A stretch of DNA of 45,664 nt from Candidatus Gastranaerophilales bacterium (GTDB lineage: Bacteria > Cyanobacteriota > Vampirovibrionia > Gastranaerophilales > Gastranaerophilaceae): assembly GCA_944323615.1 (NCBI GenBank), contig CALUTG010000008.1:1-45664 (forward strand), written 5' to 3'. The position numbers and the translations under genes were made by a program. Position 1 is the stretch's first letter. Each line of letters begins with the position of its first letter. This document shows, piece after piece, positions 1 through 45,664 of this stretch. The notes beneath the pieces are model-generated. The model made no database searches. It was not told the origin of the DNA and saw only the letters and a program-made list of their open reading frames with translations.

Positions 1-365
1 AAGACCACTTGACAATGGGTGAACGTTTTGAAATTTCAATTTGTTCATTTATTTAAAATTTTAAGTTTATGTTGCCCCAAAAATCAAACTATCTGTACAA
101 TATAATCAAACCATGTGTTCTTTTACAATAGTCAAAATTGAATGGAATGTTTACAGTATTGCTTGGAATTCATTTCTCAAATATCTATTTACACATTCCT
201 TGTGCTAACTCAATCCAATGTGTATCAGTAATATTAAAATTTTTCAAAAACTCATCATGAGCTAATTATCTTTTAAAAAATATTAATTCCTGCAGATAAT
301 ATCGCACTTAAACCTTCTAAGACTTTTTTTGCTAGTAATTTTATTCTCTACTCGCCTCATCATAA
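1..365. other. AT-rich intergenic stretch, no gene seen
   Basis: I see no convincing reading frame, tRNA or terminator here. The stretch is very AT-rich and lies downstream of the stop of the minus-strand methyltransferase-like gene. It may hold the 3' end or terminator region of a gene outside the window. Confidence 0.5.
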
Positions 366-1115
366 TCAATTTATCTCATAAACATTATTTATATACTCTA
401 CCGGTTTAAAGCCGGCAGCAATCAATAAATTATGGGTTGAAATATTTTGATTATCAAAACGCCCTGTAATAATTGCACAATTTTTATCCATTTTTGATTT
501 AAGCTTTTCAATAACAGATAGTCTTTTCTTATCATCGCCGATATATGGCCAGACATTACGGCAGAAAAGTATCGTATTATCAGAAGGAATATTATCCAAA
601 TCTTTGCTAATGTCTGCAACAGAATAATCTATTTTTTTGTAAAACCAGGAATGAATTCTGGCGGGAATCATCTCCAAACCAATACCGGAACGGGGTAAAG
701 AAAAATATTTTTTTATATGCTTATTTGTAAAATCATTTATTACTTTAATATCTGTATAATGCATATCAACAAAGAAACTTTTTGCTCTGCTAATCATAAC
801 ATCATCAATATCTTTTGCAATTATTGGAAAAAATTTTTTTGCATCATCTCCAAAATTTTCTTTTAACAACATTGCAATTGACATTGGCTCTGAACCATCG
901 GAACAAGCATAACACAAAATATTAACTTTATCTGCATCACGATACTTGTCTCGTATATATTGACAAAGCTTATCCCATTCTAAATCACCGCGAAAAAATG
1001 TTGTTGTATTTCTGTAAATAACATCACCGGCTTTATTCTTTACAGTTCTTATGCTGCTTCCAAATAAAGGATTTCCAGAGGATAAATTATTTATTGATAA
1101 AGGCGATATATACAT
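366..1115 (-). CDS. CheR-like SAM-dependent methyltransferase, tagged N-terminus
   Basis: This 249-residue protein carries the CheR-type SAM-binding motif as CSDGSEP (about residues 71-77), followed by a helix and an acidic segment (IAKDID) where CheR enzymes contact SAM. A later FCRNVWPYI segment matches the CheR 'CRNVLIYF' strand. The small helical N-terminal domain of classical CheR, which binds the receptor, is missing; instead the first 20 residues are the short tag MYISPLSINN...LFG found on other proteins here. Known family role: glutamate O-methylation of chemoreceptors. Whether this version does that is unknown. It is a paralogue of the gene at 23066-23884, with matching FxREDxxW and CSDGSEP blocks. 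No Shine-Dalgarno is obvious before the chosen ATG. Family confidence is moderate, substrate unknown. Confidence 0.75.
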   Translation of the reverse strand: MYISPLSINNLSSGNPLFGSSIRTVKNKAGDVIYRNTTTFFRGDLEWDKLCQYIRDKYRDADKVNILCYACSDGSEPMSIAMLLKENFGDDAKKFFPIIAKDIDDVMISRAKSFFVDMHYTDIKVINDFTNKHIKKYFSLPRSGIGLEMIPARIHSWFYKKIDYSVADISKDLDNIPSDNTILFCRNVWPYIGDDKKRLSVIEKLKSKMDKNCAIITGRFDNQNISTHNLLIAAGFKPVEYINNVYEIN

Positions 1116-1245
1116 ATCGTTTATAAAAACCCGTAAACTTAAATTTTGTTACCTTAATTGAATTTATTCATCAACCAAGTAACTTAATATAAAAACTTAT
1201 TGAAGCAGTATAATAAATCATACTGCTTCAATAGAAAATAAAATA

Positions 1246-2583
1246 CTAAACTATTTTAGAAAATCTTCCTGCAACAACCACATCGGGTTCGCCCGGTTGC
1301 GGCTTAAGATTCTTCTTATACACTTCAACATGCGGCTGTAAAACACTATCAAGAACTTCTGGGAGAGGTTCTTTGTTCATAGCTTTTTCTATCATTTCCT
1401 GATAAACAGTAGAAAATGCCCTGGATTGAGTCAATGCCCCTGCTGCTTCAGGCTTTAACCCCAAAACGCCTGTTTCAACTGCTTCATTAAAGAACGGACC
1501 TGCATTTGAATATGATTTATCTAACGCTCCAATGTAACCTTGGGCATTTTCTTTTGCAACACCAAGATCCAGAGGAGATGTTAGCGCAAAAGCGTATTTA
1601 TTTGCAGGATTAAAATGAGCTTCCGCACTGTGGTGCATTGCATCAGGAACTTTCGCTATTTGTTTTAAAGTATTTTTTACTGACTCATTTTGCATTTGTG
1701 AATGCCAGTTTACTGTATCTTCAAACATTGAACCCATGTACTGGTGAACCGTTGTTTTAATATTATTAAATTTAGAAAGAACCCAGAATGCAGCCTGCGC
1801 AAACGGGTCATTAATTTTCATATCCGGAGTTACGGCTATTTCTGACATTTTTTTCGCACCATTCAGCATCTCTTTCATATCATTTTTATCCATGCCTGCA
1901 TACGCAAGTGTAAATAAACTATGATCATCCAAAGCTGAGAATCTTCCCCCGACATCATCATGGATATATAATTTTCCAAGCCAGTTTTCTGAGTCAGAAA
2001 TTCTTCTTAATTCGCTTCCTGCAGAATTTTTATCAGTAACGGCAATAAAATGTTTAGCCGCCATTTCTGAAGCTGCTTGGTCATTATATCCTTTTTCTTT
2101 ATATGCTTTTTCAAGCAGTTGTTTAATCTTCAAAAATCCATCTTTTGTTTCAAAAGTTGAACCTGATTTGGATGCAATTAAATAATTTGAATTAGTAACA
2201 TCATTATCAAGTCTGTGAAGGAATCTGTTCAAACTTACAGAGTCAACATCAGAGAAAAATAAAACTTTATCTTTATTAATATTTAAGCCGTTAATTCCTA
2301 ACATATGTTCAACAGTATGCTTAGAACCACCTATTCCTAATACACTTAAAAATTTAGCATTGGTTTGATTTTTCAATTTATCTGCCATTTCATAAATTTC
2401 ATCAACTCTTTTCAATTGAACCTCCGGCAGACCTACCCAATTCAAAAATTGACCCGGTTTATTAGCTCTTTTTACAAAAGAATCTAATACCTCCGGCATA
2501 ATTTTTTCTGCTTTAGCAAAATCTGTGTTGAAATAACGGGTTGAAACACCAATCCCGCTATTAATAGCGTTAATACTTACCAT
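1246..2583 (-). CDS. pgi: Glucose-6-phosphate isomerase
   Basis: This 445-residue protein has the paired SIS sugar-phosphate domains of phosphoglucose isomerase, which interconverts glucose-6-phosphate and fructose-6-phosphate in the cytosol. Visible motifs are GIGGS (phosphate loop, about 83-87), SKSGSTFET (about 138-146), VGGRFSALDDHSLF (about 211-224) and QNESVKN (about 298-304) with the expected catalytic Glu. The length fits the short bacterial form rather than the ~550-residue enterobacterial one. The start is well supported by AGGAGG five bases before ATG. The first residues (MVSINAINSGIGVSTRYF) resemble the N-terminal tag on several orphans here, which is odd for a core glycolytic enzyme. 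It is transcribed away from the palindrome at 2627-2684. Confidence 0.9.
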   Translation of the reverse strand: MVSINAINSGIGVSTRYFNTDFAKAEKIMPEVLDSFVKRANKPGQFLNWVGLPEVQLKRVDEIYEMADKLKNQTNAKFLSVLGIGGSKHTVEHMLGINGLNINKDKVLFFSDVDSVSLNRFLHRLDNDVTNSNYLIASKSGSTFETKDGFLKIKQLLEKAYKEKGYNDQAASEMAAKHFIAVTDKNSAGSELRRISDSENWLGKLYIHDDVGGRFSALDDHSLFTLAYAGMDKNDMKEMLNGAKKMSEIAVTPDMKINDPFAQAAFWVLSKFNNIKTTVHQYMGSMFEDTVNWHSQMQNESVKNTLKQIAKVPDAMHHSAEAHFNPANKYAFALTSPLDLGVAKENAQGYIGALDKSYSNAGPFFNEAVETGVLGLKPEAAGALTQSRAFSTVYQEMIEKAMNKEPLPEVLDSVLQPHVEVYKKNLKPQPGEPDVVVAGRFSKIV

Positions 2584-2626
2584 TTTCCCTCCTATAAATC
2601 TAAAAGTGTTTATTTGCTAACAGTAT

Positions 2627-2684
2627 AATTAAACCCGAAAATAAAAAATTTTGCTAGCAAATTTTTTTATTTTCGGGTTTAATT
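2627..2684. repeat. 58-bp near-perfect palindrome between divergent genes
   Basis: Two 29-nt arms (2627-2655 and 2656-2684) are reverse complements with one mismatch and no spacer; the centre is TTTGCTAGCAAA. The outer arms hold an AAACCCG/CGGGTTT stem and the inner arms are A/T tracts, so either strand resembles a terminator. However, it lies between two gene starts, ending 5 nt before the ATG at 2690. A cruciform, a regulator site, or a relic of a lost gene are all possible. Confidence 0.85.
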
Positions 2685-2689
2685 AGTAT

Positions 2690-4273
2690 ATGAAAATTCT
2701 TTCTCTTTCAAAATCCGACGAGGATAATAATTTACAAAATTCTGCTCCTGACTTCAAACAAAATACGATTTTTAAAGGTATGACCAAGCAGCTCAAAAAG
2801 CGTATTTATATTGATGGTCAAAAGAATATAAAAGAAATAATTGATAACCGTAAAGATAAAAATCTTATCGTCGGACAACTGCCTAAGTTTATTCTTAACA
2901 AACTTCCCAAAGAAAATTTGGGAAACAGCATAAAAGAGTTCTATCAGGTTTTTGATAAAATTTCTGAGGAATTAAGGCAGTTTAACGAGAGGAATGCAAG
3001 AACTATAGAAGAAATTCAAAAAAGAAGGTACCGATCCACACAACAGCTGCTGGATAATCTATTAAGAAAATATAATCTGATAGGAAAGTTTGATGATGCA
3101 GATATTATCTACATCAATAAAGGAGGCAAGGGGGCAGGATACCGCATTATAGGATTGAGGGGCCAGGATACCGACGAAGATGAACTTGTGATAAAAAACT
3201 ACCATGTTGTGGAAGGTGCAAACTGGCAGCCATTTAAAAGCCACGGGAATTATGCTGAGCAAAACAGCGCCATTTATTGGATGAACAATGCCGGTTATAA
3301 TACACAAAGAGGGAAATTTTTCTGGGGAAACCTGCGGCAAGGTTATATGATTGTAAAATACATTGATGAAGATGTCAGAAACCCTAAACGTTATGTTCAG
3401 CCTTATAGTTTTGGTCTCAAGTGTACAGATGAAGATATTGTAACAAAACATAACACCTGTAAGTCTTACAGTTATGACTGGGGAGGAGTAAGAGTTGTAA
3501 ACAGGGTAAAAAACTATAGTAAAACAGCCCGTGCAGTACTCAAAAAAATTCGAACCTGTCCAGAAAAATACAAAGCCATGGAATGGGAAAGAATATTTAA
3601 CTTAAAAAAACTGGATAAAAGCCAAAAATATGCCGGACTTGCTATGGCAATCAAACATATGCCGAATAAAAACTATTATATTGACAGATGTTTGGAAATA
3701 AATGATAATCGTGCAAACCGTGGAATTGCGTATGTACTCAAGTATCTCCCGTACCCTGATGCGATTCAATATTTTGAAAAACTGGCACAGAAAGATGATA
3801 TAGTAACTCAAGTAATATTATTCAATGAAATTCCGTTAATTGCCATGGAAAATAAAAGAATCAATGTTCATGATGACTTGAAATATGCAGGTTCCGACAT
3901 TGTTCCTGAAAAAATTTTAGACCTTTATAATATAGCCGAAAAATATGCACAACCTGATTCTATAGAACACCTTGCAAGTTTTCTGCACCTGCTGCCTGAA
4001 GAACAATTCAGACCTTATTATGAACGATTGGCTAAAATTGATAATTATGCTCTTCATGATAGATTAATTTATAAACTTAATTTTGTTAAAAAAGAAGATC
4101 TTATGTTTGCTATTAAAAACATTGCAGTAAATTTAAATGATTCAGACACCTCACTAAAAAAAAGATTACTAATCTCTACCGCAGTATCTGAAGACAAAAT
4201 AAAAGAAATAGAAAAATTAACCGGATTAATATATAAAGACGTGATAAAAGAACACGAACAAGGTTTAATTTAA
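2690..4273 (+). CDS. Orphan with degenerate protein-kinase-like domain and helical repeats
   Basis: This 527-residue protein matches no family I can name with certainty. Residues 140-270 read like a divergent kinase fold: a glycine-rich loop GGKGAG (145-150), a VAIK-like lysine in LVIK (169), a possible helix-C glutamate in YAEQN (190), a hydrophobic hinge GYMIVKY (218-224), and DWGG (263-266) in the DFG position. A clear HRD catalytic loop is not visible, although a histidine sits nearby (VTKHN). Residues 300-500 are alpha-helical with recurring 30-40-residue units like HEAT/TPR-type solenoids. The N-terminus has tag-like features, MKILSLS followed by IFKG (27-30). There is no Shine-Dalgarno; a TTTAAT box lies 7 nt before the ATG, so the mRNA may be leaderless. 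The kinase reading is inference. Confidence 0.6.
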   Translation: MKILSLSKSDEDNNLQNSAPDFKQNTIFKGMTKQLKKRIYIDGQKNIKEIIDNRKDKNLIVGQLPKFILNKLPKENLGNSIKEFYQVFDKISEELRQFNERNARTIEEIQKRRYRSTQQLLDNLLRKYNLIGKFDDADIIYINKGGKGAGYRIIGLRGQDTDEDELVIKNYHVVEGANWQPFKSHGNYAEQNSAIYWMNNAGYNTQRGKFFWGNLRQGYMIVKYIDEDVRNPKRYVQPYSFGLKCTDEDIVTKHNTCKSYSYDWGGVRVVNRVKNYSKTARAVLKKIRTCPEKYKAMEWERIFNLKKLDKSQKYAGLAMAIKHMPNKNYYIDRCLEINDNRANRGIAYVLKYLPYPDAIQYFEKLAQKDDIVTQVILFNEIPLIAMENKRINVHDDLKYAGSDIVPEKILDLYNIAEKYAQPDSIEHLASFLHLLPEEQFRPYYERLAKIDNYALHDRLIYKLNFVKKEDLMFAIKNIAVNLNDSDTSLKKRLLISTAVSEDKIKEIEKLTGLIYKDVIKEHEQGLI

Positions 4274-4284
4274 AATAAACTAAA

Positions 4285-4312
4285 GCAGGAGCAAAAAAAT
4301 TTTTGCTCCTGC
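4285..4312. terminator. Bidirectional Rho-independent terminator
   Basis: A 13-bp perfect stem (GCAGGAGCAAAAA against TTTTTGCTCCTGC) sits between the convergent ends of the kinase-like gene and the cupin gene. A/T tracts in both arms let it serve both strands. Confidence 0.85.
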
Positions 4313-4319
4313 AAATTAC

Positions 4320-4784
4320 TTAAACAATTTCTGCATCCGTAAGTGTAAACTGTCCTAAAGAAGCAGACCTGGTTTGAATAATTGCAACAATTAATTCACT
4401 GTTTTCCGTACTTTCAATTTTTCTTATGGCAGCAGGAGAAACTTTTACTACAGAGCCTTCCTTAACTTTTACACTCTTGCCGTCAATTTCCATTGAACCT
4501 TCACCTCTTAACACCATATAAACTTCTTCATTTTCTTTATGCTTGTGACTGAAAGGAGCTTTAGACCCTGACGGAATATAATTAAAAGAGATTTCTGATC
4601 CGGTCAAGCCAAGAATTTCGTGGAGAAAAACTTTACCAGTATTTTTAAGACCCAAATCCTTATTTTCACACACGTAATCCTTAAGACTCTCCAGAGAACC
4701 CAGATCAATCATTGAAAAATTACCATCAATAATCTTGTTTTCAAGTTTTTTAGACTCATTTGCCAAATCAAATAATGTGTTCAT
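4320..4784 (-). CDS. Cupin-domain protein
   Basis: This 154-residue protein has a single cupin barrel at about residues 58-130. Metal-ligand motifs are HKHKENEEVY (two His and a Glu of cupin motif 1) and a weaker motif 2 near VKVSPAAIRKIES, in which the usual histidine is not obvious. A GAGG Shine-Dalgarno precedes the ATG. A copy of the MarR operator (4806-4823) lies just upstream, and the MarR gene itself is 54 bp further, so repression by that regulator is likely. Small cupins in such pairs are often oxygenases, isomerases or ligand sensors, and the substrate cannot be read from sequence. Confidence 0.85.
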   Translation of the reverse strand: MNTLFDLANESKKLENKIIDGNFSMIDLGSLESLKDYVCENKDLGLKNTGKVFLHEILGLTGSEISFNYIPSGSKAPFSHKHKENEEVYMVLRGEGSMEIDGKSVKVKEGSVVKVSPAAIRKIESTENSELIVAIIQTRSASLGQFTLTDAEIV

Positions 4785-4805
4785 AATTACCTCACTTTCT
4801 CTTTT

Positions 4806-4823
4806 TAGTTAGACATCTAACTA
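4806..4823. promoter_or_regulatory. MarR-type operator, copy 1 (upstream of cupin gene)
   Basis: TAGTTAGACATCTAACTA is an 18-bp inverted repeat with 8-bp arms. The identical 18-mer recurs in the promoter of the marR-like gene (5272-5289). Two exact copies flanking one regulator gene strongly suggest its own operator. Confidence 0.85.
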
Positions 4824-4838
4824 TTTGACTAAAAATTT

Positions 4839-5258
4839 TTATTCTAGATTTTTGCTTATTTTTTTTAATAAAACGTTCAGTTTTGCTAAATTCTTCTTTT
4901 CAACACCTTTAAAAGCTTGATTATTCAGTTTAACTGAAATTTCTTCAAAAACTGGCTTTAATGATTCTCCTTTAGGTGTCAGCACAATGTATACAACTCT
5001 ATTATCTTCGGCAGATTTTTGTCTTGCTAAAAAACCCATCTTTTCAAGCTTATCAACTAAAACAGTTAGAGTTGCCTTTGTTCTGTGAATTTTATTTGCC
5101 AAAGTTTTCATTGTACATTTTTTATGATTGAGCAATACAGCAATAATATCGCCATGTGACGGCACAATCCCTGCCAAACCTGCTTTATCAAGCTCGGCCA
5201 AAATAAGCTTGTTTGCCCCTTCACGTATTCTTGCTATCACAGAAATCGTATCATTCAT
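4839..5258 (-). CDS. MarR-family transcriptional regulator
   Basis: About 139 residues form a winged-helix MarR repressor: helix-turn-helix around MKTLANKIHRTKATLTVLVDK, then the wing with D-N-R (KSAEDNRVVYIVLTPKGE) typical of the family. I choose ATG at 5258. The open frame extends to 5282, but that ATG lies inside the operator, between a -35 (TTGACA) and a -10 (TATAAT), and cannot be transcribed from that promoter. With the downstream ATG the transcript would be leaderless or nearly so. Identical operators in its own promoter and before the cupin gene point to autoregulation plus control of the cupin. The ligand is unknown. Confidence 0.88.
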   Translation of the reverse strand: MNDTISVIARIREGANKLILAELDKAGLAGIVPSHGDIIAVLLNHKKCTMKTLANKIHRTKATLTVLVDKLEKMGFLARQKSAEDNRVVYIVLTPKGESLKPVFEEISVKLNNQAFKGVEKKNLAKLNVLLKKISKNLE

Positions 5259-5267
5259 AATATAATT

Positions 5268-5296
5268 ATTATAGTTAGACATCTAACTATTGTCAA
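5268..5296 (-). promoter_or_regulatory. Consensus sigma70 promoter of the marR-like gene
   Basis: Read on the minus strand: TTGACA (5296-5291), a 17-bp spacer, TATAAT (5273-5268). Both hexamers match consensus. The expected start of transcription falls 1-4 nt before ATG 5258. The operator overlaps the spacer and the -10. Confidence 0.85.
5272..5289. promoter_or_regulatory. MarR-type operator, copy 2 (within the marR promoter)
   Basis: This is an exact copy of the 18-bp inverted repeat at 4806-4823. It covers most of the -35/-10 spacer, so bound repressor would block RNA polymerase directly. Confidence 0.88.
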
Positions 5297-5318
5297 GAGA
5301 TAAAATTTTTGCTATGTA
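5290..5318 (+). promoter_or_regulatory. Probable divergent promoter for the GNAT gene
   Basis: TTGTCA (5290-5295), a 17-bp spacer, then TATGTA (5313-5318), with ATG 7 nt later, so the transcript would be leaderless. The -35 overlaps that of the marR promoter on the other strand. Confidence 0.5.
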
Positions 5319-5324
5319 TTAATT

Positions 5325-5891
5325 ATGTTAAATTTTAGAAAAATTGGAAGCAGTGATTTTCACGGAATCTATCATGATATGCTTGAACAATTTCCGCTCG
5401 CGGAACTAAAAGATTTCCAAACTTTTGCAGACATGATAGATGAAGGAGTCTATGATGCACTTATTGCTGAAGAGGGCTCGGTTCCGGTAGGTTATCTTCT
5501 TATTTTTAAACACGAAAAATATATTTTTCTGGACTATATTGCTATATTTAAAATCCGTCAGGGAAAAGGTTTTGGCGGTGAAATTCTTGATATGCTGAGA
5601 GATTATTACCTTGATAAAGACGGATGTTTTCTGGAAGTAGAAAAGCCTGATCCTAATAATTATAACACCATAAGGAGAATACGTTTTTATGACATGCACG
5701 GTGCTCAAAAAATTGACATAAATTATCTTTATCCAAATAAGGAGGGTTTCCTGCCTATGGATTTGTATTATATTGGCTACAAGCCACAAATTCCTTCAAA
5801 AGAAGATGTTAGAAATTTTATTGAAGTTTTGTTTGAAACAATCCATAGAGACATCCCTCACAGAAGAAAAGTTCTGGCAGAAATATTTTAA
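5325..5891 (+). CDS. GNAT-family N-acetyltransferase
   Basis: This 188-residue protein fits the acyl-CoA-dependent GNAT fold: a strand LIFKHEKYIFLDYIAIFK followed by RQGKGFGGEIL, which is the R/Q-x-x-G-x-G/A pyrophosphate-binding loop (about residues 83-92). A C-terminal block with RFYDMHGAQKI matches the usual 'FYEKxGF' strand. The acceptor substrate is unknown. There is no Shine-Dalgarno, and the ATG lies 7 nt after a -10 box. It diverges from marR and could be co-regulated through the overlapping promoter region. Confidence 0.82.
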   Translation: MLNFRKIGSSDFHGIYHDMLEQFPLAELKDFQTFADMIDEGVYDALIAEEGSVPVGYLLIFKHEKYIFLDYIAIFKIRQGKGFGGEILDMLRDYYLDKDGCFLEVEKPDPNNYNTIRRIRFYDMHGAQKIDINYLYPNKEGFLPMDLYYIGYKPQIPSKEDVRNFIEVLFETIHRDIPHRRKVLAEIF

Positions 5892-5940
5892 AGCCTTCTT
5901 TTCAAAGAGAAATTTTGGTATAATAATTCAAGGAGAAGCT

Positions 5941-6630
5941 ATGTTGAAAAAGATTTTAGTCATATTAATGGCCTTTATACTGCCAGTTTGTGTTTTTGCT
6001 GCAAGCGAAGAAAAAATAATACAGGAAATTACTGTTCAAAACCAGATAAGTAATATCGGTATGAAAATACTAAACGCAAACAAAATTGATAAACGCATAG
6101 TATTTACATACTCAAAAGAAGATAAAAAATACAAAGGAGTACCAGAACTTACAAAACGTCAGATTATAATTTATGATGATACTTTAAAATACGCAGAGTA
6201 CGAAGATGAAGTAGCTGCTATGCTCTCAAGAAAAATCTCAGATACTTTAAAGTCTTTTGACGGAGCCTGGGGGGGAATGGTGAGCGCAGCACAGGTAAAA
6301 ATGGCGCCTAAGAAATATGAACTGGTAGCAGATAAAAGGGCTGTAGATTTTATGGTAAAAGCAGGATACAATCCTCTCGGACTCATAACTTTTATAAACA
6401 AATCTTGCCCGCAAAGGCGTTTTGACAGATTTTCAAATCATAATTTGACATCTAAACGACTTGCAAATATATATGAATACATTTTTACAAAGTATCCATA
6501 CTTTCTTACAAACAATACTTATTTGGAAAACCCTGTTTATCAGAATTTTCTTCTCAACTCTGTCAATAACAGAAAACTCTTAGAGTCCAAAATAAGAAGC
6601 AAATCTTCCGAAAAGGTAAATTATGAATAA
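5941..6630 (+). CDS. Exported M48-like protein with lost active site
   Basis: The 229-residue product starts at ATG 5941, preceded by AAGGAG; the open frame runs further upstream but overlaps the GNAT gene. A signal peptide ends near residue 21 (VCVFAAS). The body aligns by eye with M48 metallopeptidases: IIIYDDTLKYAEYEDEVAAML matches the segment before the zinc helix, but the HEXXH position reads SRKIS (about 96-100). The downstream ELVADKRAVDFMVKAGYNP (about 127-145) retains the third-ligand Glu and the family AGYNP block. It therefore looks like a pseudopeptidase acting outside the cytoplasmic membrane. Its stop overlaps the next gene by 8 nt, suggesting coupling. Confidence 0.72.
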   Translation: MLKKILVILMAFILPVCVFAASEEKIIQEITVQNQISNIGMKILNANKIDKRIVFTYSKEDKKYKGVPELTKRQIIIYDDTLKYAEYEDEVAAMLSRKISDTLKSFDGAWGGMVSAAQVKMAPKKYELVADKRAVDFMVKAGYNPLGLITFINKSCPQRRFDRFSNHNLTSKRLANIYEYIFTKYPYFLTNNTYLENPVYQNFLLNSVNNRKLLESKIRSKSSEKVNYE

Positions 6631-7192
6631 ATTATTGATTATACTTTTTACATTAATAATTTTTCCATTAAACGCATCTGCAATAGAAAAAGACTTTCTG
6701 GTAGATGAGTTTTTGGCAGACAGAAATTTTGATAAACCTGAAACATATACTGACTACGATTTTTCAGATACGGAAAGAATTCCTATATATCTTCGAGTAG
6801 TAACTGATATTTCAACCAAAGACGGCTCCGCGCAGGAAGGTCAGATTGTTAATTTGAAAGCTTTAAAAAATGTTTACCATAATGATAAGCTTATTGTAAA
6901 ACGAGGTGAACCCGTAGCTGCAGAAATTAAACTTATTGTAGAAAGCGGTATGAATGGTATTCCTTACTATATTTATCTTGATGATTTTAAATTCCAAAAT
7001 CTGAAATCATCAAGAATTCTTGCAAGCTATCAAAAATCCGGTTGCAACAGAACTTACTGGGTGCTTCCGCTAAAATGGGCGCTAACTCCGCTTCCGCCGA
7101 CAGGTTCTCTTACTAACTTTATTAAGGGCGGACACGCAAAAATTTCTACTAATGATACCATTACTGTTTACTATTATCCTAACTGGAAATGA
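6623..7192 (+). CDS. Exported protein of unknown function
   Basis: This 189-residue protein has a signal peptide (MNKLLIILFTLIIFPLNASA, cleavage near residue 20). The mature part is predicted mostly beta, with no motif I recognise. Repeated basic and aromatic residues near the C-terminus (CNRTYWVLPLKWAL) suggest a surface or envelope role. It overlaps the M48-like gene by 8 nt and precedes the MCE-domain gene, so the three may form an envelope operon. Confidence 0.75.
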   Translation: MNKLLIILFTLIIFPLNASAIEKDFLVDEFLADRNFDKPETYTDYDFSDTERIPIYLRVVTDISTKDGSAQEGQIVNLKALKNVYHNDKLIVKRGEPVAAEIKLIVESGMNGIPYYIYLDDFKFQNLKSSRILASYQKSGCNRTYWVLPLKWALTPLPPTGSLTNFIKGGHAKISTNDTITVYYYPNWK

Positions 7193-7256
7193 TAAACAAT
7201 AAGGTATTATTCTTCCGGGGGTTTTTTCAAGCTGTAAATAAAATAATAATTCTTTT

Positions 7257-8111
7257 ATGAAGAAAGAATTTTTTATTTATATTTTAGTCATTGCAGCACT
7301 TATAATTTATATAATCTACTTAATGGGACAAATTCGTATCACAGTTGATTTCAAAGAGCTTGAACCATTTAAGGGAAGCCTGCCCGTTTTTTATAAAGGG
7401 TTTAAACTCGGTCACACATCTAAAGTTTACCCGGGACCAGACTATCAATCAACAAGAGTTGATTTAAAAATAAGACTCAAAAATCTTGAACTTCCGGAGA
7501 ATACTTACGCAATGATACGAAGAAAAGATAAGAAAGATTACATAGAACTTTTTTATCCGGACAGTCCGTATCTTGCAAGCCTCAGAAGCAACTCTCTAAT
7601 AGAAGGACAAAAAGGAGTCAATTTTGAAACCTACCTTCAGGAACAGGCGAAGAACGGCGGTCTGGATGAAATTAAAGAAAATCTTAACGGCACAATCGTA
7701 GCCGCAGGAAAGACTTTTAACTCACTTACGGAAATGATTGGTACTCTTACGTCTATCTTAAACGATATAAAACCATCTTTAAATGAAGCTGCAGACAATT
7801 TGACAGTAGCAACAAAGAATTTATCAGATATGTCTTATGAAGTAAAAGATTCCATAAGAGGTGATTCTATCTCGACAACACTCTATAATTTAGAAAGAAC
7901 GAGCAAAAATTTGACACTTACAACCCAAAACATTACAGGCATAACAGGAAAAGTTAATAATACAAGTATTAACCTCATTAATTGTGTTATAAGGAATATT
8001 AATGTCATTGTAAGCAACATCAACGATATTGTTATAGGTATCGGAAATACTCTTCAGAAAAGAGGTGGCGGACTTAGACTAATTTTTGGAAAAACAATAA
8101 GTACGAAGTAA
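7257..8111 (+). CDS. MlaD/MCE-domain lipid-transport protein
   Basis: This 284-residue protein has one N-terminal membrane anchor (residues 5-24) followed by an MCE domain: ITVDFKELEPFKGSLPVFYKGFKLG is the hallmark start, where other members read 'a.F.d..GL..G..V...G..vG'. A long polar helical tail (about 130-260) rich in Asn/Thr heptads is typical of MCE proteins that form a channel or tether in the periplasm. MCE proteins bind lipids and pair with an MlaE permease and MlaF ATPase, which are not in this window. It supports a two-membrane cell envelope. Confidence 0.85.
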   Translation: MKKEFFIYILVIAALIIYIIYLMGQIRITVDFKELEPFKGSLPVFYKGFKLGHTSKVYPGPDYQSTRVDLKIRLKNLELPENTYAMIRRKDKKDYIELFYPDSPYLASLRSNSLIEGQKGVNFETYLQEQAKNGGLDEIKENLNGTIVAAGKTFNSLTEMIGTLTSILNDIKPSLNEAADNLTVATKNLSDMSYEVKDSIRGDSISTTLYNLERTSKNLTLTTQNITGITGKVNNTSINLINCVIRNINVIVSNINDIVIGIGNTLQKRGGGLRLIFGKTISTK

Positions 8112-8340
8112 ATTCGTGAATCGTGAGTTGTGAATAATGAATGATCATTCCGGTCCACGAGCCGGAAGCTGTTTTACTCGTGAGCCACTTCCTAACTCCC
8201 TGCCCTTGGGGAAGGATTTCTTAATGAACTTTGTGAGTTTAGAAATCCGGAAGGGGGTTCTCTTAACCACTCAGTCACTTAATCGCCTAAAACCCCGATT
8301 CACTATTCACTAGTCACTATTCACTAGTCACGATTAAATT
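8112..8340. repeat. Intergenic repeat element with inverted ends
   Basis: There is no gene in this 316-bp gap (8112-8427). The left end holds GTGAATCGTGAGTTGTGAAT and the right end holds tandem TCACTATTCACTAG units, so the ends are roughly inverted. Inside is a hairpin GGATTTCT...AGAAATCC (8214-8249). The same TCACTATTCACTA heptads recur at 21790-22040, so this is a dispersed family. Confidence 0.6.
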
Positions 8341-8427
8341 CATCGTTACAATCCGATACACTTTGTTGAATTGAAAAAATCTTTGGGCTATCCTTTTTTC
8401 AGTGGTAGTTTATATTGGGTATATTAA

Positions 8428-9462
8428 ATGGAAAAAGGTTTTGTTGAGAATGGCTTCATTATAGATTTAAGCAGCGCTATGAATACAACCCAGCTTGTAT
8501 TTGAGCTTAGCTCTATTATGGAACACCCTGAGGTTAAGGGGAAACGGATTTGTTTAAAACTGGGAAGTCTTGATTTAAAACAATCTCAGCTGTTGAGCAT
8601 AAAAGCATTAATTGAATCAATGGATGCTTCAATCGCATTTATTGATACGTCTTCCGAACAAACGGATGCAGCAGCCGTAAGTCTTGGTATAATTGTCTCT
8701 AAGGTCGGAGAAGGTTCAAATATGGAATCTTATGTCGCCTCTCCAAGCAATTTACAGGAAGAATCGGTAGTTGTTAAAGAAGAAAATGCTATTGAAGATA
8801 TTCCGGCTTATAATGAAGCTGAAGAAGGTAAAACTGTAGAAGTTCACGCTGACATTACAACAGCTGGCTCTGAAGAACAAAACAATGAACCTATAAGCAC
8901 TCTGGAGGGTATTGAGGATGTATACACCGAACAGACAGCTGATGAATTGTCAGAAGTCATTCCTTCAGAAAACTTTGAAACAGATTTTGAAACACTTGCC
9001 GTCAACGAAGGATTAATTTCAAACGAAGAAGTCAGCAAATATATCCTTCTGGATACAGGCGACGTTTTACCACAGGATGCGGAAGAAAATAGTGTTGATA
9101 CTAAGACACTTCCGACTCTTTATATAAATCAAACTCTTAGATCCGGACAAACCGTAAATTATGAAGGTAATATCCTTATTATCGGAGATGCCCACCCGGG
9201 AAGCGAAATTATTGCTGACGGAGATATTACAGTTTGGGGCATATTAGGCGGAATCGCTCATGCCGGAGCTAAAGGAAACATTTCTTCAAAAGTAAGAGCA
9301 TTGAAACTGAACGCAATCCAATTAAGAATCGCAGGTCTTTACGCAAGAAGAAACGATACGCTTAATGTTCCTTACGTTCAAAAAACAAATGAGTTTACCC
9401 CTGAAGAAGCTCAAATTGAAGAAGGAAAAATCGTTATTTATAAAAAGTTAAGGAGAGATTAA
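8428..9462 (+). CDS. minC: Septum-site protein MinC
   Basis: This 344-residue protein has the beta-helical MinC C-terminal domain at about 230-330, with the hallmark TLRSGQTVNYEGNILIIGDA, 'G.I..WG.L.G.AHAGA.GN', and a KLNAIQLRIAG surface that binds MinD and FtsZ. The N-terminal domain (about 1-90) is followed by an acidic, low-complexity linker of about 110 residues, longer than in model MinC proteins. MinC blocks FtsZ assembly away from midcell. It begins an operon with minD (TAATG overlap) and minE. Confidence 0.92.
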   Translation: MEKGFVENGFIIDLSSAMNTTQLVFELSSIMEHPEVKGKRICLKLGSLDLKQSQLLSIKALIESMDASIAFIDTSSEQTDAAAVSLGIIVSKVGEGSNMESYVASPSNLQEESVVVKEENAIEDIPAYNEAEEGKTVEVHADITTAGSEEQNNEPISTLEGIEDVYTEQTADELSEVIPSENFETDFETLAVNEGLISNEEVSKYILLDTGDVLPQDAEENSVDTKTLPTLYINQTLRSGQTVNYEGNILIIGDAHPGSEIIADGDITVWGILGGIAHAGAKGNISSKVRALKLNAIQLRIAGLYARRNDTLNVPYVQKTNEFTPEEAQIEEGKIVIYKKLRRD

Positions 9463-10274
9463 TGACTGGTCGAGTAATAGTAATCACCTCCGGTAAAGGC
9501 GGAGTCGGAAAAACAACAACAAGCGCTAATATAGGTACAGCTCTTGCTAAAGAAGGGTATAAAGTTGTACTTATTGATACAGACCTCGGGTTAAGGAATT
9601 TAGACTTGCTGCTGGGGCTTGAAAACAGAATTGTTTATACAATTGTAGATGTAATAGAAGAACGCTGCAAACTTAAGCAGGCTCTGGTTAAGGATAAAAA
9701 GAATCCTAATCTTTCACTCCTTGCAGCTGCGCAAACAAGAGATAAATCCGCAGTTAATGCTGAGCAATTAAAAGATATTTGCGACAAGCTTAAAGAGAAA
9801 AATGATTTTGTGCTTATTGATTGCCCTGCCGGTATTGAACAAGGTTTCCAAAACGCTGTAGCAGGAGCAAGTGAAGCTATTGTAGTTACAACACCAGAAA
9901 TGTCAGCTATTCGTGACGCTGACAGAATCATTGGTCTATTGGAAGCTAAAGAAGAAATCAAAAGTTACAAACTTCTTCTAAACAGAGTTCGTCCAAACCT
10001 AATTAAGTCAAACGACATGATGAGCGTTGATGATGTTGTAGAAATTCTTTCCTGCCCGCTCATTGGAATTATTCCTGAAGACACCGGAATTATTACCTCG
10101 ACAAACAAAGGTGAACCTATTGTTAATGATGAAAATTCTATGGCAGGTAAAGCTTACAGAAACGTAGCTCAAAGGATTTTAGGCGAAGAAGTTCCGTTTT
10201 TGGATTTAGATGAACCAAAAGGCTTTATGGCTAAAATTAAAAATGTGTTTGCTAAACTGAAAGCGAAGGTGTAA
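9462..10274 (+). CDS. minD: Septum-site ATPase MinD
   Basis: This 270-residue protein has the deviant Walker A KGGVGKTT (about 11-18), the switch segments IDTDLGLRNLD and LIDCPAGIE, and a C-terminal amphipathic helix (GFMAKIKNVFAKLKAKV) for membrane binding. It is an ATPase that dimerises on the inner membrane, recruits MinC and is released by MinE. The ATG overlaps the minC stop and minE follows after 1 nt, so translation is coupled. Confidence 0.96.
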   Translation: MTGRVIVITSGKGGVGKTTTSANIGTALAKEGYKVVLIDTDLGLRNLDLLLGLENRIVYTIVDVIEERCKLKQALVKDKKNPNLSLLAAAQTRDKSAVNAEQLKDICDKLKEKNDFVLIDCPAGIEQGFQNAVAGASEAIVVTTPEMSAIRDADRIIGLLEAKEEIKSYKLLLNRVRPNLIKSNDMMSVDDVVEILSCPLIGIIPEDTGIITSTNKGEPIVNDENSMAGKAYRNVAQRILGEEVPFLDLDEPKGFMAKIKNVFAKLKAKV

Positions 10275-10275
10275 G

Positions 10276-10863
10276 ATGGGACTTTTCTCTGATATTTATA
10301 ATACAGTAGCAAGGTTTTTCAGACCGCAAGAAGAACAGGGCGAAGGGCCTTCCAAAGCAGTTGCGGCAAACAGACTTAAACTTGTTCTTATGCAGGACAG
10401 AACTAACCTGACTCCAAAAATCTTAGAACAAATGAGAGGGGAACTTATTGACCTTCTTTCCAAATACCTTGAAATGGATAAAGAACTTCTTGAACTCAAC
10501 TTTGAACAGGAAGGCGATCAGGTTGCCTTAATGCTTTCGATTCCTGTTATAAGAGCTAAGGATGAAGATGAAATAGAAGAAGCCATAAACGCTTCTAAAT
10601 CTGAAGATGAAGAAAACGAAGAATCTGAAGGTGATAATGAGGACTCAAGTGAAAATGCGGAAGATTCAGAAGGTTCAGAAAATCCTGAAGAAATAGAAAA
10701 CAGCGAAACAGCAACTCCTCAGGGAGAATCGGGGGAAGAAGAGACACCTAAACCTAAGAAAAAACGATCAAAAAAAGTATCACAACCTGAAGAAATTGAA
10801 AATCATACTTCTGAAAAAGATATCCAACAAGAAAATTTAGTTGAAAATATGCAGGGTGAATAA
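10276..10863 (+). CDS. minE: MinE topological specificity factor with acidic C-terminal extension
   Basis: Residues 1-95 are MinE: an amphipathic N-terminus (MGLFSDIYNTVARFF), the anti-MinCD helix region (AANRLKLVLMQDRTNLTPKI) and the dimerisation domain. The protein is 195 residues, roughly twice the usual ~90. The extra ~100 residues are strongly acidic and low-complexity (Glu/Asp/Ser), interrupted by a lysine cluster (PKPKKKRSKK), and are probably disordered. MinE drives MinD ATPase and oscillation. How a highly charged tail would alter this is unknown. It is the last gene of minCDE. Confidence 0.93.
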   Translation: MGLFSDIYNTVARFFRPQEEQGEGPSKAVAANRLKLVLMQDRTNLTPKILEQMRGELIDLLSKYLEMDKELLELNFEQEGDQVALMLSIPVIRAKDEDEIEEAINASKSEDEENEESEGDNEDSSENAEDSEGSENPEEIENSETATPQGESGEEETPKPKKKRSKKVSQPEEIENHTSEKDIQQENLVENMQGE

Positions 10864-10927
10864 AACTTAGCAAAAAAAATTTTTAGAATTTTTACTAATA
10901 ACATACGTTCAATAAAAAGGACTTGTG

Positions 10928-11608
10928 ATGAGTATTAGTAATCTAAACCAAACCCAACCTGCATTTCAAGCACGCCTTGTCAATTATGAATCAATCCGAA
11001 AGTCTCTGGAAGGAAGTCTTAAGCTTACCGCAAAAGAAAAATCAGTCCGACTGAAAAAATTAGATGAAATGAAAAATCTAATCGATCTTGCGGGAGATTC
11101 AGGCACCGATATTAAAATAGAATTGCAAAAATTAGCAGCACCTTATGAATATGTTCCGAAGGCTCATTATTTGATTGAAATAACCAATAAGAAATTTCCA
11201 GAATTAAAATACACTGAAAAATTAGAATTTTTACGTAATAAAATGGATGAGAATCAGTTAAATGAAAAAGTTCTTGATATGATTACGGATGAGTGTGTTT
11301 CTAAAACAAGTGAAATAGCGCAATTTTTTACCAACATAACATTACAAAAATTCGAATCAAAACTTCTGGCAGATATTTCATTAGCAGCAGGAAAGCTCCC
11401 TTTGGAGGTTTTAAAAATATTTGGTATCAAATCTGCATATTGGGAAGAAATTGCTGATACTGCATCAAGATTAAAATTTCAAACATCTGCAAGTGAATTA
11501 TTCTTAAAACAAAAGAACTTTAAAAAGGTTTATTCTAAATTTTTAAATAATAATAATATCAATTTTTTAAAACCCGGAATAAGAACCTATAATTCTGATA
11601 CTCTTTGA
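10928..11608 (+). CDS. Tagged orphan protein
   Basis: About 226 residues, no recognised domain. I choose ATG 10928 because AAGGA lies 6 nt upstream; the frame also allows GTG 10925. It begins MSISNLNQTQPAFQAR, a clear example of the recurring N-terminal tag (M-x-I-S-x-L ... F-Q). The rest is mostly helical and charged. Its last 42 nt overlap, tail to tail, the end of the prephenate dehydratase gene. Confidence 0.75.
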   Translation: MSISNLNQTQPAFQARLVNYESIRKSLEGSLKLTAKEKSVRLKKLDEMKNLIDLAGDSGTDIKIELQKLAAPYEYVPKAHYLIEITNKKFPELKYTEKLEFLRNKMDENQLNEKVLDMITDECVSKTSEIAQFFTNITLQKFESKLLADISLAAGKLPLEVLKIFGIKSAYWEEIADTASRLKFQTSASELFLKQKNFKKVYSKFLNNNNINFLKPGIRTYNSDTL

Positions 11609-12412
11609 ATAAGGTTCCAGATCAGCTATTAGATTTTTTACAATTTCATCTTTCCAGTGTCCGTCAAAATCAATAAATACAGCCTGTTCTTCCGATCTGT
11701 TATTCATCATCTTAGAATTAATCTGAGTAATATTTATATGATATTTAACAAACACTTGAACTATATCTAAAAGAACCCCCTGTCTGTCATTAAGGAAAAG
11801 AACTATACTGGTTTTATCTTTTCCTGTAGGTTCTGTCGTCCCGTCACCTATTACAATAAATCTTCTGTTATTGTCTTTATTGTCTTCTATATGCTCTCGA
11901 AGCACATTTAAATTATAAAGTTCGGCGGTTTTATGAGTTCCGATTATTGAATAGGTTAAGTTATAATTATTCAAAAGTCTTGCCGACTCATCCATATTTT
12001 CCGCCATAACAATATTAATCTGGCGCGGCATTTCCTCTCTAACAAATGTTTTGCATTTAGCTAAAGCATTCGGATTAGCAATAAGCCCCATCAAGCTGTA
12101 AAATTCTGTTGTTTTAGAAAGTATGCAATCATTAACAGGCACAATAGTTTCTGCCAAAATCTGAATATTTTGATTCTTAGTCATTATAAGATTATCAATA
12201 GTCTCTCTTATAATTCCTTTATAAGTAGTCTCAACAGGAAGAATCGTTATAGCATTACAATTTTCATCAACGTAGTCAATACATTCTTTTATGGAACTTA
12301 AAGATCGCTGATAAAGGTATAAATCGTAAGCCTTAAAAAGCTTATCTTTGGCAATTTCCGAGTATGAACCGCCCATTCCGAGGCAGATTACTTCATTAAA
12401 ATCTCTAAACAT
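11567..12412 (-). CDS. pheA: Prephenate dehydratase (PDT plus ACT domains)
   Basis: This 281-residue protein matches the stand-alone prephenate dehydratase layout. The PDT domain (about 1-180) opens with GMGGSYSE for the usual GPxGTYSE and carries ILPVETTYKGIIRETIDNL, the 'P.ENS..G.V....D.L' block. The ACT domain (about 195-280) carries GVLLDIVQVFVKYHINITQI. Role: decarboxylating dehydration of prephenate to phenylpyruvate for phenylalanine synthesis, with ACT feedback control. Odd points: the catalytic TRF motif reads NRRF, and the ACT 'ESRP' signature reads NSKM. Either the enzyme is divergent or it acts on a related substrate. Confidence 0.8.
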   Translation of the reverse strand: MFRDFNEVICLGMGGSYSEIAKDKLFKAYDLYLYQRSLSSIKECIDYVDENCNAITILPVETTYKGIIRETIDNLIMTKNQNIQILAETIVPVNDCILSKTTEFYSLMGLIANPNALAKCKTFVREEMPRQINIVMAENMDESARLLNNYNLTYSIIGTHKTAELYNLNVLREHIEDNKDNNRRFIVIGDGTTEPTGKDKTSIVLFLNDRQGVLLDIVQVFVKYHINITQINSKMMNNRSEEQAVFIDFDGHWKDEIVKNLIADLEPYSKSIRIIGSYSGF

Positions 12413-12465
12413 AATAAACTCCCGTTTGTTTTTAATTATACATTAAAAACAATAATAGAAGAATA

Positions 12466-12912
12466 CTAAGAATTGCCTATTTCAGTAGCTCTTGAAGCCA
12501 TTGAACGAGAGATATTAATAAGAGCCAGGTTAGCCTCATAAGCTCTCTGCGCCATAATAGCATCTGCCATATCGACCATGGCATTAACATTTGATGCTCT
12601 AATATACCCGTTAGCATCGGCATCCGGATGTCCCGGGGAATAGATTCTTTCCCCGAGTGTCGGATCTTCTACACAACCGTTAAACACTACACCTCCCTGC
12701 AAATAAGGAAGAGTACCGACTCCGAAAACATCGTTTTTCATTGTATTCATTAAACCATGGAACGAAATATCTTCGGAAGCATTCAGTACAGGAATTCTTC
12801 TTACATAATTAGGAGTATCTATGTTTGCAATGTTTTTAGCATGGATATCAAGTCTTAATCCATGAGCTTTTAATGCATTAGAGCCTATGTTAATTGATTC
12901 AAGAATACTCAT
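12466..12912 (-). CDS. flgC: Flagellar basal-body rod protein FlgC
   Basis: This 148-residue protein has the rod-family N-terminal motif NIANIDTPNYVRR and the C-terminal helix VNAMVDMADAIMAQRAYEANL that packs with the N-terminal helix in the rod. Length matches FlgC. It is exported by the flagellar type III system and assembles with FlgB above the MS ring. It is the last gene of the cluster FlgG-like, FlgF/G-like, FlgB, FlgC; fliE, often next, is absent. Confidence 0.93.
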   Translation of the reverse strand: MSILESINIGSNALKAHGLRLDIHAKNIANIDTPNYVRRIPVLNASEDISFHGLMNTMKNDVFGVGTLPYLQGGVVFNGCVEDPTLGERIYSPGHPDADANGYIRASNVNAMVDMADAIMAQRAYEANLALINISRSMASRATEIGNS

Positions 12913-12919
12913 AATTAAC

Positions 12920-13270
12920 CTACTTTCCTACATTTAATACCGTTTTCATTTCGGTAATAATTTTTGACATACGTCTTGTTGCCATTGTATACATAATAGA
13001 GTTTTTTTGGATTTCCGCAAGTTCTTCCGCTATATCTATTTCCTGATTTGTCCGATCTTCTATAACACCGGAAGGACCGAGAGCGGAAGAGAGTTTAGTT
13101 TCAATAGGACTGTTCATACTTCCCAGATATTGAGAAAAGTCAATATCACGTCTGACATAACCCGGGGTATCAACGTTAGCGATATTTGCACCCAAAGCCC
13201 GCTGTCTTTGTGATATCAAATCCAGCATTAATGAAGTTTTACCCATTGAATCTAAGCTCGTGAATGACAT
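12920..13270 (-). CDS. flgB: Flagellar basal-body rod protein FlgB
   Basis: This 116-residue protein has the rod signature ANIANVDTPGYVRRDIDF and a C-terminal helix (EIQKNSIMYTMATRRMSKIITEMKTVL) as in FlgB. It forms the most proximal part of the rod. It sits 7 nt upstream of flgC and 12 nt downstream of the FlgF/G-like gene, consistent with one transcript. Confidence 0.93.
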   Translation of the reverse strand: MSFTSLDSMGKTSLMLDLISQRQRALGANIANVDTPGYVRRDIDFSQYLGSMNSPIETKLSSALGPSGVIEDRTNQEIDIAEELAEIQKNSIMYTMATRRMSKIITEMKTVLNVGK

Positions 13271-13282
13271 TTATACACCCCG

Positions 13283-13996
13283 CTATTCTCTTATATTAAT
13301 TGATTTGTTATACATATCATCTGCAACCTTCATAAGGTTCATACTTGCAATCATTGAAGTATTAAGTCTCATAAGGTCATTAATTTCATCATAGATATTA
13401 GTATTTGATGCTTCAGTAGCATACTGTCTGATATTTTGTTCGTCTTTAACAATTCTCGGATTTCCGGATTCTTCAGTTATAACCATTTTATTGTTATGCC
13501 CCTGTTCAAGAGACTCGGGAGAATCAAACTGGACAATCGGAATTGTACCTATTTTTTCAGGAAGGGAACCTGCTGTATCATAGTTTATAACATCACCGTT
13601 AGGCTTAATTTCAAATTTGTAAGAGTTTGCAGGAATTTTAATTCCGTCGCCGACCATCCAGTCATCCACTGTCATAAGATATCCGTTAGCACCTCTTTTC
13701 AGAGAGCCGTCACGGGTATATTGAATTTCGCCTTCCGGAGAAACTACCGGAATATAACCCTCACCTTCAATCGCTATATCATAAGGATTTTTACTTACCC
13801 TTATTGAACCCTGAAGAGCATTACATCTTATTGCGCCGTCGATATAACCGTCTTCACGCAGTATCTGCTCAAAACGGGAAGTTTTATAAGCTACAGTATT
13901 ATAGTTAGCCAGGTTATTAGCAAGATAACCCAGTTTTTCAAACTGCATTGTTGTATTGTTTATACTTTTTCTTATTACTGCCTGTAAATTATACAT
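13283..13996 (-). CDS. Flagellar rod/hook-basal-body protein (FlgF/FlgG family)
   Basis: This 237-residue protein follows the FlgF/FlgG layout. The N-terminal rod helix is variant, with YLANNLANYNTVAYKTSRFE for the usual 'vaNNLANvnT.GfK'. A central domain follows, with SKNPYDIAIEGEGYIPVVSPEGEIQYTRDGS, the family's 'gn.lD.AI.G.GFF.v....g...yTRdG' block. The C-terminal helix is DEINDLMRLNTSMIASMNLMKVADDM. FlgF and FlgG cannot be separated by eye. Confidence 0.88.
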   Translation of the reverse strand: MYNLQAVIRKSINNTTMQFEKLGYLANNLANYNTVAYKTSRFEQILREDGYIDGAIRCNALQGSIRVSKNPYDIAIEGEGYIPVVSPEGEIQYTRDGSLKRGANGYLMTVDDWMVGDGIKIPANSYKFEIKPNGDVINYDTAGSLPEKIGTIPIVQFDSPESLEQGHNNKMVITEESGNPRIVKDEQNIRQYATEASNTNIYDEINDLMRLNTSMIASMNLMKVADDMYNKSINIRE

Positions 13997-14008
13997 CTTT
14001 TAGACCTC

Positions 14009-14707
14009 CTATGAAGTTGATCCTAACTGGCTTATCACTCTTTGTAAATTTGAACTTTCTATCAAAAAGATCTGCCTGTTTGCCTCAAAATTCCTTACAA
14101 CGGGTTTAACCGCTAAGAATTCATTCTGCAAAACGACGTTAGAATGTTCGTTATATCCCTGTTTAACATCAGGATTTAGAACTGCCAACCCGTTTGAATC
14201 TACAATACCTAAGTATCCTGCTTCTACAAGCTGATTTGAAGCTTTATCCCAGACACTTATTTTGCCTTTTGTATTCACAACGACCTGAGAAGGGTTATCC
14301 GGCACAACCGGCAGCTGAATAGGCATACCGGCATCGGAGAGAACCGGTTGATCCTCGAGGTTCAAAAGGTTGCCGTTTTTGTCGAGTTTAAACCTGCCGT
14401 CACGTGTGAGTTTAACCCCTTCCGGAGTTTGAATCTGGAAATAACCTTTATTTGCCATGGTTATATCAAGCGGATTTTTAGAAACCATGATTCTGCCGAC
14501 GGCATCATCAATTGTATTTGAAAGCCCGTGGACACCGATATATTCGGTAAAGGAAGATACGACAGGTTCACGTCTTTGGAAACCCACTTTATCAAACCCT
14601 GCAACATTTTCATTAATCATGCCGAGCACTTCACTTTGAAGATGCATGGCACGGATTGATGATTTCATACCTTGTTCACAAAATCTTACGCCGCCGTTTA
14701 TTTGCAT
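14009..14707 (-). CDS. Flagellar rod/hook-basal-body protein (FlgF/FlgG family), first gene of cluster
   Basis: This 232-residue protein carries SKNPLDITMANKGYFQIQTPEGVKLTRDGRFKLD, diagnostic of the FlgE/F/G family, and a C-terminal helix EANRQIFLIESSNLQRVISQ. The N-terminal 'NNLANvnT' motif is degenerate (MINENVAGFDKVGFQRR). GAGG lies 8 nt before ATG. With its paralogue at 13283-13996 it probably provides the distal and proximal rod sections. No strong sigma28 promoter was found upstream. Confidence 0.85.
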   Translation of the reverse strand: MQINGGVRFCEQGMKSSIRAMHLQSEVLGMINENVAGFDKVGFQRREPVVSSFTEYIGVHGLSNTIDDAVGRIMVSKNPLDITMANKGYFQIQTPEGVKLTRDGRFKLDKNGNLLNLEDQPVLSDAGMPIQLPVVPDNPSQVVVNTKGKISVWDKASNQLVEAGYLGIVDSNGLAVLNPDVKQGYNEHSNVVLQNEFLAVKPVVRNFEANRQIFLIESSNLQRVISQLGSTS

Positions 14708-14832
14708 ATATATTACCTCATTACTCCCATGTTAATCGGTGTTTATCGGGGTTACTTTAATGATTTTTGATAAAATCCTCCGATTAATGGAGCTTAATAA
14801 GAGGTATAAGGATTTTTTTTTTAAAGTCAAAG

Positions 14833-14861
14833 TTGACAATAGGTTTTGTTTCTTATATCAT
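14833..14861 (+). promoter_or_regulatory. Sigma70 promoter of the tRNA-Thr(UGU) gene
   Basis: TTGACA (14833-14838), a 17-bp spacer and TATCAT (14856-14861) lie 10 nt before the mature 5' end of the tRNA, a standard layout for a tRNA promoter. Confidence 0.75.
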
Positions 14862-14871
14862 TAACTTTGTT

Positions 14872-14943
14872 GCCGGTATAGCTCAACGGTAGAGCAACGG
14901 TTTTGTAAACCGTAGGTTGTAGGTTCGATTCCTATTACCGGCT
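14872..14943 (+). tRNA. tRNA-Thr (anticodon UGU)
   Basis: A complete cloverleaf can be drawn: acceptor GCCGGTA/TACCGGC, D-arm GCTC...GAGC, anticodon stem ACGGT/ACCGT with loop TTTGTAA giving anticodon TGT, and T-arm AGGTTCGATTCCT. Discriminator T at 14943; CCA is not encoded. It is followed 88 bp later by a second threonine tRNA. Confidence 0.95.
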
Positions 14944-15031
14944 TTTTATCCCCCGGTGGAGCAAGGGCAAGTAAACACTCCGAATCGGATGAGGGGCTGT
15001 AGAAGATAGTAATTCACCGATGGGAAAATAA

Positions 15032-15103
15032 GCCTTTGTGGCGCAGGGGTAGCGCACTCCCTTGGTAAGGGAGAGGCCACGGGTTCAAATCCCGTCAAAG
15101 GCA
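15032..15103 (+). tRNA. tRNA-Thr (anticodon GGU)
   Basis: Acceptor GCCTTTG/CAAAGGC, anticodon stem CTCCC/GGGAG with loop TTGGTAA giving anticodon GGT, and T-arm CGGGTTCAAATCCCG. Discriminator A; CCA not encoded. It probably shares a transcript with the tRNA-Thr(UGU) upstream and tRNA-Tyr downstream. Confidence 0.95.
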
Positions 15104-15134
15104 TATTTATAAAAAGATTTTGAAAACTAAATAA

Positions 15135-15217
15135 GGGTAGGTGGCCGAGTGGCTAAAGGCGACAGACTGTAAATCTGTTCACGCGAGTGTACGGTGGTTC
15201 GAATCCACCCCTGCCCA
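15135..15217 (+). tRNA. tRNA-Tyr (anticodon GUA)
   Basis: An 83-nt class II tRNA with acceptor GGGTAGG/CCTGCCC (one G-T pair), anticodon stem ACAGA/TCTGT with loop CTGTAAA giving anticodon GTA, a long variable arm, and T-arm GGTGGTTCGAATCCACC. Discriminator A at 15217. Its last 16 nt (15202-15217) recur exactly at 15408-15423. Confidence 0.95.
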
Positions 15218-15290
15218 GTTCTTTAAGACTCCGAAAGGAGTCTTTTTTGTTTGCCAAAGGGGTAGGATGAGAACCGCCCCGGTGGTTCGG
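15209..15290 (+). repeat. 82-bp direct repeat, left copy (tRNA-Tyr tail, terminator, acceptor-like strand)
   Basis: These 82 nt match 16545-16626 at 77 positions. The unit contains, in order, the end of tRNA-Tyr, the GACTCC hairpin terminator, GGGTAGG (identical to the tRNA 5' acceptor strand), and AACC...GGTT arms ending in GGTTCGG. The two copies bracket about 1.25 kb with one gene, the layout of an integrated islet. Confidence 0.85.
15225..15248 (+). terminator. Rho-independent terminator after tRNA-Tyr
   Basis: Stem AAGACTCC/GGAGTCTT with a GAAA loop followed by T's, 7 nt past the tRNA. A near-identical copy lies at 16561-16584. Confidence 0.9.
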
Positions 15291-15423
15291 AGGATTTCCG
15301 GACGGACGACGGGGCTCTGCTCCTAGTCCGGATAGCGAGAATATTGAGCAAGCTTGAACCGAAGGTTCAATTGCGAAACTATTCGAGCGTGGAGGAAATC
15401 CAAGACAAATCCACCCCTGCCCA
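15260..15423 (+). ncRNA. tRNA-Tyr-mimic cassette with structured insert in the T-loop
   Basis: The segment opens with GGGTAGG (15260-15266), the tRNA-Tyr 5' acceptor strand, and ends with AATCCACCCCTGCCCA (15408-15423), an exact copy of the last 16 nt of that tRNA. The T-stem halves GGTGG (15281-15285) and CCACC (15411-15415) survive, but the T-loop is split by about 120 nt and the D and anticodon arms are replaced by a short AACC/GGTT hairpin. The insert folds into nested helices: GGATTTCC/GGAAATCC, GAATA/TATTC and TTGAACC-GAA-GGTTCAA. A terminator hairpin follows at 15427. The related cassette by tRNA-Leu (44128-44312) keeps these helices with compensating changes. Whether it is transcribed, or is the footprint of an integrating element, cannot be told from sequence. 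Confidence 0.6.
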
Positions 15424-15426
15424 CCA

Positions 15427-15467
15427 TAAAAAAGAGACTGAACATTTGTTCTAGTCTATTTTTTTAT
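15427..15467 (+). terminator. Rho-independent terminator after the tRNA-Tyr-mimic cassette
   Basis: GACT and GAACA pair with TGTTC and AGTC (one bulge), flanked by AAAAAA and TTTTTTT. The position, just past a tRNA tail, mirrors that of the terminator after tRNA-Tyr. The gap from here to 15631 holds no gene I can see. Confidence 0.75.
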
Positions 15468-15631
15468 ATTCCACTTATTTAAGATTATTTTTATAATTAG
15501 CAATCTGAAAGTACAGAGACCAGAGTCGTTAAAAGGTTGTGTACGTAGTGAATATTGTCTTGTGTGTATGTGTTGGCTATACAATAGATATTTAGTGGTG
15601 AAATTTGTTAGGTACTATCTAATTTTACTTC

Positions 15632-16390
15632 TCAACATTTCCCTCGAATTGTTTTGATTAATTTAGCTATCTTGTTTTTTAGAATGTCTATTTTTATTCC
15701 AAAGTGGTAATTTTCTGTATCATGTTTATATTCTACACCTAACTTTTTAGAATATTTTTTTGATTCATTATAAGCTCGTACTTCATTATCTAGCCTGTAA
15801 CGATAATATTGAAATAAATTGATCTTATCTTCTGCAGAATAGTTTATAGTAAAGATTTTTTCCATTGAATTGATTTTAGCTAAAATATCTTTTTTGTTTT
15901 TTGAAGTTATACCATCATGATGATGATACGCATTAAAAAATAAATTATAGTTAGTGTCTTTTACCATTTTCATTCGACATAATTGTTTCAATGAAAATCT
16001 ATCACTAAACATATGGAAATTTTCATGCATACAAATTGGTATGTTTTTTCTTGAAATAATCTTTTGTTTAGACTTTTTATCAAATGTGTCTATAGGAACT
16101 TGTAGTTCATATGCATTGTTTTCATATATCACACACGCAGAATAATCTTTATATTCAGCTACTGGACGTATTTTTAACTTCAGTCCTAATGGTTTAAAAT
16201 ATGAATTTAAGATTCTCTTATATGTTTTAAAATCAATACCATTGTCATTAATATATGGTTTTATTTTTTCAAAGAAATCAGCGTTGCATTGTTCTGCTAA
16301 TAGCATCCTTTTTGCGTATGAACCTTTTGGAACAAGCTGATGGTTGATTCTTCTATTGGTTTCTAGCAATGGTGATAATAATGCATTCAT
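15632..16390 (-). CDS. Putative HExxH zinc metallopeptidase, islet cargo
   Basis: This 252-residue protein has MHENFH (122-126), the HExxH zinc motif, and a plausible third ligand in NEVRAYNES (Glu about 203), the spacing seen in several zincin families. No signal peptide or membrane segment is seen. It is the only gene between the 82-bp direct repeats beside tRNA-Tyr, so it looks like cargo. Base composition is more AT-rich than that of neighbouring metabolic genes. The protein at 42696-43928, also in a tRNA-bounded islet, carries the same HExxH plus downstream Glu arrangement but shows no obvious overall similarity. Function inferred from motif only. Confidence 0.6.
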   Translation of the reverse strand: MNALLSPLLETNRRINHQLVPKGSYAKRMLLAEQCNADFFEKIKPYINDNGIDFKTYKRILNSYFKPLGLKLKIRPVAEYKDYSACVIYENNAYELQVPIDTFDKKSKQKIISRKNIPICMHENFHMFSDRFSLKQLCRMKMVKDTNYNLFFNAYHHHDGITSKNKKDILAKINSMEKIFTINYSAEDKINLFQYYRYRLDNEVRAYNESKKYSKKLGVEYKHDTENYHFGIKIDILKNKIAKLIKTIRGKC

Positions 16391-16421
16391 ACTGATACAA
16401 ACCTCGTAAAAATAAAATGTG

Positions 16422-16545
16422 CTAGTGATGTAACATTTCTTTCGATTTCATCCTGTCCAATTTTTCCAACCAATTTTTTATCTCAGCAAGGTACGCTGAC
16501 ATTGCTGAGATTTCATAGACATTATTAGTTAGGATTTTGTCCAGC
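16422..16545 (-). pseudogene. Possible gene fragment at the islet's right end
   Basis: An open frame reading ISAMSAYLAEIKNWLEKLD and on to a stop runs out of the 82-bp repeat. The helical, coding-like composition suggests the C-terminal remnant of a disrupted gene, whose N-terminal part is now repeat sequence. The same DNA forms an 8-bp hairpin CTCAGCAA/TTGCTGAG (16481-16508). Weak call. Confidence 0.25.
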
Positions 16546-16626
16546 CCTGCCCAGTTCTTTAAGACTCCGCAAGGAGTCTTTTTTGTTTGTCTAAGGGGTA
16601 GGATGAGAACCACCCCGATGGTTCGG
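16545..16626 (+). repeat. 82-bp direct repeat, right copy
   Basis: Five mismatches against 15209-15290. It includes the tRNA-Tyr 3' end CCCTGCCCA, the terminator hairpin with a GCAA loop (16561-16584), and the GGGTAGGATGAGAACC block. In the AACC/GGTT hairpin the A/G differences keep pairing. It ends 7 nt before the stop of the next minus-strand gene. Confidence 0.85.
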
Positions 16627-16632
16627 CAGACA

Positions 16633-17301
16633 TTACACAAACAAATTCATTGCAGAATCTTTGAGAAATAGCGAAATCGGAATAGTTTTTTCACCCTGAC
16701 CGTTTTTCAGGCTGAAGTATGTACAATGTTTTCTGGCATTATTAATTAGCGGGTTTCTTATTAGTGAAACTATGTTCTGCTCATTGGGGAAATTTTCCTC
16801 TATTCCCTTAAGGATAGAAATTATTCTATCTGTAGGATTATATTTTTTTTGTAAATGTTCAAGCATATATCTTGAGAGATCTTGGGTTAGGTTTGTTTCT
16901 TTAAGAGTTTTTGAATCTGAAATAAACTGCCTGATTCTTAATAAGTCTTTCTTTACCACCTCAACATTTTGGATTGCGGATTTGATGTTAGATACAAATC
17001 TTTGAGCAAACTCAGCTTCTTCTGCAATTTTTCTGGCAGAACGCTCGGAAATAACGGAACAGACTTCCTTTGTCCCGTCTTCTACCGTACAAATAAGATT
17101 TAGAATATTATTATCAATTCTCGGCTGAATATTCACCAAAGAGTTTTCTTTCATTTGGGCAAAAGACTTTATCTGATCTAATACGCCGTAAATATTTGCT
17201 CTGTTAGAGTTATTTTGTATAAATCTTCTATCTCTGGCAAAACCTTCGCTCAATTTTAAATAATTGATATTAATATTCGCCTTAAAAGAAATCCTGTCCA
17301 T
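16633..17301 (-). CDS. Tagged orphan protein
   Basis: 222 residues, mostly helical, no recognised domain. It begins MDRISFKANININYLKL, a compact version of the recurring tag (I-S then F-K-A). The centre (about 85-150) is rich in charged heptads and may form a coiled coil. The stop codon abuts the right 82-bp repeat, so the 3' end may have been reshaped by the islet. Function unknown. Confidence 0.7.
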   Translation of the reverse strand: MDRISFKANININYLKLSEGFARDRRFIQNNSNRANIYGVLDQIKSFAQMKENSLVNIQPRIDNNILNLICTVEDGTKEVCSVISERSARKIAEEAEFAQRFVSNIKSAIQNVEVVKKDLLRIRQFISDSKTLKETNLTQDLSRYMLEHLQKKYNPTDRIISILKGIEENFPNEQNIVSLIRNPLINNARKHCTYFSLKNGQGEKTIPISLFLKDSAMNLFV

Positions 17302-17383
17302 ATCAGTACAAAGGTTTATAAATATTTTTTTTGCTACTACTTTTTGCTTATCGTATAATATTTACCGGAAGGTAATCACAAGT

Positions 17384-18289
17384 ATGATAATTATGAGCAA
17401 AGAGGCCTTCAAAAGGCTTTGTATATGTTGTAATCTGGCATTACTTTTAACAGCAATTATTTCAGGGTTGTCTTTTGTTGCTCAAAAAATCGGAATGGAA
17501 TATGTGGGTCCATTTACATTTAATACACTAAGAGAATTCATTGGTTTCTTAGTCTTATTGCCGACTGCTATACTTTACAAAAAATACATCTCTCCTGACG
17601 GAAAACGTTTTCCGGTCAGCGAGCTGGTTAAAGGCGGGATTTGCGCCGGAATTGCTTTATTTTTGGCATTATCAGTTAACCAGTATTGCATGATTTACGC
17701 AGAAGCCGGAAAAGCAGGTTTTATTACATCTTTGTACATAATTTTTGTACCGATTCTTGCTATATTTTTCAAACACAAAATTGGCAAGAATTTAATAATA
17801 AGTATATTTTTAGCACTCGCGGGGCTTTATCTTTTGTGCGCAAAATCAGCTCTTCAATTTGAACTCTGGGATATTGTTTTGCTTTTAAGTGCATTCTTTT
17901 TCGCAGTTCATATAATGGTTTTGAGCTATTTTTCAAAAAAAACAAATGCGCTTGAACTATCTTGCGCCCAATTTTTAGTTGCGGGTATCCTCTCCGCTCC
18001 GTTAATGTTTATACTGGAAAACCCTGCGCTTACTCCTATCTTAGCGGGCTGGAAACCAATTTTATTCATCGGGGTTATTGTAACAGGGATTGCTTATACA
18101 CTGCAAACCTTCGGATACAAAGCCGCTTCTCCTGTTTTGGGAACTCTTATTCTAAGCAGCGAGGCTGTTTTTGCAGTCCTCGGAGGCTGCCTTATTTTAG
18201 GCGAAACGCTTAGTATTAAAGAGATTATGGGATGTATCCTTATGATAGCTGCTATTATAATTTCCCAAAATCTCGGGAAAAAGCATTAG
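17384..18289 (+). CDS. EamA/DMT-family transporter
   Basis: About 301 residues with ten predicted membrane helices in two EamA repeats; each half has the family's pattern (FNTLREFIGFLVLLPTAIL; GTLILSSEAVFAVLGGCLILGE). Members export or import small metabolites across the inner membrane. The start at ATG 17384 is chosen because GGAAGG lies 11 nt upstream; the open frame begins earlier but would run into the start region of the divergent gene. It overlaps the end of larE tail to tail by 4 nt. Substrate unknown. Confidence 0.88.
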   Translation: MIIMSKEAFKRLCICCNLALLLTAIISGLSFVAQKIGMEYVGPFTFNTLREFIGFLVLLPTAILYKKYISPDGKRFPVSELVKGGICAGIALFLALSVNQYCMIYAEAGKAGFITSLYIIFVPILAIFFKHKIGKNLIISIFLALAGLYLLCAKSALQFELWDIVLLLSAFFFAVHIMVLSYFSKKTNALELSCAQFLVAGILSAPLMFILENPALTPILAGWKPILFIGVIVTGIAYTLQTFGYKAASPVLGTLILSSEAVFAVLGGCLILGETLSIKEIMGCILMIAAIIISQNLGKKH

Positions 18290-19071
18290 TTATCCATACT
18301 GCCGCGTCTTAGTCCTTCAAGATCAAGCGTAATATATCTATAACCCAGATTTTTTAAAGCAGAAGCTATTTCCTTCTGTTTTTCAAGAATAAGCGGGAAA
18401 TTTTTTGTTTTTACTTCAATTCTTAAAACCTCTCCATGCACTCTCGCCCTTAGTTCATCCAAACCAAAATCAAGAAGTATCTTTTCCGCTTCTTTCACTC
18501 TGTTAACTCCATCTTCGGTTAATTCAGTATTATACGGGAACCTTGTTGCAGCGCAAGGATTGGAAGGTTTATCATAAATATCAAGCCCGTAAGCTTTTGC
18601 ACAAAGCCGAATCTCTTGTTTGGTTATTCCCACTTTGGCAAACGGAGAAATTACACCTAATTCCTCAAGCGCTTTTAACCCCGGTCTGTAAACACCTAAA
18701 TCATCATAATTTGTTCCGTCAAGAACATTCTTGAATCCGTTTTTTTCTGCCTCTTGCTTTATAAGAGTAAAAATCTTTTTCTTACATCTATAACATCTGT
18801 CTTTAGGGTTTGTTGAAATTTCTTTATCTTCAAGGGGATTAAACGGAATTACCTTGTGTTTTATTCCGTATTTTTCACAAAAATCTTTTGTGAACTTTAT
18901 CTCATCATTTGTCTGAAAAACAGATTCAGCCGTAACTGCAAAAAGATTCAAGTCTTTGCAAAGATAAAGCAGCAGCGCACTGTCTACACCGCCTGAAAAA
19001 GCAAGGCATATACCTTGCTCATTCAGACTTAATAAATATTGTTTTAATTCATTAAATTTACTGTTTTCCAT
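18286..19071 (-). CDS. larE: LarE, sacrificial sulfur transferase for the nickel-pincer cofactor
   Basis: This 261-residue protein has the PP-loop ATPase motif AFSGGVDSALLL (about 24-35), the LarE signature RCYRCKKKIF (about 90-99) and PCAATRFPY (about 163-171) containing the conserved sulfur-donor cysteine region. LarE adenylates the pyridinium carboxylate intermediate and supplies sulfur. It overlaps the upstream permease gene by 14 nt and follows larB and larC on the same strand, supporting one operon for nickel-pincer nucleotide synthesis. Confidence 0.92.
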   Translation of the reverse strand: MENSKFNELKQYLLSLNEQGICLAFSGGVDSALLLYLCKDLNLFAVTAESVFQTNDEIKFTKDFCEKYGIKHKVIPFNPLEDKEISTNPKDRCYRCKKKIFTLIKQEAEKNGFKNVLDGTNYDDLGVYRPGLKALEELGVISPFAKVGITKQEIRLCAKAYGLDIYDKPSNPCAATRFPYNTELTEDGVNRVKEAEKILLDFGLDELRARVHGEVLRIEVKTKNFPLILEKQKEIASALKNLGYRYITLDLEGLRRGSMDN

Positions 19072-19993
19072 ATTCTCCGTTTTTGAACATTATAACAGAA
19101 CATACTCCAAACATTAACACAGCAAGGAGGATAAGCCCGCTAATATTAGCAAAAAGTGTCGGAAGATTTGCTAATACTGCTGTTTTTGTCTGAACCAATT
19201 CAAACATAGAGTACAAATACCCTTGAGTCTGGTAAGTAAAAGATTCTGACATATTCAAAAGAGACCATTCCAGTCCGTCCGGTTTAGTTGAAGCATACTG
19301 AGCAATAAACCCTGCAAGAATAAGTGACAGAGCTGAAAGAGCATAAGAGAACTTAGCAGAAAGATTTGTTCTGTTTGCAAGAACTACCACCGCAGCAGTA
19401 AATACGCCTTCTGCCAAACCGATTGCTAAATAGATTCCCTGCATAAGACCGGCAAACATAGCAGGATGAGAGGTTAAAGTTCCTGATACCCAAGCTTCTG
19501 CGGTAACGGCTAAAGATCCGAGCTGAAGAGCAACTACAGATGCCAAAATTGAAGCCAAAACCGGTTTATTTCTATCACTTAGAGGTTTAAAAATAAACGG
19601 ATAGGCAACAAAACAAGCTAAGAATCCCATATTAAAGATATTACATCCGAGAGCTAAAAGCCCGCCGTCTGCAAAGAATACTCCCTGCACCAAAAGGATT
19701 GCGCACATTGCTAAAAATCCCGCAGCCGGTCCCAGAAGAGCAGCCAATAATATTCCGCCTACAATATGACCGCTTGAGCTTGTCGTCGGGATTGAAAAAT
19801 TAATCATCTGCAAAGCAAAAACAAAAGCAGTAACAGCCACTGTTGAGAAGATTTTACCCCCGATTTTACCCCCATTTTTACCCCCGGTAAAATCTTTTCT
19901 TGATTTTTTAAACGCATAATAAGCAGCCGCACCCGCAGCTATAATCATTGGTATCCCTGTGACTGGACAAATAATAGAGTTTCCTAAATGCAT
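19058..19993 (-). CDS. CbiM/NikM-type nickel (cobalt) permease component
   Basis: This 311-residue membrane protein has an N-terminal MH (MHLGNSIICPVTG) resembling the metal-binding MHI/MHIxxG start of CbiM/NikM. SSGHIVGGILLAALLGPAAGFLA is the family core with its metal-ligand His. Additional C-terminal helices may represent a fused N component. Its place between larC and larE suggests nickel uptake for the cofactor. The ECF ATPase and Q components are not in the window. After helix 1 it carries GGKNGGKIGGKI, encoded by three copies of a TTTTACCCCC-type repeat also found between genes here. AAAGGAGG supports the start. Confidence 0.85.
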   Translation of the reverse strand: MHLGNSIICPVTGIPMIIAAGAAAYYAFKKSRKDFTGGKNGGKIGGKIFSTVAVTAFVFALQMINFSIPTTSSSGHIVGGILLAALLGPAAGFLAMCAILLVQGVFFADGGLLALGCNIFNMGFLACFVAYPFIFKPLSDRNKPVLASILASVVALQLGSLAVTAEAWVSGTLTSHPAMFAGLMQGIYLAIGLAEGVFTAAVVVLANRTNLSAKFSYALSALSLILAGFIAQYASTKPDGLEWSLLNMSESFTYQTQGYLYSMFELVQTKTAVLANLPTLFANISGLILLAVLMFGVCSVIMFKNGEYGKQ

Positions 19994-20004
19994 AATATCC
20001 TCCT

Positions 20005-20781
20005 TTATCTTATTTTCATTACTCTTAAAACAGGGTTTTTATATTTTCTTTTTCCGGCACCGTAACCGGTTTTTTCTATAACAATTTCTTCAGGCAGTTT
20101 TTCTCCCGTATAAAGCGCAGCAGCAATCGCAGCACCGGTAGGAGTAACCATCTCGCCGTCGTTATCAGTTATTTTAAGCGGAAGTCCGTATTTTGAAGAA
20201 ATTTCACAAACCGCCGGAACAGGCACAGGAAGGGTTCCATGGGCGCAGTGCACAAAACCCTGACCTTCCGATAAGGCAGAAAAATAAACCTTCTCCGGAG
20301 CCAAGTCATCATACAAAACCGCAAAACTCAAAATATCAGCAATAGAATCAATTGCGCCTACTTCGTGAAAATGAACTTCGCTTATATCTTTACCATGGAC
20401 TCTTGCTTCAGCTTCCGCTACAATTCTAAAAATCTTTTTTGCCAAATCTTTGGCGCCGGAAGTAGTATCAGCTTTATCGATAATTTTATTAACATCATCA
20501 AGATTTCTATGAGAGTGATGGTGGTGCGAATGACAATGCTCCTTTTCGTCACAATGCTCATGAGAATGATGGTGATGCTCTTCAGCTTTAATAATCACGT
20601 CAAAATCCGTTGCTTTTATTGAATTTACCGTTGTATCCTCAATTTTGTACTCAAACTCATCCTCAAGATTTATTGATTTTAAAGCTTTATCCAGTTTTTC
20701 TCTTGAAGCTCCCAGATCTAATAATGCTGCAACCGACATATCACCGGAAATTCCTGACCTGCATTCAAAATATAAATTCAT
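20005..20781 (-). CDS. larC: LarC N-terminal half only (nickel insertion protein)
   Basis: This 258-residue protein begins MNLYFECRSGISGDM, the LarC hallmark, and carries ARVHGKDISEVHFHEVGAIDSIADI and MVTPTGAAI, conserved LarC blocks. A loop of about 28 residues (about 67-94) is very His-rich, a likely nickel-binding tract. LarC inserts nickel into the pincer precursor using CTP. The protein stops at VLRVMKIR, where the LarC1 region usually ends. The ~150-residue LarC2 part is missing, and CbiM starts 11 nt later with its own Shine-Dalgarno. In Lactiplantibacillus LarC2 is joined by frameshifting, but there is no room for it here. Confidence 0.88.
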   Translation of the reverse strand: MNLYFECRSGISGDMSVAALLDLGASREKLDKALKSINLEDEFEYKIEDTTVNSIKATDFDVIIKAEEHHHHSHEHCDEKEHCHSHHHHSHRNLDDVNKIIDKADTTSGAKDLAKKIFRIVAEAEARVHGKDISEVHFHEVGAIDSIADILSFAVLYDDLAPEKVYFSALSEGQGFVHCAHGTLPVPVPAVCEISSKYGLPLKITDNDGEMVTPTGAAIAAALYTGEKLPEEIVIEKTGYGAGKRKYKNPVLRVMKIR

Positions 20782-20814
20782 TTATTTTCCCCTTTTTATT
20801 TCCTCACTTTACCC

Positions 20815-21489
20815 CTATTTACCCCTGCTTACCCCCTGATTAATCTGGTTTGCGCTATATCCGGCATTAAACCCGTTATCAATATTTACAACAGTCATCC
20901 CTTCAGCGCAGGAGTTCAACATGGTCAAAAGCGCGGAAAGCCCGTTAAAAGAAGAGCCGTAGCCCACAGAAGTCGGCACCGCAATAACAGGGATATCCAC
21001 AAGCCCCGCTATTATTCCGCCCAAAGCTCCCTCCATGCCGGCAACTGCAACTATTACATTCGCCCCTCTGATTTCATCTATCTTATCAAAAAGTCTGTGA
21101 ATACCTGCCACACCGACATCATAGTAGCGTTTGACATTGCTTCCGAAAAACTCAGCCGTAGCAGCCGCTTCTTCAGCTACCGGAATATCGCCCGTTCCTC
21201 CGGTGCATATAGCAACTTCACCAACCTTTTTTATCTCGTTTTGAACAAGAGTAAGAACCCGCCCTTCTTTATTGTACTCAATTTCAGTGAATCGGGTTTT
21301 CAGATACTCAAACTGTTCTGCGCTTGCTCTGGTACCGATTACATTCTCTCCAGCAGCTTTGAAACTCTTGAAGATACCTTCAAGCTGCTCGTTCGTTTTA
21401 CACTCGCAAAACACCGACTCAGAAAAACCTCTGCGTTTCCCTCTTTCCATATCTAATTTTGCGTACCCGAGATCGATATATTTATCCAT
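20815..21489 (-). CDS. larB: LarB, NaAD carboxylase/hydrolase of nickel-pincer synthesis
   Basis: This 224-residue protein has a PurE-like C-terminal domain with TGGTGDIPVAEEAAATAE (about 94-111), VAVAGMEGALGGIIAGLV and VPTSVGYGSSFNGLSALLTMLNSCA, all typical of LarB. It carboxylates nicotinic acid adenine dinucleotide and hydrolyses the product, the first pathway step. It is the first gene of larB-larC-permease-larE. The last six codons (GVSRGK) fall in the GGGGTAA repeat, which also supplies the stop codon. Confidence 0.92.
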   Translation of the reverse strand: MDKYIDLGYAKLDMERGKRRGFSESVFCECKTNEQLEGIFKSFKAAGENVIGTRASAEQFEYLKTRFTEIEYNKEGRVLTLVQNEIKKVGEVAICTGGTGDIPVAEEAAATAEFFGSNVKRYYDVGVAGIHRLFDKIDEIRGANVIVAVAGMEGALGGIIAGLVDIPVIAVPTSVGYGSSFNGLSALLTMLNSCAEGMTVVNIDNGFNAGYSANQINQGVSRGK

Positions 21490-22040
21490 GTTTTAATTTT
21501 ACCACCTAATAGTACCTCTCAGTCAAGGGGGGGGTAAATAGAAAGAAGGGGGTGGGGGGGGAAATAAATGGGGGAAAATAGAAGGAAGGTATCTTAGTCA
21601 CGAGTAAAGTACTACCTCCCTGCGGGGAGGGAAAAGTTCACCATCACGTATTGTTTGACATCCTCGGGAATTATTCACGAAACGATAGCGAGAGGCGAAG
21701 CCGAAAGCGTGTTTGAGGGAATAATTCCCGAGGGATAAAACTCGACCCCTCACCCCACCCCTCTCCCTAAGGAGAGGGGGCTTCTCAATCACTTAATCAC
21801 TATTCACAATTAATCACTCAGTATTGGTAAGATCCTGAAACAAGTTCAGGATGACAATATTATTTACCTATTCACTATTCACTATTCACTAAGTACCAAC
21901 ACCTCACCCCTACCCTCTCCTTACAGGAGAGGGTCTTCCTTAATCACTTAGTCACTTAGTCACTATTCACTACTCACTAGTTACCAACACCTCACCCCAA
22001 CCCTCTCCTCTTAGGAGAGGGAGTCACTCAGTCACTTAAC
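21490..22040. repeat. Cluster of intergenic repeats and palindromes
   Basis: No gene in 551 bp. In order: a G-rich tract with at least four runs of five or more G (21526-21575); a 15-bp perfect inverted repeat CCTCGGGAATTATTC (21662-21676) and its complement (21719-21733) enclosing GATAGCGAG and a GGC-GAA-GCC hairpin; three copies of a CCTCACCCC...CCTCTCC...AGGAGAGGG palindrome (21746-21779, 21902-21933, 21990-22021); the palindrome TCCTGAA...TTCAGGA (21832-21850); and many TCACTATTCACTA heptads between them. The last two palindrome copies share about 88-bp spacing. Confidence 0.8.
21662..21733. repeat. Long inverted repeat with internal GAA-triloop hairpin
   Basis: A 15-bp perfect outer stem encloses 42 nt containing GATAGCGAG and GGCGAAGCC. 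GATAGCGAG also occurs inside both T-loop inserts at the tRNA-Tyr and tRNA-Leu loci, so these structured elements may be related. Confidence 0.7.
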
Positions 22041-23069
22041 TCACCCTGCCCTCTGATATTTTCTTTTTGTCTCAACTCTGTTCAAAAGAGCAACGGCTGC
22101 CGCTATAAGCATCGTATTAGTAAAAAAGGTCAGGCCGTAAGAAAAATTCTTACTCTTTAAATGAGCAAGCTTCTCTTTCTCCGGCATTTTAAAAATCTCG
22201 CTATAGCTCTTAATATTCCCGTTTTTATCCCTTACATTTGTTTTAAACTTTTTATCAAAAAAGTTGTAAATAGGATTCTGGATGAGTCTTTCGCCAAAGA
22301 AAAGCAAAGGAACTGTTATGGAAAACCGTCTTGCATTTTCCATAACCTCGTATTTATCCCTGCTTGCCATAAAATATCCCGCAATACTTGCCGGATAAAT
22401 TAAAGCGCCATAGTGAGCAAGCTTTAAATCCCCGTCTTTTGTGAAATCAAGGAGTTTTACGGTTCTATCAATAAAAGGTTCTGTCTTTTTATAAACAGAT
22501 TTATTTTTAGAAGCCATAGCAAGCCCGAGCCCTGCTCCGACAATTCCGACAGAAACCAGACCTATTTTTTTAACAAGATTCAACGTATTCTTTCCGGCTT
22601 CTTTTCTATGTTTTTTCTTCTCCTCTTTTTTTAACCCGACAACAGAGACAAACTCGTCTTTCCCGCTTTCTGAGTAAGTAATCTGATTCCTTACCGGAGC
22701 AATTCCCCAAACCAACGGAAGAATTATCCCAAAAGTTGATACAATACGGGAAAACTTAGCGAGTTTAACTTTTTTCAATGATTCCGGTGATAAATTCTTT
22801 AAATCTTCTAACGGAGCTGATATCAAGTCTTTGTTCTTTTTCCCTCCAAAAACCCCGGCACAGGCTTTAGCAAGAGCCGGCGAAGAAAAGTAAAAAATAG
22901 CCGATTCGGTAAGTTCTGCAAAACTAATCTCTCTCGATTCGTCAGGAGTTCTTGATAGGCTTAATCTTGAAATCAGGCAGCCGCCGGTATCACGAGCGAA
23001 CATACCCACAGAAGAGCTGGTTTCAAGAGTCTTGAGGATATTTGCAGCGCCTAAAACCCCCGACATCAT
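22041..23069 (-). CDS. Membrane-associated orphan protein
   Basis: 342 residues with about four hydrophobic segments (roughly 108-125, 172-195, 222-240, 318-335) and a basic region between them (KKEEKKKHRKEAGKN). No recognised domain. Its ATG overlaps the stop of the CheR-like gene by 4 nt, so the two are translationally coupled and may work together at the membrane. The final gene of the run tatA-tatC-cheR-like-this. Confidence 0.7.
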   Translation of the reverse strand: MMSGVLGAANILKTLETSSSVGMFARDTGGCLISRLSLSRTPDESREISFAELTESAIFYFSSPALAKACAGVFGGKKNKDLISAPLEDLKNLSPESLKKVKLAKFSRIVSTFGIILPLVWGIAPVRNQITYSESGKDEFVSVVGLKKEEKKKHRKEAGKNTLNLVKKIGLVSVGIVGAGLGLAMASKNKSVYKKTEPFIDRTVKLLDFTKDGDLKLAHYGALIYPASIAGYFMASRDKYEVMENARRFSITVPLLFFGERLIQNPIYNFFDKKFKTNVRDKNGNIKSYSEIFKMPEKEKLAHLKSKNFSYGLTFFTNTMLIAAAVALLNRVETKRKYQRAG

Positions 23070-23884
23070 CTAATCCCCTTTTTAAACAAAATATACTGAG
23101 GATAAATCGGTTTCCAGGAAGGCTGACCAATGGAAACAGAAGGGTAATTAGTCTCCGCTCCCGTAAAAATACCATTGTCTAACCCTCTAAAACCGTACAT
23201 TTGTAAATAGTCGCTCGCTGCACTTTTAAATAAATCAGACTGACCGATTATCACAAGTGTTTTTTCATTACTGTTTTTATAAAGATTTTTTGAAATAGAG
23301 TTCTGATCTTCTAAAGAATTAAATGTCCAGCCGTTTCTGAATACAAAAACCCGGTTTGAAAAATCTCCTTCCTCCGCCATTTTTCTAACATCTGATACAG
23401 AAAAGGTTACAGAACTTCTAAGCGGCTCGTTTACATAATGCTTATAAAACGGGATATCTCTCATTATTTTAACTTCCGAGTCTCTGCAAAAAGAGTACGA
23501 CATTCCCATCTCTTTAATAAATTTTAAATCTCTGTCATGAAGAAAGATTACCCCTGATTTTGCCGCCTCAACCATATCAGGTGAAATATCGGACGCTTCT
23601 ATCGGAAAAAACTTGGCAGATTTATTTCCAAGAGTTTTTATCAGATAGATTGCAAGAGTATAAGGTTCAGACCCGTCAGAACATCCCGCGAAATTTATTC
23701 TTACCCGTTTTTGATCCTGAAAACGCTTATCCAAAAACTTTGCGAGATTTTTCCAATTCATATCTTCGCGGTTAAAGTTGGTGTAATTGCAGTTCAAAAC
23801 CCGCCCGAGTTCATCGTAAGTGCGGCTTCTTATTGATTGGAAAACCGGATTGGGATAACTGCAAGCAATCGGGCTTATTATCAC
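23066..23884 (-). CDS. CheR-like SAM-dependent methyltransferase, tagged N-terminus
   Basis: This 272-residue protein has GCSDGSEPYTLAIYL (about 67-81), matching the CheR SAM motif 'GCSTGEEPYTLAM', and IEASDISPDMVEAA, the CheR 'atDis...l..A' motif that binds SAM. The second half (VFVFRNGWTFNSLED) matches the 'CRNvliyf' strand loosely. As in its paralogue at 366-1115 the helical N-terminal CheR domain is missing and the tag is present (MIISPIACSYPNPVFQS). It overlaps tatC by 4 nt and the next membrane orphan by 4 nt. Confidence 0.78.
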   Translation of the reverse strand: MIISPIACSYPNPVFQSIRSRTYDELGRVLNCNYTNFNREDMNWKNLAKFLDKRFQDQKRVRINFAGCSDGSEPYTLAIYLIKTLGNKSAKFFPIEASDISPDMVEAAKSGVIFLHDRDLKFIKEMGMSYSFCRDSEVKIMRDIPFYKHYVNEPLRSSVTFSVSDVRKMAEEGDFSNRVFVFRNGWTFNSLEDQNSISKNLYKNSNEKTLVIIGQSDLFKSAASDYLQMYGFRGLDNGIFTGAETNYPSVSIGQPSWKPIYPQYILFKKGIR

Positions 23885-24597
23885 TTCTTACACCTCCTTG
23901 CAAACAGAAGTCCGAGTTCAAACAGGGCATAAGTCGGGATAAAAAGAAGTATCTGGCTTGTTACATCAGGAGGGGTAAATATTGCAGCTAATATCAGTAA
24001 AATAACAATAACGTAAGATCTTTTATCGCTTATTGTCTCATATTCAATCACACCGAATTTTATTAAATAATAAGTTATTAAAGGCACCTGAAACATAAAC
24101 CCAAAAGCAACAGCCATCCAAAGAGAAAGCGTAACCACATTGGATATACCAAAGACAGCTTGAATATTAGAAGTTGCAAAACTAACCCCGAATCTTATTA
24201 TCAAAGGTAAGATTACAAATACGCAGAATAACACTCCTGATAGAAACAGAAGGGTTGAAAGTATAATTGCGGGTTTTATAAAACGTTTTTCATTATCATA
24301 AAGTGCCGGAACAACAAAATCCCAAACCTTTTTGATTATATAAGGAAAACAAATTATTATATCAAGGACTAACGCTGCCTTAATCTGAATCAAAAATACT
24401 TCCATCGGAGAAAAATAGTTCAATTTAACAGGGCTGTCTCCGATTATTATATCAATAAATAAATTTAACGCTTTTGGCGCGAGAAAAAATGTGAACGGCA
24501 AAACCACAGCTATTGCAATCAGACATCTTAAAAGAGTTTCACGCAAAGCCTCAAGGTGTGAAATTAATGTTTCGTTATCATTATTTGATTCAGACAT
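23881..24597 (-). CDS. tatC: Twin-arginine translocase subunit TatC
   Basis: This 238-residue protein has six predicted membrane helices. The conserved opening SHLEALRETLLRCL (about 13-26) and PMEVFLIQIKAALV with FPYIIKKVWDFVVPALYDNEKR form the signal-peptide-binding region. It recognises RR signal peptides and exports folded, often cofactor-bearing proteins. It lies 5 nt after tatA. Two neighbouring upstream genes on the same strand encode RR-motif redox proteins, which are likely substrates. Confidence 0.96.
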   Translation of the reverse strand: MSESNNDNETLISHLEALRETLLRCLIAIAVVLPFTFFLAPKALNLFIDIIIGDSPVKLNYFSPMEVFLIQIKAALVLDIIICFPYIIKKVWDFVVPALYDNEKRFIKPAIILSTLLFLSGVLFCVFVILPLIIRFGVSFATSNIQAVFGISNVVTLSLWMAVAFGFMFQVPLITYYLIKFGVIEYETISDKRSYVIVILLILAAIFTPPDVTSQILLFIPTYALFELGLLFARRCKK

Positions 24598-24602
24598 ATT
24601 AC

Positions 24603-24836
24603 TTATACTTGCGGAGTGTTAACATCATCCTTAAGCTGGTATTCCTGAGGTTTTTCTCCGGAATCTTCCAGTGCATCTTTTATACCGTTAGCTTCTTTTT
24701 TAATAATATCTTTTGCTTTTTTATACTCGTAAGATGCTCTTCCTAAAGCTCTCGCAAGTTCCGGAATTCTCTTTCCGCCGAAAAGCAAAAGTATAACTAT
24801 TAATATTAAAGTAATTTCAGTTATCCCTAATGACAT
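24603..24836 (-). CDS. tatA: Twin-arginine translocase subunit TatA/B
   Basis: 77 residues: an N-terminal membrane helix with [29 protein letters not shown], the TatA/TatB signature (FGxKRIPELA), then an amphipathic helix and an acidic tail. A single TatA-like subunit with TatC suggests a minimal TatAC system. The AAGGAG-like site and spacing support the start. Confidence 0.94.
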
Positions 24837-24867
24837 ATCTTTTTCTCCTTTTATAGCCTTGATAAAA

Positions 24868-26154
24868 TTATACCATCACCTGTTCTCTTACCGCAAATAC
24901 TTCAATCGCATCAGAGGTGCAAGATTTTCTGCATCGTCCGCATCCTATACACTTTGAACCGTCAATAACAGGGATTTTTCCGTCAGATTTAGTTATAGCA
25001 CCGACCGGGCAGTCATATGCACAGACTCCGCATTTTGAACACTTATCAGGAATTATCATTGCCATACCTATTCTTGTTTTTTGTTTTTCTTCAAGAGTTA
25101 TTTTCTTAATAGCTCCGGAAGGACAAACATCCGAACACTTATGGCAATCATATTTGCAAAAACCTTCTCCCTTATCGTAATTAAGATGAATTGTGCCAAA
25201 ATCTTTATCCGCTTTTTCAATAATCTTATTCGGACAATTTTCTACACAAAGATTACAGTTCAAGCATTTGTTAAACATTCTGTTCTCGTTAACCGCACCG
25301 GCAGGGAAAATAACATCCTTAAACTTTTTGGCAGTATTTGCTGCTATTTGGGCCCCTGCTTTTACGGCAAGACCTAATACAACAAAAATTGAGGCAGCTT
25401 TTATAAATTCTCTTCTTTTGAAGTTAAATTTTTGCTCTTCCTTCGGACGAATCCCGTATTTCATTGCACCTTTTCTGCATTCACCCAAACATTTAAGACA
25501 TTTTATACAGGTTTCGTTATCAACTCTTTTTTCTTTAGAATCTATACATCCTGCCGGACAAGATTTTGCGCAGAGTCCGCAGGAAACACAGTTATTGTTA
25601 TCTATATATATTTTATTAAGCGACACTTTTGAGATTAATCCCAAAACCGCACCTACAGGACAAATATTTGTGCAAAAGAATCTGTTTTTAAAGAACACAA
25701 GCACTATTACCGCAATGGCGGCAACAAGTCCAAAAGCAGATAGACTTACTGCAGATCCAAATATTGTATAAGGATCTATATATCTGATAAGTAAAGCTGA
25801 ACCGCCGATTAAAGCGCCAAAAGTCAGAGCAGCGAGGAAATATTTAAACTTATAATTTCCAACCGGTTTATTTTTTCTCCTAAATATAAGAGCCGCAAAC
25901 TCTTGTAAAATCCCGAACGGACACAACAAAGAGCAATAGAACCTTCCAAAAAGCAAGGTTAAAAGAATAATACTTCCGAGCAAAACAGCAGCAGCTATTG
26001 AAAAATCAAAAACCGTTCTCTGAAACAATGCCGCAAACTGTGTATCAAGAGGATAAACCGAAACAAACTTCAGCCCGCCCCAAACCGCAGCAACAGCCAG
26101 AGCCAAAACGGCTCCGGCAATTGTTAATCTTATTCTGTAAGGAAGTTTTTTCAT
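24868..26154 (-). CDS. NapH-like membrane ferredoxin fused to an RR-ferredoxin domain
   Basis: The first ~180 residues hold four or five membrane helices and two CxxxCP motifs ([18 protein letters not shown]) as in NapH/CcoG/YccM proteins. Then come 4Fe-4S motifs [12 protein letters not shown] and [11 protein letters not shown]. Residues 246-270 read [10 protein letters not shown] plus a hydrophobic stretch, a twin-arginine signal inside the protein, followed by four more cysteine clusters ([48 protein letters not shown]). It looks like a NapH-type quinol-side protein fused to a NapG-type periplasmic ferredoxin. It probably passes electrons across the inner membrane to the neighbouring reductase. 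Confidence 0.85.
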
Positions 26155-26157
26155 TGA

Positions 26158-26205
26158 CCCTATTTACCCCTTTGCCCCTTTACCCCCTATTTACCCCCTT
26201 TGATT
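26158..26205. repeat. TTTACCCC iterated repeat overlapping a gene end
   Basis: Five irregular copies of (T)TTRCCCC between the ferredoxin gene start and the reductase end. Similar runs occur at 20794-20836 (larC/larB junction), inside the permease gene (19852-19887) and, on the other strand, near 21526. Confidence 0.75.
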
Positions 26206-27416
26206 TGTTTGTAAGTGTCTTCTATTTTTGCAAGAAGAGTCGGGATTTCTAAAGATTGAGGGCAGTTTTTATTACAAAGTCCGCACTTAATACATTTATC
26301 AGGTTTTTCCGCATCAGCCAATGTATCGTAATAGATTGAAAACAGCATTTTATTTCCCGTAACTTTATACTGGTTATAAAGCGCAAATGCAGCAGGAATA
26401 TTAATTCCGCGCGGACATACTTCCATACAGTATCTGCATGCTGTACAGTTTATTTCACCCTGAGATTGAATAATTTTTGCAACTTCATCCGCCACTTTAA
26501 TTTCTTCTTCAGTCATATCTTTGTAGTGAATAAACGTTTCAATATTATCTTTCATCTGCTGTAAATTACTCATACCGCTAAGAACGGTAACAACATTAGC
26601 CCTGCTTGCCGCCCATCTTAAACCAAATGCAGCAGGAGTTGTGTCAGGATAATGTTCTTTAAGTTTTGCCATAGCTTTATCGCTCAAATTAACCAGACCG
26701 CCTCCGCGAAGAGGTTCCATAACTGTTACCGGAATCTTTTGAGCCTGAACTATATCGTATTGTTCGTGAGCTTTTACCACATCCCAGTCAAGATAGTTAA
26801 TCTGGAGCTGTGCAAAATCCCAAGGATGCTCAGGCGCAACTTCTCTTAACATATCAGGAGTTCCATGGAAAGAGAATCCTACATATTTCACCAGCCCCTG
26901 ACGTCTAAAGTCGTCGAGCTGTTTATACATTTCAAAGTTTCTGTAATTATCAATAGTATTTTTATTGATATTATGCACCATATAAAAATCAAAATAGTCT
27001 GTCTGGCATTTTTTCAATTGTTCTTCAAAAATACGCTTAACATCATCCTTAGATTTCATATACATAGCTGGGCTTTTATCCGCGATAATAATATCTTTTC
27101 TATTATAGTTCTTAAGAACTTTGCCCATTGCGATTTCAGACTTTCCGTCAACATACATATAAGCTGTATCAAAATAGTTTGCGCCATGCTGCATAGCGTA
27201 TTCAACCATTTTTTCCAACTCATTCATATCAACTTCATCACCCTTCATAGGGAGGCGCATACAGCCGAATCCTAAGAGAGGAACATCAAGACTTTTAAAT
27301 TTTCTTTTTGCAACCTGATTTTCCGAAAGTATAACCTCATGTTTCCCGCACCCTGCAAGAAGCGCAGTTCCGCCAAGAGTCAGAGCTGAGTTTATAATAA
27401 ATTCTCTTCGTTTCAT
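26187..27416 (-). CDS. Tat-exported lipoprotein aldo/keto reductase with two 4Fe-4S motifs
   Basis: This 409-residue protein has an RR signal (MKRREFIINS) with lipobox LLAGC at about 20-24, so it is likely exported folded and lipid-anchored. The AKR barrel (about 45-310) keeps the catalytic Asp and Tyr (FDTAYMYVDGKSE), Lys (IIADKS) and His (FYMVHNIN). The C-terminal part has CTACRYCMEVCP and CIKCGLCNKNCP ferredoxin clusters. The last codons (KGGK) and the stop fall in the GGGGTAAA repeat. Its promoter carries a MerR-type dyad. Substrate unknown. Confidence 0.88.
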   Translation of the reverse strand: MKRREFIINSALTLGGTALLAGCGKHEVILSENQVAKRKFKSLDVPLLGFGCMRLPMKGDEVDMNELEKMVEYAMQHGANYFDTAYMYVDGKSEIAMGKVLKNYNRKDIIIADKSPAMYMKSKDDVKRIFEEQLKKCQTDYFDFYMVHNINKNTIDNYRNFEMYKQLDDFRRQGLVKYVGFSFHGTPDMLREVAPEHPWDFAQLQINYLDWDVVKAHEQYDIVQAQKIPVTVMEPLRGGGLVNLSDKAMAKLKEHYPDTTPAAFGLRWAASRANVVTVLSGMSNLQQMKDNIETFIHYKDMTEEEIKVADEVAKIIQSQGEINCTACRYCMEVCPRGINIPAAFALYNQYKVTGNKMLFSIYYDTLADAEKPDKCIKCGLCNKNCPQSLEIPTLLAKIEDTYKQIKGGK

Positions 27417-27443
27417 TTTTCCTCCAATGATTTGTACTTTAAC

Positions 27444-27474
27444 ATTTTACACCTGAGAGTTAACTCTAAGTCAA
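27444..27474 (-). promoter_or_regulatory. MerR-type promoter with 19-bp spacer before the reductase gene
   Basis: On the minus strand: TTGACT (27474-27469), a 19-bp spacer, TAAAAT (27449-27444). AGAGTTAACTCT (27456-27467) is a perfect dyad inside the spacer. A 19-bp spacer with a central dyad is the hallmark of promoters twisted open by MerR-family activators such as SoxR or NmlR/AdhR. No merR-like gene is in the window. Confidence 0.75.
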
Positions 27475-27489
27475 ATTGTTAAGCCTAAA

Positions 27490-28074
27490 TTAGAAATTCA
27501 AACCGTCAATCCATTTTGTAATGTCTGCTGAAGTAGTTGCTCCGCCGCTTCCGTATACCACAAACGGAGACAACACTTTAGCACCCTTAGCCAGCGCAGC
27601 CATATCTTTATCAATAGTATAGCCTCCTCCGCCGCCATGGGTTACAAAAGGAACTACTGTTTTTCCTGCAAAATTATTTTCCTCAAGGAAAGTCATAACA
27701 GGAGGTGCCATTGTATACCACCATGCCGGAGTTCCGACAAAAATCACATCATAACCGCTTACATCAATATTATTTTTTAGAGGCGGCTTAACATTATTTT
27801 CTTTTTCTTGTTTAGCTATTACTGTTGTATCATGATAATCCGTAGGATAAGGCTTTTGAGGAATTATTTCAAAAATATCCCCGCCCGTTTGGGATTGAAT
27901 TTTCTCAGCAACAGATTTTGTATTACCGCTCCATGAAAAATATGCGACTAAAACCTTTTTATCCATAATACCTCCTTGTGCAGCCGTAAAAGCGCTATTA
28001 TCTTTAATTATAAACATCACAGCCGCTGCTGTAAACACTAATAAAATTGCGATAAGTTTTAATGTTTTATACAT
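27490..28074 (-). CDS. Flavodoxin-like protein with N-terminal signal segment
   Basis: About 194 residues. A hydrophobic N-terminal segment (about 5-23) is followed by a flavodoxin domain: VAYFSWSGNTKSVAEKI is the FMN phosphate loop, and VGTPAWWYTMAPPVMTFL with THGGGGG the FMN-ring loops. I choose ATG 28074 with AGGAG 6 nt upstream; the frame extends to 28113. A second ATG (27966), at the usual flavodoxin start MDKKVLVAYFSWSG, has a perfect AAGGAGG before it, so a cytosolic short form may also be made. Probably a redox partner of the adjacent reductase and ferredoxin proteins. Confidence 0.85.
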   Translation of the reverse strand: MYKTLKLIAILLVFTAAAVMFIIKDNSAFTAAQGGIMDKKVLVAYFSWSGNTKSVAEKIQSQTGGDIFEIIPQKPYPTDYHDTTVIAKQEKENNVKPPLKNNIDVSGYDVIFVGTPAWWYTMAPPVMTFLEENNFAGKTVVPFVTHGGGGGYTIDKDMAALAKGAKVLSPFVVYGSGGATTSADITKWIDGLNF

Positions 28075-28191
28075 AGTTGCTCCTATTTTGCATACTAAGA
28101 ACCACATTATCATTATGCCAAACTGAGATAAAAATTAACATATACAATTCTGCCGATTTTTTATCTAATTCTCTCATTTTTTAAAATTATG

Positions 28192-28200
28192 TGATATAAT
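28192..28200 (+). promoter_or_regulatory. Extended -10 promoter of the AraC-type gene
   Basis: TGATATAAT: consensus TATAAT (28195-28200) preceded by TGn. No good -35 at 17 bp, as is common with extended -10 sites. Confidence 0.65.
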
Positions 28201-28220
28201 AGAGGCAAGGAGGGATTCCG

Positions 28221-29105
28221 GTGTATTCAAAAATAGATTCTATAAAAGAGATTATTACAAACCTGCTTCCGGAGCCGGGGAACATTGAAACAAATATTAA
28301 AGGGCTTCGTATTGCAAGAAGGGATGACCCGACAGATTTTCTAAGGTGTTTTTATCATCCGACCTGCATGTTTGTTATACAGGGTGAAAAGCAGTCAATC
28401 TTCGGAGCAGACACTTTTAACTACAGAGAAAACCAGTACATGATATCTTGTACAGATGTTCCGGTTATGAGCAGAATTGTTGAAGCTTCTAAACAAAACC
28501 CTTGTCTTGCACTAATTTTAGAAATAGATCATCAAGATATTTCTAAACTTATCCGTGAAACAAAGATTCCGGAACATAAGGGAGAAAAAAACAAATATCT
28601 TGCAGTTGCAAATGCTGACGAACCTCTTACGGATGCATTTAAAAGGCTGACGGAACTTCTTATTCAGCCAAAAGAACAGCAAGCTATTTTAGCACCTATG
28701 ATTATTAAAGAAATTTATTACAGAATTCTTATTGGACCGTTAGGGCAGCAGCTTAAAATTATCCATACCAAAGGAACCGTCTCTAATCAGATCTATGATG
28801 CAATTAATATTCTCAAAAACAACTACAAAGAAAAAATAAATATGGAAGAAATTGCCAAAAACGTTAATATGGCACCGTCTTCTTTCTACAGACATTTTAA
28901 AAAAGTAACAAAAGTAAGTCCGCTTCAATACCAGAAACATGTAAGGCTGTATGAAGCCCAGAAACTTATGCTTACCGGAAAATACGATTCTACAAACGCT
29001 TCCTACGAAGTAGGTTATGAAAGCCCAACCCAGTTCAGCAGAGAATACAAAAAGCTTTTCGGAAATCCGCCTAAAAGAGATATTAAAAAATTAGTTTCCG
29101 CATAA
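28221..29105 (+). CDS. AraC-family regulator
   Basis: This 294-residue protein starts with GTG 28221, with GGAGGG upstream. The N-terminal ligand domain (about 25-180) resembles AraC_N proteins (CMFVIQGEKQSIFGADTFNYRENQYMISCTDVPV). The C-terminal region has two helix-turn-helix motifs (INMEEIAKNVNMAPSSFYRHFKKVTK and ASYEVGYESPTQFSREYKKLFG). In many bacteria this regulator type sits divergent to aldo/keto reductase and flavodoxin genes and controls them in response to reactive electrophiles or alcohols. The same arrangement here suggests that role. Confidence 0.9.
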   Translation: MYSKIDSIKEIITNLLPEPGNIETNIKGLRIARRDDPTDFLRCFYHPTCMFVIQGEKQSIFGADTFNYRENQYMISCTDVPVMSRIVEASKQNPCLALILEIDHQDISKLIRETKIPEHKGEKNKYLAVANADEPLTDAFKRLTELLIQPKEQQAILAPMIIKEIYYRILIGPLGQQLKIIHTKGTVSNQIYDAINILKNNYKEKINMEEIAKNVNMAPSSFYRHFKKVTKVSPLQYQKHVRLYEAQKLMLTGKYDSTNASYEVGYESPTQFSREYKKLFGNPPKRDIKKLVSA

Positions 29106-29212
29106 ATATGTAAATTTTTGTTAATTCTTCTAAATTTTAAGACAATTCCGGCAATTTACCTGCATTATTATCTGCAGATTTAGTGTGTATGAATTATCAG
29201 GAAGGATTTCTT

Positions 29213-29506
29213 ATGAATAATATCTCAGTACCAAGCTTCAAGACAAATTTCAATACACCGTTTAAGGGTAAAATTCCAAACGTACAAAAATTTGCCCCAA
29301 AATTACAAATGAACACGGCATTTTTTAATACCTTAAACAAAGAGCTTGACAGTAACGGGAAAAAAGCAGTCGAAAGAATCCTTAAAGAAGAATCTGATTT
29401 AACAATGGGAAAATTGTTAAAACTGATACCGCTCTATGCAAGAAATCTCGACCGCGAAATTACCGGAGAAATGAAAAAAAGATATTTTAAATTATTTGAA
29501 ATTTAA
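29213..29506 (+). CDS. Small tagged orphan protein
   Basis: 97 residues. ATG 29213 is preceded by AGGAAGGA at good spacing; the open frame begins at 29183. It begins MNNISVPSFKTNFNTPFKG, one of the clearest examples of the recurring tag (I-S then F-K-G). The remainder is basic and helical (KLLKLIPLYARNLDREITGEMKKRYF), with no recognised domain. Confidence 0.7.
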   Translation: MNNISVPSFKTNFNTPFKGKIPNVQKFAPKLQMNTAFFNTLNKELDSNGKKAVERILKEESDLTMGKLLKLIPLYARNLDREITGEMKKRYFKLFEI

Positions 29507-29546
29507 ACTAAAAATATTTTTTTTGTTGCGCCATTTTTTTTATTGG

Positions 29547-29555
29547 TGCTAAAAT
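29547..29555 (+). promoter_or_regulatory. Extended -10 promoter giving a leaderless DHA2 mRNA
   Basis: TGCTAAAAT (29547-29555) ends 7 nt before ATG 29563, so transcription would begin at or 1 nt before the start codon. No Shine-Dalgarno is present. Confidence 0.6.
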
Positions 29556-29562
29556 TCTTGTT

Positions 29563-31107
29563 ATGAGTTCGGAAGGTGTAATAGTCGAAAACGAGAGGAA
29601 TGTGCCGATTTGGCTTATTTCCGTAACCATACTTCTACCGACAGCGTTTGCGATGCTTGCGACATCGGAAACCAATGTTGCCATACCCCATATAGCCGGA
29701 TATTTTGGGGCAACATTAGAAGAAGCAAACTGGGTTATTACAAGTTATATGGTTGCAAACGCAACAATGCTTCCTTTAACCGCCTGGTTTGAAAACCTTA
29801 TGGGAAGGGTGAATTTCCTCAAAACTTTTATCAGCATCTTCACGATAGGCTCTATGCTGTGCGCTTTTGCACCAAGCCTTAATATGATGGTTCTGGGAAG
29901 AGTTATTCAGGGTATCGGAGGAGGTCCGCTGATGCCAATTTCTCAGGCAATCCTCATCTCGTGTTTCCCTTTTGAACACAGGGGGCGGGCAATGGCACTA
30001 TTTGCGCTCGCAGTAATGGTCTCATCCATTATGGGACCGACCGTCGGAGGATTTATTGTAGATAACTCCAGCTGGCAATGGATATATTTAACTAATATTC
30101 CGGTCGGAATTGTTTCATGTTTCCTCATTCATTTCTTTATTCCGGAAAAAGAAGGAAGGGTAAAACCTAAAAAAGTAGACATTGTAGGTTTTACCCTTCT
30201 TGCTGTTTGGCTGTTTTCTATGCAGGTTGTTCTTGATAAAGGAGAACAGTATAATTGGTTTGATACAACCTGGATTTGCTGGCTCACAGGAATTTCCGTT
30301 TTTGCCTTTGTATACTTTATTGTTTGGGAAATTGAATACAAAGACCCGATGGTTAATATCAAAATTTTTAAAGATAAAAACTTTGCAATAGGAACCTGCC
30401 TTGCCTCTTTTGTTAATATGATAATTTACGTAACAATCGTGCTTTTGCCTAAATATTTGCAGAGTATTATGGATTATACCGCCTATTTAAGCGGTCTATC
30501 ACTTGCACCAAGGGTTATTTCCTGCCTTGTAATGCTTTGTATTATTGATAAAATGGTAGAAAAAATCGATAACAGAATTCTTATTGCAACAGGGTTTGTT
30601 TTAATCGGAATTTCAACTTTTTATTACACAAATTTAACCCTGATGACATCGTTTGGGTACATTGTTCTACCTAATGTAATATTGGGCGTGGGAGTAATCC
30701 TTACCTTTATTCCGACCTCGGGGCTTGTACTCGGAACGCTTCCAAAATCACAGCTATCAGACGGTGCAGGTCTCCACAGTCTTGCAAAAAGTGTTGCAAC
30801 AGTTTTAAGCGTTTCTTTATCTTCAACTATGGTTTCAAGATTATCACAAGTTCACCAGACATATTTAGTCGGAAATCTTGCCGGAACGAATCCTGAATTT
30901 ATGCACAGATTATCCGTTATGACACATAATTTTATGACAAGACTTCCGGAATTCAGTGCAATGCACAAAGCAGGTGCAGTTTATTATAACCAATTAATTA
31001 CTCAGGCAAGAATTTTTGCATACTCAGACGCTTTTGCACTCTTTGCTTTAATAGCATTTCTAATGACTCCGCTAGCATTCTTCCTTAAGGTAAATATAAA
31101 GAAATAA
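29563..31107 (+). CDS. DHA2-family (EmrB/QacA-like) drug:proton antiporter
   Basis: This 514-residue protein has about 14 predicted membrane helices, the DHA2 layout. Motif A-like NLMGRVNFLK lies in loop 2-3, LNMMVLGRVIQGIGGGPLMP is motif B with the conserved Arg, and VSSIMGPTVGGFIVDNSSWQWIYLTNIPVGI is motif C plus the classic EmrB block. It exports hydrophobic compounds using the proton gradient. EmrA and TolC partners are not adjacent. Likely leaderless. Confidence 0.92.
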   Translation: MSSEGVIVENERNVPIWLISVTILLPTAFAMLATSETNVAIPHIAGYFGATLEEANWVITSYMVANATMLPLTAWFENLMGRVNFLKTFISIFTIGSMLCAFAPSLNMMVLGRVIQGIGGGPLMPISQAILISCFPFEHRGRAMALFALAVMVSSIMGPTVGGFIVDNSSWQWIYLTNIPVGIVSCFLIHFFIPEKEGRVKPKKVDIVGFTLLAVWLFSMQVVLDKGEQYNWFDTTWICWLTGISVFAFVYFIVWEIEYKDPMVNIKIFKDKNFAIGTCLASFVNMIIYVTIVLLPKYLQSIMDYTAYLSGLSLAPRVISCLVMLCIIDKMVEKIDNRILIATGFVLIGISTFYYTNLTLMTSFGYIVLPNVILGVGVILTFIPTSGLVLGTLPKSQLSDGAGLHSLAKSVATVLSVSLSSTMVSRLSQVHQTYLVGNLAGTNPEFMHRLSVMTHNFMTRLPEFSAMHKAGAVYYNQLITQARIFAYSDAFALFALIAFLMTPLAFFLKVNIKK

Positions 31108-31108
31108 C

Positions 31109-31648
31109 CTATTTCTTTGAAACCCACCCGTTACCCTTTAGATAAAACCTCCAAGGATAATCCGCAGCCTGCTTAATACCGATTCGCACCGTTGTTACAA
31201 TCTCATCAGGTTTTACTCCTTCTTCAATCCAGACAGGAGATTTTGAAGAAGTTAAATCAACTCCGTTTAAATCTTTTGTTATATTAAGTGATTTACACAA
31301 CCTTGCCGGCCCGTTTGTATTATCAAAATCTTCAGATAAAGGCTCCAGAGCGCGTATTAAAACAGCACACCCCCTGCCTTCTTTTTCCGTAACCGCATTA
31401 GCACAAAAGTGCATTCCGTAAGTAAAATAAACATATAAAAGACCCGGCTTGCCAAACATCACTTCATTTCTTGCAGTTTTACCTCTAAACGCGTGACAGG
31501 CAGGATCCTCTTGAATATAAGCTTCCGTTTCGACAATTTTTCCCCTGTAAATTTTATCTCCAATCCTTCTGCACAAAACGCATCCGAGAAGGTTCCTAGC
31601 AACGTTAATTGTATTTTGGGAATAAAATTTTCGTTTTAAAACAGGCAT
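31109..31648 (-). CDS. DNA-3-methyladenine glycosylase, AAG/MPG family
   Basis: This 179-residue protein matches the AAG family: NLLGCVL, then VETEAYIQEDPACHAFRG with the catalytic Glu and the DNA-intercalation region, GLLYVYFTYGMHFCANAV, GRGCAVLIRALEP and NGPARLCKSLNI. It removes alkylated purines in base-excision repair. It ends 2 nt from the DHA2 gene's stop, tail to tail. Confidence 0.92.
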   Translation of the reverse strand: MPVLKRKFYSQNTINVARNLLGCVLCRRIGDKIYRGKIVETEAYIQEDPACHAFRGKTARNEVMFGKPGLLYVYFTYGMHFCANAVTEKEGRGCAVLIRALEPLSEDFDNTNGPARLCKSLNITKDLNGVDLTSSKSPVWIEEGVKPDEIVTTVRIGIKQAADYPWRFYLKGNGWVSKK

Positions 31649-31681
31649 ATTAATAATCTATCATAAAAAGTATATTTGATG

Positions 31682-31687
31682 TAAAAT
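31682..31687 (+). promoter_or_regulatory. Putative -10 box giving a leaderless glycosyltransferase mRNA
   Basis: TAAAAT lies 7 nt before ATG 31695, and there is no Shine-Dalgarno. The -35 (near 31659) is poor. Confidence 0.4.
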
Positions 31688-31694
31688 TAACACT

Positions 31695-32615
31695 ATGGAA
31701 TTAAAAGCAGAACCAAGAGTTTCATTAATAACACCATGCTGGAACGGAGAAAAACATCTCTGGTATTTTTTGGATTCGCTGTTGGAACAAACATATACAA
31801 ATGTTGAATTTTTCTTTATAAATGACGGTTCTACCGATAGAACCGAAGAAGTTTTTAAATCATACGAAGACCGGCTGAAAGCTAAAGGCTGGGACGTTTT
31901 TTATATTTATCAGGAAAATAAAGGACAAGCAGCCGCATTGAATCAAGGTTTAAAAAGATTCACAGGAGATTACCTGATTTGGCCTGACAGCGATGATATT
32001 CTTTATCCAAACCATATTGAAGAAAAAGTTAAGTTTATGGAAGAAAATCTTCAATACGGACTTGCTTATTGCATTTTAGACATAGTATATGAAGATGATT
32101 TGTCAAAGGTGCTATATCAATATAAAAGAGATAAAACACAAAATTTATTTAATAAATTAATCTGTAATAATGGAGTTCTTTGGGAACCTATCGGTACAAT
32201 TGCAAGGGCGAGGGCTTTTCTTGAAACAGTTCCGTCAAGAGAAATTTTTGAAAGCCGGGCGGGACAAAATTGCCAGATGCAGCTGCCAATCGCTTATAAA
32301 TATCCTTGCGGATTTATTAATAAAGCTCTCGGAAAATATGTAAAACGGGAATCCTCTCACTCAACACTGGCAAGTAAAAGAAAAATAGCGAAAATGAAAT
32401 TAAGCCTTGAGGTATGGTTTCACACTCTTGATAGAATGAATTGTATTCCAAAACATAAGCTCTTGTTTTACAAACTACAAATTATCTTAGCAAATATTAT
32501 TAAAGAAACCCTACCTTATATTTTTTGCATTAAAAATGAATACAAATTGGCGAAGAAATACAGAAAAATACTGATTCTTTTCGGAGGCAAATTTGAACTA
32601 AAAAAATACTCATAA
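31695..32615 (+). CDS. Glycosyltransferase family 2
   Basis: This 306-residue GT-A enzyme has VSLITPCWNGEKHL (about 9-22), INDGSTDRTEEV with the nucleotide-binding DGS (about 43-54), ENKGQAAALNQG, and WPDSDD (about 98-103), the DxD metal site. It transfers a sugar from an NDP-sugar, probably in capsule or surface glycan assembly. No transmembrane domain. It is convergent with the pyruvyl-transferase gene, 4 nt apart. Confidence 0.92.
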   Translation: MELKAEPRVSLITPCWNGEKHLWYFLDSLLEQTYTNVEFFFINDGSTDRTEEVFKSYEDRLKAKGWDVFYIYQENKGQAAALNQGLKRFTGDYLIWPDSDDILYPNHIEEKVKFMEENLQYGLAYCILDIVYEDDLSKVLYQYKRDKTQNLFNKLICNNGVLWEPIGTIARARAFLETVPSREIFESRAGQNCQMQLPIAYKYPCGFINKALGKYVKRESSHSTLASKRKIAKMKLSLEVWFHTLDRMNCIPKHKLLFYKLQIILANIIKETLPYIFCIKNEYKLAKKYRKILILFGGKFELKKYS

Positions 32616-32619
32616 CATT

Positions 32620-34890
32620 TTAGTTGATTATTTCTTTAATTATCTTTTTCTTAGCCAAAAAGCGTTTTCTCCAACCCTTAAATGTTAGGTTGAACATAAG
32701 TTTATAAAAAAATAAACGATATTTAACCTGCCAATTTTTACTCAAACTTTTATAATATAACGCCTTGTCTCTGCGTTTATCCTCAAGATTTGGATTATTT
32801 GAGAAGTCTTCAGTTAATACCTTTTCAAATATTTTAAGACATCTTTCTCTTTCATCAGATATAACGGAGTTAATATAATTCCAATCAGGCACATAGTCTT
32901 CCGGTTTAATACTAAAAAGTTCTTTGGAACTATTAACAAAATGTTTATCTATATTGAACAACTTTATCAGAGTATCAAATCTTGCTCCGCCTCTTTCCTT
33001 ATTATAAACACAGACAAACGGTTTATTAAAAATAAGCGCCAGACAAGTTCCGTGATATGAATCAGTAATTATAAATTCTGCTGTTTCATACATTTTGAGC
33101 CAATCTTTTACAGGAATCCCTTTTACTACTTCAGTAACATCACCTAAATTTTTATACACTTTATTATATTGTTCGTTTTTATCCAGCACATAACTTAAAT
33201 TCTTTACCGGAGCAGTGTCAGACTTATCAGTAATAATTTTATAATGTTCACGATCTACGAGAAATACCGGATCCAGTACAAAGTCCGAGTCTAATCCGAA
33301 TATATCTTTAAAAACTTCCCTGCCTGAAATTTCTCTTGTAGAAAGATAGTCAAAGGTATTCAGAGCTTTTTTAATATACTCAAACATAAAATTTGGTATT
33401 TTTTTATCTTTTAAAAACTTTTTCTTTTCCAGCCCAAAACTTGCTGACCAGGCTATTTTTTTCACGAAATCAGGAACAAAATTTAAAAGATATGTATTTA
33501 AACCGTTATAAAGCATATACTTTATTCTCAAAACCTGATCAGATCCAAGAATAACCCCCTTAATATTCTGACAAAGAGACTCTTGCTCTGGGCGGGTATT
33601 ACATAGAGGAGATAAATACAAAAACTCTTCGGCAAACTTATAGGAAAAAGAATCCTTAAAAGCCTTCTCCAACCATTTCGGATCTCTATCATTTAGTATC
33701 ATAGGCTTAAATCCCAGCGATTTAACCATTTCTTGCAATGCCCATGCAGTAAGCGCCGCTCCATAATTCAATGAATACCAGAAGTTTACAATAAGGTAAT
33801 CAAATTTTTTACCGAGACAGAACGCTGTAGCATCTTCTAATGTGAGCTCTTTTAGCATATTAAAAAATAATTTTCTGTTATTATTTAAACAAGCAGCTCT
33901 GCTTAATGTCTCATTCCCTTTTACAACATATTTTAAAGGAATTTTTTCACAATACATAAATTGTTCAGAAAGATCCGTAAGGCATTTCTTGCCCTTTTCA
34001 TTATTAATTAATACTGCAGAGAGCCCCTTGCCGTCGTCAAGCGCCGAATCAAAATTATTACTTCCCCAAAAATCCCCCAGAGTTAAATCACCCTGCCTAG
34101 GTATTGTCTGAAAAGGGCAGCAGCCGCAGCTTTTTCTAAGAGATAAATTTTGTAAAAAAGCTTGCATATAGCAATCTCTATATGTAGTAGTAGTAGTAGT
34201 AGTAGTAGTAGTGCTAAAATATTGGTTATTTTTATTAGATTTTGTACGGAAATCTATACCTACAAATTTACTTCCTGCGGGTGTAATCTCGTCAATATAT
34301 TTTTCAAAAACTTTTGGAGAAGGAACCCCATGGCAGATTATATCTGCCATGAAAAGATTATAATAATCTTTTCCTAAAAACTGTTTCAAACCTGCGGCCT
34401 GACATGGTGTGCCGGTAAAAAAGACTTTTGCATTTTTATCTAATAGAATTTTAACTTGTTTATAAATATCTCCAATTTCACTCTGAACATACTTAGACCC
34501 CTTAAGCTTTTCCAGGTCATTCAAGTTATCAACAATACAATGCTTGACTTTTACACCCTCAAATGCCGCCCCGACAACATAACCGCCGTCTTCAATAAAT
34601 TTTCTGGCAATTACATAGAAAACTCCTCCGGAAGAAGATCCGGCGAGCCTGATATCATCATCTGCCATAACAGCATAAGCTTCCGGCTCTGATACATTTT
34701 CGAACTCAGCATTCAAATAGGAACAAGTTCTGGTACACAATCCGCAGTTTATACATTTTTCATAATTAATTTTAGGAAAAAGAAAACCTTCTTCATTTCT
34801 TTCCATCCTAATCGCGCCGACAGGACACGCATTAAAACAAGCTGCACAGCCATTACATTTATCCGGATTTAGTTTTTCTATCTCAAGCAT
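32620..34890 (-). CDS. Ferredoxin/FrhB-like and polysaccharide pyruvyl transferase fusion
   Basis: About 756 residues from ATG 34890; a GTG at 34908 also keeps frame. N-terminal two 4Fe-4S clusters (CNGCAACFNACPVGAI, CINCGLCTRTC) lead into a coenzyme-F420-hydrogenase-beta-like domain (CGCCPFQTIPRQGDLTLGDFWG, about 255-276). The C-terminal ~380 residues are a WcaK-type polysaccharide pyruvyl transferase (NFWYSLNYGAALTAWAL, GVILGSDQVLR, ITDSYHGTCLALIFNKPFV). This fusion is known from capsule loci of gut bacteria. A (ACT)n tract encodes ten consecutive threonines at about residue 234-243. It is 18 nt from the upstream glycosyltransferase gene and probably cotranscribed. Confidence 0.88.
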   Translation of the reverse strand: MLEIEKLNPDKCNGCAACFNACPVGAIRMERNEEGFLFPKINYEKCINCGLCTRTCSYLNAEFENVSEPEAYAVMADDDIRLAGSSSGGVFYVIARKFIEDGGYVVGAAFEGVKVKHCIVDNLNDLEKLKGSKYVQSEIGDIYKQVKILLDKNAKVFFTGTPCQAAGLKQFLGKDYYNLFMADIICHGVPSPKVFEKYIDEITPAGSKFVGIDFRTKSNKNNQYFSTTTTTTTTTTYRDCYMQAFLQNLSLRKSCGCCPFQTIPRQGDLTLGDFWGSNNFDSALDDGKGLSAVLINNEKGKKCLTDLSEQFMYCEKIPLKYVVKGNETLSRAACLNNNRKLFFNMLKELTLEDATAFCLGKKFDYLIVNFWYSLNYGAALTAWALQEMVKSLGFKPMILNDRDPKWLEKAFKDSFSYKFAEEFLYLSPLCNTRPEQESLCQNIKGVILGSDQVLRIKYMLYNGLNTYLLNFVPDFVKKIAWSASFGLEKKKFLKDKKIPNFMFEYIKKALNTFDYLSTREISGREVFKDIFGLDSDFVLDPVFLVDREHYKIITDKSDTAPVKNLSYVLDKNEQYNKVYKNLGDVTEVVKGIPVKDWLKMYETAEFIITDSYHGTCLALIFNKPFVCVYNKERGGARFDTLIKLFNIDKHFVNSSKELFSIKPEDYVPDWNYINSVISDERERCLKIFEKVLTEDFSNNPNLEDKRRDKALYYKSLSKNWQVKYRLFFYKLMFNLTFKGWRKRFLAKKKIIKEIIN
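34184..34213. repeat. GTA trinucleotide microsatellite inside a coding region
   Basis: Nine GTA units and one GTG on the plus strand; on the coding strand they read as a poly-threonine run. Unit changes keep the frame, so length variants would change the loop rather than abolish the protein. Confidence 0.95.
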
Positions 34891-34908
34891 GTTTATTAAA
34901 GACCTCAC

Positions 34909-36159
34909 TTAAAAGTATTTCGTTGTTAAAGTCCTCGGCACACAATTTTGTCCCAGTGAAATAATCCGGTACCGTCTGAACTGTAATATTTTTTCTAAAT
35001 TCTTCTTAGATTCTTCCCTTATTGTTGAAACTGTTTTAGCTAAATTTCTTTTTAAAGAATCATATTCCGCTTCACTTAGTTCAATGCACCTTTTCAATGT
35101 TTCTGCAAAATCAGAACCATTTTTATGAATAATAGCGTTATCTTTATTAAACTTGTGAACCTCCGCAAACTTTTCCGGCAACACGCACGGAAGATCAAAT
35201 CCGTACACAAGTTGGAAAGAGCCTGATGTCCCATCTTTTAAATATCTGCTATGATCTTCTACCTCCGGATCAAGTAAGGTTAAAAGGAAATCCGCTTTTT
35301 CAAGTTCCTCAAACATTTCTTCAAATGATAAATGACCCTTAATATCAAAATGGTTCAATTCTTCATCAGAAAGCCCTTCAAGTGATATATTTCTGCCTAT
35401 TAATGTGATTTTAAAATTGCTGGTTCCGGATTTCAACAATTCCTTAACTCCATCAAATAAGAGATTTGAGTTTCTTCTTCTTAATGAATGAGAGCCGATA
35501 CTTATAAAATTTATCACTTCATTTTTCTTATGTTCTTTTATTTCTCCAAAATAATTAGGATTACAAAATACAGCATTTTTACCGGAAGCATTTTTGAAAT
35601 CAGCCAGCTGCAACACCCTGTTTTCTGCAATCATTACCGGATTTATTTTATCAAGATGATGTTCAATCACTAAATACCCGTTTCTCGGCTGCTCTACTTT
35701 TTCAAATACTTCCCTAAAAGAATATTGTTTCCCGCCGGAAACATATATATAATTTGAGTTAAGCAGACAGTAATCATACTCCTGAATTTTTTTAGAGATT
35801 AAAATATCTCTCATATCCCAGAGTTCTAAAGCGAAAAGTTCATTATAAAAATTTCTTTCCAATCTGCTTAAAGGGATATCACGTGCAAGCTCTGGAACAA
35901 CCATCAAGTCCACATTGTATCCAAGTTCATGAAGATATTTTAAATATCCCGGAATTACTTCTCCATGGCATCCGTTCATCTCAAGATACAAAATACTTTT
36001 GGGCTTAACCTTATGGTTAAAAAACCTCTTAACTTGAAAAGCTTTTGATTTCTTTGGCACAGAAAACTTCATACCAAGTATAGTAAGCACTTTATACTTG
36101 CCACAAAAAGTATAAGTATTTGTAACATTAAAAATTTTTTTTAAAAACTCTGCCACCAA
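34909..36159 (-). CDS. Glycosyltransferase (GT4-like) with odd C-terminal tail
   Basis: 416 residues. The central part (about 210-390) reads like a GT-B C-terminal half: INFISIGSHSLRRRN, FKITLIGRN, HFDIKGHLSFEEMFEELEKADFLLTLLDPE, then GSFQLVYGFDLPCVL. The donor-site Glu is not clear. The last ~17 residues (RYRIISLGQNCVPRTLTT) look like the opening of a DUF1796-type domain, 'ISLGxNC', which then stops, suggesting a lost C-terminal domain. It precedes the pyruvyl-transferase gene, likely in one surface-glycan operon. Confidence 0.75.
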   Translation of the reverse strand: MVAEFLKKIFNVTNTYTFCGKYKVLTILGMKFSVPKKSKAFQVKRFFNHKVKPKSILYLEMNGCHGEVIPGYLKYLHELGYNVDLMVVPELARDIPLSRLERNFYNELFALELWDMRDILISKKIQEYDYCLLNSNYIYVSGGKQYSFREVFEKVEQPRNGYLVIEHHLDKINPVMIAENRVLQLADFKNASGKNAVFCNPNYFGEIKEHKKNEVINFISIGSHSLRRRNSNLLFDGVKELLKSGTSNFKITLIGRNISLEGLSDEELNHFDIKGHLSFEEMFEELEKADFLLTLLDPEVEDHSRYLKDGTSGSFQLVYGFDLPCVLPEKFAEVHKFNKDNAIIHKNGSDFAETLKRCIELSEAEYDSLKRNLAKTVSTIREESKKNLEKILQFRRYRIISLGQNCVPRTLTTKYF

Positions 36160-36303
36160 AATCTTCCACTACATCTAACTATTGTTTTAATAATAACATA
36201 AATATTAAATTATTACGAAAAATAACAATAATTGTAATAAGTAATTGGACTTTAAAAATGTTTAACATATAATTATTTCAGTAAAATATTGAGGGAGAAC
36301 ACC

Positions 36304-36885
36304 ATGTTGAATAATGAAAGTGTCGGTAAAAAAATAGTAGAAGCATTAAAAAAACAAGCCGAAAGCATTGATATTCCTGAAGAAACAGCTGCCACAAGTT
36401 TTGATGAAGAGCCGGTTTCAACTCCTCAGGATTTTAATACAAAAGATGATTTCTTTGCAGAATCGGCGCAGCCTGCTAAAACTAATAATTTCTTTGACGA
36501 CATAGAAGAAGAAAAAGAACCGCTTTTTGCAGAATCACCTATCCAAAGTTCAGTAAGCGAAAATTCTTCTGATAGTTTTGAAATGCCGGCTAATATCGCA
36601 GTTTTAAGAAAACTTATTTCACAGCTGCCTAGCGGAGTTTCAAGACATACCGGAGCTCAAATTATTAAGCAGACAATGGAAGCTCTCGGAATCTCTATGA
36701 AAAGCGTCCTTCAAGATGCGCAACAGGTTCAGGAAAACCTGAAAGTTTCTGCAAGAGAATGCCAAGGAACTATTCAGGAATATAAAAAGCAAATCCTTAC
36801 TCTTGAAAAACAATCTCAAAGCTACCAAAAACAATATTCAGCTCTTAATGATTTAATAAGTTTGTTTATCCAAACAACAAGATAA
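36304..36885 (+). CDS. Acidic-linker coiled-coil protein
   Basis: About 193 residues from ATG 36304, with GAGGGAG upstream. A short N-terminal helix is followed by an acidic, FFxD-rich disordered region (about 20-90) with repeated FFAE/FFDD/LFAE motifs. A conserved-looking block IAVLRKLISQLPSGVSRHTGAQIIKQTMEALGIS then leads into a coiled coil (about 130-190). FF-acidic short motifs suggest it docks on a partner. Function unknown; I do not recognise the family. Confidence 0.75.
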   Translation: MLNNESVGKKIVEALKKQAESIDIPEETAATSFDEEPVSTPQDFNTKDDFFAESAQPAKTNNFFDDIEEEKEPLFAESPIQSSVSENSSDSFEMPANIAVLRKLISQLPSGVSRHTGAQIIKQTMEALGISMKSVLQDAQQVQENLKVSARECQGTIQEYKKQILTLEKQSQSYQKQYSALNDLISLFIQTTR

Positions 36886-36894
36886 GAGGTTTAA

Positions 36895-36936
36895 AAAAGT
36901 AAAAACCGCTGGTTTAAACCGGCGGTTTTTACTTTT
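36895..36936. terminator. Bidirectional terminator
   Basis: A long stem AAAAGTAAAAACCGC/GCGGTTTTTACTTTT with a further inner stem TGGTTT/AAACCG between convergent genes. Confidence 0.9.
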
Positions 36937-37558
36937 ATCTTAATTTTAAAATTTCATCAGCTTCCTCTTTGGACAAAACTTTTGCTCCACCTAATAATCG
37001 GGTATTCAAAACTATTTGAGCGTAAGATTCCGCTAATTCAAGTTTTAAATAAGCATCCTCAATAGTTTTAGCACCAACAATAAACCCATGGTTTTCCATA
37101 AGCACTGCATCATATTCATCAAAATATTTTACAGTATTTTCAACCAGCTTCATAGTAGATGGCAGTGCATATTCAGCAAGCGGAATTCCTCCAAAATAAA
37201 AAACATTTTCCGCCAGCACAGGTTCAATCAAATCTTTCCCTGATGCCGCAAAACTGCTTAAATACGGAGAATGAACATGAATAATATAATTAAACTCCGG
37301 GCGCTTTTTGTAAATTTCTATATGTAAAAATTTTTCACTGGAAGGTTTCTTGCCTTTTTCTAAAGAATTTCCGCCAAAATCAGTATAAACAATCTGCCTT
37401 CTTTTCAAATATCCATTTGATGAACCGGAAGTTGTAATAAGCATTCCATTTTTAAATCTTGCGGATATATTCCCTGAATATCCCGGAGTAAAATTTTTAT
37501 TTCCGCACAACTTACCGTATTTGATAATCTTATTTTCAAGACTGGCTCTAAAGAACAT
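36935..37558 (-). CDS. Class II aldolase/adducin-family protein
   Basis: This 207-residue protein has the family zinc ligands HVHSP (about 93-97) and ENHGF (about 154-158), a catalytic Glu in SSEKFLHIEIY, and the phosphate-site TTSGSSNG (about 41-48). Members include fuculose-phosphate aldolase, ribulose-5-phosphate 4-epimerase and MtnB. Which one this is cannot be told. It overlaps the LptD-like gene by 11 nt. Confidence 0.88.
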   Translation of the reverse strand: MFFRASLENKIIKYGKLCGNKNFTPGYSGNISARFKNGMLITTSGSSNGYLKRRQIVYTDFGGNSLEKGKKPSSEKFLHIEIYKKRPEFNYIIHVHSPYLSSFAASGKDLIEPVLAENVFYFGGIPLAEYALPSTMKLVENTVKYFDEYDAVLMENHGFIVGAKTIEDAYLKLELAESYAQIVLNTRLLGGAKVLSKEEADEILKLR

Positions 37559-39713
37559 CTTCCATAACCTTTATATCTTCTACAACAGCTTTTTGAAGTA
37601 CTTTCTTCTGCGGAGCCGATTCAAATGCAGTTTCCTCTTCTAAATCAGAATCGGCGCTCTTTTTAGCCTTCTTATCCTGTTTAATTTCAAAAGTGTCATA
37701 CTCAAGTTTAGTACCTTTAGCATCCATCATCATTTGAACCGTAAAATAAGTATTTTCACGTACAAAATCGTAACCGATATTAAATTTCACATCATCAGGT
37801 CCTATTGAAAGATAGAATGAGTTTTCCTGAAAAGTCTCTCCATTTGGAGAATCACCTGTAAGATTCATTGAACCAAACCAGGAAACAGTTAAATATCTGC
37901 AAATTCTAAAATACTCTCTAATATATAGATTTTGTTTACCATAACGGTATGCATCAAAAACCGGCATAGGAGAATTATCATCATATACAGAGAAGAAGTA
38001 TCCTATATCCTGCATCCATCGTTTATATTGAGTATGCAGCTGCGGCCCTAAACGCCCGATAACTTGAGTATCACCGGTTCCGTATATTGCCGCAGATAAT
38101 TGCGATACTACATCAATTCCAAAAGCGGTTTGTTTTGCTTCATTTTTATAATTAAACAGATTTTGATCAGCTTGCGCCATATATCTAAAACGCATTGTTC
38201 CTATCTGTTCGCCTTGAAGTTTTCTGAAATTTGCATCCTCATCAATGTCTTGATAATAACCGGCATCAAACCTATGTGCAAATCTTGAAGCATGACCTTT
38301 TAATAAGAAATTATCACTTGAATATCCCTTATTGTATACGAGAGATAATCCGTATTCCGGTCTGCGTCTACCTAAGAACCATTCATTCATATAATCATTC
38401 ATACCGTATTGCAGGTATAAATTATCATCAAGTTTTTGTTTACCGCGGATAATGAAATCACCGGCCGCAGTTCCGTATGCTGCCTGTGTAAAGTTTGTAC
38501 TGTTCTGGAATCTGACCATACCGCCGACACCAAACCCGCTCTTATAATTCAATATTGGCATCGCCTTTAATACAGAACCCCGCGGAAGTTCAAACACCCA
38601 GCCGGGACCGATAAACATACCCAGTCCTCTATATGAGCCGAGTTCCCAGGAATTAGTCTCCGCAAAGTCATGGTTTTTATTTGTATAAAGTTTTACGGCA
38701 GGCATTTTAAAAATAGTGCGTTTACCTTTAAACACTTTAGGGTGTTTCATGGAGATTATTTCTAAATCACCTTTTTGGGTAATTTTTAAATCCTGTACTG
38801 TAACCTTAATAAGCCCGTTTTCCATATCATCAGTTAATGTTTCTTTTGGAGGAAGAAGCATCCTTTGCATCTGAGGACCGCGCCCCGCAGAACGGAAGTC
38901 TATCGGAAAGGATTTATCTACCGAAATTGAACCTTCTTCCTGAACAATACGATCTCCGTACACATAACCCTTTTTAGACTTAATTTCAATAGTTTCTGTC
39001 CGGGTCAGAGGATTTTCAATAAGCGCATTTTCTTCGTTCATATCAACGAAAATATAATCACCTGTGATGGTCTGCCCGCTTTTTAAAATTCTTACATCAC
39101 CTTCCGCTTTTATAGTATTATTCATTCTGTCAAAAGTAATGAGATTAGCCTTTAAAATAGTACCTTGCTTAACAAAATTAACGGTAGCATCACCTTTTGC
39201 AGTAATTAAATAATTTTCAGTATCATAATCTACATTATCACAGTCCAGTATAATATCTTCAGTACTATCCTTTTCTTCAGTCTTATTCTTTTTTCGGAAA
39301 AATCGATGTTTAGGTTTTTCGTTTTCTGAAATCATTTCTTCATCGGCTTCAAACCCGTCTGCCTGCATTTCATCAAAATCTTCCGTAATTTCTTTGGAAG
39401 CATATTCTGAAGTCTCTGTTCCGGCTGAATAAATATCATCAACAGGCTCTTCCATAGTAGGAGCAAGCTCATATTTCTTCATATTGCGTTCTTTAAGCTT
39501 TTTCTTCACTATAAGCCTTAATTTTTTTACAGGCGGAATTGTATGTTTTACCCCGCTGCTTTTCTTTTCCTGAGCCTGCTCTTGAAAAACCGGAGGGGTA
39601 AAAAACGCTTCGCCGGTAAAATCAGAGGGGTCAACAAAAGAGTATTCTGACGCTTTTGCAGAACATGTGATTAATATAGATACTGTAAATAATATTGCTA
39701 ACTTTTTCTTCAA
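37548..39713 (-). CDS. LptD/OstA-like outer-membrane protein
   Basis: This 721-residue protein has a signal peptide (cleavage near SAKAS, 18-22), a disordered acidic region, and then an OstA/LptA-type domain (about 150-240: VDYDTENYLITAKGDATVNF, ANLITFDRMNNTIKAEGDVRILKSG). A long beta-barrel-like part follows (about 350-670) with alternating aromatic strands. It resembles LptD, which inserts lipopolysaccharide into the outer leaflet, though the barrel has diverged and the C-terminal ~60 residues are an extra charged tail. It supports an LPS-like outer membrane. Confidence 0.8.
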   Translation of the reverse strand: MKKKLAILFTVSILITCSAKASEYSFVDPSDFTGEAFFTPPVFQEQAQEKKSSGVKHTIPPVKKLRLIVKKKLKERNMKKYELAPTMEEPVDDIYSAGTETSEYASKEITEDFDEMQADGFEADEEMISENEKPKHRFFRKKNKTEEKDSTEDIILDCDNVDYDTENYLITAKGDATVNFVKQGTILKANLITFDRMNNTIKAEGDVRILKSGQTITGDYIFVDMNEENALIENPLTRTETIEIKSKKGYVYGDRIVQEEGSISVDKSFPIDFRSAGRGPQMQRMLLPPKETLTDDMENGLIKVTVQDLKITQKGDLEIISMKHPKVFKGKRTIFKMPAVKLYTNKNHDFAETNSWELGSYRGLGMFIGPGWVFELPRGSVLKAMPILNYKSGFGVGGMVRFQNSTNFTQAAYGTAAGDFIIRGKQKLDDNLYLQYGMNDYMNEWFLGRRRPEYGLSLVYNKGYSSDNFLLKGHASRFAHRFDAGYYQDIDEDANFRKLQGEQIGTMRFRYMAQADQNLFNYKNEAKQTAFGIDVVSQLSAAIYGTGDTQVIGRLGPQLHTQYKRWMQDIGYFFSVYDDNSPMPVFDAYRYGKQNLYIREYFRICRYLTVSWFGSMNLTGDSPNGETFQENSFYLSIGPDDVKFNIGYDFVRENTYFTVQMMMDAKGTKLEYDTFEIKQDKKAKKSADSDLEEETAFESAPQKKVLQKAVVEDIKVMEDVL

Positions 39714-39726
39714 AATATCTTACCTG

Positions 39727-40836
39727 CTATATATAATTTAACGGATTATTTGGCTGCCCGTTTACTCTGACTTCAAAATGGCAATGGGGACCGGTACTGT
39801 ATCCGGTTGTTCCTTCATAACCCAAAACCTGACCTTTATTTACTCTTTGTCCGTTTGATACGGCAATGGAATTCATATGAGCGTATAAAGTTGTAATAGG
39901 TTTTCCGTTAACAATACCATGCTCAAGGATTACAACTTTTCCGTAACCTCCGTACCAACCGGAATAGATAACTTTACCGGAATTAGATGCTCTTATCGCA
40001 CCGAGATTAGGTCCGCCGATATCAACTCCTGAATGGAAAGAACGGCTGTTAAAAATCGGATGGGTTCTCCAGCCGAACGGAGAAGTAATTCTGCCCTGTA
40101 TTGGTTTTATAAATCCTGATGCAACCTGAACATCTTTATCCTTGGCTGTCTTATTAATATAAGATCCGATACTTGCAGATTGTTTTGCAAGCTCGCGTTC
40201 CGCTTTTTGGTAAGCAACACGGTCTGTACGCAGCTTATTAATCATGTCCTCATTTTTTGCAATCGCTCTTTGAATGTATGACTGCTGTGTATTTATAGAT
40301 GCAACTGAACGTTCAAGATTTCTTTTTTTTGTCTCTATGTTGTACTTAAGGGTAGCAATTTCTTGAGCTTTAGCTTTTGCCGCTGCCATTTTATTATAAT
40401 CGTCCCGAAGGATAATTTTCTGATAATAAAGCCTTTCAACAAGAATATTAATATCTTCTGAACTCAAAAGTATCTCAAAGAAGGCTTTTCTTTGAAGTTT
40501 AAATACACTTCGTATATGTTTTGCAAGAATAAAATTAAGATTGTTATATTCACTGGAGGCTTGAGTTAACTTATACTGCAAGCTGTCCAATTCTTTTTGA
40601 ACAGCCCTGATCTGGCTTTTAGAAGCCTGAAGATCATTTGTTGCATTTTCAAGTTTTTGCTGGTTCTTATACAGTTTATTTGTTTCCAGGCTTTCAAGCC
40701 ATTTTAAGCGATTAATTTTTTCTCTAGTCTGGCGCTGTTTAGTTGCAATATCTGTTGCATAAGAAACAGAGCACCCTAAAGTGTTCAACAAAATTGCTAA
40801 AAATATTAAAACATTTAATATTTTTTTTAAGCTCAC
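39727..40836 (-). CDS. EnvC-like M23 peptidase
   Basis: This 369-residue protein has a signal peptide, a long coiled coil (about 30-220) and a C-terminal LytM/M23 domain with FHSGVDIGG (zinc His and Asp, about 271-279) and GPHCHFEVR (HxH, about 349-357). All zinc ligands are present, so it may cut peptidoglycan, unlike the degenerate activator EnvC. The start is GTG 40836, only 2 nt after the small membrane peptide gene, so they are coupled. Confidence 0.9.
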   Translation of the reverse strand: MSLKKILNVLIFLAILLNTLGCSVSYATDIATKQRQTREKINRLKWLESLETNKLYKNQQKLENATNDLQASKSQIRAVQKELDSLQYKLTQASSEYNNLNFILAKHIRSVFKLQRKAFFEILLSSEDINILVERLYYQKIILRDDYNKMAAAKAKAQEIATLKYNIETKKRNLERSVASINTQQSYIQRAIAKNEDMINKLRTDRVAYQKAERELAKQSASIGSYINKTAKDKDVQVASGFIKPIQGRITSPFGWRTHPIFNSRSFHSGVDIGGPNLGAIRASNSGKVIYSGWYGGYGKVVILEHGIVNGKPITTLYAHMNSIAVSNGQRVNKGQVLGYEGTTGYSTGPHCHFEVRVNGQPNNPLNYI

Positions 40837-40838
40837 TC

Positions 40839-40952
40839 TTATCCCCCAAGATTAGGAAGTATCATAAGCAATCCCATCCCAACTGTCCACAGGATAAAAG
40901 AAACCGCTATTAAACCAACTATCAGTTTTTTATGTTCTCTAAAAAATTCCAT
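40839..40952 (-). CDS. 37-residue single-span membrane peptide
   Basis: The sequence MEFFREHKKLIVGLIAVSFI and on to LPNLGG forms one helix with a basic start. AGAGG lies 6 nt before ATG and its stop is 2 nt from the M23 peptidase start, good evidence for a real small gene. The start FFREHKKLIVGLIAVSFILW resembles the membrane anchor of SurA/PpiD-type foldases, but no foldase domain follows. Confidence 0.7.
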   Translation of the reverse strand: MEFFREHKKLIVGLIAVSFILWTVGMGLLMILPNLGG

Positions 40953-41116
40953 TACAACCTCTTACAAAATATAATAATACAAATACTCTCAAAGAGCAAA
41001 TTTAAATAAATTTTACAAGGGTTTTTCATATAATTGGAGGGGTGCCTTATTTAAACAGCCTGACAATTGTTAGATATCAAATCATATTACCTGCTATGAA
41101 CTTTTAAGGAGTCCTT
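40953..41116. other. Intergenic stretch upstream of the islet relics
   Basis: This is the start of a 570-bp stretch without an intact gene (40953-41522). I see no promoter or RNA gene in it with confidence. The rest of the stretch holds gene relics and a palindrome, listed separately. Confidence 0.4.
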
Positions 41117-41277
41117 ATGGACAAAACTAGAACACAATAAAGAAATAATAAAAACTTTTGAAAAAATGATAAACACAGCTGCAGCAGCAAGCTTGAGCGT
41201 CTATGATAAAGTTATCAGTATAATACCAGCTCTTTAGAGCGTTACAACATGAGAATAACCTTGAGCGTAGAGTGTCA
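41117..41277 (+). pseudogene. Degenerate gene relic, copy 1
   Basis: AAGGAG and ATG 41117 start a frame that, allowing for one extra A, reads on through EIIKTFEKMINTAAAASLSV and YDKVISII. After a further shift it gives ERYNMRITLSVEC. The two later fragments at 41402-41531 and 42476-42589 carry matching SVY...I and YNMR blocks, so all three look like decayed copies of one small gene. Confidence 0.4.
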
Positions 41278-41335
41278 GTTCCCTCCCCAACTCGATACTG
41301 CTGTCCAAGCAGGGGAAAGAGTTTGTAAATTTATT

Positions 41336-41361
41336 TTTACTAAATTTTAAAATTTAGTAAA
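41336..41361. terminator. 26-bp perfect palindrome before a degenerate tRNA-tail tag
   Basis: TTTACTAAATTTT and its exact complement. It sits 20 nt before GGTGTCG (41381-41387), the same hairpin-plus-tag arrangement found at three tRNA-Leu tail copies. Confidence 0.6.
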
Positions 41362-41401
41362 TAAAAAACTTTATTTTTATGGTGTCGTTAACATTACTAT
41401 A

Positions 41402-41531
41402 TTGGAAACAATTGTACCTGACAAAAACACCTGTTCAACAGCAGACATGAGTGTTTACGCAGAAATATTACAATATGAGGCTTGAGCTGGGAATAGAATA
41501 TACAGAAATTCTAATTTCATTATTATCCTAA
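41402..41531 (+). pseudogene. Degenerate gene relic, copy 2
   Basis: A frame reading TADMSVYAEIL, then after a shift YNMRLELGIEYTEILISLLS and a stop. It aligns by eye with copies 1 and 3. It lies directly after the degenerate tRNA-tail tag at 41381 and runs into the end of higA. Confidence 0.35.
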
Positions 41532-41822
41532 TGCTTTGATTGGTTTAATCTTTTTTATGTCATCAGCAATATTGCGCCTTGCTATTCTGAGTTCATAATC
41601 TTCCTGATAACGAAGGAAATAACCCTGAGAAAGACCGAAATATGTAGTTAAACGCAAGTCTGTATCTGCTGTAATTCTTCTTTGACCTCTGATAATCTGA
41701 TGAATTCTGTTTGGCGGTACAAAGATTGCATTGGCTAAAGCGTTTTGTGTAAGGTTAAACGGCTCAATGAATTCTTCCTTGAGCATTTCACCTACTGTTG
41801 TTAATTCAATATATTCGGTCAT
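41523..41822 (-). CDS. higA: HigA-family antitoxin
   Basis: This 99-residue protein has an XRE/HigA helix-turn-helix: GEMLKEEFIEPFNLTQNALANAI followed by PPNRIHQIIRGQRRITADTDLRLTTYFGLS, the classic HigA pattern. It binds HigB and represses the operon. GGAG lies 8 nt before ATG. It has its own promoter in the 101-bp gap behind higB, so antitoxin can be made without toxin. Confidence 0.93.
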   Translation of the reverse strand: MTEYIELTTVGEMLKEEFIEPFNLTQNALANAIFVPPNRIHQIIRGQRRITADTDLRLTTYFGLSQGYFLRYQEDYELRIARRNIADDIKKIKPIKALG

Positions 41823-41856
41823 TAAAATATCTCCATATAGATTACCATCTATTTAT

Positions 41857-41885
41857 ATTATATAGTACGTATCACGTAATTTCAA
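41857..41885 (-). promoter_or_regulatory. Internal promoter and dyad for higA
   Basis: Minus strand: TTGAAA (41885-41880), 17 bp, TATAAT (41862-41857). The spacer contains the dyad TACGT-GAT-ACGTA (41866-41878), a likely HigA operator. Confidence 0.8.
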
Positions 41886-41923
41886 CCCTATAGGAACAGT
41901 ATATTAAGATAAATAACTAAGAC

Positions 41924-42205
41924 CTAGTGATAATCGACTATTTCAACATCAAAAGAATGATTGTCCAACCACCTGAAACATATTCTATACTGGTCATTAA
42001 TACGTATAGAATATTGTCCTTGTCTATCACCTGTTAAAGATTCAAGATGGTTGCTCGGCGGAATCTTTAAATCATCAAGAACAGAAGCAGCATGGAGCAT
42101 TCTTAGTTTCTGTAATGCTCGTTTTTGAATATCATGAGGGAGTTTTTTAGAGAACTGCTCATTCCATATCTTCTCTGTTTCTTTGCATTTGAAAGATTTA
42201 ATCAT
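41924..42205 (-). CDS. higB: HigB-family toxin (RelE superfamily mRNA interferase)
   Basis: This 93-residue protein matches HigB/RelE: ETEKIWNEQFSKKLP near the start, PPSNHLESLTGDRQGQYSIRINDQYRICFRW in the core and VEIVDYH at the end. It would cleave mRNA on the ribosome. Toxin-before-antitoxin order fits higBA. There is no Shine-Dalgarno; an extended -10 (TGTTAAAAT) ends 7 nt before ATG, suggesting a leaderless and perhaps poorly translated message. Confidence 0.93.
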   Translation of the reverse strand: MIKSFKCKETEKIWNEQFSKKLPHDIQKRALQKLRMLHAASVLDDLKIPPSNHLESLTGDRQGQYSIRINDQYRICFRWLDNHSFDVEIVDYH

Positions 42206-42211
42206 AGGAGA

Positions 42212-42220
42212 ATTTTAACA
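42212..42220 (-). promoter_or_regulatory. Extended -10 promoter of higB
   Basis: Minus strand TGTTAAAAT (42220-42212). The start codon begins 7 nt downstream, so the mRNA is predicted to be leaderless. Confidence 0.6.
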
Positions 42221-42240
42221 TATAAATATCCTGTGAATAG

Positions 42241-42269
42241 TTGAAAATGCTGTAAAAATTAGTTAAAAT
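42241..42269 (+). promoter_or_regulatory. Sigma70 promoter of the ncRNA candidate
   Basis: TTGAAA (42241-42246), 17 bp, TAAAAT (42264-42269). The expected +1 (42276/42277) coincides with the first base of a 10-bp stem. Confidence 0.7.
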
Positions 42270-42275
42270 GTAAAT

Positions 42276-42454
42276 GATAGTCTGATACGGTAAATCTCGG
42301 CACCGAGCCAACTGGCGACAGAGGGATAGTCCGAGTCCTCATAATCAGACTATTGTTTTATCGGTATGAGGTCGTAGAATATAGGTTTGATATATACCTG
42401 CCCAACAAATAGTTTATAAAAATAAAAGCGGCATTAAAGCCGATTTATTTTTAT
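42276..42454 (+). ncRNA. Structured small RNA candidate divergent from higBA
   Basis: A 10-bp perfect stem ATAGTCTGAT (42277-42286) / ATCAGACTAT (42344-42353) closes a multiloop with short hairpins CTCG-GCAC-CGAG and GAGG...CCTC, cloverleaf-like. A promoter places transcription start at the stem's first base. A hairpin CGGC-ATTAAA-GCCG followed by a U-rich run (42429-42454) ends the unit. No open reading frame of note. I do not recognise an Rfam family. It might be a regulator, a riboswitch-like leader or islet-encoded RNA. Confidence 0.55.
42419..42454 (+). terminator. Terminator hairpin of the ncRNA, next to a degenerate tRNA-tail tag
   Basis: CGGC/GCCG stem extended by AAATAAA/TTTATTT. 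It is followed directly by GGTGTCAATGAGG (42455-42467), a worn version of the tRNA-Leu 3' end GGTGTCGATGGCGG. Confidence 0.65.
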
Positions 42455-42475
42455 GGTGTCAATGAGGTTAATAAT

Positions 42476-42589
42476 TTGGTACCTTTTAGCTACAGTGCAA
42501 AGACATTGTATAGTGAATTAATATCAATCATGAAACAATCAACTCAAGAGTATTACAATATGAGAAGTATTTTTGGGTTGAAATGTTAA
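42476..42589 (+). pseudogene. Degenerate gene relic, copy 3
   Basis: An open frame LVPFSYSAKTLYSELISIMK followed by QSTQEYYNMRSIFGLKC and a stop. It shares the 'Y..LISI' and YNMR blocks with the relics at 41117 and 41402 and, like copy 2, starts just after a tRNA-tail tag. The rest of the gap to 42695 holds nothing I can name. Confidence 0.4.
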
Positions 42590-42695
42590 GATTATTCTAT
42601 ATAAATATAGCGACGTGTGAAATTTATATGTTATAAATTTTTAAATAATTTAAGTCCTGATAAAAGCGAATAGTCTAGCGAATTTGATATTACTT

Positions 42696-43928
42696 TTATG
42701 GTAAAATTCCCCCATACTCTTTATATAAAGCTAGTACGTCATCAGATACCTTGCGACCTTCAATAATGTGAGCATAAGTTTCAGCAAGAAATTCTGCAGG
42801 ATTTTCTGTTGCGTATGAAGATATTTCACCGGCTACTTTGATTTTTTGTTTGTTTCCGAGCCATTCTCTTAATTCTTTCGGATATGAACTCTTATTTTTA
42901 TCATAAAACGCTTTTAAACAAGACCTTTTAGATATGTCAGGGTCGTTTAAATGCCCAAATTCATGATAAATAGATTTAAAACGGCTTGATAATACCAATG
43001 GTTTTTTAATATTTGCTTCTTTGATATACTGCATCAGAAGCGTTCGTTGTTCATCAGTTGTCATCTTTGCAATTTTATTAATATCGACTTCCAAATCAAG
43101 TGATGTTAATCTTTCTTTAGCTGAACTATTATTTAATATAGTCTTGATTTTGTTTATCGGATTTAATAAGAAACTGTTTGTTTCCGCAGTTGCCATTTGT
43201 AAGTTTTCAAAGAGTTCAATTTTCTCGTTGAAGTTACATTGGTTATTATTAAATTTGTGCAATTTTTGCAACAGCTCTTTTATAGTATTTGATGAATATA
43301 TTTCAGGGTAAGCAAATTTGCCATTTTGTATTGTAATCCAAGAACTATCTTTTAAATAGTTGTTAATCGCTTTGTCAATATCTTCAAAGACTAATTTATC
43401 AATGGTTAGACATTGTCCGTCTCTAGTGACTTGAAGCATTGTTTGACCGTCTATAGCCTCATAATGAATGTTTTTCGGAGTTTTAATTTTCCCTTTTAAT
43501 TTGTTACTGATATTGACCATTCCTTCATTAATCCAGTTCATAACATCAATATCTTTAGCACTAAATCCACTATAATCCTTAATTCCTAGATGAGTTTTAC
43601 CAAACTCAATAGCTTCTTCAATATTATTCGCTTTTTTAAATTCAATATGTTCTGCAAGTTGTTGTACTGATTTATTGCCAACTTTTCCATTAGTTAATAT
43701 GTAAGCAACTGCTCCTATACCTATTAGTGTTAATGCTCCAAGTCCAATTTTTGCACCATTAGACAAACCGTTCTTTTTATTTATGGCAGGTGTATCTTCC
43801 TGGGGTTTGTTAATTTCAACTCTATCAGATGAATAGGGTGCTGTCTTAAAATAAATAGGTAAATTACTATTTACCAACTGTTGTTGAAATGTAACATATG
43901 GAGAATATGTAATACTTGTTATAGACAT
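42696..43928 (-). CDS. Tagged, membrane-anchored HExxH protein, islet cargo
   Basis: 410 residues from the internal ATG 43928, which puts the tag MSITSITYSPYVTFQQQ at the N-terminus; the frame reaches 44030 but those codons look non-coding. A membrane helix lies at about 58-80. The C-terminal domain has YHEFGH (321-326) and NPAEFLAETYAH (376-387), the HExxH and downstream Glu of a zincin peptidase. It is predicted to be anchored with the peptidase domain on one side of the membrane. It lies alone between tRNA-Leu tail copies. Substrate unknown. Confidence 0.7.
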   Translation of the reverse strand: MSITSITYSPYVTFQQQLVNSNLPIYFKTAPYSSDRVEINKPQEDTPAINKKNGLSNGAKIGLGALTLIGIGAVAYILTNGKVGNKSVQQLAEHIEFKKANNIEEAIEFGKTHLGIKDYSGFSAKDIDVMNWINEGMVNISNKLKGKIKTPKNIHYEAIDGQTMLQVTRDGQCLTIDKLVFEDIDKAINNYLKDSSWITIQNGKFAYPEIYSSNTIKELLQKLHKFNNNQCNFNEKIELFENLQMATAETNSFLLNPINKIKTILNNSSAKERLTSLDLEVDINKIAKMTTDEQRTLLMQYIKEANIKKPLVLSSRFKSIYHEFGHLNDPDISKRSCLKAFYDKNKSSYPKELREWLGNKQKIKVAGEISSYATENPAEFLAETYAHIIEGRKVSDDVLALYKEYGGILP

Positions 43929-44090
43929 TATTAACCCACTAAAACATTCTACTACATATATAAAGTCACAAACAAAACAAAAATTGATGTGTTTATAACA
44001 AATTGTTACAAATGAATTTATATAAAACATTGGTGGAACAAGTATGTAGGTTGGGCAAGTATGCCCAACGATAAAATCTTTATAGCATAT

Positions 44091-44124
44091 AAAATAAAAA
44101 AGAGGTCAAAACCTCTCTTTTTTA
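44091..44124 (-). terminator. Terminator hairpin after the distal tRNA-Leu cassette
   Basis: AAAAAAGAGGT/ACCTCTCTTTTTT with a short loop. On the minus strand it directly follows a tRNA-Leu tail copy. Confidence 0.8.
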
Positions 44125-44127
44125 TGG

Positions 44128-44312
44128 TGTCGATGGCGGGACTTGTCTTGGATTTGCTCCCCGCTCGGAAAGTTTCGCTTTTTGAACCTGCGGTTCAACC
44201 TCGCTCAATTTCCTCGCTATCCGGACTAACTCCATTCTGTCGTGTTGTCCGTCCGCAAATCCGCTGAACCCTTAAAATGCTTCGCATTGGGGTTCTGCGT
44301 CATCTTATCGAC
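44128..44312 (-). ncRNA. tRNA-Leu-mimic cassette, distal, with structured T-loop insert
   Basis: Minus strand: it opens with GTCGATA (44312-44306), one base off the tRNA-Leu acceptor strand GTCGATG, and ends with an exact 18-nt copy of the tRNA 3' end (44145-44128). GAACC...GGGTTC forms a hairpin that brings in the T-arm 5' half. The insert repeats that of the tRNA-Tyr cassette: GGATTTGC/GCAAATCC, GGAAA/TTTCC, TTGAACC-GCA-GGTTCAA and the runs CGGACGGAC, AGTCCGGATAGCGAG and CCAAGACAA. Two helices differ from the Tyr copy by paired changes that keep base pairing. A terminator hairpin follows. Confidence 0.6.
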
Positions 44313-44346
44313 AATAAAAAAGAGCCCCCTTGGACTCTTTTTTATT
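44313..44346 (-). terminator. Terminator hairpin after the proximal tRNA-Leu cassette
   Basis: AATAAAAAAGAG paired with CTCTTTTTTATT, 10-nt loop, following a tRNA-Leu tail copy on the minus strand. Confidence 0.8.
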
Positions 44347-44500
44347 GTCGATGGCGGGACTTGTCTTGGTCGCTCGCGATTAACGGCAATTCCGTGTTTT
44401 GTTTTCGTGATTTCATCACTCCAAACAAAAGCACTCCAGCCTCAGCTCGCTCCCGCTGAACCCGCTAAAACAGATTTAAGCCCTCACCAATCAAGCATAT
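44346..44500 (-). repeat. tRNA-Leu-tail cassette, proximal, different insert
   Basis: It ends (minus strand) with CCAAGACAAG and the exact 18-nt tRNA-Leu tail (44363-44346). It also contains GCGGGTTCA followed by GCGGG, the T-arm 5' half. Between them lies a different hairpin, TTTTGTTT/AAACAAAA enclosing GTGAT-GAA-ATCAC. The acceptor 5' strand is not clear. It appears to be a sister cassette with another insert. Confidence 0.6.
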
Positions 44501-44501
44501 T

Positions 44502-44533
44502 AAAAAAAGGATAACTAAAGTTATCCTTTTTTT
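44502..44533 (-). terminator. Rho-independent terminator of tRNA-Leu
   Basis: AAAAAAAGGATAACT paired with AGTTATCCTTTTTTT, starting 2 nt past the tRNA 3' end on the minus strand. Confidence 0.9.
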
Positions 44534-44535
44534 AA

Positions 44536-44617
44536 TGTCGATGGCGGGACTTGAACCCGCAAGGATCTCTCCACACGCCCCTCAAACGTGCGCGTATACC
44601 GATTCCGCCACATCGAC
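44536..44617 (-). tRNA. tRNA-Leu (anticodon GAG)
   Basis: An 82-nt class II tRNA: acceptor GTCGATG/CATCGAC, anticodon stem CACGT/GCGTG with loop TTGAGGG giving anticodon GAG (codon CUC), variable arm, T-arm GCGGGTTCAAGTCCCGC. Discriminator A; CCA not encoded. Its 3' 18 nt recur exactly at 44346-44363 and 44128-44145, and its 5' region recurs at 44727-44740. Confidence 0.95.
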
Positions 44618-44740
44618 ATAATTAATTTTCACTTCTGCCGTTTGGCGTTAGACTCAACTGGCGGAAAGGAGCTTCGCTCCCCTCCTTCTGAAACCTGACA
44701 TTTAGTCAGCTTTCAGTGGAGTCCTTGCCACATCGACATA
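44618..44740 (-). repeat. Partial duplication of the tRNA-Leu 5' end with a structured spacer
   Basis: The 14 nt TATGTCGATGTGGC at the tRNA start (44620-44607) recur exactly at 44740-44727. The ~106 nt between can fold into CTGAAA/TTTCAG, GGAGC-GAA-GCTCC and an outer GACTC/GAGTC helix. It looks like another element that copied tRNA sequence, this time the 5' end. The rest of 44741-44919 shows no gene. Confidence 0.65.
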
Positions 44741-44919
44741 TATATTAACTTTTCAATTAACAAAAAATATTCTAGCATAAACATTTTTTTGTTACAAACT
44801 TTTATATAAATATTGACATAAATTTAATTCTGCAAGAAAATAAGTTTTGTAGAAAGTCGTTTTTTCGGGTAAATTTATCCCAATGATTGTTTACCCCTAA
44901 TACAGAAAAGGTGCGAGTT

Positions 44920-45156
44920 ATGGAAATTTCAGCAATATCACGTGTTGCCAACAGCGGCAGAAGAAATTTATTTATACGTTACAGCAACAGTTTTATGTCT
45001 TCTCCGGAAGGTGTAAACCCGTTTGTTAAAGCTAACGAATCTAATCTTTTAAATAATGTTTCTAAAGCTAATAAAAAAATGGGAATAGAAAATCTGGAAG
45101 AATTTACTATTTTCCCTAAAGAAGTTATTGACGGAAGAACTATCATACAAGCTTAA
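44920..45156 (+). CDS. Small tagged orphan protein
   Basis: 78 residues from ATG 44920, with AAAGGTG about 8 nt upstream; the frame begins at 44887. It begins MEISAISRVANSGRRNLF, resembling the recurring tag (M-x-I-S-x-I). The rest is short and charged with no recognised domain. It lies 11 nt before dut and is probably cotranscribed. Confidence 0.65.
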   Translation: MEISAISRVANSGRRNLFIRYSNSFMSSPEGVNPFVKANESNLLNNVSKANKKMGIENLEEFTIFPKEVIDGRTIIQA

Positions 45157-45167
45157 TTGAGGACTAT

Positions 45168-45605
45168 ATGATTTTAAAAATTTACAGAATGGAACACAAT
45201 AAATACGTTCCGGAATATAAGACAGAAGGTGCCGCAGGCATGGACTTATGCGCAGCTATAGAAGAAGGTATTACTCTCCAGCCGCTTGAAAGACGTCTTA
45301 TTCCTACAGGCTTAAAAATTGAACTTGAGCATGGCTACGAAGCTCAAATCAGACCTCGCTCCGGACTTTCTATTAAACACGGTATCAGTCTTATTAACTG
45401 TGTCGGAACAATCGATGAGGACTACAGAGGCGAAGTTTGTGTTCCTGTTGTAAATATTTCAAATGAGCCATACACAATCCAGCCTGATGAAAGAATAGCT
45501 CAAATGGTAATCTCTAAATACGAACAGGCAAAAATAGAAGTTGTTACAGAATTGACCTCTACAGCACGCGGTGAAGGCGGCTTTGGCTCAACAGGTAAGG
45601 TATAG
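45168..45605 (+). CDS. dut: dUTP diphosphatase (dUTPase)
   Basis: This 145-residue protein has all five trimeric dUTPase motifs: EGAAGMDLCA (1), RPRSGLSIKHGI (2), NCVGTIDEDYRGEV with the catalytic Asp (3), DERIAQMVI (4) and the C-terminal ARGEGGFGSTGKV arm (5). It hydrolyses dUTP to dUMP, keeping uracil out of DNA and feeding dTMP synthesis. GAGGA precedes ATG. The remaining 59 bp of the window hold no gene. Confidence 0.97.
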   Translation: MILKIYRMEHNKYVPEYKTEGAAGMDLCAAIEEGITLQPLERRLIPTGLKIELEHGYEAQIRPRSGLSIKHGISLINCVGTIDEDYRGEVCVPVVNISNEPYTIQPDERIAQMVISKYEQAKIEVVTELTSTARGEGGFGSTGKV

Positions 45606-45664
45606 ATTACATAGAATACGCAAAATAATGCAGAGTGGGTAAAATGTAAGTGTACCTACGGACT

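Follow-up and report, generated by a model that had tools for sequence, protein, structure and literature searches.

The window, a stretch of 45,664 nucleotides from a Candidatus Gastranaerophilales bacterium (genome G000, 1.93 Mb), carries short structured cassettes beside its tRNA genes: two are found behind tRNA-Leu(GAG), one in front of it and one behind tRNA-Tyr. The features are the following.

44535..44618, minus strand: tRNA-Leu(GAG), host gene (ARAGORN; RF00005, 52.4 bits)
44502..44533, minus strand: unit 1, terminator-like hairpin, AAAAAAAGGATAAC-TTTA-GTTATCCTTTTTTT (sequence, fold)
44457..44465, minus strand: unit 1, copy of the T5' strand and start of the T-loop, GCGGGTTCA (sequence; T5' statistics over 90 loci)
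44362..44456, minus strand: unit 1, structured core of type A, GCGGGAGCGAGC...GCGAGCGACCAAGACA (CM R1, 95 bits; covariation)
44346..44361, minus strand: unit 1, copy of the 3' end of tRNA-Leu, displaced, AGTCCCGCCATCGACA (exact match)
44313..44345, minus strand: unit 2, terminator-like hairpin, part of the unit (sequence, fold)
44266..44295, minus strand: unit 2, P2 hairpin GAACCCC-AATGCGAAGCATT-TTAAGGGTTC on the T5' strand (sequence, loop statistics, PMC4686876)
44279-44285, minus strand: unit 2, GCGAAGC minihairpin within P2
44144..44264, minus strand: unit 2, structured core of type B, CGGACGGAC ... AGTCCGGATAGCGAG ... CCAAGACA (covariation, 18 cores)
44128..44143, minus strand: unit 2, original 3' end of tRNA-Leu, displaced, with an encoded CCA after it at 44125-44127 (sequence)
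44619..44737, minus strand: element on the 5' side, with a copy of the tRNA 5' end (GTCGATGTGGC, 44727-44737), a type C core and a leader box
15135..15217, plus strand: tRNA-Tyr(GUA), host gene of the second array (ARAGORN)
15271..15288, plus strand: Tyr unit, P2 hairpin GAACCGCCCCGGTGGTTC on the T5' strand of tRNA-Tyr (sequence, fold)
15290..15407, plus strand: Tyr unit, structured core of type B (79% identity over 129 nt to the Leu unit)
15408..15423, plus strand: displaced tRNA-Tyr 3' end, AATCCACCCCTGCCCA, followed by CCA at 15424-15426 (exact match)
15424..16553, plus strand: gene-bearing cassette with a third Tyr tail, partial, at its end (CCCTGCCCA) (sequence)

The present 3' end of tRNA-Leu(GAG) is a regenerated copy, without encoded CCA. 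In the gene-bearing cassette an ORF on the minus strand (15632-16390) encodes a 252-aa protein with an HExxH-like motif (MHENFH), for which no match was found in Pfam or PHROG.

Anatomy of the units and regeneration of the tRNA

The sequence-only reading had delimited a minus-strand cassette at 44312-44128, starting with GTCGATA and closing with the tail of tRNA-Leu. As a description of the letters this stands, since the segment starts GTCGATA and ends CGACA, and its last 18 nt (CAAGTCCCGCCATCGACA) are the 3' tail of tRNA-Leu(GAG). GTCGATA, which resembles a partial reverse complement of the tail, is not the start of the functional unit; the latter runs from T-loop to T-loop, about 44361-44144 for unit 2, and the terminator-like hairpin and the new 3' tail are therefore part of it. 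The initial observation is thus confirmed as real, and it extends further than first described.

Units measure about 170-220 bp, with a structured core of about 90-130 nt, and are composed, in this order, of the regenerated tRNA 3' end, a terminator-like hairpin, P2, the core P3 (GCG...CAAGACA) and a copy of T3' and acceptor. P2 is a hairpin whose 3' strand copies the T5' strand of the tRNA, up to TT or TTCGA; the core follows TTCGA at most loci; in the genes for Gly, Asp and, in part, Ser it follows TT. Over 90 loci the copies fit their own tRNA better than other tRNAs: T5' copies extend over 6.3 nt vs 4.5 nt, copies of T3' and acceptor over 9.86 nt vs 3.83 nt and inverted T5' copies, rc(T5'), over 3.7 nt vs 2.99 nt, each excess being larger than the highest value in 100 shuffles. 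A copy of the entire 3' half of the tRNA in inverted form was also considered, and its acceptor part dropped, as rc(T3'+acceptor) is not enriched over the same 90 loci (inverted acceptor arm, 4.24 vs 4.1 nt, not significant); only rc(T5') is retained.

Joining the upstream T-loop to the sequence past the core gives a tRNA that spans the junction in 83 of 129 elements, a few of them doubtful. The host gene is split in its T-loop and its 3' end is regenerated by the unit. Orientation is nearly uniform, 90 of the 93 genomic cores with a tRNA in reach sitting behind it, in one direction. Encoded CCA is a weak proof of direction: the copy has it and the gene lacks it at 10 loci, and the reverse holds at 5.

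More than one core can be found in the same place. Two tandem cores, B then A, lie inside a single T-loop copy at three loci (L176, L198, L261), and core A is located inside core C at two others (L194, L196). A reduced unit is present at tRNA-Tyr of G002 (L400), where the core is just GCGCGAGCGAGCAAGACA between P2 and the tail copy and CCA is encoded after both tails.

Fold of the cores

The sequence-only reading had also reported long runs shared between the Leu and Tyr cassettes, with compensating changes in two helices, which it took as signs of selection on folded RNA or single-stranded DNA. All four runs are present in the Tyr cassette, the two sequences being 79% identical over about 130 nt (BLAST, E 4e-24), and core B of unit 2 has 79-86% identity to the Tyr and Arg copies. 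The exchange of C-G for G-C is real: among 18 B-type cores, columns 18/137 hold G-C in 11, C-G in 6 and T-A in 1. The second helix, changing from GAATA/TATTC to GGAAA/TTTCC, likewise varies in a compensatory manner across these 18 cores.

Covariation is found in two core types, as expected for selection on a folded molecule. For core B (18 sequences), aligned without structure and scored on a structure drawn from a single member, 93.6% of cells are paired vs 84.0% in shuffles, with 49 two-sided cells vs 14; in this comparison with shuffled sequences, which had been proposed as the check on the helices, neither value was reached by any of 500 shuffles. In core A (114 distinct sequences) 96.3% of cells are paired vs 75.0% in shuffles, two-sided changes amount to 625 vs 188 and the covariation score is 0.557 vs 0.162, values that lean towards the fold inasmuch as the alignment was fitted to a model of that same structure; all slid controls collapse. 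The controls for both types can be passed in part through relatedness alone, and the size of the effect, together with the agreement of the two types, would hardly be obtained from relatedness alone.

The loops and the pairs bear on the nature of the folded molecule. Among distinct hairpins, triloops are found in 51 of 77 P3 and 28 of 62 P2, and in 2 of 29 terminators at these loci (Fisher p 3e-7 and 1e-4, values that are optimistic since the hairpins are related by descent); GNA triloops number 42 in P3 and P2 hairpins and 0 in these terminators. GNA and GNNA loops, e.g. d(GCGAAGC), give extraordinarily stable DNA minihairpins (PMC4686876). G-T pairs make up 1.7% of core pairs, a figure that omits one fixed G-T pair and one misaligned pair, vs 6.4% in the tRNA stems of the same genomes. 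Tandem G-A mismatches recur between short G-C helices, e.g. GCgaGCgaCC. Loop types and scarcity of G-T pairs favour, and do not prove, selection of the core as single-stranded DNA more than as RNA. In a search of Rfam 15 for structured RNA families, only tRNAs match above the gathering score.

Distribution, mobility and target choice

Three types of core are found repeatedly behind the tRNAs. The targets of core A include Lys, Thr, Ala, Ser, Gly and Leu (unit 1), and those of core B are Tyr, Arg-UCU and Leu (unit 2). Core C is the usual type upstream, where it lies in a copy of the tRNA 5' end, and downstream it is inverted (window 44619-44737, minus strand; L041, L043, L401); a simple pattern search gave type C pointing toward the tRNA in 41 of 45 cases. 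A tmRNA-like 3' end (L116) and matching tails in G011 and G021 carry core A (L116, L160, L163).

The window's genome has 39 distinct tRNA genes; about a third of them are followed by cassettes that close with a copy of the gene's own 3' tail, and about a quarter are preceded by elements that open with a copy of the gene's own 5' end. Relatives of one core type, 129 in all, were gathered from 31 genomes, and model R1 has matches in 47 of 57 relatives; copies per genome are 23 in G000, 30 in G005, 8 in G015 and 9 in G026. In sequence records the core of the unit is found almost exclusively in Candidatus Gastranaerophilales, and a class-wide draw at E 1e-6 gave 38 further positive genomes, each from the window's family, and 0 from other families.

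The cores are mobile. At tRNA-Leu(GAG)/dut of about 20 relatives the 3' side can be empty or filled with core A, with core B or with several consecutive units; the 5' side is likewise variable, and the orthologous loci of the window's 5'-side element (44619..44737) differ. At the tRNA-Tyr locus, G015 is empty with encoded CCA, G011 has an inverted type C and others have reduced or truncated units. A clean empty site for the window's own Leu array, which had been asked for to fix the boundaries, was not found: the Leu locus of G004, whose dUTPase is 99% identical, lacks the 3' element, but the sequence beyond differs. Unit 1 recurs at tRNA-Leu of G003, where the two agree over about 170 nt, including P2 and terminator; the acceptor of G003 differs from that of the window, and the tail copy follows the local acceptor. 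Transfer reaches beyond the family, as the tRNA-Asp element is nearly identical in G000, G011 and G039/G044, the last two from another family. Thus, the proposal of a mobile core using tRNA sequence as target is upheld by one core at many tRNAs with flanks matching the local tRNA, by different fillings at orthologous loci, by near-identical cores across families and by related cores in phages.

Diverged copies of core A (48-49 bits) are indeed found at gene junctions of a contractile-tail phage on four viral contigs (L362, L363, L365, L376), where the TGA of the core serves as stop codon to the gene before it. At a third junction L365 has a core, truncated by the end of the contig (21.7 bits), and L362, 99.4% identical, has none. 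A core with P2 and a tail bearing CCA is also present on another phage contig, which carries capsid genes (L385). BLAST of one unit against phage records and of one core against plasmids gave no match. A microvirus (ssDNA phage) origin, considered on the basis of the 4-kb contigs, was dismissed once these contigs proved to encode the tape measure and baseplate of a tailed phage.

On a tree of 103 cores, built from a short alignment with many weak forks and with some doubtful target labels taken from tail matching (e.g. tmRNA copies labelled Leu), so that the counts are approximate, target changes have a minimum of 60 vs 84.6 in shuffles (sd 2.0), changes of host genome a minimum of 81 vs 82.4 (sd 2.2), and target switches number at least 35. 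Cores track the tRNA target and not the host genome, with occasional switches, which indicates that most copies spread by inheritance and by transfer at the same tRNA. Phage integrase genes are located directly downstream at tRNA-Leu(UAA) of G000 (L035) and at the tRNA-Leu(GAG) unit of G011 (L091).

Nature of the elements and competing explanations

No description of such an element family was found in the libraries and literature searched. Tycheposons and other tRNA-borne cassettes of marine bacteria are located at tRNA genes and are associated with tyrosine recombinases; these are kb-sized and gene-bearing, whereas most units here are gene-free. Integron cassettes form tandem arrays, as do these units, and their attC recombination site is read as folded single-stranded DNA; the insertion here is instead into tRNA genes, and the 3' strand of the core holds GTTNAAC, for which no partner R box was seen by eye (attC R'/R'' pair). 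REP/REPIN sequences with RAYT and the ends of IS200/IS605 are short single-stranded DNA hairpins with non-autonomous copies at many places; unlike in these systems, no Y1 transposase gene (Y1_Tnp, PF01797) was found in the four copy-rich genomes G000, G005, G015 and G026, a search limited by incomplete MAGs, and a RAYT/IS200 origin was discarded on this ground. Two other candidates were rejected. Fold-back reverse transcription from the terminator hairpins does not agree with genomes that have no reverse transcriptase (PF00078 was not found in 44 of 57, G000 included) nor with 5'-side elements without terminator; a group I intron in a tRNA needs insertion in the anticodon loop and a ribozyme core, while the site here is the T-loop and no Rfam intron match is present.

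Mitochondrial double hairpin elements (PMC2800124) and the palindromic repeats of Volvox (PMC2670323) are small, gene-free repeated hairpins in intergenic regions and RNA genes, with tandem insertions; compared with them the cores here are larger, with internal G-A loops, and rebuilding of a tRNA is absent from those accounts. The architecture of the units is the same as in the tDNA islands (tyrosine integrase islands) of the Islander account (PMC4383910), which split a target gene, tRNA or tmRNA as here, that is regenerated by the incoming sequence, the displaced 3' fragment marking the far end. The units differ from these islands by their size of about 190 bp, by being gene-free, by lacking an integrase of their own, by their covarying structured core and by a junction in the T-loop of most tRNAs, with arms fitted to each of them.

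The explanation that we prefer, at a probability of about one half, is that the units are non-autonomous, gene-free miniature integrative elements of tRNA and tmRNA genes, moved in trans by a putative recombinase. A unit would enter the T-loop at TT^CGA or TTCGA^, within the motif GTTCRANNC, the most conserved of all tRNAs, and would supply a new T3'/acceptor end together with a terminator-like hairpin, which keep the tRNA usable; the original 3' end would come to lie beyond the core, further downstream. Selection to keep the tRNA working would then bind each lineage to one tRNA, and cores would reach new tRNAs occasionally, through exchange or fresh insertion. The core would fold single-stranded, more probably as DNA than as RNA, and the folded form may, like attC in integrons, be the substrate of the putative recombinase or integrase, an enzyme that could be given in trans by islands or phages at the same tRNA genes, with the T-loop motif as shared target. 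The 170-220 bp units contain no gene and no tyrosine integrase of their own, integrases being found only in neighbouring sequence. Insertion site, rebuilding of the gene, fold, mobility and transfer are demonstrated here, whereas the single-stranded DNA state, the enzyme and the way in which the arms come to fit the local tRNA are inferences. Matching of the arms to the local tRNA is the less easily explained part, since an ordinary integrase has one att sequence and arms that match many tRNAs are not accounted for by recombination alone; selection for a working tRNA accounts for lineages that keep one tRNA and not for switching.

Also weighing against the preferred explanation are the absence of Y1 transposase and reverse transcriptase families from the window's genome and, in G005, a tRNA-Val(UAC) gene that is interrupted and not regenerated. 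Phage gene ends, tandem cores and core A within core C suggest that the core is also able to move alone. A bolder formulation, possible and tentative, is a new class of selfish mobile element with, as its transposable unit, a folded single strand of DNA of about 90-130 nt, with GNA minihairpins and tandem G-A mismatches, which would insert in loops of tRNA genes on either side and at phage gene ends, build a portion of the target sequence into its stems and move by a so far undescribed mechanism. Alternatively, what moves could be just the core (GCG...CAAGACA, about 90 nt), as a selfish palindromic hairpin comparable to the mitochondrial double-hairpin elements or REP/REPIN, inserting as single-stranded DNA into hairpin loops and gene ends, for which displaced tRNA 3' fragments of real islands are only the favourite landing place. 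The same tandem and nested cores, the phage junction that is filled in one contig and empty in its near-identical counterpart, and the lack of a target-site duplication around the core itself speak for it; the single orientation of 90 of 93 cores behind the tRNA and the joint movement of P2 and terminator with the core (unit 1 in G000 and G003) make it rather unlikely.

That single orientation, the position in leaders or behind terminator-like hairpins and the strong covariation would suit a structured RNA of pre-tRNA leaders and trailers, serving e.g. in tRNA processing or stability and hitch-hiking with tRNA genes. Such a role appears improbable in view of the GNA triloops, the scarce G-T pairs, the absence of an Rfam match, the patchy presence among orthologous loci and the occurrence at phage gene ends. 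Finally, the arrays might be scars of larger islands or prophages, integrated in tandem and then deprived of their cargo, with att remnants left behind and the core as attachment site of the islands. This origin would agree with integrase genes found at these tRNAs, with cassettes in the arrays that carry genes (window 15424-16553; L124) and with the phage contig L385; it is nonetheless very improbable given the uniform unit size, a fold kept by selection and tens of units per genome, intact in another family.

If the preferred explanation is true, these elements live inside essential tRNA genes with almost no sequence, exploit one motif common to all tRNAs and rebuild what they break; they would help to account for the differing encoded CCA, terminators and flanks among tRNA genes of one genus. 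Confirmation of the single-stranded DNA state would add a rare case of natural selection on such structures beyond integrons, REPs and phage origins, and a possible path to a new recombinase. The evolution of target choice can be tested directly on the hundreds of copies present at orthologous loci, and caution is required in that tRNA annotation in these genomes lies within mobile arrays.

In at least one genome an element of this kind, a folded single-stranded DNA in the above view of the core, may interrupt the only tRNA-Val(UAC) gene. In G005 (L126, contig G005:C14, about 1255-1475 of the locus) the T-loop of this gene is interrupted by about 145 nt with core A and an inverted T5' copy, no regenerated 3' end is present upstream and no second tRNA-Val(UAC) gene was found in the genome, which is 98% complete. 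If this gene is the only one, removal at the DNA or RNA level would be needed; possible explanations are a second copy that was missed, a fault of the assembly, excision from the DNA and splicing.

Elsewhere in the window, at 41523-42205 on the minus strand, a HigB-like toxin (Pfam, E 2e-18) is followed by a helix-turn-helix protein, the pair being likely a HigBA toxin-antitoxin system.
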